DNA of 64,000 bases, from NCBI RefSeq assembly GCF_900660745.1, contig NZ_LR215048.1:310001-374000 (forward strand). The letters run 5' to 3'. Below the pieces are notes generated by a model, which was not told the DNA's origin, made no database searches, and worked only from the letters and a program-made list of their open reading frames with translations. Positions within the stretch are counted from its first letter, which is position 1; each line of letters starts with the position of its first letter. A program made the translations under genes and the position numbers. This stretch comes from Haploplasma axanthum (GTDB lineage Bacteria > Bacillota_I > Bacilli_A > Acholeplasmatales > Acholeplasmataceae). Positions 1-64,000 of the stretch are shown here, piece by piece.

Positions 1-360
1 TTGAATCAGTTGGTTAAAGGTGGAAGAGTATCAAGATTAAAAGCAATCACAGCAAGCGTCTTAAGTATTCATCCAATCCTTAAGATTCAAGATGGTAAGA
101 TTGAAACTTTTAAAAATGTTATTGGATTAAAACGAACATTAAAAGAATTGGTAAAGGAAGCTAGAAAAGTAATAACTGATAAAGATCAATTAATTGGAAT
201 TAGCTATGCTAATAATATTGAACTAGCTAAGGAAGTCGAAAGATTATTAAGAGAAGAAGTTGGATGTACAAACTTTTTCTTTGAAACAATTGGAAGTGTC
301 TTTGCAGCTCATCTTGGATTGGGATCGGTTGGTATATCATTTTTTAATAAGTTGGATTAA
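1..360 (+). CDS. DegV family protein, C-terminal part (gene starts before the window)
   Basis: This is the C-terminal ~119 residues of a DegV-family fatty-acid-binding protein. The KGGR(V/I)S motif near the beginning, the conserved IKPIL-like stretch and the closing GSVFAAHLGLGSVGISF segment are those of DegV proteins, which hold a long-chain acyl group and, in Firmicutes, hand it to fatty-acid kinase. A complete protein is ~280 residues (compare the full copy at 53193-54035), so the apparent TTG at base 1 is only the window edge. The last four codons and the following terminator are duplicated 2.6 kb downstream. Confidence 0.85.
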   Translation: MNQLVKGGRVSRLKAITASVLSIHPILKIQDGKIETFKNVIGLKRTLKELVKEARKVITDKDQLIGISYANNIELAKEVERLLREEVGCTNFFFETIGSVFAAHLGLGSVGISFFNKLD

Positions 361-399
361 AAGCATTTAAATAATGCTTTTTTCTTTAGTTTTAAAATG
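344..399 (+). repeat. 56-bp direct repeat, left copy
   Basis: Bases 344-399 are identical to 2963-3018, a constant offset of 2619. The repeat covers the last codons of degV, its stop and its terminator hairpin. Sequence outside the repeat differs on both sides. It looks like an attachment-site or target duplication that brackets the inserted cassette. Confidence 0.9.
359..383 (+). terminator. Rho-independent terminator of degV
   Basis: Stem AAAAGCATT / AATGCTTTT (359-367 with 373-381), 5-base loop, followed by Ts. It overlaps the degV stop codon. The identical hairpin recurs at 2978-3002. Confidence 0.8.
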
Positions 400-423
400 C
401 TAGAATAAGGTCTAAATAAAAAA

Positions 424-486
424 ATATTAGAAAATAATGATATGTTCGCAAAAATCTATAATGTTCAGTTTGATTTTAATAAATAA
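424..486 (+). pseudogene. Remnant of the C-terminal tail of an ABC exporter
   Basis: Bases 424-486 read in frame as about 20 residues ending NNDMFAKIYNVQFDFNK and a TAA stop. This matches the last residues of the intact ABC exporter at 12474-14195 (NNGMYAKLYNMQFDIS, stop), and the DNA is also similar. No ATPase motif precedes it, so only the tail survives. The match is short, so chance cannot be fully excluded. The 361-709 interval otherwise holds the repeat, the terminator and a promoter. Confidence 0.45.
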
Positions 487-678
487 GAATTTAGAAAAGA
501 TTTATAGGTTATTAAAATTATTTAATAAGATTTAGTGGTTAGCTAGTTCATAGATTTGAATGATTTTCTCAAAAAAAAGTTAAATTTTCAATCATTTTGT
601 TTTTAATAAAAAAATTTATAAAATATATTTTTTTTATTAAAATATTAGTATAAATAATCATTAATAACTAATAAAGTA

Positions 679-687
679 TGTTATAAT
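679..687 (+). promoter_or_regulatory. Extended -10 promoter of the ASCH/PIN/GNAT cassette
   Basis: TG-T-TATAAT (TG at 679-680, TATAAT at 682-687) lies 23 bases before the ATG at 710, with a GGGG-type ribosome site at about 699-702. No clear -35 box is seen. Confidence 0.55.
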
Positions 688-709
688 TAGCTTGAAATGG
701 GGAATGAAA

Positions 710-2562
710 ATGAACTATAAAATGAAAATTCAAGATAAATATATAATGCCTATAAAGAATAGAATTAAGACTAAAGAATATAGATTATATGATGAAGAAA
801 GACAAAAAATAAAAATAGGTGATGTATTATTATTTGCTGCTAAAAGAGTATTGGTGGCTTTGTTAGAGTAAAAGTTATAGATGTTGAACACTTTTTATCA
901 TGGGAAGATGCATTAAAAGATAGTTGGAAAAAACAATTTGAATTTACAAAACTTAAATATGATGAAATACTTAATGAAATGGAAACTTATTATGATAATA
1001 AATTAGTTTTAAAGTATGGTATAGTTGTTTTTAATATTGAACCAATTGTTGAAACTATCGAAAAATCAAAAATATTACTTGATATAGATATAGTAATACA
1101 GCATGAAAATGGTAATAATACAGGGTTTGAAAATAAATCACTATATAAATGGCTGGAAAAACTTAAAGTGTCAAAATTTATAGATTCGCGTAGTAGAGAA
1201 GAAATTATAAAAAACACAAAAATAAAAAAGGAACATATAGATAAATACTTTAATGCTATTATTAGCGAAAATGCAGATAAGTTTTACACTACTGTGGTAA
1301 AAAGATATTTAAGTGATTCAAATAAGTTTGTTGAGAGTATGTGTTTGTTACCATTATATAATGGTGATATCGATTATTTGATAACTAACAATGATGATAT
1401 AGTTAGGCAATCAATTGATTTATATTTAAGGGATAAAGTATTTACTTTAGCAGAATTTCTTTTTAAAGTTGAAAATGATTATAAGGAATTAATTGATTAT
1501 GATATTCTATCTGTTAAACTAAAAAAGTTTGAAGAAATATCAATTGAAGACATATTCTTTGATACTTTAAAAGAAGATTATAAGGAATTTGATAATTGGT
1601 ATAAAAGAAAGAAAGATGAAAAAGCCTATGTTTTTGAATCGAAAAATAAGATTATGGGCTTTTTGTATTTAAAGATTGAGAATCAAAATGAAGAATATTT
1701 GGATATTGAACCAAGATTTTTACCTAAAAAAAGATTGAAAATTGGAACTTTCAAAATCAATCGAAGCGGATTTAGATTAGGAGAAAGATTTTTAAAAATT
1801 ATTATTGATAATGCGATGAATAATAAGGTTGATGAGATATACGTAACTATGTTTAAGGATAAAAGAGAAGGGGTTGTGCATTTAAGAGAATTTATGAGTC
1901 ACTGGGGATTTAAGTTTCACGGATATAAAGTGTCTGGAGAAATTGTTTTAGTTAAAGAAATGAGATTATATGATGAGGAAAAAGATCCAAAGTATAATTT
2001 TCCAATAATAAGAAATAATCCAAACTATTATTTTTTACCAATTGATTCAAAATATCATACTGATTTGTTCCCAGATTCAATTTTAAAGAATGAGAATATG
2101 AACTTGTATAAAGAAAATCTAGCACATCGTTATTCAATTGAAAAAATATACGTGACTGGATTATATAGTGGTCCAAAACCAGGTGATATTGTATTGATAT
2201 ATAGAATGGGTGAAAGATTTCCTAAAAGATATAGTTCTGTTATAACTGGATTTGCAATTGTACAAGAGATTATTAAATCAAAAAATTTAGATGAGTATTT
2301 AAAAATTTGTAGTAATAAATCAGTTTTTAGTAAGGATAACTTAAAGGTTTTATATGAGGATAAAAAATGGCAATTAATAGTTAAATTGTTAAACTATAAA
2401 ACTCTTAAAAAAAAGATTAGTCTTAGTCAACTTTATAAGTTAAAAATAGTTGAAGAAAATCTCGGCCCAAGAACTTTTATGAAGATAAGTTCTAATGATT
2501 ATGATAGAATAATAAAAGAAGGTTTGGTGACAGAAAATGAAAAAAATACTAATATCTATTAA
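710..2562 (+). pseudogene. ASCH - PIN-like - GNAT - PUA-like multidomain protein, frameshifted
   Basis: An ATG at 710 opens an ASCH-like N-terminus (MKIQDKYIMPIKN, then RLYDEERQKIKIGD). That frame hits a TAA near 870, but the ASCH sequence continues in the frame of the long ORF from 844 (GGFVRVKVIDVEHF). One base, probably an A in the short run at 842-845, seems to be missing; repaired, the protein would be ~617 residues. Next comes a PIN-like region (LLDIDIVIQHEN near 1080 and DYLITNNDD near 1375), a GNAT acetyltransferase-like region (about 1620-1990, with GERFLKIIID and HWGFKFHGY) and a C-terminal PUA/EVE-like segment (about 2150-2540). PIN domains cut RNA and ASCH/PUA domains bind RNA or modified nucleosides, so an RNA-directed toxin or defence role is inferred. 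The large downstream part from ATG 979 may still be translated. It overlaps the next gene by 26 bases. Confidence 0.6.
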
Positions 2563-2917
2563 TCCACAATATGTTGCTAGAATACTAGATGGATCTAAAA
2601 AATATGAGTTTAGAACGAAAGCAGCAAAGCAAGACATAAATAAATTAATTATCTACTCAACATTTCCAACTAAAAAAGTAGTTGCAGAAGTAGAAATTAT
2701 CGAAGTTTTAGAAATGACTCCTGAAGATTTATGGGAAGAAACAAAAACATATTCAGGAATAGAATTAGATGCATACACAAAGTATTTTGAGAATAGAAAA
2801 GTTGCTTATGCGTATAAACTAGGGAAAATAAGGAGATTTGCTGAGCCAAGAGATTTAGAATATTATGGAATTAGTTTTGCACCACAGTCTTTTGTATATA
2901 TTAATGAAGGTATTTAA
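2537..2917 (+). CDS. ASCH domain protein
   Basis: A 126-residue single-domain ASCH protein. It opens with MKKILISINPQYVARILDGSKKYEFR, the typical ASCH start in which a backbone loop and a basic K-YEFR strand line the RNA/nucleoside pocket, followed by VVAEVEIIEV and a closing SFVYI strand. It overlaps the preceding multidomain gene by 26 bases, so the two are translationally coupled. It lies inside the repeat-bounded cassette and may be the partner or antidote of the upstream protein; that role is inference. Confidence 0.75.
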   Translation: MKKILISINPQYVARILDGSKKYEFRTKAAKQDINKLIIYSTFPTKKVVAEVEIIEVLEMTPEDLWEETKTYSGIELDAYTKYFENRKVAYAYKLGKIRRFAEPRDLEYYGISFAPQSFVYINEGI

Positions 2918-2962
2918 TACCAATAAATATAAGTAATATTTGACTAAAAATAGAAGTTCTTA

Positions 2963-3018
2963 TTAATAAGTTGGATTAAAAGCATTTAAATAATGCTTTT
3001 TTCTTTAGTTTTAAAATG
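2963..3018 (+). repeat. 56-bp direct repeat, right copy
   Basis: Perfect copy of 344-399, including the degV stop codon and terminator but not the rest of degV. It supplies a terminator (2978-3002) for the ASCH gene and lies 28 bases before the patB start. Confidence 0.9.
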
Positions 3019-3046
3019 ATAAAATAAATGTAAAGAAGGTGTTCGA

Positions 3047-4225
3047 ATGAATTACAATTTTAAAAGTCAAAATAGAAGTAAGTCTAATAGTTATAAATGG
3101 GAAGATCGAGAATCAAAAGATAATCTAGATAATAATTTTCCCCTTTCAGTTGCAGATGCTGATTTTCTTTTAGCACCAGAGATAAAAAATGGTATCATAA
3201 ATTATTTGAAAAATGCGATTCTTGGTTATAATAAACCAAGCAGTAATTATTATAAAAGTATTATTAAGTGGATGAGTAATAATCATAATTGGCATATTGT
3301 TCAAGAAGAAATTGTTATAACTCCTGGGGTTATAAATGCTTTATATAATGCTATAGAATCATTCACTAATGTTGGCGATGGAGTAATAATTATGACTCCT
3401 GTATATCCAAGATTTAAACAAAGCATTTTAGATACAAAGAGAGAAGTTGTCACAACAAGTCTTATAGTAGAAAAGGATAGATATAAAATAGATTTTGTTG
3501 ATTTGGAATTAAAAGCAAATAATCCAAATAATAAAATGCTAATATTATGTAATCCCCATAATCCGATTGGAAGAGTTTGGACTAGAGATGAGTTAGTAAA
3601 GATAAATAATATTTGTCTTAAGAATAATATATTAGTCGTTTCAGATGAGATTCATCACGATTTAATTTTGAAAGGTTTTGAACATACTGTTTTTGCTAAA
3701 ATTAATCGGAATAGTATTATTTTAACTGCACCAAGTAAATCTTTCAATATTGCAGGTTTACAAGTTGGTAATGCAATAATAAAAAATGTCAGTTTGAGAG
3801 AAAAATTTGTTAAGAATATGGATATTCATGGAATTCATATGAATAACGGATTAAGTTTAATTGCTTGTGAACTTGCATATAGTAAAGCTGAAGATTGGTT
3901 AAATGAATTTATTAAAGTTATTGAAAATAACAAAAAAATCTTGAAAAAATACCTTCAAGATAATATTAAAGAAGTTAAATTATATGAGTTAGAGGGAACC
4001 TATTTAGCATGGCTTGATTTTAAAGATTTAAATCTAAGTCATGAAGAACTAAATGCTTTCTTGAAAGAAAATGCAAAGTTGTTTATGAGTGATGGATTAT
4101 CATTTGGTGAAGAAGGAATTAACCATCAAAGAATGAATATTGCTATAAGTGAAGAAGTTTTATTAGATTCATTAGAAAGATTAAAAACAGCAGTAATTAA
4201 AAAACAATTAGTCGATAAAAACTAA
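3047..4225 (+). CDS. patB: PatB/MalY-type PLP-dependent C-S lyase (cystathionine beta-lyase)
   Basis: A fold-type I aminotransferase-like enzyme of 392 residues, the usual size for MalY/PatB. These enzymes cleave cystathionine or other cysteine S-conjugates to pyruvate, ammonia and a thiol. Visible family marks are the N-terminal YKWEDRE and PLSVADADF segments, NPHNPIGRVW, SDEIHHDL and APSKSFNIAGLQ, in which K231 would bind PLP. It starts at ATG 3047 after AAGAAGGTG. Its stop overlaps the convergent pyroglutamyl-peptidase gene by 3 bases. Before the cassette inserted, it probably followed degV directly. Confidence 0.85.
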   Translation: MNYNFKSQNRSKSNSYKWEDRESKDNLDNNFPLSVADADFLLAPEIKNGIINYLKNAILGYNKPSSNYYKSIIKWMSNNHNWHIVQEEIVITPGVINALYNAIESFTNVGDGVIIMTPVYPRFKQSILDTKREVVTTSLIVEKDRYKIDFVDLELKANNPNNKMLILCNPHNPIGRVWTRDELVKINNICLKNNILVVSDEIHHDLILKGFEHTVFAKINRNSIILTAPSKSFNIAGLQVGNAIIKNVSLREKFVKNMDIHGIHMNNGLSLIACELAYSKAEDWLNEFIKVIENNKKILKKYLQDNIKEVKLYELEGTYLAWLDFKDLNLSHEELNAFLKENAKLFMSDGLSFGEEGINHQRMNIAISEEVLLDSLERLKTAVIKKQLVDKN

Positions 4226-4779
4226 TTGTCTAAGTTCTTAATTATATTTGTAACAAAGGTAACAAGATTTTCTTTTTCAATACCAAATTTAGGGAGATGA
4301 ATGAAAAGTCCTTTTGTTTTAAAATTAGATGTTTCAATATGATTAAGGGCAATATAATATGTATAATTGCATACGAATGTTCCAGCGGTATATGATATTT
4401 CAATTAATTGATTATCAATACTGCTTTTTATTTTTTGTAAGTCAAATGGCGTAAAATATGCTAATGGAGCATTATTTATAATTAATTGATCCTTTAAAGA
4501 GAAGTTATTGTTATCAGGGATTCTTGCATTAACATAGTTAATAGCAACCTTCTCTAATGAAATAGTTTTTCTATTTTGTGCTTCTCCAAGCATAATTAAA
4601 TAGTCAGGCTTAATATTATTTATCAATGTTTTTATATTATCTTCATTGAAGATTGTTTTAATTGTATGTTTAACTAATTCTATATTATGAATTTTATCGT
4701 TTAGTGATAACAAAACTATTTCAGAAATATTTTCTTTTTCATTTCCAAAAGCATCAAATGCTGTAATTAATAATCTCAT
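4222..4779 (-). CDS. Pyroglutamyl-peptidase I-like protein
   Basis: A 185-residue protein of the C15 cysteine peptidase family, which removes N-terminal pyroglutamate from peptides. The catalytic triad is visible: E66 in LGEAQNRKTISLE, C137 in YTAGTFVCNY and H161 in LFIHLPKFG. The N-terminal LLITAFDAFGNEKEN matches the family's ITGFxPFGxxxxN start. It is slightly shorter than typical members (~200-215), mainly through loop losses. A ribosome site (AGAGGTGG) precedes the ATG, and TGATATAAT at 4799-4807 on this strand is a likely extended -10. Specificity is inferred from the family. Confidence 0.8.
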   Translation of the reverse strand: MRLLITAFDAFGNEKENISEIVLLSLNDKIHNIELVKHTIKTIFNEDNIKTLINNIKPDYLIMLGEAQNRKTISLEKVAINYVNARIPDNNNFSLKDQLIINNAPLAYFTPFDLQKIKSSIDNQLIEISYTAGTFVCNYTYYIALNHIETSNFKTKGLFIHLPKFGIEKENLVTFVTNIIKNLDN

Positions 4780-4798
4780 AGTCCACCTCTTTTAAAAT

Positions 4799-4807
4799 AT
4801 TATATCA
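4799..4807 (-). promoter_or_regulatory. Extended -10 promoter of the pyroglutamyl-peptidase-like gene
   Basis: TGATATAAT read on the minus strand, about 20 bases before the ATG at 4779. No strong -35 element. Confidence 0.45.
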
Positions 4808-4854
4808 TAAAAAAGCATAGAATAAAATGGCTTTATAAGGACCTAAAACTAACT

Positions 4855-4867
4855 CAAGTAATACTTG
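4855..4867. promoter_or_regulatory. Dyad in the promoter region of the ABC exporter operon
   Basis: CAAGT-AAT-ACTTG is a perfect 5-bp inverted repeat 52 bases upstream of the ABC exporter start. It could be an operator for a regulator encoded elsewhere. Confidence 0.3.
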
Positions 4868-4918
4868 ATATACTTTTAAAAAAATTAATTATATACTTTT
4901 ATTATCGAGGTGAGGAAG

Positions 4919-6700
4919 ATGATTAAAAATATTATAAGACAATTTAAAGAATTAAAAAAAGAAAATAAAGGATATGTATATTTATTAATGTTTTTTGGAA
5001 TACTAACAAGTTCACTAATCACTTTTATAACGATGGTGTTACCAAGAGTTATTATAAATGAAATAGAAAAAAACAATTATAATGATTTACCATTGATATT
5101 AGGAGTTGTAACATTAACGTTAATAATTACTGCATTAATAAATTATGTAAGTAATTCATATATTTATGCGTCATTTCAGGCAGTAAGATTAAAGCAGTTT
5201 GAGAAATTCAATATAAAATATATGGAGATAGATTATGAGTATATGGAAGATAGTGATTTTCATGACTATGTATCTGCATCATCAGAGGCACTATCTTCAA
5301 ATAATTCAGGATATGAATATAGTTATACATTAACATATCAAATATTCTTGTATTCGATTGCTGCTATTATTGCTGGGGTTATTATTTCAAGGTTAAATGG
5401 ATTGATAATATTAGCAACGTTTGTATCAATGATTGTAAGTATGTATGTTAAAAATAGAATTGCTAAAAATAAATATAATAAAAAGGATGAACTTGCTAAT
5501 AAAAGAAGACAAAATGGATATTATTATGAAACGGCATATGATTTTAAATATGGAAAGGATATTCGTGTTTTTAGTTTAGAAAACAGACTTCTAAATAAAT
5601 ATAAAGATGCATCTAGCAATTATTTGAGTGTGATTAAGAAACTTGCTAATTTCGAACTTAAAAGTTCTTTATTAGAATTATCATCATTGTTAATACAGGA
5701 CGCAGTTGGCTATTTCTTAGTAATTTATGCGTATTATCAAAATGCTATTTCACTTGCTGATGTTAGTATGTACTTAGTAGCAATAATGACTTTATCAACA
5801 GAACTTAGAAGGTTGGGCGTTTCATTAACTGAGATTAAGGAAGCGACAAGATATGTAAAAGATTTTTACGAATTTATGGATACGGATAAGTATTATCACA
5901 AAAGAGGAGAAGAAAAACCTATTAAAGAATCACTTGAAATTGTTTTTGATAATGTAAGCTTCAAATATCCTAAAACAGATAAGTACATTTTTAGAAACCT
6001 AAACTTCAAGATTAATAAAAATGAAAAACTAGCAATAGTTGGAATAAATGGAGCTGGTAAAACAACACTAGTTAAACTTATTTGTGGACTCTTTTATCCA
6101 ACAGAGGGAACAATTTATATTAATGGTATTGATAGTAAAGAATTTAAAAGAGAAACATATCAAGAGATGTTTAGTATTGTATTTCAAGATTATAAGATTT
6201 TTGCAGGAAGTATTTTAGAAAATGTGATTGGAATTGATAATAGTGATGAAAGTATTGAAAAAGGTATTAATTGTTTAAAGCAAGTTGGTTTAAAAAATAA
6301 AATCGAAAGCTTACCAAATGCCTATAATCAACAATTGTTAAGAGTTATTAATGAGAACGGATTAGAACTATCTGGAGGCGAGTATCAAAAAATAGCAATC
6401 GCACGTGCATTATATAAAGAAAGTTCAATGATAATCCTTGATGAACCAACAAGCGCATTAGATGCACTTGCTGAAGCCTCAATCTATGAAGATTTTTCAA
6501 AATTAACAGAAAACAAAACATCACTATATATTTCTCATAGATTATCTAGCACAAAATTTTGTGATAATATCGCTTTGTTTGATGAAAATGGATTGGCTGA
6601 ATATGGTAATCATGATGATCTATTAAAGCAAAAAGGTTTATATTATCAAATGTTTATGACTCAAGGAAAGTACTATAAGGAGGTAAGCGAAAATGCTTAA
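4919..6700 (+). CDS. ABC exporter, fused membrane and ATPase domains (subunit 1 of a pair)
   Basis: A half-transporter of ~593 residues: membrane helices over about residues 1-300, then an ATPase domain with Walker A GINGAGKTT (about 376), signature LSGGEYQK (about 483) and Walker B MIILDEPTSALD. I place the start at ATG 4919, because the GAGGTGAGG ribosome site sits just before it; a GTG at 4910 in the same frame lacks one. The next gene starts inside its last codons, so the two products probably form a heterodimer. Substrate unknown; similar paired exporters carry peptides, lantibiotics or drugs. Confidence 0.85.
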   Translation: MIKNIIRQFKELKKENKGYVYLLMFFGILTSSLITFITMVLPRVIINEIEKNNYNDLPLILGVVTLTLIITALINYVSNSYIYASFQAVRLKQFEKFNIKYMEIDYEYMEDSDFHDYVSASSEALSSNNSGYEYSYTLTYQIFLYSIAAIIAGVIISRLNGLIILATFVSMIVSMYVKNRIAKNKYNKKDELANKRRQNGYYYETAYDFKYGKDIRVFSLENRLLNKYKDASSNYLSVIKKLANFELKSSLLELSSLLIQDAVGYFLVIYAYYQNAISLADVSMYLVAIMTLSTELRRLGVSLTEIKEATRYVKDFYEFMDTDKYYHKRGEEKPIKESLEIVFDNVSFKYPKTDKYIFRNLNFKINKNEKLAIVGINGAGKTTLVKLICGLFYPTEGTIYINGIDSKEFKRETYQEMFSIVFQDYKIFAGSILENVIGIDNSDESIEKGINCLKQVGLKNKIESLPNAYNQQLLRVINENGLELSGGEYQKIAIARALYKESSMIILDEPTSALDALAEASIYEDFSKLTENKTSLYISHRLSSTKFCDNIALFDENGLAEYGNHDDLLKQKGLYYQMFMTQGKYYKEVSENA

Positions 6701-8450
6701 GACTTTATCAAAATTTGTCAAAATAACCTTTAAGGCATATCCTAAATATTATTTAGTTATTATGTTTAATGCTCTAGTTAATTTATTTACAATGCTAACT
6801 AATATTTACGGTATTAAATTTATACTTGAATCATTAGAATACAAGAACTATGAACAAACACTGGTTATTGCGGGTATTTTAGTTTTAATAAATGTTTTAA
6901 AGAATCTATTAGATCGTTTATTGATTAGAATAAACAAAGTAAGTAGAATGAAAATGACATTAAGACTAGATCATCTAATGGCATATAAACTTATGAATAC
7001 AAAATATGAGAATCTTGAAAGTACTTACTATCTAGATCTAAAACAACGGGCAAAGTTTGCTAATGATAATCAAGGAGCACTGTTTCAATTATTAGAAGTA
7101 TTTACTGTTCTTATATCAGGACTTACAAACATTACCAGTTTATTCATTATTGTTATAACATTTGATAAGATATTTATTGCTGTAATTTTAGTTGGAGCAA
7201 TAATAAATGTATTAATCGTATTAGCAAGTTTAAAGAGTCAGTTGAAGTTCTATAATGAAATCATTCCAATTAATAGAAAATTTGGTTATTATATTGGAGA
7301 ACTACTATCGTATAAAAATGCTAAAGAATATCGTTTCTCAAAAATGAATAAATTATTAGAAAAGCGAGAAAGTGAATTTATTAATGAAACAGATAAGTAT
7401 TTTGTGAAGTTCAATTTAAAATCTAATTTATATATGTGGGCATTAGATGTAATAAATTATTTGCAATCCGGATTAACATATGGATATATTGCATATAAAT
7501 CAATAATAAATAGCTTAAGTATTGGAACATTTAGTTTATATACAACGACTGTTATGAATCTTACAAAAGAGATAAGCAAACTAATTAATTCGATTTTAAG
7601 TTTAAAAAGATTAAGTTCGTATATTGAACCATTTTTAGAACTTCTAGAACTTGAAGATGAAGAAAATGAAGGAGTGTTAAATGTTAAGAGATTTGAAACA
7701 ATTGAATTTAAAAATGTTAGTTTCAAATATCCAGGAACTGAAAAGTTTATCTTAAAAAATTTAAATTTTAAGATTGAAAAAGGTGAAAAAATAAGTGTGG
7801 TAGGACTAAATGGTGCGGGAAAAACAACATTAATCAAATTAGTAACAAGACTTTATAGTCCTACACAAGGTGAAATACTACTTAATGGAGTTAATATAAA
7901 CATGTATGATCGAAAAAAGTATATTAGTTTTATTTCTGCTGTATTCCAAGATTATCAGTTATTTTCATATTCATTCTTAGAAAATATCACTGGTGATTTA
8001 GTAGATAATGAGGGGGCACTAAGAAGTTTAGAAGAAATTAATTTTACCGCCCATAAAGACATGCCTAAAGGATTATTATCTGAATATTCAAAGGCATACC
8101 ATAAAGATGGAATCGAATTATCAGGAGGTCAGGAACAAAAGATTGCTATTGCAAGAGCATTATATAAAAAAAGTGATTTAACAATTCTTGATGAACCAAC
8201 AAGTGCATTAGATCCGCTTGCCGAAGCTGCAATCTATGAAGAATTCAATAAACTAGTCAAAAATAAAACAGCAATTTATATTTCGCATAGAATGTCATCA
8301 TCAGTTTTTTGTGATAAAGTATTAATAATTAATGATGGAGAATTAGAGGATTTTAAATCACATAAAGAACTAATGAAAAATAAGGAGGGTTTATATTACA
8401 AAATGTTTACTACTCAAGCAGAAAACTATCAAACTAATGATATAATTTAA
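6693..8450 (+). CDS. ABC exporter, fused membrane and ATPase domains (subunit 2 of a pair)
   Basis: A 585-residue partner of the preceding gene, overlapping it by 8 bases with an AAGGAGG ribosome site inside the upstream gene. It has membrane helices in the first ~300 residues, Walker A GLNGAGKTT (about 370), signature LSGGQEQK and Walker B LTILDEPTSALD. The two ATPase domains are close relatives, which suggests ancestral duplication. Two small accessory genes follow within 25 bases, so a link between export and those proteins is possible but not shown. Confidence 0.85.
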   Translation: MLKTLSKFVKITFKAYPKYYLVIMFNALVNLFTMLTNIYGIKFILESLEYKNYEQTLVIAGILVLINVLKNLLDRLLIRINKVSRMKMTLRLDHLMAYKLMNTKYENLESTYYLDLKQRAKFANDNQGALFQLLEVFTVLISGLTNITSLFIIVITFDKIFIAVILVGAIINVLIVLASLKSQLKFYNEIIPINRKFGYYIGELLSYKNAKEYRFSKMNKLLEKRESEFINETDKYFVKFNLKSNLYMWALDVINYLQSGLTYGYIAYKSIINSLSIGTFSLYTTTVMNLTKEISKLINSILSLKRLSSYIEPFLELLELEDEENEGVLNVKRFETIEFKNVSFKYPGTEKFILKNLNFKIEKGEKISVVGLNGAGKTTLIKLVTRLYSPTQGEILLNGVNINMYDRKKYISFISAVFQDYQLFSYSFLENITGDLVDNEGALRSLEEINFTAHKDMPKGLLSEYSKAYHKDGIELSGGQEQKIAIARALYKKSDLTILDEPTSALDPLAEAAIYEEFNKLVKNKTAIYISHRMSSSVFCDKVLIINDGELEDFKSHKELMKNKEGLYYKMFTTQAENYQTNDII

Positions 8451-8474
8451 ATAACATATAGCATTAAGGAAGAA

Positions 8475-8738
8475 GTGGTAGAAGTGGATAAGAATGTTTT
8501 AATAGAAAACATAAGTAAGTTAAAGACAACAGAACTAGGAATTGCTAGGATTAAAAGGAATCTAAATTTAGATGTTGATGTTGTTTGGTATTGTAAAGAT
8601 ATAATTTTAAATCCCTTTAGTAGTATCGAATTAAAAGGTAAGAATTGGTATATTATGTTTAATGATGTTATAATAACGGTAAATAAAACGAGTTATACAA
8701 TTATTACTTGTCATAGAATGAAAAAGGTGAATAAATGA
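8475..8738 (+). CDS. DUF3781 family protein
   Basis: An 87-residue protein with the family's conserved features as I recall them: IKRNLNLDVDVVWYCKDII, then KGKNWYIMFND and ITVNKTSYTIITCHR. DUF3781 has no known function. The start is uncertain: GTG 8475 and GTG 8484 are both in frame downstream of AAGGAAG. It lies 24 bases after the ABC pair and overlaps the next gene by 4 bases (ATGA), so it is part of the same transcript. Confidence 0.65.
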   Translation: MVEVDKNVLIENISKLKTTELGIARIKRNLNLDVDVVWYCKDIILNPFSSIELKGKNWYIMFNDVIITVNKTSYTIITCHRMKKVNK

Positions 8739-10216
8739 GTTATAAAGTCTACATAAAAAATACTATAAAACAAGAAAAATCTCTTTATAAAGCAATTTCA
8801 ATAGCATCACGAGAAGATAATGCATATGTTTTAAGTAATCAAGAAAGAATTGTTTATAAACAAGATGGTAAGATTTATAAAAATATCAATAATGATGGTG
8901 TTGATATAAATTCAGAAACAAAAGAGTATATTAAACTTCCGATTAATTACTATCATAGTTCAACAAAAGCATTTGACTTAGAATATCACTCAGGTGCATA
9001 TAATTATATGTTTTCCAAAAATGGATATCAGAAACTTAAAACTAAAATACTTTTTAGTAAAGCTATTTATGAAGAAGCAAAAGACAGAACTAAATGGAAC
9101 GCCTATATCCTTTTTAATCATAAATCAGTTGATCAATTAGATTTAGGGTTAATAGCAAATATAATTAATAATGAAGTAATATTAAGACCATGTATGTATT
9201 ATATGGGTGGAAAATATCCTAAAGAATTTAAAGTCTATGAAGATATTATTATTACAAAGATGGTAAAAAATAATGATAATATATACTATGGTACTGATGA
9301 TTTAGAAATTGAATTTACTAAAAGTAAAAATGGTTGGGAAATTAACTTTTTAAATTTAACAACAAAAAAAGGACATAAGATAAAAATTGAATACGAAAAT
9401 ATCCATGAAGGAATAAATGATGATCGATTCTTAATAGGTGTTTCATATTGTCCTATAAATAGTGTTTTATGGAATCCTGAAAATGGAGGGAGTTTTAAGA
9501 ATATTATTTTTGAAAATACTATGATAAGTAATGGGACAAATGATTATGAATTTTATCCTGGATCTAAAACAATGAAAACAGGATATACGCAAGGATCTAA
9601 TTGGGCATATTATAAAACTGATAAGAATAAGTTTATAATGGGCACAGATTATAAGAATACAAAAACTTTTCGATATAATAAAAATAATATTATTGGAAGA
9701 GTGTTTGGTTTTCTAACAGTTGTAAGGGCGACAAAAGAAAGAACTCCTAAAAACTCAATATATTATGAATGTAGATGTGAATGTGGAAAAACGAGATTAG
9801 TAATAGTCGATAACCTAAAGAGAGGTAATGTAACAAGATGTAGAGAGTGTGCTAAAAAAGTAGATAATTTAGGTGATTATTCGAGAAACAAGGTTTCAAA
9901 TGCATTAAATGTTGAAGGTACAAATCTAGCAATAATAGTAAACAAGAGACAAAACTCTAATAATACATCGAAGCATAAAGGCGTAGTTTATGATAAAACT
10001 AGAAGAAAATGGAGAGCACAAATAGTTTTTAAGAAAAAATGCTACAATCTTGGTAGATTTAGTGATATTAAAGATGCTATTGATGCCAGAAAAAAAGCTG
10101 AGGAAGAACTATTTAATCCAATCGTTGAGAAATACGCTAGTAAAGATATTATTGTTAATGGAATTGATTATTCAAAATACGCAAAAGATATTTACGAGAA
10201 GAATTTTAAAAAGTAA
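8735..10216 (+). CDS. Unrecognised protein with C-terminal zinc ribbon and AP2-like DNA-binding domain
   Basis: A 493-residue protein. Roughly residues 1-310 form a strand-rich region I do not recognise. From about residue 325 the sequence becomes IIGRVFGFLTVVR, then YECRCECGK and RCRECAKK: a four-cysteine ribbon as seen in phage and homing-type proteins. Residues ~410-460 (SKHKGVVYDKTRRKWRAQI, then YNLGRFSD) resemble the AP2/integrase-type DNA-binding fold common in phage HNH proteins, but no HNH motif is present. The start overlaps the DUF3781 stop. It may be a fusion of a foreign DNA-binding tail to an unrelated protein. Function unknown. Confidence 0.55.
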   Translation: MSYKVYIKNTIKQEKSLYKAISIASREDNAYVLSNQERIVYKQDGKIYKNINNDGVDINSETKEYIKLPINYYHSSTKAFDLEYHSGAYNYMFSKNGYQKLKTKILFSKAIYEEAKDRTKWNAYILFNHKSVDQLDLGLIANIINNEVILRPCMYYMGGKYPKEFKVYEDIIITKMVKNNDNIYYGTDDLEIEFTKSKNGWEINFLNLTTKKGHKIKIEYENIHEGINDDRFLIGVSYCPINSVLWNPENGGSFKNIIFENTMISNGTNDYEFYPGSKTMKTGYTQGSNWAYYKTDKNKFIMGTDYKNTKTFRYNKNNIIGRVFGFLTVVRATKERTPKNSIYYECRCECGKTRLVIVDNLKRGNVTRCRECAKKVDNLGDYSRNKVSNALNVEGTNLAIIVNKRQNSNNTSKHKGVVYDKTRRKWRAQIVFKKKCYNLGRFSDIKDAIDARKKAEEELFNPIVEKYASKDIIVNGIDYSKYAKDIYEKNFKK

Positions 10217-10238
10217 CTAATAAAGGTTACTTTTTTTT
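10211..10238 (+). terminator. Terminator after the ABC/DUF3781 operon
   Basis: Stem AAGTAAC (10211-10217) / GTTACTT (10226-10232), 8-base loop and an eight-T run. It overlaps the stop codon of the preceding gene. Confidence 0.8.
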
Positions 10239-10241
10239 AAT

Positions 10242-10264
10242 AAAAAATGAGGTATTTAACCTCA
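10242..10264 (-). terminator. Terminator of the AgrC-like kinase gene
   Basis: Stem TGAGGT (10248-10253) / ACCTCA (10259-10264), which on the minus strand is followed by TTTTTT. The hairpin includes the kinase stop codon. Confidence 0.65.
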
Positions 10265-11572
10265 TTCAATAGTTTTTGGAATTGATAATTGAATTGTAAA
10301 AATTTTTCTTTCTTTATTAACTGATGCTTGTGTGAATCCACCTTTTTTAGTAATAATCTCATTAACAATTTTTAATCCAAGACCATGTAATACTCTATCT
10401 GATTTAGTTGTCACATAATCATTGTTGTCAATTATAATTTCATTATAATAATTATTTGATATTGAAACTACTAACCAGTTATTAACGGCAGAACTTTTAA
10501 TTTTAATGAATCTTTTATCAATTGGAGATTGAATTGATGCTTCTAATGCATTACTTAGAATGTTTGTGAAAACTTTCATAAGTTCTAATTGAGTGAACTT
10601 AATAGTATTAGGGAATTTCAAGTTAGAAGAAAAATTAATGTTATTTAGTATACACTTGTTTGAATAATCAAAGATAATAGCATCAACAATAAATGAATTT
10701 GATGTTTTCTCAAGAATAGGAATATTTATTTCTTGCTCTTCAGCTAATATTTCTTTTATAAAAGTTAGGGCTTCATCATTTTTAGCATTTAATACATAAG
10801 TTTGGATTGATTTTATTACACTATAGTAATCGTGTTTAAATTTAGCCATCTCAGTAATATATGATTGATACTTTTCATAATGAGTTAATTGCATATCAAG
10901 TTGCTCCTCTAATTTTACTGTATAGACTTCATTTTCAATTAACTTAATAAGATTCAAAATATTTCTTAATATGTATGAAAAAACAATTATAGACAATAAA
11001 CTCGTAAAGAAGTATGTCAAAGAATACCAAAGGTTATTATCTAAAATATATCGACCTTGATTAACCATATATATAAAAGCAATTTCAATTAATGTATAGC
11101 AAGTCAAAAAGAATACTTGTTTTGGAACTGAAAATAGAAGTTTTAATCTTTCTTTTTTCAATATTAAGACAAGAGCGATCAATAATAGTAAAGATAATAA
11201 AGAAGTTATATGCGAAATAACTATTAATGCAGATGAAGAAGATATTTCTTGAATATTTTTATTAACAATTAATGAGTATGCAGAAAGGACAATTCCTCTT
11301 GATGAATAATAGTTGAATATATAGAGTGTACCTAGGAATAGAGCATCTAATAGTCTCATTCTAATACCAAAATAGAAAACTAGAATCTGAATAACTAAAC
11401 TAAATGGTAGTGCATAGTCACCTAAATCGATATATACGGATATTAAAACATATGTAGCAATGATTAGAGAAGCTATAATATATTCAAACCAATGTCTTTT
11501 TCCAGTTTTAAAGTTTAACTTAAAATAGACTAATGTAATTATAAAACCAATAATAAATCCCATTGAACTCAT
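10262..11572 (-). CDS. AgrC-like sensor histidine kinase (GHKL type)
   Basis: A 436-residue membrane sensor. The first ~205 residues hold about six hydrophobic helices, followed by a coiled linker and the phospho-acceptor region FKHDYYS (H near residue 247). The ATPase end carries the N-box (NILSNALEASI) and LHGLGLKIVNEI, as in the AgrC/ComD peptide-pheromone receptor group. Its ATG overlaps the stop of the upstream response-regulator fragment in ATGA, showing that the two were once an operon. With the regulator truncated, the kinase is orphaned unless it pairs with a regulator elsewhere. Confidence 0.8.
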   Translation of the reverse strand: MSSMGFIIGFIITLVYFKLNFKTGKRHWFEYIIASLIIATYVLISVYIDLGDYALPFSLVIQILVFYFGIRMRLLDALFLGTLYIFNYYSSRGIVLSAYSLIVNKNIQEISSSSALIVISHITSLLSLLLLIALVLILKKERLKLLFSVPKQVFFLTCYTLIEIAFIYMVNQGRYILDNNLWYSLTYFFTSLLSIIVFSYILRNILNLIKLIENEVYTVKLEEQLDMQLTHYEKYQSYITEMAKFKHDYYSVIKSIQTYVLNAKNDEALTFIKEILAEEQEINIPILEKTSNSFIVDAIIFDYSNKCILNNINFSSNLKFPNTIKFTQLELMKVFTNILSNALEASIQSPIDKRFIKIKSSAVNNWLVVSISNNYYNEIIIDNNDYVTTKSDRVLHGLGLKIVNEIITKKGGFTQASVNKERKIFTIQLSIPKTIE

Positions 11573-11680
11573 GATATATCCATTTCCTTCATCAAGTATT
11601 TTGAAAACTTCTCTTTAACATATTTTACACGAGTGATTCCGATTGGGATCATTTTTTCATTTTTTAAGCGTAGATATGGA
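11569..11680 (-). pseudogene. C-terminal remnant of a LytTR-type response regulator
   Basis: On the minus strand, 11680-11569 reads PYLRLKNEKMIPIGITRVKYV..., then KEKFSKYL and a TGA stop that overlaps the kinase ATG. A 'LKNxKxIPIxRxxVKxVKEKF' ending is the typical last strand and helix of LytTR DNA-binding domains (AgrA, ComE). Upstream of about 11680 the homology stops and the sequence becomes the beginning of an RCC1-like reading frame on the other strand. The receiver and most of LytTR are therefore lost. Confidence 0.65.
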
Positions 11681-11682
11681 AT

Positions 11683-12315
11683 TTGAATAATAAAATAAAA
11701 GAATATCAAGTTGGAGATTATCATGGAATGGCACTTCTTGAGTCAAACGAATTATATGTGTGGGGTTATAATGCTGAAGGACAATTAGGACTAGGAAATA
11801 CAGTAAGATCGTTAATACCTATTGTTAATCCAAATACAGAAAGTTTAAGTATTAGTAAGATTTTTGCAGGATATTTAAGTGCTAGTGCTTTAATAACAAC
11901 CGATAATAAGATATATGTATGGGGCTATAGTGCTTATGGGAGACTTGGCTTTCCAGCAAGCATGAATACTCCAAAGGAATTACCTACATCAATTAATAAT
12001 GAATATAACGATATTGTTTTTGGTGATTATCATACACTTATTGGAACAAAAGAAGGATATATCTATGGGATCGGTAGTAACGCATAAAGTCAATTAGGAA
12101 TTAACACAACAGGTAATTATATACCTATGTCGCTTATTAATAATCCAAGTTTTACTTTTGTAGCAAATCAAATTGCTTACGAAGGCTATAGTTTCGATCT
12201 TTATACATATGAAAAAGAAGGCTATGAGTTTAAAGGTTGGTATCTTGACAAAGATTATAACCAAGAATATTATCAAGGCTTTGGAATTCCAAATATGCTT
12301 TACGCAAGATGGTAA
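11683..12315 (+). pseudogene. RCC1-repeat protein with an InlB-type repeat, truncated and interrupted
   Basis: The frame encodes RCC1 blade repeats (LYVWGYNAEGQLGLGNT and IYVWGYSAYGRLGF) and stops at TAA 12085-12087, where GSNA-stop-SQLG replaces the expected GSNAxGQLG. The same frame then continues to 12315 through an InlB B-repeat/'Listeria-Bacteroides' type segment (YEFKGWYLDKDYN). Such proteins are normally secreted and much longer, but there is no signal peptide and the only start is a TTG at the junction with the regulator remnant. It is a double-damaged fragment: N-terminal truncation plus one nonsense codon. Confidence 0.75.
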
Positions 12316-12353
12316 AAGATATATATATAATTTTTTTAGATACTAATGATTTT

Positions 12354-12381
12354 AGGAGAGGTTTAAAACACTTCTCTTTTT
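12354..12381 (+). terminator. Probable terminator after the RCC1 pseudogene
   Basis: AGGAGAGGT (12354-12362) pairs with ACTTCTCTT (12370-12378) through two G-U pairs, followed by Ts. Confidence 0.5.
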
Positions 12382-12414
12382 CATTGTAAAAATAGGTTAT
12401 AACACTATCTTTAA

Positions 12415-12444
12415 TTGGATTAAAAGTGTCTTTAATGTTATAAT
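12415..12444 (+). promoter_or_regulatory. Promoter of the MsbA-like ABC exporter
   Basis: TTGGAT (12415-12420), an 18-base spacer, and TATAAT (12439-12444) with an extended TG at 12436-12437. Confidence 0.6.
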
Positions 12445-12473
12445 CGAATGTAATGTTTTGGAGGTAATTAATT

Positions 12474-14195
12474 ATGATAAAATCATTTTTTGCATATTAT
12501 AAACCATATAAGAAATTATTCTTTTTAGATTTCTTTTGTGCTGTTATAGTTGCAGGATTAGAAATAGTTTTTCCTGTTGTTGTTAATAAGGTAATAAGAG
12601 AGTATTTGCCTGATCAAGATTTAGTGTTAATAATTACGGCTGTATCTGCGTTAGTAGGCTTTTATATATTTAGTGCAATGTTGCAATATATTGTTACATA
12701 CTTTGGTCATAAGTTAGGGCATTTAATTGAACGTGATATGAGAAAAAGATTATTTAATCATTTAACGCTTCAACCATTTACTTTTTATGATGATAGAAAA
12801 GTTGGAGAATTAATGTCTAGAATGACTACCGATTTATTTGAAATTGGAGAAGTGGCACATCATGGCCCTGAAGATATATTTATCGCCATATCAAGCCTAA
12901 TTGTTACATTTGTATTAATGTTTTATGTTCATCCAATACTTGCAGTAATATCGGTTGTTTTAGTTCCTATAATTACCGTACTTATTGTTTACTTTAATAA
13001 AAGAATGACAAAAGTTAATCGTGAAATATATAATGAACTTGCTGATTTTAATTCAGGTATTGAAAGTGTAATGAGTGGGATAAGAGTTGTTAAGGCATTT
13101 AGTAATGAAGAATTTGAAAATCAAAAATTTTATAAATTAAATGAAGGATATAAAAATGCTAAATTAAAGTTTTATCAAGTTATGGGATTAAGCCATACTA
13201 TTAATACTTTGTTAATAAGACTTTTAAGCTTAATAGCATTGTTAGCAAGTTCCGTTTTTTATATTAAGGGATATATAAGTGATTATTCAGATGTCATATA
13301 TTTTATATTGCTAACAAATGTTTTAATTAAGCCAATTGAGAAAATGAATGCAGTGATTGAAAGTTATCCAAAGGGAATCGCTGGATTTAAAAGATATCAA
13401 GAGTTATTAAGTATTAAACCATCAATAGTTGATAAAACTAATGCAGAAGAACTTAATAATGTTTTAGGAAATATTGAATACAAAAATGTTTCATTCTCTT
13501 ATGGTGAAGAAAAAGAAGTTTTAAGTAAAATAAACTTTAAGATAAAAGCTGGAGAAACGATTGCTTTTGTTGGTCCATCAGGTGGTGGTAAAAGCACACT
13601 GTGTAACTTATTACCAAGATTCTATGACATAACGGGTGGAGATATATTAATTGATTCTAAATCAATACAAGATGTTACGCTAAAGTCATTAAGGGAAAAT
13701 ATTGGAATTGTTCAACAAGAAGTCTTTATATTTAATGGTTCATTAAGAGATAACATTAAATATGGGAAGTTAGATGCAACTGAAGAAGAAATTCTTAAAG
13801 CTGCAAAATATGCTCAATTAGATGAAGTTATTAAAGATTTAGAATTTGGATTGGATACAATTCTAGGAGATCGTGGTATTAAGTTATCTGGAGGTCAAAG
13901 ACAAAGACTTTCAATAGCGAGAATGTTCCTTAAAAACCCACCTATTTTAATTCTAGATGAAGCGACTAGTGCACTTGATTCAACTACCGAAATGTTAATT
14001 CAAGAATCTCTTGAAAAGCTATCAAAAGGAAGAACAACATTGGTGATTGCTCATAGACTATCAACAATTAAAAATGCTGATAGAATTTTTGTAATAACTA
14101 AAAAAGGCATATTAGAGTCTGGAACACATAAAGAGTTATTAAATAATAATGGGATGTATGCTAAACTTTATAATATGCAGTTTGATATCTCATAG
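12474..14195 (+). CDS. ABC multidrug/lipid exporter, MsbA-like half-transporter
   Basis: A 573-residue half-transporter with six predicted helices (about residues 10-300), Walker A GPSGGGKST, signature LSGGQRQRLSIAR, Walker B ILILDEATSALD and the H-loop IAHRLST. It stands alone with its own promoter and a GGAGG ribosome site, so it is probably a homodimer. Substrate not predictable. Its C-terminal tail (AKLYNMQFD) is nearly repeated in the remnant at 424-486. It is followed 61 bases later by an OLD-like ATPase. Confidence 0.9.
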   Translation: MIKSFFAYYKPYKKLFFLDFFCAVIVAGLEIVFPVVVNKVIREYLPDQDLVLIITAVSALVGFYIFSAMLQYIVTYFGHKLGHLIERDMRKRLFNHLTLQPFTFYDDRKVGELMSRMTTDLFEIGEVAHHGPEDIFIAISSLIVTFVLMFYVHPILAVISVVLVPIITVLIVYFNKRMTKVNREIYNELADFNSGIESVMSGIRVVKAFSNEEFENQKFYKLNEGYKNAKLKFYQVMGLSHTINTLLIRLLSLIALLASSVFYIKGYISDYSDVIYFILLTNVLIKPIEKMNAVIESYPKGIAGFKRYQELLSIKPSIVDKTNAEELNNVLGNIEYKNVSFSYGEEKEVLSKINFKIKAGETIAFVGPSGGGKSTLCNLLPRFYDITGGDILIDSKSIQDVTLKSLRENIGIVQQEVFIFNGSLRDNIKYGKLDATEEEILKAAKYAQLDEVIKDLEFGLDTILGDRGIKLSGGQRQRLSIARMFLKNPPILILDEATSALDSTTEMLIQESLEKLSKGRTTLVIAHRLSTIKNADRIFVITKKGILESGTHKELLNNNGMYAKLYNMQFDIS

Positions 14196-14256
14196 CACTA
14201 AAGATACAAAAGAGATTGTAATAATATGTCAAATTTAAAATAAAGGGGATAAAATA

Positions 14257-16034
14257 ATGAGAATAAAAGAAATTGAAATAGAAAAGTATAAATCTATAAA
14301 AGAAAAACAAAAAATTGATTTCACATCACAACTTATTATTTTTGTTGGTAAGAATGGAAGTGGAAAAACAAATATACTTGATGCGATTCACACTATTTTT
14401 TCTGTTGAAAACTCTGATTTGAGAAAGTATCTAGATTATAAGTTCTACATAGAAGTAGGCGATAAAGATATTGAAAAAAATAGTAGTCTTAAAAAAACGA
14501 AGTTATTGAAGCATATGCATCAAAAGATAATAAAAGTGTATATAAAAATATTAATAAAATAAAATCACCAATGTTAATTAATATCATTGAGAAAACCGAG
14601 AATTCTATTTATAGTTTGTCAAAGCAATTGAAAGTAGAACTTGAAAAATATAATGATTTTATAAATAAATTTAATTCGAAAATACATGGGAAAGATTTTT
14701 TTAATTTTGATATGAAATATACATCTGATAATATTGAGAATTCAACAAATTATTACCATTTTTTTGAGAATCTACATAATAAAAATGATCAAATGATAAA
14801 GGAACTAGAGATAAATATTAAGGATATTAGACAAAATGATGAACTGACATTTAAAGATTATTTTTTCTCTAATAATACATTTAATCATGATAAAGAATAT
14901 AAGTTGATATATAAAAAACCTAGAATTACATCATTTGAAGAAAAGTATATAAAAATAGATGAAAAAGGTATTATTGATGAAATTGAAAAGATTAATATTA
15001 AAACAACGAAGTATAGAGATAAAATAAAAGAATTATTTGACAAGTTTGATCAAGAAATCTCAATTTTAAGAAGTATTATTTATATTGATGAAGAAAGTAA
15101 AGGGGAAAATGATAATAATTATTTTTCTATATTAAGAGAAATTTTTAGTATATGTAATCCGAAAATATATTACTTGAGTAATGATAATAATGAATTATTC
15201 TTTAAAAAAGATTATAGGAGATATAATAGTACGATTGATGAGAAAAGGATAATTGAAACATTTATAAGATACAGATATAGTGATAGAGAGATGAGTGAGA
15301 TAAATCAGAAAATAAATAAGGGTAATTTTTTGATAGACAAAGAGGAATTATCAGTTAATTTGGAAAAATATATTAATGAAAACTTACCTGAATATGAAAA
15401 AAATATAAAGATTAAAGTCGATAAAAATTTGGTATTTTCTATAATTGAAGAAACTGGTGAAATAATACCGTTTAGTGAAACAAATACAGGTAGAAAATGG
15501 TTCATAACATATTTTTTTATAAAAAGTTGTTTAAGAGAAGGCGATATTTTAATAATGGATGAACCAGCAAATTATTTGCATCCTGAAGCACAAATTCAAG
15601 TCTTAAGTGAAGTAGAGAAACTTTCTAAAAAAAATAAGATTATAATGACAACTCATAGTCCATATATGATTAGTCCTATAGCTCTTGTTTATTATGTTGA
15701 GATGAGCACAAATGGAACTAGAATAATAGAGAAAGAGAATAATCAGTTTAATTTGATTCACGACGGTTTAGGAGTTCCTAAGACAAAACTTTTTATTGCA
15801 GATTTATTATTGAATAATAATTTAGATACTCTTGATGAAATAGCAAAAAAATTAAACATTTATTTTAAAGAAAAAGGAATTAAACAAAGTGAGATAGCAA
15901 ATGATTATGGTTCTGATATTAGAACAATTAATAGAAAATTAAATAAACGATCGAATTTGTCCTATGACGATATTAGGTGGTTTTGTGAAAAGTATGATAT
16001 AGATATAATTAGCCTATTATCTAAGCCTTTATAA
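14257..16034 (+). pseudogene. OLD-like AAA ATPase with C-terminal HTH, frameshifted at a poly-A run
   Basis: The N-terminus is MRIKEIEIEKYKSIKE with Walker A GKNGSGKTN. The frame breaks at the seven-A run 14491-14497 and ends at 14562; the true continuation (NEVIEAYASKD) lies in the frame that is open from there to 16034. One extra A would restore a ~592-residue protein. The C-terminal half has a signature-like region, Walker B ILIMDEPANYLHPEAQ and the switch THSPYM, typical of RecF/OLD-type ATPases used in phage defence. The last ~65 residues (IKQSEIANDYGSDIRTINRKL) look like a Cro/XRE helix-turn-helix, an unusual addition. The break could be decay, phase variation or polymerase slippage. 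Confidence 0.7.
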
Positions 16035-16107
16035 CTCAATTTATGTCCTTTTAAAAATTATTTTTTTTCTGTAAAATGTATGTATAGTTTAAAAAAGGAG
16101 ATTAGCC

Positions 16108-16419
16108 ATGAAAAAAAATATTAGAAAAATTTGGGAAGAAAAGTATGGTGAAAGGAATGAGGTGACTGATTACTCAGGAAGGGTAATGAAAAAGAATAGT
16201 ATTGGAAATTCAAAGTGTTTTTTTGAACCAACTATAGATCATATACGGCCATTATCACTTGGAGGAAAAGACGTTATTGGTAACATAGTTATTTGTAGTA
16301 GACTTACTAACCAAGAAAAAGCTGATAAATTTAATACTTGGAATGTTAATAATAGGAACTTTCAAGCAAAACGTGTTAAAGGTAGTCGAGATGCATACAA
16401 AATAGAAGAAATAGTATAA
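16108..16419 (+). CDS. Small HNH endonuclease-like protein
   Basis: A 103-residue protein with the HNH core: IDHIRPLSLGGKDVIGNIVICSRLTNQEKADK supplies the DH, GG, N and terminal N/K positions. There are no zinc-binding CxxC pairs. It has its own GGAG ribosome site and lies 73 bases after the ATPase gene on the same strand. An ATPase followed by an HNH protein recalls the Septu layout (PtuA/PtuB), but this HNH family also occurs alone, so a shared system is only a suggestion. Confidence 0.65.
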   Translation: MKKNIRKIWEEKYGERNEVTDYSGRVMKKNSIGNSKCFFEPTIDHIRPLSLGGKDVIGNIVICSRLTNQEKADKFNTWNVNNRNFQAKRVKGSRDAYKIEEIV

Positions 16420-16458
16420 CATATACGTTAAGAGAGACTAAACATCCTAGAAAACCTC

Positions 16459-16490
16459 AAAGTGGATGATTTTATTATAATCTACTTTTA
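16459..16490 (+). terminator. Probable terminator after the HNH gene
   Basis: AAAGTGGAT (16459-16467) pairs with ATCTACTTT (16480-16488) with one G-U pair; the T run after it is short. Confidence 0.4.
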
Positions 16491-16653
16491 CTTTAGTGAT
16501 TAATCATTATAGAAATATAATTTTTTATATATTTGAAGATAAACAAAACATATCTAAATATATTCGACTGTTTTTATAGACACAATTAAAATGCTGTGTA
16601 TGAGGTATTATAGACAATAAAACAAATTAAGAAAATTGAATATGAAATAAATA

Positions 16654-16662
16654 TGTTATAAT
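16654..16662 (+). promoter_or_regulatory. Extended -10 promoter of the GT80 lipoprotein gene
   Basis: TGTTATAAT at 16654-16662, 27 bases before the ATG. An AAAAGGAG ribosome site lies between them. Confidence 0.5.
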
Positions 16663-16688
16663 TAAATAAAAAGGAGATAAAAATTGAT

Positions 16689-19001
16689 ATGAAAAGAAGA
16701 TCTTATGTCGCTCTTTTTATAATTACAGTATTTGTTTTGGTTGGATGTAAAAAACAAGAGATAAGTATGTATGCTAATGGAAAAGAGTTTGATAAAAGTT
16801 TCGAATCAAATGAAAATGTTGAATTAACTTGGTCATTTAAAGGCGAAGTAAAAATTAACAATGAGATAATTGAGAGTGGGTATACACTTACAAAAGATGG
16901 TGAGTATGAACTTGTCTATGGAAATAAGAACATTGAGAAAACGGTAAATATAACAATTAATAAAGAAAAAACGAAACTGTTTTTAAATGGGAAAGAAATA
17001 AATAACGAGTACTTGTCTAATGAAGAAATAAGAGTATCATGGGTAGGTATAATGGAATATGTTAAATTAGATGGGGTTGATATTAATCAAAATTATTTAA
17101 TTGAAAATGATGGTGAATATCAATTAGAATATAAAGATTCCACAATTAAAACTATAAAAGTAATAAAAAATTCTGAAGATATTTTAATTTCTATAAATGG
17201 TAGTGTAACGAATGATAATAGTCAAACAAAAGATGATGTTACAATAACATGGACTTTTTTAGGAGAAGTTCAAGTTAATGGCGTTCAAATTGAAAAAGGT
17301 CATGTTTTAAATGAAAATGGGGAATACAAGATTACCTATGGAAATGGAAAAATAAAAAAAAATATTATAATAGTTATTAATAAAGAAGAGCCTAAAATTT
17401 TAATAAATGGAAAAACTGTAAGTGAAGAATATTTAACAAATGAAGAAGTTCGAATTTCATGGACAGGAATTATTAAATATATTAAGATTAACGATGAAAT
17501 AATTGAACAAAATCATTTAATAACAACTGATGGAGAGTATATAATTAAGTATTACATAGATGAAGAAAAAGAATTGCTTATTAATAAAAATAGTGTACAA
17601 CCCGAAATTAGTTTTTTTGATATTAATGGTAATATTATTGAAGATATAGAAAATAATAATATGACTTTTACAATTAATACAAATCCAAACGTTAATATAA
17701 GTGTAAATGGTGAAAATATTTTTGTAAATCAAAGGTTTTACGATATAGGTAAATATAATGTTGTTGTTGAAGATAAATTTGGAAACAGTAATTTAAAATC
17801 AATATTCATAAATGATTTGTATGAAAAGAGTAATTATAATATGGTATATACATATGCAACATTACCAACACTTTATGCAACATTAGATATTGTTAAAAAT
17901 GATCATCCTGGATTTATGTGGTACGGAAGAACTGGAACAATTTCAGAAAGTGAATTGCGTAATAGTAATCAAAATATAGTTTTTTCAGGCCACACCGGAG
18001 ATCCAGCTAGTTTGAAAAATAAAGCAATCAGATCAGAAGGGCATGAATATATAAAAAATGTTCTAAAGGAAGATAAAAATGCATTTTTCAATTTATATGT
18101 TGATGATTTTAGACACTGGGTTGAATTTGCACTTTTTGATGAAATAGGTATTGGAAGTAATAGATATGAAGTTATATATATTTCTGATGGAACATATACA
18201 TACACTAAAAAATATAGTTTTATGCAAGGTTCAAATGATTATAATACGTTTTTAAATTTAATAAAGGATAGAAGAGAATTATCTGAAAACTTGAAATCAA
18301 ACATATTAAATATAAGTGAAAGTGGCGATTATTTAGGAGAGACAATCGATCATTATGATGATTATATTTTAATAGGAACAATGAATTCTAATATACATTA
18401 TTGGATGCAGTATCCTGAGTTTATGCCAAAATTGGATAGTAATATAAGCAATAACATGAAGTATGCAAATATTGAAGAAGTATTGCCTGAAAATTTATAC
18501 TCTAAATTGGATTCTGCTGAAAAAGAAATATTTTTAAAGATTATTGGTTTAGATAAAGCTGTATTTGACGAAGAATATTTCTCGGATACCACTAAGAAAT
18601 ACTTAGTAATAACAGGAACAAACCCACCTGATGGAAAATTAGGGGAAGCAAATTTTATAAATATGTTAGATCAAGTAATTGAACTTTATAGTGATGAGTA
18701 TAATTTCGTTTTCAAACCTCATCCAAGTGGTATACCAACTACTATATACTATCCAAGTGTATATGATAAGTTAGTTCAAGAAAATATAAAAATATTGCCA
18801 GGAAGATTGCCAATGGAAGTTCTTACATGGGTTTATCCTGAATTTGCTTTAGGTGGCTTTAATAGTTCATTGTATATGTCTGCCCCTAAAGGTAATACAC
18901 TATTCTTCTTTACGATAAATGAAACAACGTTGATTAGTCCAATAAAAGAATTGTATAGTCTATTATTTAGTAATGCGGTATTTATTCAACCTAAACCATA
19001 A
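16689..19001 (+). CDS. Lipoprotein with Ig-like repeats and a GT80 sialyltransferase-type domain
   Basis: A 770-residue protein. A signal peptide ends in the lipobox LVGC, so it should be lipid-anchored outside the membrane. Residues ~25-300 are four Ig-like repeats in an A-B-A-B pattern (A: W(S/T)FxGEV; B: Wx-GI-x-Y-x-K), followed by a fifth, divergent one. From about residue 383 the protein follows GT80 bacterial sialyltransferases: YTYATLPTLYATLDI, FMWYGR, ISDG (D500, catalytic base position), LVITGT, FKPHP (H678), MEVL (E710) and FNSSLY (S726, S727). These match the YDDGS, FKGHP, FEVL and SSLYF motifs that bind CMP-sialic acid; the Trp after FTGT is absent. Known Photobacterium members are also lipoproteins with an Ig-like domain. 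Donor and acceptor here are unknown. Confidence 0.75.
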   Translation: MKRRSYVALFIITVFVLVGCKKQEISMYANGKEFDKSFESNENVELTWSFKGEVKINNEIIESGYTLTKDGEYELVYGNKNIEKTVNITINKEKTKLFLNGKEINNEYLSNEEIRVSWVGIMEYVKLDGVDINQNYLIENDGEYQLEYKDSTIKTIKVIKNSEDILISINGSVTNDNSQTKDDVTITWTFLGEVQVNGVQIEKGHVLNENGEYKITYGNGKIKKNIIIVINKEEPKILINGKTVSEEYLTNEEVRISWTGIIKYIKINDEIIEQNHLITTDGEYIIKYYIDEEKELLINKNSVQPEISFFDINGNIIEDIENNNMTFTINTNPNVNISVNGENIFVNQRFYDIGKYNVVVEDKFGNSNLKSIFINDLYEKSNYNMVYTYATLPTLYATLDIVKNDHPGFMWYGRTGTISESELRNSNQNIVFSGHTGDPASLKNKAIRSEGHEYIKNVLKEDKNAFFNLYVDDFRHWVEFALFDEIGIGSNRYEVIYISDGTYTYTKKYSFMQGSNDYNTFLNLIKDRRELSENLKSNILNISESGDYLGETIDHYDDYILIGTMNSNIHYWMQYPEFMPKLDSNISNNMKYANIEEVLPENLYSKLDSAEKEIFLKIIGLDKAVFDEEYFSDTTKKYLVITGTNPPDGKLGEANFINMLDQVIELYSDEYNFVFKPHPSGIPTTIYYPSVYDKLVQENIKILPGRLPMEVLTWVYPEFALGGFNSSLYMSAPKGNTLFFFTINETTLISPIKELYSLLFSNAVFIQPKP

Positions 19002-19090
19002 ATAGCAATAAAACACAAATTTTTATGGTCCTAAGAAATAAGTTGGGGTTTTGAAAAAAATACCTAAGAAATATTCTGGGGTCAACAAAT

Positions 19091-19120
19091 AAAGGGAGAG
19101 ATTTTCATTTCTCCCTTTTT
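19091..19120. terminator. Bidirectional hairpin inside the IS end
   Basis: AAAGGGAGA (19091-19099) pairs perfectly with TCTCCCTTT (19110-19118), followed by Ts on the plus strand. It can stop both the transposase transcript and outside transcription. Confidence 0.7.
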
Positions 19121-19137
19121 GCACACTATATGTATTA

Positions 19138-20536
19138 TTATTCAGGTATTTTTAATGCCACATCTTTATTAATAGAATAAATTATTCTAGCCCTTAGTCT
19201 TTTGAAACTTTTTATACCATTACTAGTCTTTATAATAGTCTTAATTCTAGAATTAGTTCCTTCAATTGGACCATTAGATAATCGTTTCTTATTATCAGTT
19301 ATGATAAATGAATTAACAATTTCCTCTTTCCAATTACTTAACATCTTACCAAAAGATCTAATATCCTCTAAACGATGATTTCGATATTTATGAATTAAAT
19401 CATCTAATTGTTCCGCTGCATTATCATAAGTAGCATTACGATTAAATGAACGATAATCTTCTTTTAAGTTATACATTTCTTTTAAATCATTATCAATTGA
19501 AAGTAAGAAATCTTTAATAACAGATTTACTTAAAGATATCTTAAACTTATGTATTGGTATTAAACCATTATAAATATTATCATATTCCTTAGTAAAGAAA
19601 TAATGAAACTTCTTTAACATATAATACTTATCATTTTTATAAGTTTTAAATTCTTTAATACCAGCATATCTATTCATAACTTTAATTCTAAACTTATTAA
19701 CATAATCATTAATAGTTTTAATAACATGAAATGAATCAACAGCTATTTTAGTATTAGGAAGAACTTTAGTAACGACATCACGATAAGGCTCCAACATGTC
19801 GATTATAACGGCTTTAACACTATCTAATTCAGTATGTTTAATACTAGAAAGATATTGGAATAAATAGTTTTTATGTCTAGTTTTTAAAACATCAATAATA
19901 CGTTTAGTTTTAAAGTCTAGAAGTAGACAAGCATATATGTCTAGTTTTTAAAACATCAATAATACGTTTAGTTTTAAAGTCTAGAAGTAGACAAGCATAA
20001 GGATGTTTACTTCTTTTAGAAACATGGAATTCATCAACACATAAATATTTAGGTAATCTATTTCTATCTGGACTAACATATTGATCAAATATATTAACGA
20101 CAGTCTTAGAAGTTACATTAAATAAATTAGCAGTACTAGTAAAAGTATTACTAGGATTCTTTAGATGTTCAAGTATAGATAATTTAGTATAATGACTTAT
20201 CTTATCTTTTTTAATAGTAAATGGATCATTTTCAAAGAAACGTTTGTTACAAATCTTACATCGATATCTACGATGTTTTAAAATGATAAAGATTTTTCTA
20301 TTTGTAGAAATACTATGTTTAATTCTTTTATCAACATAATCATGAACAGTATAATCTTTAGAAGTACATATAGGACATTCAAGATTATTTTGTTTAAGAA
20401 GTTTAATATAAAAGATAGCTTCATTTCCACTAGATGTTGAATCAATTTTATCAATAATATTACGTATATCTTCAATTTCCAAAAGTTTTATGATATTATC
20501 ATACAGGAAAGACCTCCTTTTATTTATAGTGTGCAA
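19138..20536 (-). pseudogene. ISL3-family transposase, disrupted by tandem duplication
   Basis: Two fragments on the minus strand (20536-19910 and 19797-19138) join into one ~444-residue transposase if one copy of the 64-bp duplication is removed. The N-terminal part has zinc-finger cysteines (CPIC and CKIC), a helix-turn-helix (LFNVTSKTVVNIF) and CVDEFH with the first catalytic Asp. The C-terminal part has AVDSFHVIK with the second Asp and NGPIEGTNSRIK with the Glu. All DDE residues remain, so the duplication is the only visible lesion. Confidence 0.85.
19872..19999. repeat. 64-bp perfect tandem duplication
   Basis: Bases 19872-19935 are repeated exactly as 19936-19999. Because 64 is not a multiple of three, the copy shifts the transposase frame. 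Confidence 0.95.
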
Positions 20537-20680
20537 ATCTATAATAACATAGAAGGTCTTTCTTTCTTTTTTATAAGCCCAAGATATTTCTTAGGTATAC
20601 GTCTACCCCAACCTATTACTGATAACTATTTTTATTTGTGTTTTTTATTAATGAAAAGTTTATATGCGAATTACAATATG

Positions 20681-20689
20681 TGATATAAT
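20681..20689 (+). promoter_or_regulatory. Extended -10 promoter of the capsule operon
   Basis: TGATATAAT at 20681-20689, 36 bases before the first capsule gene. No convincing -35 box. Confidence 0.5.
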
Positions 20690-20725
20690 ATATTTGTTCT
20701 TAAAACAAACAATTGAGGTGATGTA

Positions 20726-21364
20726 ATGTCTTTAAATGAATTTTTTAATCCTACTCCACTATATAAGGAGTATTTAGTACTTGATTTAATCGATAAAGAT
20801 AAAAACATCACTCAACGTGAGATTAGTAAAACGGTTGGTATCTCATTATCAATGGTTAATCAATACTTAGATGAGTATGAGAACAAGGGATATATTATAA
20901 GAGAATATAAATCAACAAAGGTTGTTAAATATTTAATAACAGAAAAAGGTAAAGAAAGAAAAAGAGTTTTGAATATTGGATATTTAAGTGCTACTCAAAG
21001 ATTATATAAATCTGCAAAAGAAGAAACAACAACATTTATAAATCAAATAATAGAAAAAGGATTTAAAAATATTATCTTTTATGGTGCTGGAGAAGTAGCT
21101 GAAATATTCTTACAAACTATTAATGACAATAATTCTATACCGATTAACGTTGTTGGTGTTGTTGATGACGATTTATCGAAAGTTGGAAAGAAAATAGTTA
21201 ATACTACTATCAAAGATAATAGTATTGTTAATAACATTAAACATGATGGTGTGCTAATAGCAAGCTATACTAATCATGATCAAATATATAAGAAACTTAT
21301 CAGTTTAGGATATCCTAAAAACAAAATATTATATTTCTTTAATGAAACAAAGAGTGAGGAATAG
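20726..21364 (+). CDS. Winged-helix regulator with Rossmann-like C-terminal domain, first gene of the capsule operon
   Basis: A 212-residue protein. Residues ~15-80 form a winged helix (ITQREISKTVGISLSMVNQYLDEYENKGYI). Residues ~105-210 form a nucleotide-binding-like Rossmann fold (NIIFYGAGEVAEIF, VVGVVDDD) similar to the CoA-binding or sugar-sensing N-domains of PglD/CapD-type proteins. It lies 3 bases before the initiating sugar-phosphate transferase. It probably regulates the operon in response to a sugar nucleotide; that ligand is a guess. Confidence 0.65.
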   Translation: MSLNEFFNPTPLYKEYLVLDLIDKDKNITQREISKTVGISLSMVNQYLDEYENKGYIIREYKSTKVVKYLITEKGKERKRVLNIGYLSATQRLYKSAKEETTTFINQIIEKGFKNIIFYGAGEVAEIFLQTINDNNSIPINVVGVVDDDLSKVGKKIVNTTIKDNSIVNNIKHDGVLIASYTNHDQIYKKLISLGYPKNKILYFFNETKSEE

Positions 21365-21367
21365 TTT

Positions 21368-21997
21368 ATGTACTTATTTATAAAAAAAATACTTGATCAT
21401 TTAATTGCTTTTATAGGTTTTATTGTATTATTACCAATTTTTTTAATATTAATAATTCTTATTAAATTAGATTCTAAAGGACCAGTTTTCTTTAAACAAA
21501 GAAGAGTTGGTAAAAATAAAAAACTTTTCAATATTCTAAAATTTAGAACAATGAGAATAGATACACCAAAAGATACACCAACACATCTTTTAGAGAACCC
21601 CGATCAATGGATAACAAAGATGGGTAAATTTTTAAGAAAAACAAGTTTAGATGAACTACCACAAATAATCAATATTCTAAAAGGCGATATGTCAATTGTT
21701 GGTCCAAGACCGGCATTATGGAATCAATCCGATTTAATCGAAGAACGTGATAAATATAATGTCCATGATTTGTACCCAGGATTAACAGGATATGCACAGA
21801 TTAAAGGTAGAGATGAATTGCCAATTAAAGAAAAAGCTAAATTAGATGGTTACTATAGAAATCATGTTGGATTATGGTTAGATATAAAAATATTTTTTGG
21901 AACAATAGTAAGTGTATTTAAATCAGATGGTGTAGTTGAAGGTGGAACAGGAACTTTAGAAAAAAAAGAACTTGATAAGCCAAAAGAGGATGAGTAA
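21368..21997 (+). CDS. Undecaprenyl-phosphate sugar-1-phosphate transferase (CapM/PglC type)
   Basis: A 209-residue monotopic phosphoglycosyl transferase that starts the repeat unit by moving a sugar-1-phosphate from UDP-sugar to the lipid carrier. It has one re-entrant N-terminal helix, then GPVFFKQRRVG, FKFRTM-like LKFRTM, TSLDELPQ (catalytic Asp-Glu pair), GDMSIVGPRPAL and YPGLTGYAQIKGR. With a CapN-like reductase directly behind it, the expected substrate is UDP-D-FucNAc or UDP-D-QuiNAc. Confidence 0.85.
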   Translation: MYLFIKKILDHLIAFIGFIVLLPIFLILIILIKLDSKGPVFFKQRRVGKNKKLFNILKFRTMRIDTPKDTPTHLLENPDQWITKMGKFLRKTSLDELPQIINILKGDMSIVGPRPALWNQSDLIEERDKYNVHDLYPGLTGYAQIKGRDELPIKEKAKLDGYYRNHVGLWLDIKIFFGTIVSVFKSDGVVEGGTGTLEKKELDKPKEDE

Positions 21998-21998
21998 T

Positions 21999-22874
21999 AT
22001 GAAGAAAGTATTGATTACAGGGGCAAATAGTTATATTGGAACAAATGTTGAAAAATGGCTCTTAAAAGATAAAGAAAAATATCAAGTTGAAACATTAGAT
22101 ATGAAAGATCCTAATTGGAAGAATTTTGATTTTAGTAAGTTTGATGTTGTGTTTCATGTAGCAGGAATTGCTCATGTTTCAAAGGATAAGAAGTTAGATG
22201 ATTTATATTATAAAGTTAATCGTGATTTAGCAATTGAAACTGCTCTAAAAGCAAAACAATCAAAAGTTAAACAATTTATTTTTATGAGTAGTATGATTAT
22301 TTATGGTAAAGATAATAAGATTGGTAAATATAATCATGTAAATGTTAACAATTATAATCCGATAAATGCTTATGGACAAAGTAAACTTGATGCTGATTTA
22401 GAAATTCAAAAATTAAATGATAGTTCTTTTCTTACAAGTATTATTAGAACGCCTGTTGTCTATGGGCCTGGAGCTAAAGGAAATTTTCCTAGACTACAAA
22501 AACTTGCTTTAAAGTTACCAATTATACCAAATATAAATAACCAAAGAAGTATGATATATATTGATAACTTAGCTAATTTTGTAAAGATATTGATAGATAA
22601 AAAATTAGAAGGTGTTTTTTATCCGCAAAACGAAAAATATTTATCTACATTTGAAATAATGAAACAAACAAAACTTTCAGTAGGTAAAAAAGTGCGAAGT
22701 ACTAAACTATTTAATTGGTTGATAAAATTATTTTCAATCTTTATTCCAACAGTTAATAAAGTGTATGGCAATAAAACATATGACATTGGATTAGCAAATC
22801 ATGATTTGAATTACGTAGTTGTTAATAACGAAGAATCAATTATAAAAACAGCAGTTCAACAAAGGAATCAATAA
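21999..22874 (+). CDS. NAD-dependent sugar-nucleotide reductase/epimerase, CapN-like SDR
   Basis: An extended short-chain dehydrogenase of 291 residues with VLITGANSYIGTN (cofactor loop), FHVAGIAH, MSSMIIYG and the catalytic YGQSK. I use ATG 21999 because GAGGA lies 8 bases before it; earlier in-frame ATGs overlap the previous gene. In capsule clusters an SDR of this size beside the initiating transferase reduces the 4-keto intermediate made by CapD to UDP-D-FucNAc or UDP-D-QuiNAc. It could instead be a 4-epimerase. Confidence 0.7.
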   Translation: MKKVLITGANSYIGTNVEKWLLKDKEKYQVETLDMKDPNWKNFDFSKFDVVFHVAGIAHVSKDKKLDDLYYKVNRDLAIETALKAKQSKVKQFIFMSSMIIYGKDNKIGKYNHVNVNNYNPINAYGQSKLDADLEIQKLNDSSFLTSIIRTPVVYGPGAKGNFPRLQKLALKLPIIPNINNQRSMIYIDNLANFVKILIDKKLEGVFYPQNEKYLSTFEIMKQTKLSVGKKVRSTKLFNWLIKLFSIFIPTVNKVYGNKTYDIGLANHDLNYVVVNNEESIIKTAVQQRNQ

Positions 22875-22876
22875 CT

Positions 22877-24088
22877 ATGGGAAAGCATATACTTGTTATA
22901 TCACAATACTTTTATCCTGAAAACTTTAGAATTAATGATATGTGTATAGAATGGGTTAAAAGAGGATACAAAGTTACAGTTGTTACTGGAATTCCCAATT
23001 ACCCTCAAGGAAAATTTTATAAAGGATATGGATTATTCAAGAAAAGAAAAGAAATATATAAAGGCGTTGAAATAGTAAGATTACCGATATTCTCAAGAGG
23101 AAAAGGAAAAATAAAACTAGCGTTGAATTATTTTTCATTTGTATTATCAGGATGGTTTTGGAAGGTATTTACTAAGATAAAACCGGATTTAGTATTTATT
23201 TTTGAAGTATCACCAATGACTCAAGCATTACCTGGAGTATGGCTTGCTAATAGAAGAAAGATTCCTTGTTATTTATATGTTCAAGATTTATGGCCAGAAA
23301 ATCTTCAAATTGTTGGAGGAATTAATAACAAACATATTTTAAAACGTGTTGGTAAAATGGTTGATAAAATCTATAGTAAGTCTACTAAAATTTTGGTAAC
23401 ATCAAATAGTTTTAAAGATTCAATTGAAAAACGTGGTGTTAATCCAGAGAAAGTTGTTTATTGGCCACAGTATGCTGAGGATTTCTATATTCCAAGTGAA
23501 AAAGCAAAGGAAAGAAGTGAAGTTTTCAAAGTTATTTTTACAGGAAATATAGGTAAAGCACAAGGATTAGAAATACTTCCAAAAGTATCAAAGAAACTTA
23601 AGGAAAATGGCTATGAGGAAAAGATTAAGTTTATAATTGTTGGTGATGGGCGAAATAAAGAAAGCTTAGTTTTAGATATTGAGACTCAAAACGTTGAAAG
23701 TATGTTTGAATTTCTTGGGCATAGAAAACCAGCTGAAATACCCAACTTACTTTATGAAGCTGATACGGCATTCTTAAGCTTTAGTGATAATGAACTTTTC
23801 AAAATGACTTTACCAGCTAAGTTGCAAACATATATGGCATGTGGCAAGCCTATTCTTGCAGTTGCCTCTGGAGAAACAGAAAATATTATTAATGAAGCGG
23901 TTTGCGGTTTTGTGTCTAAACCAGCTGATATTGATGCATTATACGATAATATTATTAAAATGATGAATTTAAAACATTCTGATTTAGAAAAACTATCAAT
24001 TAATGCAAGTGAATTTGCTAAAAAAAGTTTTGATAAAAAAGATTTAATGGACAAATTTGATGAATATATATATGAAGGAGTATTATGA
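22877..24088 (+). CDS. GT4 glycosyltransferase, WbuB/CapL-like (probable L-FucNAc transferase)
   Basis: A 403-residue GT-B enzyme with the N-terminal ISQYFYPENFRINDMC and TGIPNYPQGKFY stretches typical of WbuB-type N-acetylfucosamine transferases, and the donor-domain FTGNIGKAQGLE and MACGKPILA segments. The next three genes make UDP-L-FucNAc, which supports that donor. It ends in TGA at 24086-24088, directly before the capE-like start. Confidence 0.75.
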   Translation: MGKHILVISQYFYPENFRINDMCIEWVKRGYKVTVVTGIPNYPQGKFYKGYGLFKKRKEIYKGVEIVRLPIFSRGKGKIKLALNYFSFVLSGWFWKVFTKIKPDLVFIFEVSPMTQALPGVWLANRRKIPCYLYVQDLWPENLQIVGGINNKHILKRVGKMVDKIYSKSTKILVTSNSFKDSIEKRGVNPEKVVYWPQYAEDFYIPSEKAKERSEVFKVIFTGNIGKAQGLEILPKVSKKLKENGYEEKIKFIIVGDGRNKESLVLDIETQNVESMFEFLGHRKPAEIPNLLYEADTAFLSFSDNELFKMTLPAKLQTYMACGKPILAVASGETENIINEAVCGFVSKPADIDALYDNIIKMMNLKHSDLEKLSINASEFAKKSFDKKDLMDKFDEYIYEGVL

Positions 24089-24089
24089 G

Positions 24090-25085
24090 ATGTTTAAAAA
24101 TAAAATATTAGTTATAACTGGTGGAACAGGATCATTTGGTAATGCAGTTGTTGAAAGATTTTTATCAACAGATATTAAAGAAATCAGAGTTGTTTCACGA
24201 GATGAAAAGAAACAAGAAGATATGAGAAAGCATTATAATAATGATAAACTTAAATTTTACATAGGAGATGTTAGAGATTATAATTCTATTGAAGGTGCTT
24301 TTATAGGTGCTGATTATGTTTTTCACGCAGCAGCATTAAAACAAGTTCCTTCGTGTGAGTTTTATCCTATTGAAGCAGTTAAAACAAACATATTAGGAAG
24401 TGACAATGTTATAACTGCATGTATAAAAAATTCAGTTAAGAAAGCAATATTCCTATCAACTGATAAAGCTGCATACCCGATAAATGCAATGGGAATGAGT
24501 AAAGCGATGATGGAAAAGAATGTTATTGCAAGATCTAGACAATTAAGAGATGGAGATACAATATTGTGTTTAACGAGATATGGTAATGTAATGGCATCTC
24601 GTGGATCAGTTATTCCATTATTCTTAGATCAAATTAAAGAAGGAAAACCAATTACTATTACTAATCCCGAAATGACAAGATTTATGATGACTCTTGAAGA
24701 TGCAGTTGATTTAGTTTTATATGCATTTGAACATGGAGAACAAGGTGATTTATTTGTTCAAAAAGCACCTGCTGCAACAATTGATGTTCTTGCAAAAGCA
24801 GTTTTAGAATTGAAAAATGCTGAAACGCAACCTGTTTATATTGGAACAAGACATGGTGAAAAACTGTATGAAGTTTTAGTTACACAGGAAGAAATGGTAA
24901 AAGCAATTGATCTTCCAGGATTCTTTAAAATTCCAGCAGATAATAGAAACTTAAACTATGATAAGTTTATTACAAAAGGAATTGAAGAAATAAAGGAAGT
25001 TGAATCTTATCATTCACATAATACAGGAAGATTAGATGTTGAAGGCATGAAAAAATTGTTGATGAAGTTAGATTTATTTAAATAG
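24090..25085 (+). CDS. capE: UDP-GlcNAc 4,6-dehydratase/5-epimerase (CapE)
   Basis: A soluble SDR of about 331 residues that inverts C5 while making the 4-keto-6-deoxy sugar, the first step to UDP-L-FucNAc. It shows LVITGGTGSFGNAV, HAAALKQVPSCEFYP, FLSTDKAAYPINAMGMSK (catalytic M/K variant of YxxxK) and RYGNVMASRGSVIP. The start is ATG 24090 with GAAGGAG 9 bases upstream; an earlier in-frame ATG at 24072 overlaps the preceding gene. It forms a block with CapF and CapG. Confidence 0.9.
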   Translation: MFKNKILVITGGTGSFGNAVVERFLSTDIKEIRVVSRDEKKQEDMRKHYNNDKLKFYIGDVRDYNSIEGAFIGADYVFHAAALKQVPSCEFYPIEAVKTNILGSDNVITACIKNSVKKAIFLSTDKAAYPINAMGMSKAMMEKNVIARSRQLRDGDTILCLTRYGNVMASRGSVIPLFLDQIKEGKPITITNPEMTRFMMTLEDAVDLVLYAFEHGEQGDLFVQKAPAATIDVLAKAVLELKNAETQPVYIGTRHGEKLYEVLVTQEEMVKAIDLPGFFKIPADNRNLNYDKFITKGIEEIKEVESYHSHNTGRLDVEGMKKLLMKLDLFK

Positions 25086-25094
25086 GGGAGTATT

Positions 25095-26207
25095 ATGAGA
25101 ATATTAGTTACTGGGGCAAAAGGGTTTATTGGAAAAAATCTGATTGCTGAACTTAAAAATCGTGGATATAATGAAATTTATGAATATGATCTTGATTCAA
25201 GTATTAACGATTTAGAATACTACGCTAAAAATTGTGAATTTGTATTCCATTTAGCAGGCGTAAACAGACCTAAAGATATAAAAGAGTTTGCTGAAGGTAA
25301 TTTTGGTTTTACATCACTTCTTTTAGAAAACTTAAAAAGACATGACAATAAATCTCCAATTATGTTGTCATCTTCAATACAAGCTGAGTTAGATAATCCT
25401 TATGGGAAAAGTAAAAAAGCTGGTGAAGATTTATTAATTAATTATGGAATGAAAAATGATATTGATGTATATGTGTATAGATTTCCTAACGTTTTTGGAA
25501 AATGGTGTAGACCAAACTATAATAGTGTAATAGCAACTTTTTCATATAATATAGCGAATAATAAAGAAATTACCATAAATGATCCGAACGTTGTTTTAAA
25601 TTTAGTATATATTGATGATGTAGTTAATAATCTGATAGGGTTATTAAATGGGCAAAGTAGTTCAAATAAAAATGAGTTTTGTCAAGTGTCACCAGTTTAT
25701 GAGAAAAAACTAGGAGAGATAGCAAATCTTCTTTATTCTTTTAAAGAAAGCAGAAAGAATAAAAATATATCTAATATGGCTGATGAATTTACTAAGAAAT
25801 TATATTCAAATTATCTAACATATTTACCAAATGATGGGTTTTCATATGATCTAAAGATGAATGTTGATAATAGGGGATCATTTACAGAGTTTGTTAAAAC
25901 TCCAGATAGAGGACAAGTATCTGTAAATATATCAAAACCGGGTATTACTAAAGGTAATCATTGGCATCACAGTAAAAACGAAAAGTTTTTAGTTGTTAGT
26001 GGTACAGGTGTTATTAGATTCAGAAAAATTGATGAAGAAAAAGTTTATGAATATTATGTAAGTGGTGAAAAATTAGAAGTTGTTGATATTCCACCAGGAT
26101 ATACGCATAATATTGAAAATTTAGGAAATAATGATATGGTAACTATTATGTGGGCAAATGAATCATTTGATCCAGATAATCCAGATACTTATTATGTGGA
26201 GGTATAA
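25095..26207 (+). CDS. capF: UDP-4-keto-6-deoxy sugar reductase with cupin tail (CapF)
   Basis: A 370-residue two-domain enzyme. The N-terminal SDR (ILVTGAKGFIGKNL, FHLAGVNRP, PYGKSKKAGE) reduces the 4-keto sugar; the C-terminal cupin (about residues 250-370: GITKGNHWHHSKNEKFLVV) is a metal-binding epimerase domain. This fusion is diagnostic of CapF in Staphylococcus aureus type 5/8 capsule and FnlB-type enzymes. Confidence 0.9.
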   Translation: MRILVTGAKGFIGKNLIAELKNRGYNEIYEYDLDSSINDLEYYAKNCEFVFHLAGVNRPKDIKEFAEGNFGFTSLLLENLKRHDNKSPIMLSSSIQAELDNPYGKSKKAGEDLLINYGMKNDIDVYVYRFPNVFGKWCRPNYNSVIATFSYNIANNKEITINDPNVVLNLVYIDDVVNNLIGLLNGQSSSNKNEFCQVSPVYEKKLGEIANLLYSFKESRKNKNISNMADEFTKKLYSNYLTYLPNDGFSYDLKMNVDNRGSFTEFVKTPDRGQVSVNISKPGITKGNHWHHSKNEKFLVVSGTGVIRFRKIDEEKVYEYYVSGEKLEVVDIPPGYTHNIENLGNNDMVTIMWANESFDPDNPDTYYVEV

Positions 26208-26208
26208 A

Positions 26209-27330
26209 ATGAAAAAACTTAAAGTTATGACAGTGGTTGGTACTAGACCAGAAATAATAAGATTATCTGCTGTAATAAAAAAATTAAATGAATCCGAAGC
26301 GATTGAACATATTTTGGTTCATACTGGACAAAATTATGATTATGAGCTAAACGAAGTTTTCTTTGAAGACTTCAATTTGGATAAACCAAAATATTTTTTA
26401 AATGCAGCAACTGGAACTGCAATTGAAACAATCGGAAATATTCTAATAAAAATTGATCCAATATTAGAAGAAGAAAAACCAGATGCATTTTTAGTTCTTG
26501 GTGATACTAATAGTTGTTTAGCTGCAATTGCTGCAAAACGTCGACATATCCCTATATTTCATATGGAAGCAGGAAATAGATGTTTTGATCAACGTGTTCC
26601 AGAAGAAACTAATAGAAAGATAGTTGACCATATTTCTGATATCAATATGCCTTATAGTACAATAGCCAGAGATTATTTAATAAAAGAAGGTATTCCTGCA
26701 GATAGAGTGATTAAAACTGGAAGTCCAATGTTTGAAGTTTTAAATAATAAGAAAAAAGAAATTGAAAATTCAAAAATCCTTGAAAAACTAGGTTTAAAGT
26801 CAAAACAATATTTTTTAGTTTCTGCACATAGAGAAGAAAACATCAGTTCAGATAACTTTATAAAACTTGTTAATGTTTTAAATTCAATTGCAGAAATATA
26901 CAAACTTCCAATAATAATCTCAACACATCCAAGAACAAGAAAAATGATTGAAGCAAAGGGGATAAAATTTAATCCTTTAGTTCAAACATTAAAACCACTT
27001 GGATTTATTGACTATAATAAATTACAGGTTGAATCAAAAACAGTTTTAAGTGATTCAGGAACAATTAGTGAAGAGTCATCTATATTAAATTTTGATGCAT
27101 TGAATATAAGAGAAGCACATGAAAGACCAGAGGCAATGGAAGAAACATCAGTAATGATGGTTGGTGTAAATCAAGAAAGAATCCTTCAGGGATTAAAAGT
27201 TTTAGAAACTAGAAATAAAATTCACAGAAATGTATATGATTATAGCATGCCAAATGTTTCGGATAAAGTATTGGAGATTATAGTTTCATATGTGGATTAT
27301 ATTAATAGCAAAGTATGGAATAAAAAATGA
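26209..27330 (+). CDS. capG: UDP-sugar 2-epimerase (CapG/FnlC)
   Basis: A ~373-residue non-hydrolysing 2-epimerase of the WecB fold, which finishes UDP-L-FucNAc. Motifs: VGTRPEIIRLSAV, LVHTGQNYDYELN, LVLGDTNSCLAAI, HMEAGNR, DSGTISEESS and EAHERPE. The start is ATG 26209 with a GGAGG site that lies inside the end of capF. It overlaps the next gene by 4 bases. Confidence 0.9.
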   Translation: MKKLKVMTVVGTRPEIIRLSAVIKKLNESEAIEHILVHTGQNYDYELNEVFFEDFNLDKPKYFLNAATGTAIETIGNILIKIDPILEEEKPDAFLVLGDTNSCLAAIAAKRRHIPIFHMEAGNRCFDQRVPEETNRKIVDHISDINMPYSTIARDYLIKEGIPADRVIKTGSPMFEVLNNKKKEIENSKILEKLGLKSKQYFLVSAHREENISSDNFIKLVNVLNSIAEIYKLPIIISTHPRTRKMIEAKGIKFNPLVQTLKPLGFIDYNKLQVESKTVLSDSGTISEESSILNFDALNIREAHERPEAMEETSVMMVGVNQERILQGLKVLETRNKIHRNVYDYSMPNVSDKVLEIIVSYVDYINSKVWNKK

Positions 27331-28532
27331 GAGTTTTACAAATTAATTCGGTTTGTGGGTTCGGAAGTACTGGGAAAATAATGGTAGATATTCATAATCT
27401 ACTTATTGAGAATGGACATGAAAGTTTAATGTTCTATGGTAGAAATAAAGCAAGTGGTGTAGATGAAAAATACGCAAAGAGATTTAATTCAAAACTTGAT
27501 ATTCTTTATCATACGTTTTTAACACGTTTTTTTGACAAACATGGATTTGGATCTAAAAGATCTACAAGAAAAATGATAAAAGAAATTGAAAAGTTTAACC
27601 CTGATATTATTCATATTCATAATATTCATGGTTATTACTTGAATATTGAACTATTATTTAATTATTTTAAAAAGAGTAAGAGAAAAATAGTATGGACATT
27701 CCACGACTGTTGGCCATTTACTGGACATTGTGCGTATTTTGATTATCCATCAGAAGGTACACATTGGGAAAACGGTATGCACACATGTCACACCAAAAAA
27801 TCATATCCCAAAAGTAGTCTTTTTGACCGAGAAAAAAAGAATATGAACGATAAAAAAAGAATTTTTTCAAATGTTGATGATTTAACAATTGTTACTCCAT
27901 CTAACTGGTTAAAAGATTTGGTTAATCAATCATATTTGAAACAATATAATGCGTTAACAATACGAAATGGTATTGATTTAAATGTTTATAAACCAATACG
28001 AAGCGATATAAAAGAGATTTTAAATATAAAAGATAAAAGAATTATTTTAGGTGTTGCTAGTGGTTGGGAAGAGAGAAAGGGACTACATTTCTTTCTTGAA
28101 CTATCTAAGCTTATTTCAAAAGAAGAAATAATTATTCTTGTTGGTGTAACTACTAAACAAATTAGTGATTTACCTAATAATATTATTGGAATTCAAAGGA
28201 CAAATAGTATGAAGGAGCTTGCTGAACTTTATACTGCTGCTGATGTTTTTGTAAATCCAACACTTGAGGATAATTATCCAACTACAAATCTCGAAGCACA
28301 AGCATGTGGAACAAAAGTAGTTACGTTTAAGACTGGAGGAAGTCCAGAAGGAATATTTAATTCTAATGGAATTGTTACTAGTGAGAAAAACAGTCATGAA
28401 CTATATGAGGCGATAAAAACGATTTTTAATGATAAGGATCAAGTCAATGTTCAAATGTTAGCTGAAAATATTGACAAGTATATACTATTTAAAAAATACA
28501 TCGATCTATATAAAAGAATTATTAATATATAG
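27327..28532 (+). CDS. GT4 family glycosyltransferase
   Basis: A 401-residue GT-B glycosyltransferase. The N-terminus (LQINSVCGFGSTGKIM) and the acceptor domain segments HIHNIHGYYLN and TFHDCWPFTGHCAYF are those of WcaC-like capsule transferases. The donor-site region is NPTLEDNYPTTNLEAQACGT (E-x7-E type). It overlaps capG by 4 bases. Sugar specificity not predictable. Confidence 0.8.
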   Translation: MRVLQINSVCGFGSTGKIMVDIHNLLIENGHESLMFYGRNKASGVDEKYAKRFNSKLDILYHTFLTRFFDKHGFGSKRSTRKMIKEIEKFNPDIIHIHNIHGYYLNIELLFNYFKKSKRKIVWTFHDCWPFTGHCAYFDYPSEGTHWENGMHTCHTKKSYPKSSLFDREKKNMNDKKRIFSNVDDLTIVTPSNWLKDLVNQSYLKQYNALTIRNGIDLNVYKPIRSDIKEILNIKDKRIILGVASGWEERKGLHFFLELSKLISKEEIIILVGVTTKQISDLPNNIIGIQRTNSMKELAELYTAADVFVNPTLEDNYPTTNLEAQACGTKVVTFKTGGSPEGIFNSNGIVTSEKNSHELYEAIKTIFNDKDQVNVQMLAENIDKYILFKKYIDLYKRIINI

Positions 28533-28562
28533 GAGATGAGATTTATTATTTCGGAGGAAAAA

Positions 28563-29702
28563 ATGAAAATAGTTTTTATATCAAATTTTATGAATCATCA
28601 TCAGTTACCCCTTTGTCTTGAACTGAAAAAAAATTCTAGTAGCTTTACTTTTTTTCAGACTGATGAATTCGTTCCGAATGAGCGTATTAAGATGGGGTAT
28701 GATGATTACTTAACAAAATATGATTTTGTGAAGGTAATTAAAAAGAGTGAATATAGTTTAATAATAAAGGAAATAGATGAAGCAGATATATTAATTGTAG
28801 GCGGGACAAATATTGATAAAAAACTTTTAAAAGAAAGAATAAAGAATAAAAAAATCATATATCGTTATTCAGAGAGAGTTTTTAAACATTCAAATATTAA
28901 AACGCCAATTAAGAACATACTAAAGAAAATCTATTATAAGTTTAAACTTACGAGAGAAAGTAACTCAAATTCATTTCTCTTATGCTCAAGTGCTTATACA
29001 GCTTTAGATTATAATAAAATGGGATTATATAAAAAAAAATACTTGAAATGGGGCTATTTTCCTTATGTTGATGATTCTGGAATAACCAAAAGTTTTGATA
29101 ATCAAATAAAATTTCTTTGGGTTGGAAGATTTATTTCATGGAAAAGACCTTTAATGGCAATAAAAGCTATTGAAAATCTTGTTAAGAATGGATTTAATGT
29201 TTCGTTATGTTTAATCGGTAATGGAGATTTAGTTGAAGAGTGTAAAGAATATACTATAAAGAATAATCTACAAAATTTTATCTCATTTGTTGGAAATATA
29301 CATCACTCAGAAGTTTTAGAATACTATAAAGAAGCAAATGCATTTCTTTTTACAAGTGATTTTAATGAAGGCTGGGGAGCTGTGCTTAACGAAGCTATGG
29401 GTATGGGTTGTATACCAATTGCCTCTCATGCAGCTGGATCGACAAGATTTCTAATTGATAATGGTAAAAATGGATATATATTTAATTCAGATAGCAAGGA
29501 AGACTTAAATAATAAGTTGTTTCAATTTTTAGAGAAAGAAAATAAAGATAAGCTAATAATGTCTAAAGAAGCAAGAAATACGATCTTAAAAAATTGGAAT
29601 TACAGAGAAGCGGCAAACAGACTTTTAGATTTTAGTGCAGAAAAAAATATATATGAAAATGGTCCAATTAGTAGAGCTGAATTGATTAAAGAAAAAATTT
29701 AG
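28563..29702 (+). CDS. GT4 family glycosyltransferase
   Basis: A ~379-residue GT-B glycosyltransferase with the donor domain LWVGRFISWKRP, FVGNIHHSEVLEYYKEA and FNEGWGAVLNEAMGMGCIPIA (E-x7-E). I choose ATG 28563 because GGAGG ends 4 bases before it, although the frame is open further upstream. It probably adds one sugar of the repeat unit. Confidence 0.75.
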   Translation: MKIVFISNFMNHHQLPLCLELKKNSSSFTFFQTDEFVPNERIKMGYDDYLTKYDFVKVIKKSEYSLIIKEIDEADILIVGGTNIDKKLLKERIKNKKIIYRYSERVFKHSNIKTPIKNILKKIYYKFKLTRESNSNSFLLCSSAYTALDYNKMGLYKKKYLKWGYFPYVDDSGITKSFDNQIKFLWVGRFISWKRPLMAIKAIENLVKNGFNVSLCLIGNGDLVEECKEYTIKNNLQNFISFVGNIHHSEVLEYYKEANAFLFTSDFNEGWGAVLNEAMGMGCIPIASHAAGSTRFLIDNGKNGYIFNSDSKEDLNNKLFQFLEKENKDKLIMSKEARNTILKNWNYREAANRLLDFSAEKNIYENGPISRAELIKEKI

Positions 29703-29721
29703 AATTTTAGGGGTATAGATA

Positions 29722-30945
29722 ATGAGTAAAATATTGATAATAACTTCAACTATTAATCCAATTCCTGATGCCAATGGCCTAATAGCATTGAATCTTAAAG
29801 AAGAGTTGACAAAGTTTGATAATCAAGTTGTACTAGTTGGTGTTAGTGATTCAAATAGGTTTGGTCTTGGAGATCATTTGATTTCTCAAAGTAAGTATGC
29901 AAGTAAGGAAAAAAGTGCAGTTAAAAGAGTAATAAAAAAAATAGGGAGATTAATTAGTAATGGTGTTAATTATAAGAAATTTCCTTCATTTGATTTAGAA
30001 CAAAATAAAAAAGTATATATGAAAATAGATGAATTGAATAAAGAGAATAAATTTGATATTATTATTTCACTATACAAACCATATAGTAATATTGCTGCAT
30101 TAATTGATTTTAAAGAAAAACATCAAGATATCATAGCATGTGCATATTTCTTGGACTTTATACATGATACTAGAAAACCATTTTTTTTAGGTAAAAAGGC
30201 ATGGAACAAACTAATACACGGAGCTAATTCTAAAGTTATTAACAAACTTGATATAACTTATTATGGATATAATTCTATGGAATATCTCAAAAAAAATATG
30301 AGTGAGAATGAATATAAAAAAATTTGTTTTCTTGAAATACCATCATATAGAAAAAATGTTAATGAAATTACTGAAGTAAAAAGTATAAACTTGGAGAAAA
30401 GTATTAGAATTATTTTTGCCGGAACATTAAACAAAAAAATAAGAAATCCAATAAAAGCTTTTAAAATTTTAAAAGACTTTAGCATTAAAACAAAAACACA
30501 AATCAATGTTGAATTGTACGGTAATACTATGAGAGTAGATTATAAAAAGTATAATAATGATTTTTTTTCTATAAAATCACTTCCAAGTATAAATAGTGAT
30601 GAGGTTTATAAGAAATATCTTGAAGCAGATATATTGTTAAATATCGGTAACAACGGAGTTACAAATGCTATTCCAAGCAAAATTTTCGAACTCTTTAGCA
30701 CGTATAAACCAATAATTAATTTTGTAAATAACAAAGAAGATAATTCATTAAAATACTTCAATAAATATCCTAGTGTATTAAATATTGATGTTAATCAAAA
30801 AGTTGAATTAAAAAGAATAAATGATTTTATTAAGTGTTTCAGTAATGAACAAAGTATAAAAAAAGAAGTTGACCAAGAATTTTATAAAAATTCCATAGAA
30901 AATGTTGCTAAAATAATAAATGAGAGAATAAAGGGTATTAATTAA
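29722..30945 (+). CDS. Putative GT-B glycosyltransferase of the capsule operon
   Basis: A 407-residue protein with an N-terminal ILIITSTINPIPDANGLIA segment and a C-terminal domain (IIFAGTLNKKIRNP, EADILLNIGNNGVTNAIPSKIFELFSTYKP) typical of GT4-like enzymes that use PSKIxE in place of the canonical E-x7-E. Its ATG follows a short gap; it ends one base into the Wzy gene. Confidence 0.65.
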   Translation: MSKILIITSTINPIPDANGLIALNLKEELTKFDNQVVLVGVSDSNRFGLGDHLISQSKYASKEKSAVKRVIKKIGRLISNGVNYKKFPSFDLEQNKKVYMKIDELNKENKFDIIISLYKPYSNIAALIDFKEKHQDIIACAYFLDFIHDTRKPFFLGKKAWNKLIHGANSKVINKLDITYYGYNSMEYLKKNMSENEYKKICFLEIPSYRKNVNEITEVKSINLEKSIRIIFAGTLNKKIRNPIKAFKILKDFSIKTKTQINVELYGNTMRVDYKKYNNDFFSIKSLPSINSDEVYKKYLEADILLNIGNNGVTNAIPSKIFELFSTYKPIINFVNNKEDNSLKYFNKYPSVLNIDVNQKVELKRINDFIKCFSNEQSIKKEVDQEFYKNSIENVAKIINERIKGIN

Positions 30946-32180
30946 TGATTTTAAAAAATTCTAGAATAAAAAAATTAATAAATAAGGAAACCTTCAATAT
31001 TATTTTGATTTTTTTCTTTTTATATATGACATCTTCATTCTTTGCTGTAAATGTCAGGGGAATATTTATGTTAGTATCTATTCTAGTTATATCGTTTTTA
31101 ACATTTCTAGTTAACTTTAAAGATATAAGAATTAATGTAAAAGTTTTAACAATTGTCTTATCGATAGTTATGGTAACATTTATTGTTGCATTGATTAATA
31201 GTGAAGGAATATACGATTATTTGATTTTTTGGATAGCTCTTTTTACAGCATATTTATTTTTTATATCCATACCGATAAAGAAATTTATTGATTACTTTGT
31301 AAAAATTATGACATTTACAGCAGTCTTTTCTGTTATTGCGTTTATGATACAGGTTGTTTCTCCACAAACTATTGAGAGGTTTTTCCCCTTACTAGTCAAT
31401 ACTTCAGGAGTTACTGTATATAATTTGTTCTTTACTCTTCTTTATAAGACGGATTACATTTTAATGAACCCTGGATTCTTTTGGGAACCAGGGGCATATC
31501 AAACATTTTTATTACTTGCGTTATTTTTTATTATGTTTGTAAGAAATAAAGTTAACTATGTACTAATTGGAATTTATATTGTAACGATTATAACGACAGT
31601 TTCAACTGCTGGTTATTTTGCACTCGTTTTTTTATTACTTATTTTCGTTTTAAAAAAATTTAGACTTGCTAAGTCTTTTATGCTATTTTTAATTTTGGTG
31701 TTTTTATTTGTATTAATTTATGACTTTATACCATCAAATATCCAGTTTAGATTATTTAACAAGTTATTTAAGTTTTTTGATTTCAGTTCTATAAAGGATA
31801 ATCCGATATATGAGTCAACTGTTGCTAGAATAGAGGGGATTTTATTTCCTATTAGGGCATTGATTAAGAATCCGATCTTTGGTTTAGGTTTTAATGGATT
31901 GTCAAGAATGGCCGTGGATGATGGTCTTGGTCTATTAACTGCAACTCAATTTAACTGGTTTGGTTACTTTGGATTTTTTATGGGACTTCTTTTAAATTAT
32001 CCACTTTGGTTATGGAGTAAATATAATGAGAGAAATAAGTTTTATGCATTTCTCATATTTATTTTCTTTAATTTAATAATTATTTCTGAAAATTATAATA
32101 GAAACGGATTTTTTATTTTAATTTTGCTATACGGATTTAGTCTTTTAAATAAAGAAGAAAGAAGAGAAGAACATGAATAA
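30945..32180 (+). CDS. Polysaccharide polymerase (Wzy/O-antigen-ligase-like)
   Basis: A 411-residue protein made almost entirely of membrane helices (about 11), with a central extracytoplasmic loop holding NPGFFWEPGAYQTFL, a recurring motif of Wzy polymerases. It lies between the glycosyltransferases and the flippase and overlaps the flippase gene by 8 bases. It would polymerise repeat units on the outer face of the membrane. Confidence 0.75.
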   Translation: MILKNSRIKKLINKETFNIILIFFFLYMTSSFFAVNVRGIFMLVSILVISFLTFLVNFKDIRINVKVLTIVLSIVMVTFIVALINSEGIYDYLIFWIALFTAYLFFISIPIKKFIDYFVKIMTFTAVFSVIAFMIQVVSPQTIERFFPLLVNTSGVTVYNLFFTLLYKTDYILMNPGFFWEPGAYQTFLLLALFFIMFVRNKVNYVLIGIYIVTIITTVSTAGYFALVFLLLIFVLKKFRLAKSFMLFLILVFLFVLIYDFIPSNIQFRLFNKLFKFFDFSSIKDNPIYESTVARIEGILFPIRALIKNPIFGLGFNGLSRMAVDDGLGLLTATQFNWFGYFGFFMGLLLNYPLWLWSKYNERNKFYAFLIFIFFNLIIISENYNRNGFFILILLYGFSLLNKEERREEHE

Positions 32181-33705
32181 TAAAAAGAAAGCATTTATAA
32201 ATGTTGGATTTGCTGTGATGACTAGGGGGATCATTTTGGTAGTAATGATCTTAGCTAGAAGACTATTAATAAAGTATTTAGGAATGGAAATTGCAGGTGT
32301 ATATTCTTTACTAATAAGTATAGTGGGTGTTTTATCTGTTGCTGAATCAGGTATTGGTACTGCCATTGTTTTTAGTATGTATAAATCTATTAATGATAAA
32401 AATGAAAATGAAGTTATCGGGTTGTATAATTTATTTAAAAAAGCTTATTTAATTATTGCCGTTGTTATATTTACTATTGGATTATTAATAACACCCTTTT
32501 TACCCAAAATTGTTGGTATTCAAAATTTTAAATCTGAAATTTATATTTCTTATGTAGTATTACTTTTATCAACTGTTGTTACATATTTTTATGCTGCTAA
32601 AACCTCATTATTTATTGCTCATCGTGATGATTATATTACAAGTGTTATTTATGCTTTTGGTCAAATAATTCAAGGATTAATTCAAATTATGTGTTTAGTT
32701 TTTTTTAAGTCATTCACTCTATTTGTATTAGCGATTGGAGTTGGAAATATAGTCCAATTATTAATATCAAACTATATTTTTAATAGTAAATATGAGAACT
32801 TTTCTAATAACCATGGAATGATATCCGCTGATATTAAACATGAAGTTAAGAGGAATGTACTTTCTATGTTTGCACATAAAATAGGTGGAGTTTTAGTTTC
32901 AACGTCAAATAATATAATTATATCTATCCTAATTAGTGTTACTGTTTTAGCAAACTATACAAATTATACAACAGTATTAAATGCAGTTTTATCTTTGATT
33001 TTAGTTTTGTTTACATCTATAACATCTGTCGTTGGTCATGTTTATGTATCTAATAATAAAGAGCAGTTTTTAAAAGTATTTAAAAGAATATATATAATAA
33101 ACTATATTATTGCTTTTGTTTTCTTCATGGGTTACTTTGCAATTATTGATGACTTAGTAACAATTCTTTTTTCATCAGGGGCATCATTATCTAATTCAGT
33201 TATTCTAACTTTGTCAATTAGTAGTTTTATTCAATTTATGAGACAAACAACATTATTAACACGAGATGCAACTGGTACTTTTTATTATGATAGATTTAAG
33301 CCAATATTAGAAGGTATTGTTAATATTATTTTGACTGTTATTCTAATTATTCATTTTGGTATTATCGGTGTGATAATAGCATTAATAGTAACAAATCTTT
33401 TAATAACCCATGTTATTGAGCCGTTTGTTCTTTACAAATATGCATTTAAGATGAAACCTACTAGTTATTATGTTAAAAATTATCTTCTTATGCTTTATTT
33501 TATAATTATGATAGTAGCTTTCAATTTAATTGTTGGTGATTTTTCAAGTAATTTGTTTTTAAATATTTTCTATAAAGGGACAATATCAGTTATTTTTTCT
33601 AGCGTTTCAATTCTTTTCCTCTCACTAATTTCTATTGAATTCAGAAAAATTTTATTTGAAATAATAAAAGAGGTATTAAGTTTTTTGAAATTTAAAAAGA
33701 AATAA
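32173..33705 (+). CDS. Oligosaccharide flippase (Wzx, MATE-like)
   Basis: A 510-residue membrane protein of the polysaccharide-exporter type with ~14 hydrophobic segments, beginning with INVGFAVMTRGIILVVMI and a short charged tail. It would flip lipid-linked repeat units outward. It is the last gene of the capsule operon; no strong terminator is visible before glmM. Confidence 0.8.
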   Translation: MNNKKKAFINVGFAVMTRGIILVVMILARRLLIKYLGMEIAGVYSLLISIVGVLSVAESGIGTAIVFSMYKSINDKNENEVIGLYNLFKKAYLIIAVVIFTIGLLITPFLPKIVGIQNFKSEIYISYVVLLLSTVVTYFYAAKTSLFIAHRDDYITSVIYAFGQIIQGLIQIMCLVFFKSFTLFVLAIGVGNIVQLLISNYIFNSKYENFSNNHGMISADIKHEVKRNVLSMFAHKIGGVLVSTSNNIIISILISVTVLANYTNYTTVLNAVLSLILVLFTSITSVVGHVYVSNNKEQFLKVFKRIYIINYIIAFVFFMGYFAIIDDLVTILFSSGASLSNSVILTLSISSFIQFMRQTTLLTRDATGTFYYDRFKPILEGIVNIILTVILIIHFGIIGVIIALIVTNLLITHVIEPFVLYKYAFKMKPTSYYVKNYLLMLYFIIMIVAFNLIVGDFSSNLFLNIFYKGTISVIFSSVSILFLSLISIEFRKILFEIIKEVLSFLKFKKK

Positions 33706-33750
33706 ATAAGTTTTAAAAAATATAAGATAAGTTATATTCCATTTGTTTTA

Positions 33751-33759
33751 TGCTATAAT
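33751..33759 (+). promoter_or_regulatory. Extended -10 promoter of glmM-glmU
   Basis: TGCTATAAT at 33751-33759 leaves a leader of about 75 bases before the glmM ATG. I see no clear riboswitch fold in it. Confidence 0.5.
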
Positions 33760-33838
33760 TATAGCGTAAATTAGTTGGAATATTTTCATTTTACTAATAG
33801 TCTATATTTAGCTTGGGATAGTTAATAGGAGGAACACA

Positions 33839-35149
33839 ATGAAACCAGAATTTTTTGGAACAGATGGACTTAGAGGAGTTGGATTTACAGATCTAAATGC
33901 GAAACTTGCATATAATTTAGGTCAAGGATTAAAAGAAGCATTAAAGAGTGATACAGTTGTTATTGGTATGGATACAAGAGATTCTTCACCAATGTTAGCA
34001 CACATGGTTGCTGCAGGTGCTTTAAGTGTTGGGATGGATGTTTTATTTGCTGGTGTTGTATCAACTCCGATGATTGCACATTATTCAAAATTAAAACAAA
34101 TAGCAGGAATAATGATTACTGCATCACATAATCCATATACTGATAATGGTATTAAAGTATTTAGCAAAGGCTACAAGAGTAATGTTGAAGAAGAACTTAT
34201 TATTGAATCATATATTAAAGGGAAAGTTTCTGAATCTGATTTCGAAGGAAATTTCTCAATAACTGATGATGTTGAAAAAGAGTATTTAAAATTAATAAAA
34301 AAATTAGATTTAAAGAAATCAAATATAAAACTAGTATATGATAGTGCTAATGGCGCCAATCACTTAATAGCAAGCAAAGTGATGAAAGAATATTTTCCCT
34401 TAAGCATTCAAATTAATAATGAACCAAATGGAAAGAATATTAATTTAAACTCAGGCTCAACACATTTAGAGTCAATAAAAGATTTTATTTTAAAAAATAA
34501 AATGGATTTAGGCTTTGCATATGATGGGGATGGTGATCGAGTTATTATGTTAGATAATAACGGAACTATCTATGATGGAGATTTTATTATTTATATAGTA
34601 GGTAAATATTTAAAGAAATTGAAAGAATTAAAAGGTAATCATGTTGTATTAACAAAAATGAGTAATCCAGGAATTCTTAAAGCTTTAAATAATTCAGGTA
34701 TTAATTATGTATTAACCGATGTTGGTGATAAGTATGTTCATAAAGCATTAGTTGATAATGATTATGTTATTGGTGGAGAAGCTAGTGGACATATAATTCT
34801 ACGACATATACTACATAGTGGTGATGGATTACTTGCATCTCTTTATATACTAAAGATGTTAGAAGAAGAAAATATAACTCTAAGTGATGCAGTTAAAGAT
34901 GTTAATCTTTATCCGTTAAAGATGGTTAATATAAAAAATGTTAATAAAAATATATTACATGAGCAAGAAGTAATTGATTATTTAGATAAAATAAAAAGTG
35001 AATTTGACAAAGAAGATATCTTCTTAGTTAGAGCAAGTGGAACAGAAAATTTAATTAGAGTAACAATTAGTTGTTTGGATTTAGATAAGTTGAATAAATA
35101 CATGGATGAAGTAGTTTCATTCATTGAACAAAAGGGGCAAATAAAATGA
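33839..35149 (+). CDS. glmM: Phosphoglucosamine mutase
   Basis: A 436-residue alpha-D-phosphohexomutase converting glucosamine-6-P to glucosamine-1-P for UDP-GlcNAc. It shows FGTDGLRG, the phosphoserine loop ITASHNPYTDNG, the metal loop AYDGDGDR, the sugar loop GGEASGH and the phosphate loop RASGTENLIRV. It is preceded by AGGAGG. It ends in TGA inside the glmU start (ATGA), which shows that TGA is a stop codon and that the two genes are coupled. Confidence 0.95.
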   Translation: MKPEFFGTDGLRGVGFTDLNAKLAYNLGQGLKEALKSDTVVIGMDTRDSSPMLAHMVAAGALSVGMDVLFAGVVSTPMIAHYSKLKQIAGIMITASHNPYTDNGIKVFSKGYKSNVEEELIIESYIKGKVSESDFEGNFSITDDVEKEYLKLIKKLDLKKSNIKLVYDSANGANHLIASKVMKEYFPLSIQINNEPNGKNINLNSGSTHLESIKDFILKNKMDLGFAYDGDGDRVIMLDNNGTIYDGDFIIYIVGKYLKKLKELKGNHVVLTKMSNPGILKALNNSGINYVLTDVGDKYVHKALVDNDYVIGGEASGHIILRHILHSGDGLLASLYILKMLEEENITLSDAVKDVNLYPLKMVNIKNVNKNILHEQEVIDYLDKIKSEFDKEDIFLVRASGTENLIRVTISCLDLDKLNKYMDEVVSFIEQKGQIK

Positions 35150-36558
35150 AAACATATGGATTAATACTTGCAGCAGGAAAAGGAACTCGCATGCAATCTG
35201 AATTACCTAAATGTGCATATCCAATTTTAAGAAAACCAATGATCGAATATATTGTTGAAAATATGGAGAAATCAATGATTGATGATGTCGTTGTTATTGT
35301 TGGTCATAAGAAAGAATATTTAATTGATTTACTTGGTGATAGAGTATCTTACGCAGAACAAAAAGAACAATTAGGAACTGGCCATGCAGTACTAAGTGCT
35401 AAAAATGTTTTAGGCGATAAAGAAGGTGTAACCTTCATTATTCCTGGAGATGTACCATTAGTACCTTATCAATTAATGGATAAGATTCTTTGTGCACATA
35501 AGGAAATGGGAAATGATTTAACGGTTGTTTCAATGATGATGGACTATCCAAAGTCATATGGAAGAATTGTTAGAGATGAGTATGGTACTGTAATTGGAAT
35601 AGTTGAAGAAAATGATTGCAATGAATATCAAAAATTAATTAAAGAAGTTAATACGGGTATTTATGTTGTTGATAATAAGAAACTTTTTGAAGCATTAGAA
35701 AAGATTAAACTAAATGAAAGAAAAAAAGAATACTATCTAACAGATATAGTAGCAATTATGTATCAAGATTATAAAGTTAATTCATTTGTTGTTAGATATC
35801 CACATTTAGCAATGGGTGTTAATGATTTATATGGAATAAGTGTTGCTGAAAAACACTTAAGAGAATCAATTAATAAAGAGCTAATGTTATCTGGGGTTGC
35901 TATTATGAACCCTGAAACAGTAACGATAGGTCATAGCGTTGTTATTGAAAAGGGTGTATCAATATTACCAAATACAACAATAACTGGAAATACAGTTATT
36001 AAAGCTAATGCTGTTATTGGACCAAATACAGAAATACACGAATCAATAATTAATGAAAATGCCCACATAAGACATTCATATGTTTATGATTCTGAAATTG
36101 GGGAAAATACAACAGTGGGACCTTTTGCTCATATAAGAGAACATTCAGTTATCGGATCAAACAATAGAGTTGGAAACTTCGTTGAAATTAAAAAATCAAC
36201 AACAGGTAATGATACAAAAATGGCGCATCTATCTTATATTGGTGATAGTGAAGTTGGAAACTTTGTTAACTTTGGCTGTGGATCAGTTACAGTTAACTAT
36301 GATGGTAAATTAAAACATAAAACAAAAATTGGTAATGATGTATTTATTGGATGTAATGTTAATTTAATTGCTCCAATAGAAATTGGAGATAATGTCTTTT
36401 TAGCTGCAGGAAGCACAGTTACTGAAAATGTTCCTAGTGGTTCCCTTGCAATAGCAAGAAATCGTCAAATCAATAAAGAAGATTATTCTAAAAACTTAAT
36501 ACAACCTAAATCAAAGGTTGAAAGAAGTGCAAATAAAGAAATTAAAGAAGATAAATAA
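35146..36558 (+). CDS. glmU: Bifunctional GlcN-1-P acetyltransferase / UDP-GlcNAc pyrophosphorylase
   Basis: A 470-residue two-domain enzyme. The N-terminal uridylyltransferase has LAAGKGTRMQSELPK and GDVPL; the C-terminal left-handed beta-helix acetyltransferase has many hexapeptide repeats and HLSYIGDSEVG and NYDGKLKHKT. It overlaps glmM by 4 bases. It feeds UDP-GlcNAc to the capsule enzymes upstream and to wall or lipid pathways. Confidence 0.95.
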   Translation: MKTYGLILAAGKGTRMQSELPKCAYPILRKPMIEYIVENMEKSMIDDVVVIVGHKKEYLIDLLGDRVSYAEQKEQLGTGHAVLSAKNVLGDKEGVTFIIPGDVPLVPYQLMDKILCAHKEMGNDLTVVSMMMDYPKSYGRIVRDEYGTVIGIVEENDCNEYQKLIKEVNTGIYVVDNKKLFEALEKIKLNERKKEYYLTDIVAIMYQDYKVNSFVVRYPHLAMGVNDLYGISVAEKHLRESINKELMLSGVAIMNPETVTIGHSVVIEKGVSILPNTTITGNTVIKANAVIGPNTEIHESIINENAHIRHSYVYDSEIGENTTVGPFAHIREHSVIGSNNRVGNFVEIKKSTTGNDTKMAHLSYIGDSEVGNFVNFGCGSVTVNYDGKLKHKTKIGNDVFIGCNVNLIAPIEIGDNVFLAAGSTVTENVPSGSLAIARNRQINKEDYSKNLIQPKSKVERSANKEIKEDK

Positions 36559-36567
36559 TATTAAGAT

Positions 36568-36595
36568 ATACTCCCTATGTTTGAGGGAGTATTTA
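36568..36595 (+). terminator. Terminator of glmM-glmU
   Basis: Stem ATACTCCCT / AGGGAGTAT (36568-36576 with 36584-36592), 7-base loop, then TTTAT. The T run is weak. Confidence 0.65.
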
Positions 36596-36658
36596 TCTAT
36601 TTAGATAATAAAGTATAGATTTCTATGCTTTTGCCAAACGGCAAAGTTGAGATTATTA

Positions 36659-36687
36659 TTGTATTATATATACAAAAGTGATAAAAT
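36659..36687 (+). promoter_or_regulatory. Promoter of galE
   Basis: TTGTAT (36659-36664), a 17-base spacer, and TAAAAT (36682-36687) with TG before it. A further small hairpin, TTTGCC-AAAC-GGCAAA (36630-36645), lies upstream. Confidence 0.6.
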
Positions 36688-36739
36688 ACAATTAAAGATA
36701 TTTAGTAAAGTTTTACTAAAAAAGAAAGAGGGTTAAAAA

Positions 36740-37732
36740 ATGAAAGTTTTAGTATCAGGAGGAATGGGATTTATTGGTTCGCATACTGTGGTTGAATTAA
36801 TAAATAGTGGTCATGAAGCAGTTATTGTTGATAACCTATATAATAGTTTTAAATCAGTATTAACAAGCTTAAAAGAGATTACTGGTAAAGATATACCTTT
36901 TTATGATGTGGATGTTACAAATGAAAAAGAATTAGAAGAAGTGTTTGAAAAAGAAAAAGTTGATGCAGTTATTCACTTTGCTGGATATAAAGCTGTAGGA
37001 GAATCAGTTTCAAAACCTTTAATGTATTATAAGAACAATTTATTAACAACTATTAATCTTGCAGAATTATCACAAAAGTATAATGTAAAACATTTTATTT
37101 TTAGTTCTTCAGCAACAGTTTATGGTGATCAAGAATCACCACTTAAAGAAAGTATGAGACTTGGAGAAACAACAAACCCATATGGTGAAACTAAAAAGAT
37201 GAGTGAAAGAATCTTAACAGATTTTTCAAAAGTTAATCCAGATTTCCACATTGTTTTATTAAGATACTTTAATCCAATTGGAGCACATGAAAGTGGATTA
37301 ATCGGTGAAGTTCCACAAGGAATACCAAATAATTTAATGCCATATATCACACAAGTAGCAAGCGGAAAAAGAGAAAAACTATTTGTTTTTGGCAATGATT
37401 ATGATACTAAAGATGGAACTGGAGTAAGAGATTATATTCATGTTGTTGATTTAGCTAAGGGACATCTTGCAGCACTTACTAAGAGTAAGAGTGGATTATC
37501 AGTATATAATTTAGGAACTGGCGAAGGTGTTTCTGTTCTTGAACTTATTGAAACATTTAAGCGTGTAAATAAAATTGATATTCCATATGAAATAACAACT
37601 AGAAGAGCAGGGGATGTTGCTAGTGTTTATGCTGATGGAACAAAAGCTTTAAAAGAATTAGGATTTAAAACTAAATTAACACTTGAAGATATGGTTAGAG
37701 ATTCTTGGAATTTTGAAAAAAACTTAAAATAA
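36740..37732 (+). CDS. galE: UDP-glucose 4-epimerase
   Basis: A 330-residue SDR that interconverts UDP-Glc and UDP-Gal (possibly the N-acetyl forms). It shows VSGGMGFIGSHTV, HFAGYKAVGESV, SSSATVYGD, the catalytic PYGETKKMSE and the NAxxxR-like RYFNPIGAHESG region. It has its own promoter and terminator, so it is a separate unit that supplies galactose-type donors. Confidence 0.9.
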   Translation: MKVLVSGGMGFIGSHTVVELINSGHEAVIVDNLYNSFKSVLTSLKEITGKDIPFYDVDVTNEKELEEVFEKEKVDAVIHFAGYKAVGESVSKPLMYYKNNLLTTINLAELSQKYNVKHFIFSSSATVYGDQESPLKESMRLGETTNPYGETKKMSERILTDFSKVNPDFHIVLLRYFNPIGAHESGLIGEVPQGIPNNLMPYITQVASGKREKLFVFGNDYDTKDGTGVRDYIHVVDLAKGHLAALTKSKSGLSVYNLGTGEGVSVLELIETFKRVNKIDIPYEITTRRAGDVASVYADGTKALKELGFKTKLTLEDMVRDSWNFEKNLK

Positions 37733-37733
37733 C

Positions 37734-37773
37734 AAAAACAACGACTTTAAATTGAAAAAGTCGTTGTTTTTTT
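37734..37773 (+). terminator. Strong terminator of galE
   Basis: AAAAACAACGACTTT (37734-37748) pairs with AAAGTCGTTGTTTTT (37757-37771): a 15-bp perfect stem with a T run. Confidence 0.85.
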
Positions 37774-37790
37774 AGAATTGTAAAATTAAA

Positions 37791-38189
37791 CTATTTTTTA
37801 TTGGCTGTATAGATTATGCCTTTTTCTAAATTTATTCCTCTTAAGTCAATAATTGGAATCATTATACTACCTCTTGAGTCATCTGTTATGCTATTAATCA
37901 TACTTCTCACAAATGGGAAACTTACTGAGAAGAATAGATGCAATGCTTGCTCATTGTTTATTTTTTCTCTCCATGATTCGTCATTAATTTTAAATTCTCC
38001 TTTGAAGACAAATGATGATACATCTTGGTTTTCAAACTTCAAATCAATAGTAATAAAGATTGTTTCTATCAAATTTTTTTGTGAATGTTTAGCTGAAATT
38101 TTAAAAAATTCGGGTTGTGTATCTTCGTCTCTATTATAATTTACTTTAATTAAATTTATAGCAATTAGATCATATACTGGTGTATTCAT
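37791..38189 (-). CDS. SecB-like chaperone of a toxin-antitoxin-chaperone module
   Basis: A ~132-residue protein. The C-terminal FPFVRSMINSITDDSRGSIMIP, then PIIDLRGIN, matches the SecB signature (YAR-x-I-x-S...-x-L-x-P-I-N/D), and the N-terminal strands fit the SecB-like fold. I start at the ATG at 38189, which follows AAAGGAG; the earlier ATG at 38207 overlaps the antitoxin gene. It is third in an operon after toxin and antitoxin, the arrangement of TAC systems such as Rv1955-1957, where the chaperone protects a labile HigA antitoxin. Confidence 0.65.
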   Translation of the reverse strand: MNTPVYDLIAINLIKVNYNRDEDTQPEFFKISAKHSQKNLIETIFITIDLKFENQDVSSFVFKGEFKINDESWREKINNEQALHLFFSVSFPFVRSMINSITDDSRGSIMIPIIDLRGINLEKGIIYTANKK

Positions 38190-38200
38190 TTTTTTCTCCT

Positions 38201-38623
38201 TTAACATACAAGTTCTTGACTATTGACACAACTTTTTTCTTGTTCAAAATTATGATTGCTTGGAGTATATTCGTAAGTTTCTTTATGTAAAAAAACATTA
38301 GTAATCTTTCTAATTTTTGACACTTTATCTTTTTTAGGGTTTGTAAATTTATAGAATGAGTCAATTACTTTATCATCTTTGTCAATTAAAAATAATAGTC
38401 TTGAGGATGTACCTTTGACTGGATTTTTTCCTTGTTCCCATTTTTCAACTGTTTTGACTGATACTCCTAGCATATCAGCAAAAGATGTTTGAGTCATGTT
38501 TAACTTATTTCTGATAGACTTAACACTATCAGATGTAATTATACTGTCTACATCAATAACTTCAAGTTTTGATGTAGCTTTCTTACGCAATTCATCAAAA
38601 TTGATTTTTTTAGTTTTAGACAT
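38201..38623 (-). CDS. HigA-like antitoxin with C-terminal extension
   Basis: A 140-residue protein with a Cro/XRE helix-turn-helix (SIRNKLNMTQTSFADMLGVS, then VKTVEKWEQGKNP) typical of HigA/MqsA-like antitoxins, followed by LLFLIDKDDKVI. The last ~50 residues (TNVFLHKETYEYTPSNHNF and beyond) form a tail with aromatic residues not needed for DNA binding. In TAC systems such a tail is the chaperone-addiction region. It has an AAAGGAG ribosome site 8 bases before the ATG, overlapping the toxin's end. Confidence 0.75.
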   Translation of the reverse strand: MSKTKKINFDELRKKATSKLEVIDVDSIITSDSVKSIRNKLNMTQTSFADMLGVSVKTVEKWEQGKNPVKGTSSRLLFLIDKDDKVIDSFYKFTNPKKDKVSKIRKITNVFLHKETYEYTPSNHNFEQEKSCVNSQELVC

Positions 38624-38628
38624 TTTTA

Positions 38629-39033
38629 TTATTCTCCTTTATTATCTAAGTATTCACTTAGTAACCTTTCAAGGTTCTTTTCTTCTTTTTTATCCAAATT
38701 TTTCTTTTTAGATTTGGAGTATAAATGTAGTAGAAAAATGATTGCCTCATCTAAATCTACTAAAATAATACATCTATACCCGGATCTTTTTCCTTTGTTT
38801 GAACATTCGTCTGGGATACGGAGCTTACTTATGAAAACATGAGATTTATTCCCTAATAGGATATCTCCATGTTGTTTCTTGTTACAACAAGACAAGATGT
38901 GACTTGAGAGTTTTTTTTGGTTATTTGCATTACAAGTAGAAAAATATTTAATATCTGAATCGATATTAAATATGTAGTTATCAAAGATTTCGGTTAATGT
39001 TGAAGTATCTTCAATTAGAACTAATTCAGCCAA
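38629..39033 (-). CDS. RelE/HigB-superfamily toxin
   Basis: A 134-residue protein. The second half (SKLRIPDECSNKGKRSGYRCIILVD, then IFLLHLYSKSKKK) follows the HigB/RelE-like mRNA interferase pattern of K-R...GK-xGGYR, a central strand and a basic helix. It starts at TTG 39033 with GAGAGGAAA upstream. It is first in the operon, before the antitoxin, as in HigBA modules. It should cleave mRNA at the ribosome. Confidence 0.7.
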   Translation of the reverse strand: MAELVLIEDTSTLTEIFDNYIFNIDSDIKYFSTCNANNQKKLSSHILSCCNKKQHGDILLGNKSHVFISKLRIPDECSNKGKRSGYRCIILVDLDEAIIFLLHLYSKSKKKNLDKKEEKNLERLLSEYLDNKGE

Positions 39034-39050
39034 GTAAATTTCCTCTCTTT

Positions 39051-39067
39051 ACCCTATTAAATAGGGT
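39051..39067. promoter_or_regulatory. Operator palindrome of the TAC operon
   Basis: ACCCTATTAAATAGGGT is a near-perfect 17-bp dyad between the -10 box and the toxin start, where an HTH antitoxin would repress. Confidence 0.7.
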
Positions 39068-39074
39068 TGAAAAT

Positions 39075-39103
39075 ATTATAACATCTATTCTTACTCTTGT
39101 CAA
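39075..39103 (-). promoter_or_regulatory. Promoter of the TAC operon
   Basis: On the minus strand: TTGACA (39103-39098), a 17-base spacer, TATAAT (39080-39075). Both boxes are perfect consensus. Confidence 0.85.
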
Positions 39104-39171
39104 CATATTTTGTTTTGCACATAGAATATGTGGTTATCTTATGATAATCATTTTAATGTCAATCTATATTA

Positions 39172-40380
39172 TTAAGTTAGTTTTTTATAGTTTTCTTCAA
39201 TTATTCTAATGATATTATTAATTTCTTTTGATTCACTTAAGAGATTTTCTTTTAATTGAATCTCTTTTGCATTGTTAATAATATATTTGAAATCTTTCAC
39301 AATTTTTTTAAGTAGTTTAGGACCATTTAATCCCCAACTTGTTAATTCTTTTTCGATATCTTGTTTATTTATTTTATCAAAATCATACTTTTTATTTATT
39401 GACATTGCCATATTGTGAGATAGTTCCTCATATATTCTCGTAGAGACTAAATCATAGAATGGAGATAGTTTATATGAATTATTAATATGCAGCAAAGATA
39501 AATTTTTCCCATGATAGTCACAATTACCAATTAAATAGTTATAAACAGATATTTTAGCTAATAAAATTAAATCTAGCGGAGAAGAAGAATAACTTTTAAG
39601 AGCATCTACGATCTTAATAAAACTTGGACCACCTTCCTCTTGGTATTTATTTGTTGGCTTAACTGATAATATTTGACAAAAATCTTCTTGGTGTATTCGT
39701 TTGATATCCGCATTATTCTTTATACGATCAAATCTTTCTATTAACAAATATAAATAGTTCGTACTTTTTTTTATTTCCATAGATGAAACATTAATCCCTA
39801 AAGACTTTGCTAATTCAGTACAAAAAAACTCATTAAGTAAAATATTAGGAGCAATTGGATTAATGAATTTTATTATATGAGTTGATGGAAATTTGAAATT
39901 TGGAATGTAATAAATATCATCTCGTAAAATTAAAGTTGTCTTATTTTGTGCCCCTGCTAAGGATAAACGCATACCTTTTTGATAATAAGGAACTCCATTA
40001 TCGTATTTATGTAATAATGAATGAAAATCATCGGTAGATAATTCTTTCGGATATGGAAACTCTTTAGATTCAATGTTTTTATTTGAAAGATGAATTGCTC
40101 CTGCACAATCTTCACCAATTATATTTAATAAAGAAAAAGGATTTTTTTCTGAAACAAGATACACAGAAGCGATTGTCTTTATAATATCTCCCTCGGGTAG
40201 TAAGTTTTCAAAGAAAGGAGTAACAATATTCTTATTATATGTTTTGTTTTCTATTGGCATTGATAATGAAATAGGTGTGCTAACATCATCTGAATAAGTA
40301 AACGATAAACTTTTTCCATTCGTTTCAGTAAGTGTTCCAACGTGTTTTAAATTTAAATATACTTCTAGTGTTCTAGTCAT
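39172..40380 (-). CDS. hipA: HipA-type serine/threonine kinase toxin
   Basis: A 402-residue HipA. It has the N-terminal strand region ending in FFENLLPEGD, the regulatory loop LSLAGAQNKTTL (the Ser is autophosphorylated in E. coli HipA), the catalytic NCDYHGKNLSLLH and the metal-binding SPFYDLVST. HipA phosphorylates glutamyl-tRNA synthetase in E. coli and stops growth. It overlaps hipB by 8 bases. Slightly shorter than E. coli HipA (~440) but all key motifs are present, so it may be active. Confidence 0.9.
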   Translation of the reverse strand: MTRTLEVYLNLKHVGTLTETNGKSLSFTYSDDVSTPISLSMPIENKTYNKNIVTPFFENLLPEGDIIKTIASVYLVSEKNPFSLLNIIGEDCAGAIHLSNKNIESKEFPYPKELSTDDFHSLLHKYDNGVPYYQKGMRLSLAGAQNKTTLILRDDIYYIPNFKFPSTHIIKFINPIAPNILLNEFFCTELAKSLGINVSSMEIKKSTNYLYLLIERFDRIKNNADIKRIHQEDFCQILSVKPTNKYQEEGGPSFIKIVDALKSYSSSPLDLILLAKISVYNYLIGNCDYHGKNLSLLHINNSYKLSPFYDLVSTRIYEELSHNMAMSINKKYDFDKINKQDIEKELTSWGLNGPKLLKKIVKDFKYIINNAKEIQLKENLLSESKEINNIIRIIEENYKKLT

Positions 40381-40576
40381 TATCAGTTACCTCAATCTTT
40401 AATTTTAATACAGAAAGAACACTTAGAACTTTTTCTAATTGAAGAGTAGGTTTACCTTTTTCTAAGTCAATTATAAACCTTGTTCCAGTGTTTGAAAGTA
40501 ATGCAAGGTATTCTTGAGTAAGGTTTAATTCTTTTCTTTTTCTTTTTATAATAAGCCCAATATCTTTTGAATTCAT
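40373..40576 (-). CDS. hipB: HipB-type antitoxin/repressor
   Basis: A 67-residue helix-turn-helix protein (IGLIIKRKRKELNLTQEYLALLS, then TGTRFIIDLEKGKPTLQLE). I use the ATG at 40576, which follows a GAGGAGG ribosome site; the longer frame to 40636 would run through the promoter. The ribosome site itself sits in one of three operator repeats. Confidence 0.85.
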   Translation of the reverse strand: MNSKDIGLIIKRKRKELNLTQEYLALLSNTGTRFIIDLEKGKPTLQLEKVLSVLSVLKLKIEVTDND

Positions 40577-40580
40577 AAAT

Positions 40581-40716
40581 ATTCCTCCTCGGTAATAATT
40601 TACATTAATTATAGCATTTAAATCAAAAAAAGGCAATTTTATTCCTCCTCGGTAATAATTTAAAAAAATTGTTTGAAAAAGTTTGTATTAATTGTTAAAT
40701 ATTCCCTTTCGGTAAT
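40581..40716. promoter_or_regulatory. Three operator-like repeats spaced exactly 60 bp apart
   Basis: ATTCCTCCTCGGTAAT begins at 40581 and 40641, and a variant ATTCCCTTTCGGTAAT begins at 40701. The first covers the hipB ribosome site, the second lies just upstream of the -35 box, the third farther upstream. They are probably HipB binding sites. Confidence 0.75.
40608..40636 (-). promoter_or_regulatory. Promoter of hipBA
   Basis: On the minus strand: TTGCCT (40636-40631), a 17-base spacer, TATAAT (40613-40608), between two operator repeats. Confidence 0.75.
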
Positions 40717-40830
40717 GTCTTTTTATTAATACTAAGTCTATATGACTTTATAAGGCTAAATAAACTAAGATAATGCTTTTGTTATGCCATTATGTATATA
40801 CAATTTTTTTGAAAAAATGCAAAAAAAATA

Positions 40831-40860
40831 TTGACAACAAAAATATATTTGGTGTAAAAT
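40831..40860 (+). promoter_or_regulatory. Promoter of glnA
   Basis: TTGACA (40831-40836), 18-base spacer, TAAAAT (40855-40860), 26 bases before the ATG. I do not see a convincing GlnR box. Confidence 0.7.
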
Positions 40861-40886
40861 CTTTCCATTGAAAAGGGGGAACACCA

Positions 40887-42221
40887 ATGAAACACACTAA
40901 AGAAACAGTTTTAAAATCAATTGAAGAGAATAACGTTAAGTTTATTAGATTACAGTTTACAGATATGCTAGGTGTAGTAAAGAATGTTGAAGTTCCAGTG
41001 TCAAAAATCGACAAAGTATTAAACAATGAAGTTATGTTTGACGGATCAAGTATTGATGGATTTGTAAGAATTCAGGAAGCAGATATGTATCTTTATCCAG
41101 ACTTAAATACATGGTTAATAATGTCATGGGAAAATATTAAGGTTGGAACAGTAGCAAGATTAATATGTAATGTCTATAAACCTGATGGCACTCCTTTTGA
41201 AGGTGATCCAAGATTCATTTTAAAGAAACAATTAAATGAAATGGAAAAGCTAGGCTTTACAGCATTTAATACTGGTGTTGAACCTGAATTTTTCTTATTC
41301 AAATTAGACGAAAACAAGAAACCAACACTAACATTAACGGATACTGGTGGGTATTTTGATTTATCACCAATTGATGCATCAGAAGATGTTAGACGAGATA
41401 TTGTCTTAGAATTACAACGTCTAGGTTTTATTGTTGAAGCTTCTCATCATGAAGTTGCTTATGGGCAACATGAAATCAATTTTCAATTTGATAATGCGTT
41501 AGAAGCATGCGATAATATTCAAACATTTAAAATGGTTGTTAAAAATATCGCGAGAAAACATAATTATCATGCAACTTTCATGCCAAAACCTGTTGCAGGT
41601 ATTAATGGTAGTGGAATGCATACTAACTGTTCGCTTCAAACAAATGATAATACTAATGCATTTTATGATAAAAATCATCCAGATGGATTAAGTGAAGTTG
41701 CATATCAGTTTATTGCTGGGGTTTTGAAACATGCTAATGAGTTTTGTTTGGTAACTAATCCAATTGTTAATTCGTATAAAAGATTAGTTCCAGGATATGA
41801 AGCACCATGTTATGTATCATGGAGTAAAGCAAATCGATCAACAATGATTAGAATTCCAGCGACTCGTGGAAAAGGAACGAGAGTTGAAGTTAGATCTGTA
41901 GATCCATCAGCAAACCCTTATTTAGCAATGGCAGTTATTTTAGCTGCTGGACTAGAAGGAATAAAAAATAGATTAACAACAGTTCCTGTTGAAATAAATC
42001 TATTCTCACTTTCTGATTCAGAAAGAAAAGCGTTGGGAATAAAAAATCTTCCTGAGAATTTAAGTGAAGCTATTAATGTATATGAGACTAGTATATTTGT
42101 TGAAAACATCTTAGGAAAGCACTTATATAATAAATTGTTAGGTGCAAAGAAAAAAGAATGGAACTCATATAGAACGGCTGTTTCTAAGTGGGAAATAGAC
42201 GAATATTTGGATGTTATATAG
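40887..42221 (+). CDS. glnA: Glutamine synthetase, type I
   Basis: A 444-residue GSI-alpha enzyme (the Bacillota form, without the adenylylation insert) that makes glutamine from glutamate, ammonia and ATP. Motifs: [44 protein letters not shown], the ATP-binding [27 protein letters not shown] and [13 protein letters not shown]. It has its own promoter, a GGGGGA ribosome site and a terminator. Confidence 0.95.
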
Positions 42222-42234
42222 TATTTAATAGTTG

Positions 42235-42262
42235 AAAGGGTAGTTTATACTATCCTTTTTTA
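42235..42262 (+). terminator. Terminator of glnA
   Basis: AAAGGGTAGT (42235-42244) pairs with ACTATCCTTT (42249-42258) with one G-U pair, then Ts. Confidence 0.75.
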
Positions 42263-42295
42263 ATGTTAAAATTTAGAATTGTAAACTTTCAAATG

Positions 42296-42335
42296 TTGAC
42301 AAATAGTTGACAAAATGTATCGAAACTACTACAAT
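42296..42335 (+). promoter_or_regulatory. Promoter of the DUF368-capD operon, with doubled TTGACA
   Basis: TTGACA (42307-42312), 17-base spacer, TACAAT (42330-42335). A second GTTGACAAA lies exactly 11 bases upstream (TTGACA at 42296). Confidence 0.7.
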
Positions 42336-42375
42336 AAGTGTATGTAAAAAATATATCTGTAAGGATAAAGTTAAA

Positions 42376-43284
42376 ATGAAAATATTTTTAAAAGTTTTAA
42401 AGGGAATTTTAGTAGGATTAGGGAGTATTCTTCCGGGATTAAGTGGTGGAATGATTGCTGCTTCATTTAATATATATAAAGATTTGATTGAAGCACTAAA
42501 TGGATTCATAAAAAAACCGATTAAATCGGTATTAAGTATTTGGGAATATTTGGTTGGGATATTTATTGGTGTTGCAGTTGGCTTCATTTTAATAGCAACC
42601 GTTTTAAAATTATTTCCAATTCCAATAACGATGCTTTTTGTAGGATTAATTATTGGTGGAATACCTGAAATATATAATGGAATTAAAAATAAAGAAAAAA
42701 AATGGTATCATTATCTTGTAATGGTTGTAATGATGGTAATAATGATTGTTTTATTGACATTAAAACCTGCTGATATGGTATCAATAGGAGCCCCAAAGAT
42801 TTATTTTGTATATATCTTAATTGGAGTTTTAACAGCACTAACTTTAATTATTCCAGGACTCTCTGGGACGATGATATTGATGGCATTAGGATTTTACACC
42901 TATATGACAACTACAGTTGCTGATTTTATTAAGTATGTTATTACATTGGATATTAGTAATGCGTTAAGTAATTTATCCGCTGTAGCAATAATGGCATTAA
43001 GTGGTTTTATAGCACTTATTATTTTTTCAAAATTATTACACTATGTTTTGAAGAAGTATGAATTGGTATTTAATATGGCGATTTTTGGAATATTATTAGT
43101 TTCACCTATTAATATTATTTGGACATTACAAATAGAAGATGAAGGTATTTTTACTAATCTATCTGTTTGGACTTATGTTTTTAGTATATTATCATTAATC
43201 GTAGGGGTTATTGGTGCATATAAGATGTTTAAACTTGGTAAAAAGGTGGAGGAAGAAAATGAAATCGAAAAGACTTTTGAGTAA
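42376..43284 (+). CDS. DUF368 polyprenyl-phosphate transporter (PopT family)
   Basis: A ~302-residue membrane protein with two inverted halves, each opening with the family signature (SILPGLSGGMIAASFNIY near residue 20 and IIPGLSGTMILMALGFY near residue 165) and about eight helices. DUF368 proteins were shown to bring undecaprenyl phosphate back to the cytoplasmic face. I start at ATG 42376 after AAGGAT, not at the upstream ATG that overlaps the promoter. It overlaps the CapD-like gene by 26 bases, tying carrier recycling to capsule synthesis. Confidence 0.85.
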   Translation: MKIFLKVLKGILVGLGSILPGLSGGMIAASFNIYKDLIEALNGFIKKPIKSVLSIWEYLVGIFIGVAVGFILIATVLKLFPIPITMLFVGLIIGGIPEIYNGIKNKEKKWYHYLVMVVMMVIMIVLLTLKPADMVSIGAPKIYFVYILIGVLTALTLIIPGLSGTMILMALGFYTYMTTTVADFIKYVITLDISNALSNLSAVAIMALSGFIALIIFSKLLHYVLKKYELVFNMAIFGILLVSPINIIWTLQIEDEGIFTNLSVWTYVFSILSLIVGVIGAYKMFKLGKKVEEENEIEKTFE

Positions 43285-45127
43285 CCTTGTATATGTAATG
43301 CTAGATGCAATAAGCATTACACTTTCATATTTAATATCGATTTTTATTGTAAATGTATTGGGGATTAAATTTAACTTTGTAGGATTACCATATGTTCTTG
43401 TTTTAGTGATATTCTTGAAGATCGTTTTATTTTATATAATAGGAATATATCATATTATTTTAGAACATTTAAACTTTAAAGGGGTTTCTAGGATTGTCGT
43501 TGTTACAGTTGCAACTAATATTTTAATTGTTATTATGTTATTGATTCCAGGGGTTCCTAAATTTATGCCTAAATCAATGTACATATTTATAACAACATTT
43601 GAAGTTTTGACATTAATTGGTTATCGATTATTATATAGATTGTCAATCTATTTAAGCACAAGTTCAAAGAAGAGTGTTGCCACATCTAAGAAAACTCTTA
43701 TTCTGGGTGCTGGATCTGCAGGAGAATTAGCATTAAAAGAAATTGAGCAAAATAAGAATTTGAATAATTATGTGGTAGGATTTTTAGATGATGATGATAA
43801 TAAAATCGGCAAAAGAATTTCAAACAAAAGAGTTATTTCATCAATTAAAGACATTGATAAGATTATTGAACAGTATGAAATTGAAGAAGTTATAATGGCA
43901 ATAAATAATTATCCAAAAGAAAATATTAATAAACTACTTAACAGTTTAAATAAATTTGAACATATTCAGATGAAACGTATATCACTTGTTGATGGAATAA
44001 GTGATGATGAAAATCAAGTTTTAAGAATTGTGGATATTAAAGTTGAAGATTTATTAGACAGAAATGAGATTAAGTTAGCAACTAATGATATTTCAAATTT
44101 CATTGAAGGCGAAACAGTTTTAGTTACTGGTGGTGGTGGATCAATTGGTAGCGAACTTTGTCGTCAAATATTTGATTTTAAACCAAAAAAACTTATTATA
44201 TTTGATATATATGAAAATAATGCATATGATATTCAAATGGAACTTGAAAGAAAAAAATTTAAGGACCATTCAATTAAAGTTGAAATAAAAGCATTAATTG
44301 GTAGTGTATATAATATGAAAAGACTTGAAGATGTTTTTATTGAACATAAACCAACGATTGTTTTTCATGCTGCAGCATATAAACACGTTCCTTTAATGGA
44401 AGAAAGCCCAGTGGAAGCAATCAGAACTAACGTTATTGGAACTAATAATACTGCAACACTTGCTAATAAATATGGGATTAAAAAAATGGTTTTAGTCTCA
44501 AGTGATAAAGCTGTAAGACCAACTAACGTTATGGGGGCAACAAAGCGTTTTGCTGAAATGATAATTACTCACCATAACTATATTGGACCAACTAAGTTTT
44601 CTGCTGTTCGTTTTGGAAATGTTTTAGGTTCTAATGGTAGTGTTATTCCATTATTTAAAAAGCAATTAGAAGATGGTGGACCACTAACTGTAACTCACAA
44701 AGATATTACAAGATTTTTTATGACAATACCTGAGGCAGTTGGATTAATTCTTCAAAGTGCTGTCTATGCTGATGGTGGAGAAATATTTATATTAGATATG
44801 GGAGAACCTGTAAAAATTTATGATTTAGCTAATAAAATGATAAGACTTGCAGGACTTAGACCAAATGTCGATGTAAATATTGAGATAGTTGGACTTAGAC
44901 CTGGTGAAAAACTATATGAAGAACTTTTAGTTGACCACAGCGCAGATAAACATTTAAAAACTAATCATAGTAGAATTTTTATTGAGAAACAAAAAGATGT
45001 TCAAGATAAAGAATTAGATTTAAGCTATATTACTGATCATTTTGAAGAGTTTGATAGTTGCCATGTAAAGAGGATGTTGGCACATGTGATAACTACTTAT
45101 CAAATTGATGGAGATAAAGAAAACTAA
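43259..45127 (+). CDS. capD: Membrane-bound UDP-GlcNAc 4,6-dehydratase (CapD/PglF type)
   Basis: A ~622-residue protein with four N-terminal helices, a first Rossmann domain (LILGAGSAGELALKEI) and a C-terminal SDR domain (VLVTGGGGSIGSELCRQIF, HAAAYKHVPLMEESP, VSSDKAVRPTNVMGATK, RFGNVLGSNGSVIP). It makes the 4-keto-6-deoxy intermediate for UDP-D-FucNAc/QuiNAc or bacillosamine-type sugars. The capsule operon at 20.7-33.7 kb has a CapN-like reductase but no CapD, so this distant gene probably fills the gap. Start is ATG 43259 after GGAGGAAG. Confidence 0.85.
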   Translation: MKSKRLLSNLVYVMLDAISITLSYLISIFIVNVLGIKFNFVGLPYVLVLVIFLKIVLFYIIGIYHIILEHLNFKGVSRIVVVTVATNILIVIMLLIPGVPKFMPKSMYIFITTFEVLTLIGYRLLYRLSIYLSTSSKKSVATSKKTLILGAGSAGELALKEIEQNKNLNNYVVGFLDDDDNKIGKRISNKRVISSIKDIDKIIEQYEIEEVIMAINNYPKENINKLLNSLNKFEHIQMKRISLVDGISDDENQVLRIVDIKVEDLLDRNEIKLATNDISNFIEGETVLVTGGGGSIGSELCRQIFDFKPKKLIIFDIYENNAYDIQMELERKKFKDHSIKVEIKALIGSVYNMKRLEDVFIEHKPTIVFHAAAYKHVPLMEESPVEAIRTNVIGTNNTATLANKYGIKKMVLVSSDKAVRPTNVMGATKRFAEMIITHHNYIGPTKFSAVRFGNVLGSNGSVIPLFKKQLEDGGPLTVTHKDITRFFMTIPEAVGLILQSAVYADGGEIFILDMGEPVKIYDLANKMIRLAGLRPNVDVNIEIVGLRPGEKLYEELLVDHSADKHLKTNHSRIFIEKQKDVQDKELDLSYITDHFEEFDSCHVKRMLAHVITTYQIDGDKEN

Positions 45128-45152
45128 GTTTTAATAAATACATATTTAATTT

Positions 45153-45175
45153 GAGTGCTTTTGCACTCTTTTTTT
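45153..45175 (+). terminator. Terminator of the DUF368-capD operon
   Basis: GAGTGC-TTTT-GCACTC (45153-45168) followed by a run of Ts to 45175. Confidence 0.85.
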
Positions 45176-45276
45176 ACTTCTAATTAATAAATATCAATAA
45201 TAAGTTGAAAAAAAACGGAAATTATGCAATAATTGTTATGTTCTATAAACGAACAAAAGTTAAGGAGCATGATTAA

Positions 45277-45522
45277 ATGGACAATAAAAATAAAAAATAC
45301 ATTAAAATTTGGGGAGAACATATTGATCTTTTAAGATTTATTATTGGAGTTATAATATCAGTAGTTTTATTAGTTATTGCAGTGCTTATTTCACCAAAAG
45401 AAGGGCAGACTAAACTAGTTTATGGACTAATTGCTGTTCTAATAGGCTTTATTATAAACATTGTTTTTATTAAACCAAAAAGAAATATTAAAATTGTTGA
45501 GGGAAAAACAGATGACAATTGA
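45277..45522 (+). CDS. Small two-helix membrane protein, unrecognised
   Basis: An 81-residue protein with two hydrophobic segments (about residues 20-38 and 47-66) and charged ends. Its stop overlaps the start of the TctA-like permease, and it has an AAGGAG ribosome site. The position suggests the small-subunit role of TctB in tripartite carriers, although it is only half the usual TctB length and shares no clear motif. Confidence 0.6.
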   Translation: MDNKNKKYIKIWGEHIDLLRFIIGVIISVVLLVIAVLISPKEGQTKLVYGLIAVLIGFIINIVFIKPKRNIKIVEGKTDDN

Positions 45523-46855
45523 TTTAATAATATTATTACAAATGATCTTAGCAGCTTTTTTAGGAACTTTATTATATACACTTATAGGTATTATCCCAGG
45601 AACAGATGAGACATCTGTTTTAGTACCAGTGACAGCCTTATTAGTAGCACTTGGAGTTTCACCAATTGTGTTATTAACATTCTTTATTGCTTCAGTAGTT
45701 GCATTAAATTTGACTGATTCAATACCAACAGCATTAACATCAATACCAGGTGGTGTTATGTCAACGCCACTTATTGAGAGTAGTCAATACTTGAAGACTA
45801 AAGGTTTAACAACAACAAGTATTAGAAAAATGACAATTGGATCACTTATAGGAACGTTGGTTGCTATTCCATCAGCATTAATTGTTGTTTTAATAGTTCA
45901 TTTGATAAAAAAATATACAGGATTTCCATTAGAAGATTATGTTAGCAAATATAGTGGACAAATCTTTTTTGTTGGAGGGATTTTATTAGCGCTTCTAAGT
46001 AAGAAAAAACTTCTTTCAGTATTAGCAATAATTCCCTTTGCATTATTGATTGCAGGAGTTAAAAAAATTCATCCAATAAGTAATACGCCATTCTTTCTAA
46101 GCATAACTTCTGGACCTTTGTTAGCTAGTATGTTTTTGTTAATCATTCCAAAGTATCGAAAGAAAGCAATCGTATATGGGAATCAAGACATTGAAATAGA
46201 AAAAGATACACATGAAAAAATTAATATTTTTAAAATTAATGATAAATTAGAAACGAAAAAATCAATACTAGCAAGTATTTTAGCTAGTGTAACATTCTTT
46301 TTATCACCAGTTGGTATGACACTTTTAATTGGAGAATCAGTTACAAATAATATAGAGGATGAAGAAAAAAAAGCAACTACTAAAGTAAGTGTTATGAATG
46401 CAATTGCTAATGCAGCATATTTAGCAGGGATAATTATTTCTTTATTAGCATTTAAAATGCCAATTTCTCCTGCAGCGATTGGACCAGGTGCTAAACTTTT
46501 TGATCCTGAATCTAATGTTTTATCTTTAACTTTTGGTAATAGTATGGTTGCAATTCTAATTGGTGTTGTAATTGCACTTACAATAACAGTTTACTTATCT
46601 TTAAAATACTCATCAAAAATGACAAGAATAGTTTTTAAGTATATCTCACATGAAGCAGTATTAGCACTTTTATTATCTTTAGTGTTTTTACTTGTTTACT
46701 TAGATGCGGGATTATTAGGAATTCTTGGTATAATAGTTGTTGGTTTAATAAGTGGTCTCATTAATAAGTTAGGAGTTACATATGGAGTTCAATTTATGGC
46801 TCTTTATGCATCACCATTTATTCTACAAATATTACAAACAGTGTTAGGGGTTTAA
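45512..46855 (+). CDS. TctA-like permease
   Basis: A ~447-residue membrane protein with about ten helices. The N-terminal LIGIIPGTDETSVLVPVTALLVALGVSP and DSIPTALTSIPGGVMSTP follow the G-x-(L/I)-PG and IPG patterns of TctA (tripartite tricarboxylate transporter large subunit), and a similar motif recurs after residue 260. No periplasmic binding protein is nearby. I start at ATG 45512 (GGGAAA upstream), which overlaps the small gene by 11 bases. The substrate is unknown; it lies 1 base before a mevalonate-pathway gene. Confidence 0.65.
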   Translation: MTIDLIILLQMILAAFLGTLLYTLIGIIPGTDETSVLVPVTALLVALGVSPIVLLTFFIASVVALNLTDSIPTALTSIPGGVMSTPLIESSQYLKTKGLTTTSIRKMTIGSLIGTLVAIPSALIVVLIVHLIKKYTGFPLEDYVSKYSGQIFFVGGILLALLSKKKLLSVLAIIPFALLIAGVKKIHPISNTPFFLSITSGPLLASMFLLIIPKYRKKAIVYGNQDIEIEKDTHEKINIFKINDKLETKKSILASILASVTFFLSPVGMTLLIGESVTNNIEDEEKKATTKVSVMNAIANAAYLAGIIISLLAFKMPISPAAIGPGAKLFDPESNVLSLTFGNSMVAILIGVVIALTITVYLSLKYSSKMTRIVFKYISHEAVLALLLSLVFLLVYLDAGLLGILGIIVVGLISGLINKLGVTYGVQFMALYASPFILQILQTVLGV

Positions 46856-46856
46856 T

Positions 46857-47807
46857 ATGCATAGTAAACATAAAAAAATTGGTTATGGAAGTTCAGGAGC
46901 TAAAATAATCTTAATCGGTGAGCATTCGGTAGTTTATGGTAATCCTGCAATAGCTATTCCTTTCAATGCTGTTAAAACTTCAGTTTCAGTATATGAAACA
47001 GAAGAAGAAATCACTATTGATTGTATGTATCATAAAGGTTATTTGATAGATGGTGATCAAACTATTTTCGGAGTTAAAGAACTCATCAATCATATTCTTG
47101 AAAAATTTAAAAAAAACAAGCATGGTTATCATTTTAGAATCGAATCAAACATTCTTGGTCAAAGAGGTTTAGGATCTAGTGCTTCTGTAAGTGTTGCAGT
47201 TGTTAGAGCATTATATGATGCATTTGATAAAAAACTAGATGACAATACACTAATTGATTTAGCGATGTATGCTGAAAAAATCCATCATGCTAATCCAAGT
47301 GGATTAGATGTTTATACTTTAGTTTATCAAAAACCTATTTATTACATCAAGAATGTTGGTTTTAAAGCATTAGATATTAATTTTGAAGGTTATTTAGTTG
47401 TTTTAGATAGTGGAATGATGAGCCAAACAAGAATTGCAATTAAACATGTTTTAGATTTGAAAGAAAAAGAACCAATAAAAGTTGAAAAAGCTTTTAATGA
47501 AATAAGCGATTTAACAAATCAAACTGTTGGTTTACTAGCAAACAACAAAATTGAAGAATTAGGTAAAGTTTTAAAAAGTGCTCAAATCTCTTTAAAAACT
47601 ATTGAAGTTAGTAATCAAACGATTGATGATTTAATTAGTATGATTGAAAACAATGGAGCAATTGGTGCCAAGTTAACTGGTGGCGGAATGGGTGGTTGTG
47701 TAATAGCAATCACAAAAACCCAAAAAGAAGCGAATGAAATAAAAACAAATATGATGAACGAGTATGGAATTTCTAATGTTTGGATTTATCCACTTAAGGA
47801 GTTGTAA
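46857..47807 (+). CDS. mvk: Mevalonate kinase
   Basis: A 316-residue GHMP kinase that phosphorylates mevalonate. GSSGAKIILIGEHSVVYG (N-terminal motif), GLGSSASVSVAVV (ATP loop), NPSGLDVYT and KLTGGGMGGCVIAIT are all present. It runs straight into the diphosphomevalonate decarboxylase gene, so isoprenoids (including the undecaprenyl carrier) are made from mevalonate here. Phosphomevalonate kinase is not in the window. Confidence 0.9.
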   Translation: MHSKHKKIGYGSSGAKIILIGEHSVVYGNPAIAIPFNAVKTSVSVYETEEEITIDCMYHKGYLIDGDQTIFGVKELINHILEKFKKNKHGYHFRIESNILGQRGLGSSASVSVAVVRALYDAFDKKLDDNTLIDLAMYAEKIHHANPSGLDVYTLVYQKPIYYIKNVGFKALDINFEGYLVVLDSGMMSQTRIAIKHVLDLKEKEPIKVEKAFNEISDLTNQTVGLLANNKIEELGKVLKSAQISLKTIEVSNQTIDDLISMIENNGAIGAKLTGGGMGGCVIAITKTQKEANEIKTNMMNEYGISNVWIYPLKEL

Positions 47808-47811
47808 TAAA

Positions 47812-48747
47812 TTGAAGATAAGAGCATATGTCAATTTCGCACTAATTAAATATTGGGGAAAAAAAGATGAAGGATTGAAACTACCATATCAAACTAGTCT
47901 TTCTTTTACTGTTGATAAACTATATACTGAAACTGAAGTTATTTATGATAAAAATCTATATCAAGATATTGTTATTATAAATGGCAAGAAAGATGAAAAA
48001 ATGGGTAATAGAGTTGCAAAACATATGGATGTTATAAGAAGGGAATATAACATTAATTCATATGCACATATTATTTCAGAAAACTTTGTTCCAACAGGTG
48101 CAGGTTTGGCTTCAAGTGCATCGGCTTTTGCTGCACTAGCATATGCCGCTACGAAAACTTATGGATTAGAACTTAGTAAAACAGAATTATCAAGATTAGC
48201 GCGTATTGGATCGGGTTCTGCTTCACGTTCAATTTATGGTGATTTTGTTATTTGGAATCATGGAGATGATAAAACAAGTGTCTCTAAACCATTAGATGCT
48301 AAATGGGATGATTTTAGAGTTATAGTATGTATGATTGATGAAAATGAAAAAGAATGTAGTAGTAGTGATGCAATGAAAAAATCTGTTATGAATGAAGAGT
48401 TATATTCAAATTGGGTTTTAGAAAGTCAAAAAGATTTAAGTGAAATGCTTCAAGCAATAGAAAATAAAGATATTGAACATGTTGGAGTGATTGCTGAAAA
48501 AAACGCAGAGCATATGCATGCATTAATTGAAGCAACAGGTACTAAATATAAGACAGAAAAAACATTAGAGGTCATTAGTAAAGTAAAAGCTCTAAGAGAA
48601 AAAGGAATAAAAGCTTTTTATACAATGGATGCCGGTCCTAATGTTAAAATAATCACAATAGAAAGTGAAGTTGCTGAAATAAAGAAAAATTTATTAAATA
48701 TACAAATGATTGTTTGTAAAGCAGGATTTGATGCTCACGAAGTATAA
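47812..48747 (+). CDS. mvaD: Diphosphomevalonate decarboxylase
   Basis: A ~311-residue GHMP-fold enzyme that converts mevalonate diphosphate to isopentenyl diphosphate. It begins LKIRAYVNFALIKYWGKKDE, with GAGLASSASAFAALA, GSGSASRSIYG and MDAGPNVKI. The start is a TTG at 47812, with AAGGAG about 10 bases upstream and overlapping the end of mvk; the earlier in-frame ATG lies well inside mvk. Confidence 0.9.
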   Translation: MKIRAYVNFALIKYWGKKDEGLKLPYQTSLSFTVDKLYTETEVIYDKNLYQDIVIINGKKDEKMGNRVAKHMDVIRREYNINSYAHIISENFVPTGAGLASSASAFAALAYAATKTYGLELSKTELSRLARIGSGSASRSIYGDFVIWNHGDDKTSVSKPLDAKWDDFRVIVCMIDENEKECSSSDAMKKSVMNEELYSNWVLESQKDLSEMLQAIENKDIEHVGVIAEKNAEHMHALIEATGTKYKTEKTLEVISKVKALREKGIKAFYTMDAGPNVKIITIESEVAEIKKNLLNIQMIVCKAGFDAHEV

Positions 48748-48759
48748 AGGTAAATAGTT

Positions 48760-49581
48760 ATGGATAAAAAACAATATTTAACAACAAGTGAATTTGCAAA
48801 ACTTTGTGGTGTAACAAAACACACATTATTTTACTATGATGAAATTGGACTCTTAAAGCCAAGTTTCCTTGGAGAAAACGGATATAGATATTATGACTGG
48901 AGATTATCAAGTACTGTTGATTTAATTTCCGTTTTAAAAGATACTGGATCATCTTTAAAAGAAATAAAAACATATATAAAAGAAGGTAATTTGGAAGATT
49001 TGAAACAACTTCTAAAAGATAAAAAAAGAATCATCGATAAAAAAGTTAAATCATTGACACATTTAACGAAACTAATTGATAATACAATAATAGGAATAGA
49101 TAATGAAAAGAAGTATCCACGTGATCCTTTTATTGAATTTAGAGATGAAAGTTATTATATCATAGAGAAATTCCCTAAAGATTTTACAATTAAAGGTTAC
49201 TCAGAGACAATTTCAAATCATATTATGTATTGTGATGACAATTATTATGGAAATGATTTTTTTATTGGATTCTCAATATCTGCTGATAAACTACCATCAA
49301 GTGAATTAGAACTTTATGACTTTGTGCATACAAGAATTAGTTCAAAAGTTAAAGATGAAAAACTTTTTATAAGAGAAAAAGGTTATTATGTTGTTTATTA
49401 TTATGAAGGTAGTTATGAAAGCTTACATATTGCAAATCAACGTATCATTGATTATTTAAATGAAGAAGGATATGAAATGATTGGATATTCATTTGAACAT
49501 GAGATTGTTAATTTTTTGTTAACAAGTAATCCTGATAAATATATAACTGAAATATCTATTCAAATTAGAAAAAATATGTAA
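48760..49581 (+). CDS. MerR family regulator with GyrI-like effector domain
   Basis: A 273-residue BltR/BmrR-type activator: winged helix at residues 5-75 ([36 protein letters not shown]), a coiled coil at ~80-115, and a C-terminal drug-binding-like domain ([26 protein letters not shown]). It starts 12 bases after mvaD. It is convergent with the ABC exporter pair on the minus strand, whose promoter has a MerR-type 19-bp spacer, so it probably activates that pair on sensing a toxic compound. Confidence 0.8.
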
Positions 49582-49582
49582 A

Positions 49583-49610
49583 AAGCCTTGGAAAATTCCA
49601 AGGCTTCTTT
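49583..49610. terminator. Shared terminator between the MerR gene and the ABC pair
   Basis: AAGCCTTGG (49583-49591) and CCAAGGCTT (49598-49606) form a perfect stem with a 6-base loop between two convergent genes. Confidence 0.7.
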
Positions 49611-49611
49611 G

Positions 49612-51354
49612 TTATATTGCTTCAAATTGAGAATTATAAAGGCTATAATAGAATCCTTTTTTAGCAATTAATTCATCATGAGTTCCTATTTCGACAATAT
49701 CTCCTTTATCCATAACTAAGATTGTGTCGGCATCTCTAATTGTTGATAATCGGTGGGCTATTATAAAACTAGTACGATTCTCCATCAATTTGTTCATTGC
49801 TTTTACAATTTGTTTTTCAGTTTTGGTATCAACACTAGAAGTAGCTTCATCTAAAATAATAATTTTTGGATTTGCTAAAAAAACTCTAGCAATTGTAAGA
49901 AGTTGTTTCTGTCCTTGACTAATATTGGTAGCATCCTCATTTAATTTTGTATCGTATTGTTCAGGTAAGTTTTTTATAAAAGATGCTTCAGCTTGATTTG
50001 CAGCTGTGATAATCTCATTTCTATTCGCATTTTCATTACTATAACCTATGTTATCGCTAATTGTTCCATTAAAGAGCCAAGTATCTTGTAAGACCATTCC
50101 AAATAAAGAACGTAGCTTCGCTTTAGAGATATCTTGAATATTTATGCCATCAATTAATATTTCACCCGAAGATATTTCATAGAATCTCATTAAAAGATTG
50201 ACAAGGGTTGTTTTACCAGCTCCGGTTGGTCCAACAATGGCAATTTTTGATCCTTGTGATACATTAAGACTAATATTATTTAAAATAGTTTTATTTGGAT
50301 AGTATCCAAACGAAACGTTATTTAGCGAAACATTACCATTAAAGTTTTGATATTCATCATATTTAGGTGTATCCTTGACTTCATCTAATTGATCTAAGAC
50401 TTCAAAAACGCGACTTGCAGCTGATAATGCTTGCTGTATTCCGTTTAAAATATAGGCGCTTTCAATTGTTGGATCAGCAATTCTATCAGTATATTGAATA
50501 AATGCTTGAAGGGTTGATAAAGGAAGTTTGAAATATAGTACTCCAATAAAACCTATGAAAATATAACTGATACTATTAACAATTCGTACTGAAGGAGAAA
50601 TTAAGTAAATTGCTGTTTCAGCTTTTTTACTTATATTGAATAAATCGGTATTCATTTTATCAAAAGTATTAATAACATTAGGTTCTTGATTAAAAGCTTT
50701 TAAAACCATTTGTCCGGTGAAGATTTCTTCAATATAACCATTCACACTTCCTAGTTCTGTTTGATATTTATTAAAATATTTATAGGTTTTTTTACTAACA
50801 AGTCCAGTGAAGAAAAGAACTAGGGCAATTGTAATAATAACAATGATTAATAATCGCCATTCAATAAAAAACATAAGAATAATTGAACCAATAATAGTTA
50901 GCATAGCTGTTACAAATTGAATTAATCCTTGACGAAGAGTTTCGTTAATTCTTTCAATATCATTTGTTGCTCTACTTAATAGTTCTCCTTTTTCAATCTT
51001 ATCATAATAGTTAAGTGGTAGTTTTTGTAATTTTGATGCTAATTCATTACGCATTTGTAAACAGATTGTTTCTGATACTCCAGCCATAACATATTGTTCA
51101 ATGTATTTAAAAAGGAATGATAGAAGATATGCAACAATTAAAACAATTATGTAGATTGTTAATAATTTGGGATCAAATGTTACTGATAATCTAGTATCAA
51201 GACTTTGTTCAACATGAAGGATTGCTTTTGCAATAATAAGAGGTGTTAAGAGTGAAGCAATTGTTGATAAAACAGCAAAACTTAAAACAATAATAAGTTT
51301 TTTCTTTTGTGTAAGTAAATAACTAAAAAATCTTTTCATAATAATTTTTTTCAT
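49612..51354 (-). CDS. ABC multidrug exporter subunit 2 (LmrD/YheH-like)
   Basis: A 580-residue half-transporter: membrane domain over residues ~1-310, then Walker A GPTGAGKTT, signature ISQGQKQLLTIAR (LSGGQ replaced by ISQGQ), Walker B IIILDEATSSVD and IAHRLST. The Glu after Walker B is present, so this is the catalytically normal site of the pair. It overlaps the partner gene by 4 bases (ATGA). A drug or toxic-lipid substrate is likely from the MerR link. Confidence 0.85.
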   Translation of the reverse strand: MKKIIMKRFFSYLLTQKKKLIIVLSFAVLSTIASLLTPLIIAKAILHVEQSLDTRLSVTFDPKLLTIYIIVLIVAYLLSFLFKYIEQYVMAGVSETICLQMRNELASKLQKLPLNYYDKIEKGELLSRATNDIERINETLRQGLIQFVTAMLTIIGSIILMFFIEWRLLIIVIITIALVLFFTGLVSKKTYKYFNKYQTELGSVNGYIEEIFTGQMVLKAFNQEPNVINTFDKMNTDLFNISKKAETAIYLISPSVRIVNSISYIFIGFIGVLYFKLPLSTLQAFIQYTDRIADPTIESAYILNGIQQALSAASRVFEVLDQLDEVKDTPKYDEYQNFNGNVSLNNVSFGYYPNKTILNNISLNVSQGSKIAIVGPTGAGKTTLVNLLMRFYEISSGEILIDGINIQDISKAKLRSLFGMVLQDTWLFNGTISDNIGYSNENANRNEIITAANQAEASFIKNLPEQYDTKLNEDATNISQGQKQLLTIARVFLANPKIIILDEATSSVDTKTEKQIVKAMNKLMENRTSFIIAHRLSTIRDADTILVMDKGDIVEIGTHDELIAKKGFYYSLYNSQFEAI

Positions 51355-53081
51355 AATAAATCACCAAATAACTCTTTCTCTGTCATTTGCGATAACGCAA
51401 TATCTAAGTAAGCTTTGTTAGACTTAATTAGTTCATGATGAGTACCTAAACCAACCATTTTACCATCTTCTAAAACTACAATTTTATCAGCATCCATTAT
51501 TGTCGTTATACGTTGTGCTATGATAACAGTGATTGCATCTTTTATATTTTCTTTTAGTTGTTTTCTTAATGCGGAATCAGTTTTAAAATCTAGGGCACTA
51601 AATGAATCATCAAAAACATAAATATAAGGTCTTTTAACTAAAGCTCTAGCAATACATAATCTTTGTTTTTGACCACCGGATAAATTAGTTCCTCCTTGAG
51701 CAACGTATGAATCATAGCCATCATCTTTATTTATAATAAAGTCATGTGCTTGAGCAATCTTTGATGCTTTAACTAAATCGTCATAAGAAGCATCTTTATT
51801 TCCAAATTTTAAATTTGAAGCAATCGTTCCTCTAAATAAAAATGCTTTTTGGGGAATATAGCCGATATTATCTCTAAGAATAGTTTGATTAATTGTTGAT
51901 ATATCTATTCCGTTAAGTAGAATTTGACCAAAAGTGACATCAAAGAAACGGGGTATTAGTTTTGATACTGTTGATTTACCCGAACCTGTTGATCCTACGA
52001 TTGCGATTGTTTCACCACTATGTACTTTAAAATTCAAGTTTTTTAGTGTATCAGATGATGAATCATGATATGTGTATGAAACATTTTTAAACTCTAGTTC
52101 TCTAATATTAGTATTGAATATTTCAGATATCTTTCCGTTTGAAACACTAACCTTTAAATCTAAAACTTTATTAATTCTTTTTGCACTCGTTTGTGCACGA
52201 GGGATTTCTAAAATAACAAACATTGCCATTAAAATATTGAACATTATTATTGTTAAGTACTCAATCATAGCAGTCATGTTAGTTAGATCACTAAGAGATT
52301 TTGCTGTGAAACCACCATAACTTATAATAGAAAGAATACCTAAGTTAATCATTAGAATAAGTAATGGGATTAAAAGCGCGAACTTTTTATTGATTCTAAT
52401 ACCTGTAAGTGCAAAACTAGATGCAGAATTATTAATCTTTTTTTCTTCATGCTTTTCTTTTCTAAATGCTCTAATTACTCTAACACCAGTGATCACTTCT
52501 CTAAAAGAATGCGTCATATCATCATATTGAACTTGAATAACATCAAACATAGGAAGAACTTTTCTCCCAATTGATACTGCAACAATGATAAATACTAATA
52601 ACGAAATTGTCATAATTGTTGCTATTTTAGCATTAGTATTAAATGCAAGTATTAACCCAATAACAATCATTACTGGAGCTTTAAGTAGCATTTGCAAAAT
52701 CATAATGAAATTAAGTTGAATGATCGATACATCATTTGTTGTTCTAGTCATTAAAGAAGCAGTACCGATTTTTTCCATATCAGATAAGCTATAATCTTGT
52801 TTTTTTTTGATTATTTGATAACGAAGATTTTGTGAAAATCTTGTTCCAACATAAGCAGAAGTATAAGTGCTTATAATCATTGCAACACCAGACGCTATAG
52901 CAATTAATAACATTCTTACAGTTATTTTAATAATTTCTTGCTTATTATCAGGTCCTATTTCAATCATTTTAGCCATTAGTTTAGCTAAATACATAATCCC
53001 GAACGAATAAAAAATTGTTAGTAAAACAGTAATTATTAACGTTCCAATATAGGGTTTTAAATATTTAAATAGTTTAACCAT
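51351..53081 (-). CDS. ABC multidrug exporter subunit 1 (LmrC/YheI-like)
   Basis: A 576-residue half-transporter with Walker A GSTGSGKST, signature LSGGQKQRLCIAR and a Walker B ending YVFDDSFSALD, where Asp replaces the catalytic Glu. That change marks the degenerate site of heterodimeric exporters such as LmrCD, BmrCD and TM287/288. The switch residue is Q in IAQRITT instead of H, fitting the same pattern. It is first in a two-gene operon with a MerR-type promoter. Confidence 0.9.
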   Translation of the reverse strand: MVKLFKYLKPYIGTLIITVLLTIFYSFGIMYLAKLMAKMIEIGPDNKQEIIKITVRMLLIAIASGVAMIISTYTSAYVGTRFSQNLRYQIIKKKQDYSLSDMEKIGTASLMTRTTNDVSIIQLNFIMILQMLLKAPVMIVIGLILAFNTNAKIATIMTISLLVFIIVAVSIGRKVLPMFDVIQVQYDDMTHSFREVITGVRVIRAFRKEKHEEKKINNSASSFALTGIRINKKFALLIPLLILMINLGILSIISYGGFTAKSLSDLTNMTAMIEYLTIIMFNILMAMFVILEIPRAQTSAKRINKVLDLKVSVSNGKISEIFNTNIRELEFKNVSYTYHDSSSDTLKNLNFKVHSGETIAIVGSTGSGKSTVSKLIPRFFDVTFGQILLNGIDISTINQTILRDNIGYIPQKAFLFRGTIASNLKFGNKDASYDDLVKASKIAQAHDFIINKDDGYDSYVAQGGTNLSGGQKQRLCIARALVKRPYIYVFDDSFSALDFKTDSALRKQLKENIKDAITVIIAQRITTIMDADKIVVLEDGKMVGLGTHHELIKSNKAYLDIALSQMTEKELFGDLL

Positions 53082-53109
53082 TATATATAACCTCTTTTCA
53101 ACATTCTCA

Positions 53110-53140
53110 ATTATAAAGTATAGGGTAACCCTAATGTCAA
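53110..53140 (-). promoter_or_regulatory. MerR-type promoter with 19-bp spacer and operator dyad
   Basis: On the minus strand: TTGACA (53140-53135), 19-base spacer, TATAAT (53115-53110). The spacer holds the dyad TAGGGT-T-ACCCTA (53121-53133). A 19-bp spacer with a central dyad is the hallmark of MerR-activated promoters. Confidence 0.85.
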
Positions 53141-53192
53141 GAAAAAAGTATAAAAAAAAGAAATGCTATAATAATAACATTTCTAGATTATT

Positions 53193-54035
53193 TTAAACTA
53201 TTGAAACTGCCATTCCTAAGGCTTCAGGCCCGACATGAATACCTAATGATGGAGTTATTTTTGTAATACTAAATTTTCTAATATTTGGCATTAATTCTTT
53301 AATTTGTTTTTCTAACTCTTTAATATTTTCTTTTGTATTACTGTTTAGAAGTGTTACATCATATGCTTTTGCTGTTCCTAAGAAATCTTTAGCAAGTTCA
53401 AATAAATTTTTAATTGCATGTTTGTATCCTCTTGTTTTTTTAACAGTATAATATATTCCATTATCATTACAACTAATAACTGGTTTAATCTTTAAGATAG
53501 AAGCAATCGTTGCAGATACTAAACCAATTCTTCCGCCTCTTTTTAAATACACTAAGTTATCAACAGTGAAGAAGACTTTTTTCTTTTCAAGATTTTCATT
53601 AACTATTTTTACAACTTCATCAAAACTTTTTCCTTCTTTAATTAACTCTAGCGCTTCAAGCGAACTATATCCACTTGCCATACTAATATTCTTTGTATCG
53701 ATTGTAACGATATTTAAACCTTCATAACTATCAGCAACTTGATTAATAATATTCATTGTTCCACTTAGTCCTTTTGAAATAGGAATAGCGATAACATCAG
53801 TAAACCCTTTTTCTTTAATCAAATCTAAAGTATTTAAAATATCTTCAGGACTTGGAAGTGAAGTAGTTACTTTACTAGTATCTAGTTTAGCTAAAACTTC
53901 ATCTAAAGTTATATCCTTTTTATCAACAAATTCTTTTCCATCAATAATTATTCTAAGGGGTAAAACAAATAAATTCTCATTATTTGGTAAATTAATATCA
54001 GACCCTGAGTCTGCGATTACTGCAATCTTTCTCAT
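53193..54035 (-). CDS. DegV family fatty-acid-binding protein
   Basis: A full-length 280-residue DegV protein: IAVIADSGSDI, TSLPSPEDI, ISKGLSGTMN, DTKNISMASGY, VYLKRGGRIG, LKIKPVIS and a C-terminal SLGIHVGPEALGMA. DegV/FakB proteins bind fatty acids and present them to a kinase. The gene overlaps the DUF1836 gene by 4 bases (ATGA). It is the second degV-type gene in the window. Confidence 0.9.
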   Translation of the reverse strand: MRKIAVIADSGSDINLPNNENLFVLPLRIIIDGKEFVDKKDITLDEVLAKLDTSKVTTSLPSPEDILNTLDLIKEKGFTDVIAIPISKGLSGTMNIINQVADSYEGLNIVTIDTKNISMASGYSSLEALELIKEGKSFDEVVKIVNENLEKKKVFFTVDNLVYLKRGGRIGLVSATIASILKIKPVISCNDNGIYYTVKKTRGYKHAIKNLFELAKDFLGTAKAYDVTLLNSNTKENIKELEKQIKELMPNIRKFSITKITPSLGIHVGPEALGMAVSIV

Positions 54036-54589
54036 TTTTTTTCTTTTTCTCCATTCGTTTGTTTTAATTGGTTTAATAGATATTCGCTCATCATTTTTGA
54101 AGCGAAGGCAATTGTGGTTGTTTTTAAAGGTAATAAATCGATTTCTAACGGTTCTTGAAAATATTTAACATCAGGTGCACCATTTATTTCTGCAATCATT
54201 GCTCTTAATGAATTTTCTAAATAAGTGATAAGTAAATTGAAAGCTTCAACTTTCCCAAACTTATTTGTAATATATCTGATTCCATTGCTAAGACTAGCAA
54301 GTGAACTTACTTGTTTTAAAACAGTAATTGCAATAATAAAAGCAACATGATCTTTCGAATATTTTTTCTTAATTGGAGCAGGCATAATACTATTTTTAAC
54401 ATAGTTATTTACCATCGAAGCAGTAAGAATTTTATCGAAAGTTCCAGGTGATGTTATGAAAATAAGACCAACTTGTTCGGTAATATATTCAATGACTTGA
54501 TCAACATATAAATCAATGTTTGGTAAGTCATCCCATCTAGGAAGTTTTATACTCTCAATAGTAGTTATCCAATCTTTAATATCATCCAT
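54032..54589 (-). CDS. DUF1836 family protein
   Basis: A 185-residue protein with the DUF1836 pattern LPRWDDLPNIDLYVDQVI, then LTASMVNNYVK and MPAPIKKKYSKDHVAFII. The family has an HTH-like N-terminal half and unknown function; a regulatory role is often assumed. It is co-transcribed with degV. It is preceded by AGAGGTG. Confidence 0.75.
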   Translation of the reverse strand: MDDIKDWITTIESIKLPRWDDLPNIDLYVDQVIEYITEQVGLIFITSPGTFDKILTASMVNNYVKNSIMPAPIKKKYSKDHVAFIIAITVLKQVSSLASLSNGIRYITNKFGKVEAFNLLITYLENSLRAMIAEINGAPDVKYFQEPLEIDLLPLKTTTIAFASKMMSEYLLNQLKQTNGEKEKK

Positions 54590-54602
54590 TTAAAACACCT
54601 CT

Positions 54603-54621
54603 TCTAGTTTCGAATACTAGA
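54603..54621. promoter_or_regulatory. 19-bp near-perfect palindrome before DUF1836
   Basis: TCTAGT-TTCGAAT-ACTAGA lies 14 bases before the DUF1836 start and overlaps the -10 box, an operator position. Confidence 0.5.
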
Positions 54622-54647
54622 TTAACACGTTTTTAAAACAAATGCAA
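54619..54647 (-). promoter_or_regulatory. Candidate promoter of DUF1836-degV
   Basis: On the minus strand: TTGCAT (54647-54642), 17-base spacer, TAATCT (54624-54619). The -10 box is weak. Confidence 0.4.
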
Positions 54648-54795
54648 TAGTTTTGAATAATTCCAATAATTTACGATATTTACAAAAAAAGCAACATCAA
54701 AAAATTAATTTTAAGGGCTTTTATGAGTTTAACATGAATTAGGGTATATATTGGGCTCTAAAACGTTTAAAATGCTTATTTTTTTGCTTATATTA

Positions 54796-54804
54796 TGTTA
54801 TAAT
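54796..54804 (+). promoter_or_regulatory. Extended -10 promoter of yaaA-recF-gyrB-gyrA
   Basis: TGTTATAAT at 54796-54804, followed by a GTGAGGGA ribosome site. The 240-base intergenic stretch holds no DnaA box that I can see. Confidence 0.55.
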
Positions 54805-54829
54805 ATAAGGGTATGTGAGGGAAGATAAA

Positions 54830-55034
54830 ATGAATCAATTTATTATGAATAACGAAATAATGACATTAACTCAGTTTTTAAAAGTGAATGATTATATAAA
54901 TTCTGGTGGTGAAGCAAAATATTTTTTAAAAGAATATGTTGTTTTAGTTAATGGGATTGTTTGTGATCAAAGAGGAAAAAAATTATATCCTAAAGATATC
55001 GTTATCGTTAATAACGACGAATATATTTTAATCT

Positions 55035-55051
<17 letters not shown>
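54830..55051 (+). CDS. yaaA: S4-domain RNA-binding protein YaaA
   Basis: A ~73-residue S4 domain (LTQFLKVNDYINSGGEAKYFL, VLVNG, then RGKKLYPKD) always found before recF in Bacillota. I start at ATG 54830, with GAGGGA 8 bases before it, not at the GTG at 54815. It overlaps recF by 17 bases. It probably binds structured RNA or ribosome precursors. Confidence 0.85.
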
Positions 55052-57969
<2,918 letters not shown>

Positions 57970-57980
57970 GGAGTGTAAAA

Positions 57981-60599
57981 ATGGAAGAAAATAAGGATTT
58001 AGACTTAAAAGATGAAGTATTAAGTAAAACGACTGAAGGCCATATTAAAGATGTAAACATTTCAAGTGAAATGAAAAAATCCTTCTTAAGCTACGCCATG
58101 AGCGTTATTGTATCACGTGCATTACCAGATATTAGAGATGGATTAAAGCCAGTTCAAAGAAGAATTCTTTATGGAATGAATGAACTAGGAATTTATAGCA
58201 ATTCGGCACATAAAAAAAGTGCGAGAATTGTTGGGGATGTAATGGGTAAGTATCACCCTCATGGTGATTCAAGTATTTACGATACAATGGTTCGTATGGC
58301 CCAAGATTTTAGTTATCGTTACTTGTTAGTTGATGGTCATGGTAACTTCGGTTCTATCGATGGTGATGGAGCAGCTGCTATGCGTTATACTGAAGCAAGA
58401 ATGAGTAAGATTGCTATGGAAATGCTAAGAGACATAGATAAAGATACAGTTGATTTTATTGGAAACTATGATAATAGTGAAAAAGAACCAGCAGTTCTTC
58501 CATCAAGATATCCTAACCTTCTAGTTAACGGATCAACAGGTATTGCAGTTGGGATGGCAACTAATATCCCACCACATAATCTAGGTGAAGTTATTGATGG
58601 AATATTAGCATATAAAGAAAACAAAGATATAACAATAGCAGAATTAATGAATTTCATTAAAGGACCTGATTTTCCAACTGGTGCACAAATATTAGGCTTA
58701 ACAGGGCTAAGAACAGCTTATGAAACAGGACGTGGATCAATTGCTATGCGTGCTAAAGCTGAAATTCATGAAAGAAAGAATGGACGTCATAGTATTATTG
58801 TAACGGAAATTCCTTATCAAGTTAACAAAGCTTTATTAATTGAAAAAATTGCAGAACTTGCAAAAGATGGAAAAGTTGATGGTATTACTGAATTAAGAGA
58901 TGAATCAAATCGTAAGGGAATTAGAATTGTTATTGATTTAAGAAGAGATGTTAATCCAAATGTAATGTTAAATAATTTATACAAAAATACACAATTACAA
59001 AAATCATTTGGATTTAATATGATTGCTCTTGTTAATAATAGACCTGAAATGGTTAATCTAAAACAAATTATTGTTGAATATTTTAACTTCCAAATTGAAG
59101 TAATTCAAAGAAGAACACAATATGAATTAAATAAAGCTGAAGTTAGAGCTCACTTATTAAGAGCATTTGTGACAGTTTTAAATGACGTTGATAATGCTAT
59201 TGAAATAATTAAATCATCTCAAACTGGTGAAATAGCAAGAGAAAGATTGATGGCTGAATATAACTTTGATGATGTTCAAGCAAGAGCAATCCTTGATATG
59301 AGATTACAAAGACTTACTGGTTTAGAAATTGATAAGATTAAAGAAGAAGCAGAACAAATCAGACTTAGAATTATTGAATTAAATCAAATTCTTGCGAGTC
59401 ACGAAATGAAAGAAAATATTGTTGTTGAAGAACTACAAGAAATTAAAGATAAATATGGTGATGCAAGAAGATCAGAAATAAATCTTCATGATGATTTATC
59501 AATTGAAAACGAAGACTTGATTCCTGTTGAAGACGTAATAATTACAGTTACTAACAAAGGTTATATTAAGCGTATGAGAGTTGATCAATATAAATCACAA
59601 AATCGTGGTGGAGTTGGTATGTCTGGTATTAAAGTTCATGATGATGATTTTGTTGAACATATAGCAATGACATCAACACATGATTATCACTTATTCTTTA
59701 CAAACAAAGGACGAGTTTATAAGATTAAAGGATATATTATTCCAGAAGCATCACGTACTGCTAAAGGATTACCAATTGTTAATCTTTTAAGTTTTGATGC
59801 TGATGAAAAATTAGCTTCATTCACAAGCATTAAGTCATTTGAAGATGAGAAACAGCATTTAGTATTTGTTACTAAGAGGGGTGTTATTAAACGTACTCCA
59901 GTATCTGAATACCAAAATATTAGAACTAACGGAATTATCGCATTAACATTAAGAGAAGACGATGAATTAATAAGTGTTAGAGCAACTGATGGTACTAAGG
60001 ATATTTTACTTGGAGCAACTAATGGTAAAGCGATTCGTTTTGATGAAAATGATGCTAGATCTATGGGTAGAACAGCGACAGGTGTTCGTGGTATGTCAAT
60101 TAGTGAAAATGACCAAATAATTGGATCTGCTATAATTGATTCAGATGAAGATGAAATCTTAGTAGTAACGGAAAAAGGTTATGGTAAACGTACTATTGCT
60201 GGTGAATACCGCAAACAATCACGTGGTGGTAAAGGTGTTAAAACATTAAATATTACTGATAAGAATGGAATTCCAACGGCATTAAGAGTTGTATCTGGAG
60301 ATAATGATTTAATTGTTGTTACAGATAAAGGTATTGTTATTAGAACAGCAATTGATCAAATAACAAGAACTGGCCGTGCAACACAAGGAGTTAGAATTAT
60401 CAATCTTAAAGGTGATCAAAAAGTTTCAACTGTTGCAGTTGTACCAACTGAAAAAGAAGATGAAATAGTTAATGTTGATGGACCTAAGTTTACTCAAGAA
60501 GCAATTGAAGTAAATAATAATAAAAAAGAAGCTAGTGATTTAGCTCCTGTTGAAAATGAAACAGAGACAGTTACAAAAGAAAAATTATTTGAAGAATAA
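57981..60599 (+). CDS. gyrA: DNA gyrase subunit A
   Basis: An 872-residue DNA-cleaving subunit. The active Tyr is in [10 protein letters not shown]. The quinolone region [10 protein letters not shown] keeps Ser and Asp at the usual resistance positions, so no resistance change is visible. Coiled-coil and tower regions follow, then the six-bladed C-terminal domain with a GyrA-box-like KQSRGGKG, which marks gyrase and not topoisomerase IV. The acidic tail is longer than in many homologues. Confidence 0.97.
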
Positions 60600-60605
60600 A
60601 AAAAG

Positions 60606-60631
60606 TGGGACTTAAAAAGTCCCATTTTTTT
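60606..60631 (+). terminator. Terminator of the gyrase operon
   Basis: TGGGACTT (60606-60613) pairs with AAGTCCCA (60617-60624), 3-base loop, T run after it. It can also serve the convergent DUF1294 gene. Confidence 0.8.
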
Positions 60632-60911
60632 AAAATGTTTTGTTAAAAAGAAAAACACCTAGTGCAATATGAATAATAAATGATATAAAGTTCACAACAA
60701 CAAAATACCAATGTTTATTCTTATGTCTTAGATGATACATTGCAAATAAACCACCTATAGATCCAAAAAAGAAAGACATAAGTAAAAGAGTTTTCTCTTT
60801 AGTTCTCCATTTCCCCTTAATAGCTTTTTTCTTATCCATTCCATAAGCACTGTAAGTAACAATACTCATAATTAATAAAACAATTAAATAAATAATAAAT
60901 GGTGTAGTCAT
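60630..60911 (-). CDS. DUF1294 membrane protein
   Basis: A 93-residue protein with three hydrophobic segments and the DUF1294 core YGMDKKKAIKGKWRTKEKTLLL, FFGSIGGLFAMYHLRHKNKHW. Function unknown. It has a GGAGGA ribosome site before the ATG. Confidence 0.85.
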   Translation of the reverse strand: MTTPFIIYLIVLLIMSIVTYSAYGMDKKKAIKGKWRTKEKTLLLMSFFFGSIGGLFAMYHLRHKNKHWYFVVVNFISFIIHIALGVFLFNKTF

Positions 60912-61074
60912 TTAGTTATCCTCCTTGATTTTTACTTATTATAACATTCAGTGATTGCAATTACTAATTTGATACTTTAAAAGTTAGACATAAAACTATA
61001 TTTATGTTAATATTAATAACAAAAAAAGAAATGAGACTAACTATCAGAAGTCAAGAGATTTGAAGTATTAAACA

Positions 61075-61096
61075 AGAAAAAACCTCAATCAAGGTT
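61075..61096 (-). terminator. Probable terminator of the IS110 transposase
   Basis: AACCT-CAATCA-AGGTT at 61081-61096; on the minus strand it is followed by TTTTT. Confidence 0.5.
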
Positions 61097-61131
61097 AAAT
61101 TAAAAATATGAAGAGTATAATCAGCTACATA

Positions 61132-62307
61132 TTATACTAACTTGTTTGTATCAAACGAGACTTTATTAGTTTCAATGTGATAAATTATTCGGATTAATTT
61201 CCTAGAGATATTGACTAAAATAACCTTATGATGTTTACCTTGATTTCGTTTTAAGTGATAATAGTCATTTATTTGTGGAATATACTGTAATGAGTAGAAA
61301 GCATACATGTAAAGATATTTACGTAGTAGTGAAGAACCACGTTTAACAATTTTTCCGAATCTTTCAGTTGTACCAGATTGACTAATCTTGACATCTAGTC
61401 CGGCATAAGCAGTTAGTTGACCAGGATTAGAAAAACGAGTAATATCTCCAATTTCAGCATAAATAGCTGCTGCAGCGATGATGCTGATAGAGGGGATTGT
61501 GTGAATCAAGGAATCTGTTTTAAAGTAAAGATTTTCAATTTCCGTATCAAGAACCTCAATTATTCTAACTAATTCAGAATAATGATTGATGATGGTAGTA
61601 ATTAGTAAATCATATATTTTACTTGAAGTACCAATTGATTCTTTGGCCAAAGATTTTAGTTTTGAAAACTTTGGATATGTGAATTTGCCCCTTGAAAGTT
61701 TGCGTAATTTATCAAAGTGGGTCATATTTAAATTAGATATCTTCTCTTTGTTTTTATAGGTTTTTAATATATATAAAGGTGTTTTACCCATTAAATTATT
61801 GAAAAAACCTTTAAACTCAGGAAAAGACTTATCTAAAACATTTGTTAGACGAACTAATTGTTTAGAACGCATTTGTAAATAAGTGTCTCGTTGTCTAACT
61901 AATTCTTTTAATTCATTTTTATGGTAAAATTTACTATGTAAGGTTTTGTAGTCAAACTGGCCTAACATGGAAGCTATTAGTTTAGCATCAATTTTATCAG
62001 TCTTAGTCCTTCTTAACGTAGTAGCCTTGGAAAACTGACTTGTTAATTGAGGATTAAACTCTAAATAAGTATAACCTAATTTAGATAAAAATGATTTCAA
62101 ATTGATTCCATAATGCCCAGTTGACTCAAAACCTATTTTTATTAGACTTGGATCACTTAAAGCACTTAGCTCATTTTTGAGATTTTGGAATCCATCATAA
62201 TCGTTCGTGAATGTGAACGAATTAATTTTAACACCTGCATCAGTAGCTATGAAGCAGTCGTGTTTGAATTTTGAGATATCTATTCCAACATGGAACATGA
62301 TACTCAC
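61132..62307 (-). CDS. IS110-family transposase (DEDD recombinase)
   Basis: A 391-residue transposase. The N-terminal RuvC-like domain has VGIDISKFKHD, GFESTGHYG and KTDKIDAKLIAS (acidic residues of the DEDD site). The C-terminal Tnp domain has IPSISIIAAAAIYAEIGDI, RFSNPGQLTAYAGLD and GSSLLRKYLY, including the serine used in strand transfer. It is intact and preceded by AGGAGGTGAG. IS110 elements lack inverted repeats and encode a bridge RNA in a noncoding end; the ends here cannot be set from one copy. Confidence 0.9.
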   Translation of the reverse strand: MSIMFHVGIDISKFKHDCFIATDAGVKINSFTFTNDYDGFQNLKNELSALSDPSLIKIGFESTGHYGINLKSFLSKLGYTYLEFNPQLTSQFSKATTLRRTKTDKIDAKLIASMLGQFDYKTLHSKFYHKNELKELVRQRDTYLQMRSKQLVRLTNVLDKSFPEFKGFFNNLMGKTPLYILKTYKNKEKISNLNMTHFDKLRKLSRGKFTYPKFSKLKSLAKESIGTSSKIYDLLITTIINHYSELVRIIEVLDTEIENLYFKTDSLIHTIPSISIIAAAAIYAEIGDITRFSNPGQLTAYAGLDVKISQSGTTERFGKIVKRGSSLLRKYLYMYAFYSLQYIPQINDYYHLKRNQGKHHKVILVNISRKLIRIIYHIETNKVSFDTNKLV

Positions 62308-62490
62308 CTCCTAATGATTTGGCGCAGGGTTTAACGAATCTCTTATTTCTTTAACCTTGTGATAAAGCGTCTAGCGCTAACTAACTAATTGAAAGTTAAA
62401 AATAAGAGCCGTAGTAGTTGCCTCATGTAAACGTCAAGCGTTAATAAAATGAAAAAAATCCACGGCGCCTTAAATATATTATAGTAGAAA
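62308..62490 (-). ncRNA. Candidate bridge RNA region of the IS110 element
   Basis: About 180 noncoding bases upstream of the transposase, markedly less AT-rich than the surroundings and with several short self-complementary pieces (for example AGCG-TCTAG-CGCT near 62368). TATAAT lies near its outer end on the minus strand (about 62478-62483). Position and length suit the IS110 bridge RNA. No fold was computed. Confidence 0.3.
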
Positions 62491-62503
62491 ATAAAGAAAG
62501 GAT

Positions 62504-62543
62504 GTATACTCGATTCACCACTATAATCATAAATCGAGTATAC
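62504..62543. promoter_or_regulatory. 12-bp perfect inverted repeat before the Nudix gene
   Basis: GTATACTCGATT (62504-62515) and AATCGAGTATAC (62532-62543) flank a 16-base spacer containing TATAAT. It may be an operator that covers a promoter, or a leader hairpin; the ribosome site GGGGG follows at once. Confidence 0.6.
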
Positions 62544-62553
62544 AAGGGGGAAA

Positions 62554-62961
62554 ATGAAAAAAGAATATTCATGCGGAGCGATTGTCTATAATAAGGAAAA
62601 TTTGTTCTTAGTTATTAAGCATCGATACGGAGGACATTACAGTTTTCCTAAAGGCCATATTGAGGGACTGGAAACTAAAAAAGAAACAGCAATAAGAGAA
62701 GTAAAAGAGGAAACGAATATTGATATTAAAATTGTAAATGATAAAGAGTTTGTTACTAATTATAAGTTTTATATGGGAGATAAGATGATTGATAAAGAAG
62801 TAACATTTTTCTTAGCAGAAGCAATTAGTACAGATTTAATAAAACAAGATGCAGAGGTTAATGAAGTATTATGGTTAAATAAAGAACAAGTTTTAGATAT
62901 ATTAACATATGAATCAGATAAAAAAGCTTTTCTTATTTTAATTACCTTAATTAAAAACTAA
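62554..62961 (+). CDS. Nudix hydrolase (Ap4A hydrolase-like)
   Basis: A 135-residue Nudix protein with the complete box GHIEGLETKKETAIREVKEE, then TNI. The CGAIVYNKENLFLVIKH start and SFPKGHIE match bis(5'-nucleosyl)-tetraphosphatases, which degrade Ap4A. Substrate inferred only. A large inverted repeat lies just before its ribosome site. Confidence 0.85.
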   Translation: MKKEYSCGAIVYNKENLFLVIKHRYGGHYSFPKGHIEGLETKKETAIREVKEETNIDIKIVNDKEFVTNYKFYMGDKMIDKEVTFFLAEAISTDLIKQDAEVNEVLWLNKEQVLDILTYESDKKAFLILITLIKN

Positions 62962-62970
62962 AATAATTTG

Positions 62971-62979
62971 TGATATAAT
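62971..62979 (+). promoter_or_regulatory. Extended -10 promoter of the ZIP gene
   Basis: TGATATAAT at 62971-62979, about 30 bases before the ZIP start. Confidence 0.5.
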
Positions 62980-63009
62980 TTTTATATATATGATACGAGG
63001 TATATTAAT

Positions 63010-63834
63010 ATGCTAGATTGGTTTATGGGTTTACAATCATGGGTTCAAGCATTAATTGCAGGAACATTTACATGGTTTATTACGGCACTTGGTGCTGGTT
63101 TAGTTTTTTTCTTTAAAGATATTAAAAAGAATGTTTTAAATACAATGCTTGGTTTTGCTGCAGGAGTTATGGTAGCAGCAAGTTTTTGGAGTTTATTATC
63201 ACCAGCGATTGAATGGGCTGAAGATAATGGAGCAATACCTTGGTTAGTTGTTGCTATTGGATTTTTAGCTGGAGGGTTATTTTTATATATTGCAGATAAA
63301 ACAATTCCGCATATGCACTTTGGGAAAAATCATGAAAAAGAAGGAATTCATACAAAATTAAAAAAGAATATTCTTCTTGTCTTTTCAATAACACTCCATA
63401 ATATTCCTGAAGGACTAGCAATAGGAGTTGCTTTTGGAGCAATTAATAGAGCAAGTGATAATGTTGTTGCTGCAACAGTTGGAGCAATCGCATTAGCTAT
63501 TGGAATAGGTATTCAAAACTTTCCAGAAGGTGCTGCAGTTTCAATTCCACTTACTCAAGAAAAAATGAGTAGAGGAAAAGCATTTTTTTATGGTCAATTA
63601 TCAGCAATAGTTGAACCAATTGCTGCTGTACTTGGAGCATTACTAGTCTCATCAATGACACAAGTTCTTCCATATGCTTTGGCATTTGCAGCAGGAGCAA
63701 TGATTTATGTTGTTGTTGAAGAATTAATTCCAGAGGCACAACAAAACCAATCAACAAAAGGAGCTCATTATGCTGTATTTGGCTTTATGATTGGGTTTAC
63801 AATAATGATGATTTTGGATGTTGCATTAGGATAA
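63010..63834 (+). CDS. ZIP family metal transporter
   Basis: A 274-residue membrane protein with eight predicted helices. The metal-binding motifs of helices 4 and 5 are clear: TLHNIPEGLAIG and IQNFPEGAAVS. A short histidine-bearing cytoplasmic loop (IPHMHFGKNH) lies between helices 3 and 4. Such proteins import zinc or other divalent metals; it resembles the ZupT/GufA group. Confidence 0.9.
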   Translation: MLDWFMGLQSWVQALIAGTFTWFITALGAGLVFFFKDIKKNVLNTMLGFAAGVMVAASFWSLLSPAIEWAEDNGAIPWLVVAIGFLAGGLFLYIADKTIPHMHFGKNHEKEGIHTKLKKNILLVFSITLHNIPEGLAIGVAFGAINRASDNVVAATVGAIALAIGIGIQNFPEGAAVSIPLTQEKMSRGKAFFYGQLSAIVEPIAAVLGALLVSSMTQVLPYALAFAAGAMIYVVVEELIPEAQQNQSTKGAHYAVFGFMIGFTIMMILDVALG

Positions 63835-63844
63835 AGGTGATAAA

Positions 63845-64000
63845 ATGAAATTAGGATTAGCACTCGGTGGTGGCGGAGCTAAAGGAAGTTATCAAATAGG
63901 TGTTCTAAAAGCATTATATGAAGAAAATCTTTTAGATGATTTAAAGATTGTTTCAGGAACATCAATCGGATCACTTAATGCTTGCCTTGTTATTGGTAAG
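63845..64000 (+). CDS. Patatin-like phospholipase, N-terminal part (continues past the window)
   Basis: The first 52 residues of a patatin-family lipid acyl hydrolase (RssA/YlbK type): the oxyanion loop LALGGGGAKGSYQIGVL and the nucleophile elbow SGTSIGSLNA with the catalytic Ser. It begins 10 bases after the ZIP gene with an AAAGGTGA ribosome site, so the two are co-transcribed. Confidence 0.85.
   Translation, partial: MKLGLALGGGGAKGSYQIGVLKALYEENLLDDLKIVSGTSIGSLNACLVIGK

Follow-up and report, generated by a model that had tools for sequence, protein, structure and literature searches.

Organisation of the operon

The 64-kb window (the whole stretch of DNA analysed) carries on its minus strand a promoter, a palindrome and three tightly spaced genes for a toxin, an antitoxin and a chaperone (TAC), reading from 39103 to 37791 (Table 1). 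Every element that the initial annotation had listed for this operon is present, and the gene spacing together with the one promoter suggests a single transcription unit. Of 26 promoter-like sites detected across 3.2 kb, the promoter is the sole 12/12 match; shuffled sequences yield about 22 promoter-like sites at a looser threshold. All three frames are intact and each gene is preceded by a good ribosome-binding site, AAGAGAGG for the toxin and AGGAG for the antitoxin. The chaperone probably starts at ATG 38189, with AGGAG just upstream, and not at the mechanically assigned ATG 38207, which overlaps the antitoxin stop.

Table 1. Features of the TAC operon (positions in the window).
Feature	Position	Strand	Evidence or remark
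Promoter, sigma-70-type, TTGACA-N17-TATAAT, TG before -10	39075..39103	-	12/12 match, unique in region
Operator palindrome ACCCTATTTAATAGGGT, 17 bp, predicted antitoxin site	39051..39067	-	Lies after -10 and before ribosome-binding site
Toxin, 134 aa, TTG start, RelE PF06296 / HigB2 type	38629..39033	-	PF06296 4.3e-8, HigB-2 4e-8, HigB2 Z 10.2
Antitoxin, 140 aa, HigA2/MqsA-like HTH	38201..38623	-	HigA-2 1.9e-10
Hypervariable antitoxin C-terminus (residues 90-140), putative chaperone-addiction (ChAD) region	38204..38356	-	HigA2 homology stops at residue 89
SecB-fold chaperone, 132 aa, ATG 38189 with AGGAG	37791..38189	-	Predicted fold, profile-profile comparison
Terminator hairpin at operon 3′ end, before convergent galE	37734..37771	-	Sequence

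These features bear on whether the locus could be a decayed or silent toxin-antitoxin (TA) remnant, retained by chance. A related toxin gene in genome G081 (L046) does have an in-frame stop, but with three intact frames, a perfect promoter, ribosome-binding sites and an operator such a state is very improbable for the window locus.

Toxin and antitoxin

The toxin matches the RelE family PF06296 above its curated cut-off, and a profile built from ten toxin members retrieved V. cholerae HigB-2 from the PDB with no other match. HigB2 was also the best match of the AlphaFold model (pLDDT 77), aligning over 101 residues with an rmsd of 2.4 (BECR fold). The protein had been described at first as a RelE/HigB-type toxin; the RelE assignment stands, while classical HigB is replaced by a pair of the HigB2/HigA2 type, a known type II pair to which both toxin and antitoxin are homologous. 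HigB2 is a ribosome-dependent mRNase (PMC11980606), and by analogy the same activity is predicted for the window toxin. With its PF06296/HigB2 fold it is not a CmdT-type ADP-ribosyltransferase.

The antitoxin matches HigA-2 and MqsA over residues 26-89, where HigA-2 ends. Ahead of the HTH, residues 1-25 show poor conservation, and about 51 residues (90-140) extend beyond the HigA-2 end. The extra tail proposed for a HigA-type antitoxin is therefore real, on a HigA2-like protein, and it is hypervariable: mean identity to the window antitoxin across eleven members is 12% in the tail versus 47% in the core, and tail length varies among members. A variable C-terminus of this kind, longer than that of the two-component homologue, is a feature by which TACs are recognised. 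The tail includes a basic/aromatic stretch, KKDKVSKIRKITNVFLHKETYEY, loosely resembling SecB-binding segments, and no recognisable shared ChAD motif was found. ChAD tails are known to vary, and the variable tail fits the pattern of chaperone-addiction regions (PMC5105189), making it a candidate for one.

The chaperone

Direct searches with the third protein were empty. The Pfam SecB model (PF02556) matched 0 of 11 chaperone members at E up to 1, Pfam and NCBIfam searches returned nothing, PHROGs gave a chance match only, and a profile search of the PDB found no entry. Kinship with SecB therefore rests on the fold, on profile-profile comparison and on the PADLOC CmdC model. The AlphaFold model (pLDDT 90) has four antiparallel strands and a long helix, and its best PDB match (Foldseek/VIA-align) was E. 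coli SecB (Z 11.4, 114 residues, rmsd 2.6). The other top matches were H. influenzae SecB and, in complex with its antitoxin peptide, M. tuberculosis Rv1957 (5mtw, Z 10.2); SecB-like DUF1149 proteins scored Z 8.5-8.7 and the next unrelated fold Z 5.4. The protein is distant from every characterised chaperone, with 10-14% identity to the solved SecB chains. A profile-profile comparison against 14 PF02556-detected proteins gave a probability of 96.4 (P 1.4e-9, 121 colinear columns), with 1.5% for the toxin profile as negative control. The CmdC model PD-T4-9_C matches 8 of the 11 members (best 9.5e-8; window protein 1.6e-4).

Structure comparison had been suggested as a check on the SecB-like assignment, and it places SecB and the M. 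tuberculosis SecB-TA chaperone at the top. Judging from the predicted fold, the third protein is a SecB-fold protein, yet one of a branch beyond the reach of the Pfam SecB model. A tree of 29 SecB-like proteins puts it in a group of 14 that is separated (100/99) from the SecB proteins of the order that PF02556 detects; branches are long and finer placement is unsure.

The predicted operator palindrome

The palindrome ACCCTATTTAATAGGGT has perfect 8-1-8 arms and is found once in the window. When upstream regions were shuffled, 102 of 5000 (about 2%) contained one as good, so its quality taken alone is only fair evidence. Its significance comes from recurrence in homologous loci: nine of ten loci of the HigB2A2 type, all but L052, have RCCCTATTNAATAGGGY at a distance of 34-71 bases upstream of the toxin start, and it matches at 15-17 of 17 positions (0/500 shuffles each; the shuffled maximum averages about 11). 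The 17-bp palindrome of the initial annotation is thus both present and shared.

RCCCTATTNAATAGGGY is absent from four TACs with other antitoxins (L001, L050, L005 and L014), two of which (L001 and L050) have a different palindrome, GGTATCA..TGATACC. An operator common to HigB2A2-type and MqsRA-type TACs was considered and rejected. The site follows the antitoxin type and not the chaperone, which marks it as a predicted autoregulatory operator; on this pattern, RCCCTATTNAATAGGGY is very probably the operator of the antitoxin. In V. cholerae the HigA2 operator is TGTACGC(N)5GCGTACA (PMC11006873) and lies between -35 and over -10, whereas the window site is downstream of -10. The conserved operator offers a regulatory site that can be tested at once.

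Relatives and distribution

The same gene arrangement occurs at nine other loci (L004, L037, L038, L042, L045, L047, L051, L052 and L053), and at L039 the antitoxin and chaperone are seen at a contig end. Named hosts are Acholeplasmataceae, Acholeplasmatales and metagenome-assembled genomes of other Bacilli. A first scan of genome contigs found no homologue, and a second with a three-row alignment found four named loci; a two-sequence profile searched against 395 genomes of the class detected the chaperone in 10. L004 and L045 both adjoin ackA while neighbours differ at the other loci, a variety that would be as expected of mobile TA genes. No homologue was found in phage and plasmid collections or viral contigs. 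One relative (L051, 2264-6054) adjoins a type IV restriction helicase gene (PLD-ResIII-DUF3427, mREase_IV 1.5e-107) and a Mrr-type nuclease gene, a defence-island context.

At L050 the same chaperone clade stands behind an MqsR/MqsA pair, and the chaperone has therefore switched partners. That a single clade is paired with two unrelated TA types favours the view of chaperone plus tail as a transferable control unit.

Two members of the chaperone clade (L040 and L041) are solitary, without TA genes; they occur in a related family and have conserved neighbours. They lend some weight to a reading in which the window holds an ordinary two-component HigB2A2 and an independent SecB-like export chaperone that lies downstream by chance. 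An export role is conceivable, given that no other housekeeping SecB was found in the host. Set against this, about ten diverged loci retain the chaperone gene beside the TA genes, a few bases apart, the antitoxin tail is missing from two-component HigA2, and the clade also follows MqsRA at L050, so a chance neighbour is improbable.

Across the order, PF02556 was detected in 34 of 160 genomes, in some as solitary genes (beside rplM/rpsI or chromate transporter genes) and in some behind HigBA or MqsRA. Six other TACs of the order (L005, L014, L022, L028, L006 and L009) have canonical SecB-type chaperones behind HigBA or MqsRA. TACs are therefore not rare in this lineage, and the view that one would be notable in a low-GC lineage holds in part: to call TACs rare would be too strong beside these solitary and TA-linked SecB-domain proteins. 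What the window locus adds is the extension of TACs, by way of a SecB-like clade missed by Pfam SecB, into Acholeplasmatales and relatives. These are single-membrane bacteria, in which SecB would not have its classical purpose of export across an outer membrane.

SecB proteins of Firmicutes were already surveyed in 2014 (PMC4257090). TACs have been described as HigBA, HicAB or MqsRA with a SecB-like chaperone (PMC5105189), and a 2025 review of RelE/ParE toxins places them under the HigB, gp49 and MqsR families and not under PF06296 (PMC11980606). No description of TACs in Acholeplasma or Mollicutes was found in the literature, which is weak evidence of novelty as most subscription papers lay outside the search.

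A second TAC, SecB and proteases in the host genome

The host is a wall-less, low-GC bacterium with a genome of 1.88 Mb (99.7% complete). In this genome PF02556 detects only the chaperone of a second TAC (L001) and its contig-end duplicate (L002), and DUF1149 is not detected. The expectation that the host would have no housekeeping SecB is borne out to this extent: no solitary one was found with PF02556 or DUF1149, searches that a divergent SecB could escape, as the window chaperone did.

The second TAC (L001, 1489-2751) consists of a 104-aa MqsR-like toxin unrecognised by Pfam, an MqsA-type antitoxin (PF15731, 4e-13) with a long tail, and a PF02556 SecB, and its operator palindrome is GGTATCAAATGATACC. 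The duplicate L002 (contig bases 1-1851) seems to repeat, with many indels, sequence lying about 27 kb from the other contig end. It was considered as a further, degraded TAC and rejected, since its alignment to L001, at 99% identity, has 14 gaps but no mismatch; it is probably an untrimmed contig end. A 2014 survey found two TACs (or antitoxin-chaperone pairs) per genome in only 2 of 1631 genomes (PMC4257090), and the host genome is a two-TAC case like those.

ClpP was not detected in the host genome by a search that was positive in 12 of 14 control genomes. Lon is present in the host and in all 13 genomes tested, with a weak partial match only in G079. For the TAC antitoxins investigated to date, clearance is by ClpXP/ClpP, as stated in PMC11618068 with reference to Texier 2021. 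Turnover of the antitoxin in a host without detectable ClpP would therefore have to use another protease, and the host provides a natural test of the need for ClpXP in TAC activation.

Predicted mode of action and known systems

By all of the sequence and fold measures applied, the locus is a genuine TAC operon. That it works as a tripartite TAC in the manner proposed below, with toxin, antitoxin, operator, addiction and trigger, is assigned a probability of roughly 0.87.

By analogy with studied systems, we infer RNase activity, repression, chaperone addiction, a protease and a trigger (phage sensing) as follows. The toxin, of RelE/HigB2 type, most likely cuts ribosome-associated mRNA. The antitoxin would neutralise it, probably through its N-terminal ~25 residues as in HigA2 (PMC11006873), while its HTH would bind the 17-bp palindrome and repress the operon. 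The SecB-fold chaperone is predicted to bind the C-terminal tail (chaperone-addiction region); without it, the antitoxin would misfold or be degraded, freeing the toxin. Degradation is most likely by Lon (or perhaps FtsH), a choice based on the host having Lon and no detectable ClpP. As the likely trigger, a phage protein or unfolded-protein stress would capture the chaperone, leading to abortive infection or growth arrest. Published work on TACs covers the ChAD (PMC5105189), its structure (PMC6377645) and phage-triggered capture of the chaperone (PMC11618068, PMC9519451). A more specific version, in which this TAC family evolved chaperone addiction in ClpP-less cells as a non-ClpP form of the alarm, the antitoxin tail serves as a degron for Lon (or FtsH) that the chaperone shields, phage proteins compete for the chaperone, and one chaperone clade is common to HigB2A2 and MqsRA pairs, is put forward tentatively, at somewhat less than even odds.

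The closest known pair, V. cholerae HigB2/HigA2, likewise has a PF06296 toxin, an HTH antitoxin, the toxin gene first and a single inverted-repeat operator (PMC11006873), to which the window locus adds a chaperone gene and the C-terminal antitoxin residues. The M. tuberculosis TAC (HigB1-HigA1-Rv1957) has the same gene order, a C-terminal antitoxin extension and a SecB-fold chaperone, but the two chaperones are only ~10% identical and its host protease is ClpXP (Texier 2021, as cited in PMC11618068). E. coli CmdTAC (PD-T4-9) has in common with the window locus a CmdC-type chaperone; in contrast to the RelE/HigB2-type toxin of the window, CmdT is an mRNA ADP-ribosyltransferase, and CmdA is degraded by ClpP (PMC11618068). 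MqsRAC systems (L001 and L050) have the same architecture, a SecB-type chaperone and an HTH antitoxin with a tail, and differ in their MqsR/MqsA-type pair and their palindrome.

Genomic neighbourhood

In a congener (G001), a DUF368 gene with 37% identity lies ~80 bases after galE, and a polysaccharide gene (47%) comes next. Between galE and DUF368 the window has the TAC, hipBA and glnA, all absent there in G001. The difference may reflect one insertion in the window genome or a loss in G001. The two edges of the segment (37771-37787 and 42272-42288) carry a direct repeat of 17 bases with one mismatch, which in such AT-rich DNA is suggestive only.

The neighbourhood touches on what would set the system off. 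Its TAC mechanism could be the same and the trigger different, so that the system would serve chiefly to control growth under stress or to stabilise a genomic island, and not for phage defence. The position next to hipBA, between genes adjacent in the congener, is in line with such a role, as is the description of the M. tuberculosis TAC as stress-responsive (PMC5105189, PMC4257090). However, E. coli CmdTAC, MqsRAC and HigBAC defend against phage (PMC9519451, PMC11618068, PMC11980606), and the homologue L051 adjoins restriction and nuclease genes; a role chiefly outside phage defence is possible, though less likely than not.

The hipB-hipA pair (39172-40636, minus strand) is directly upstream of the TAC (HipA_C 2.3e-48; couple_hipB 5e-20). 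Three repeats of ~27 nt, spaced at exactly 60 bases (40570, 40630 and 40690), occur at the hipB start and upstream of it, as possible operator sites for HipB. Within the window no link to phage was found, and the nearest defence-like genes are >20 kb from the TAC. At 979-2917 a protein matches PDC-M11A (2e-143), a candidate phage-defence family, and a small overlapping ORF comes after it. At 14257-16419, an AAA/OLD-like ATPase gene in two frames (stop or frameshift) is followed by an HNH nuclease gene, a possible broken Septu-like defence operon.
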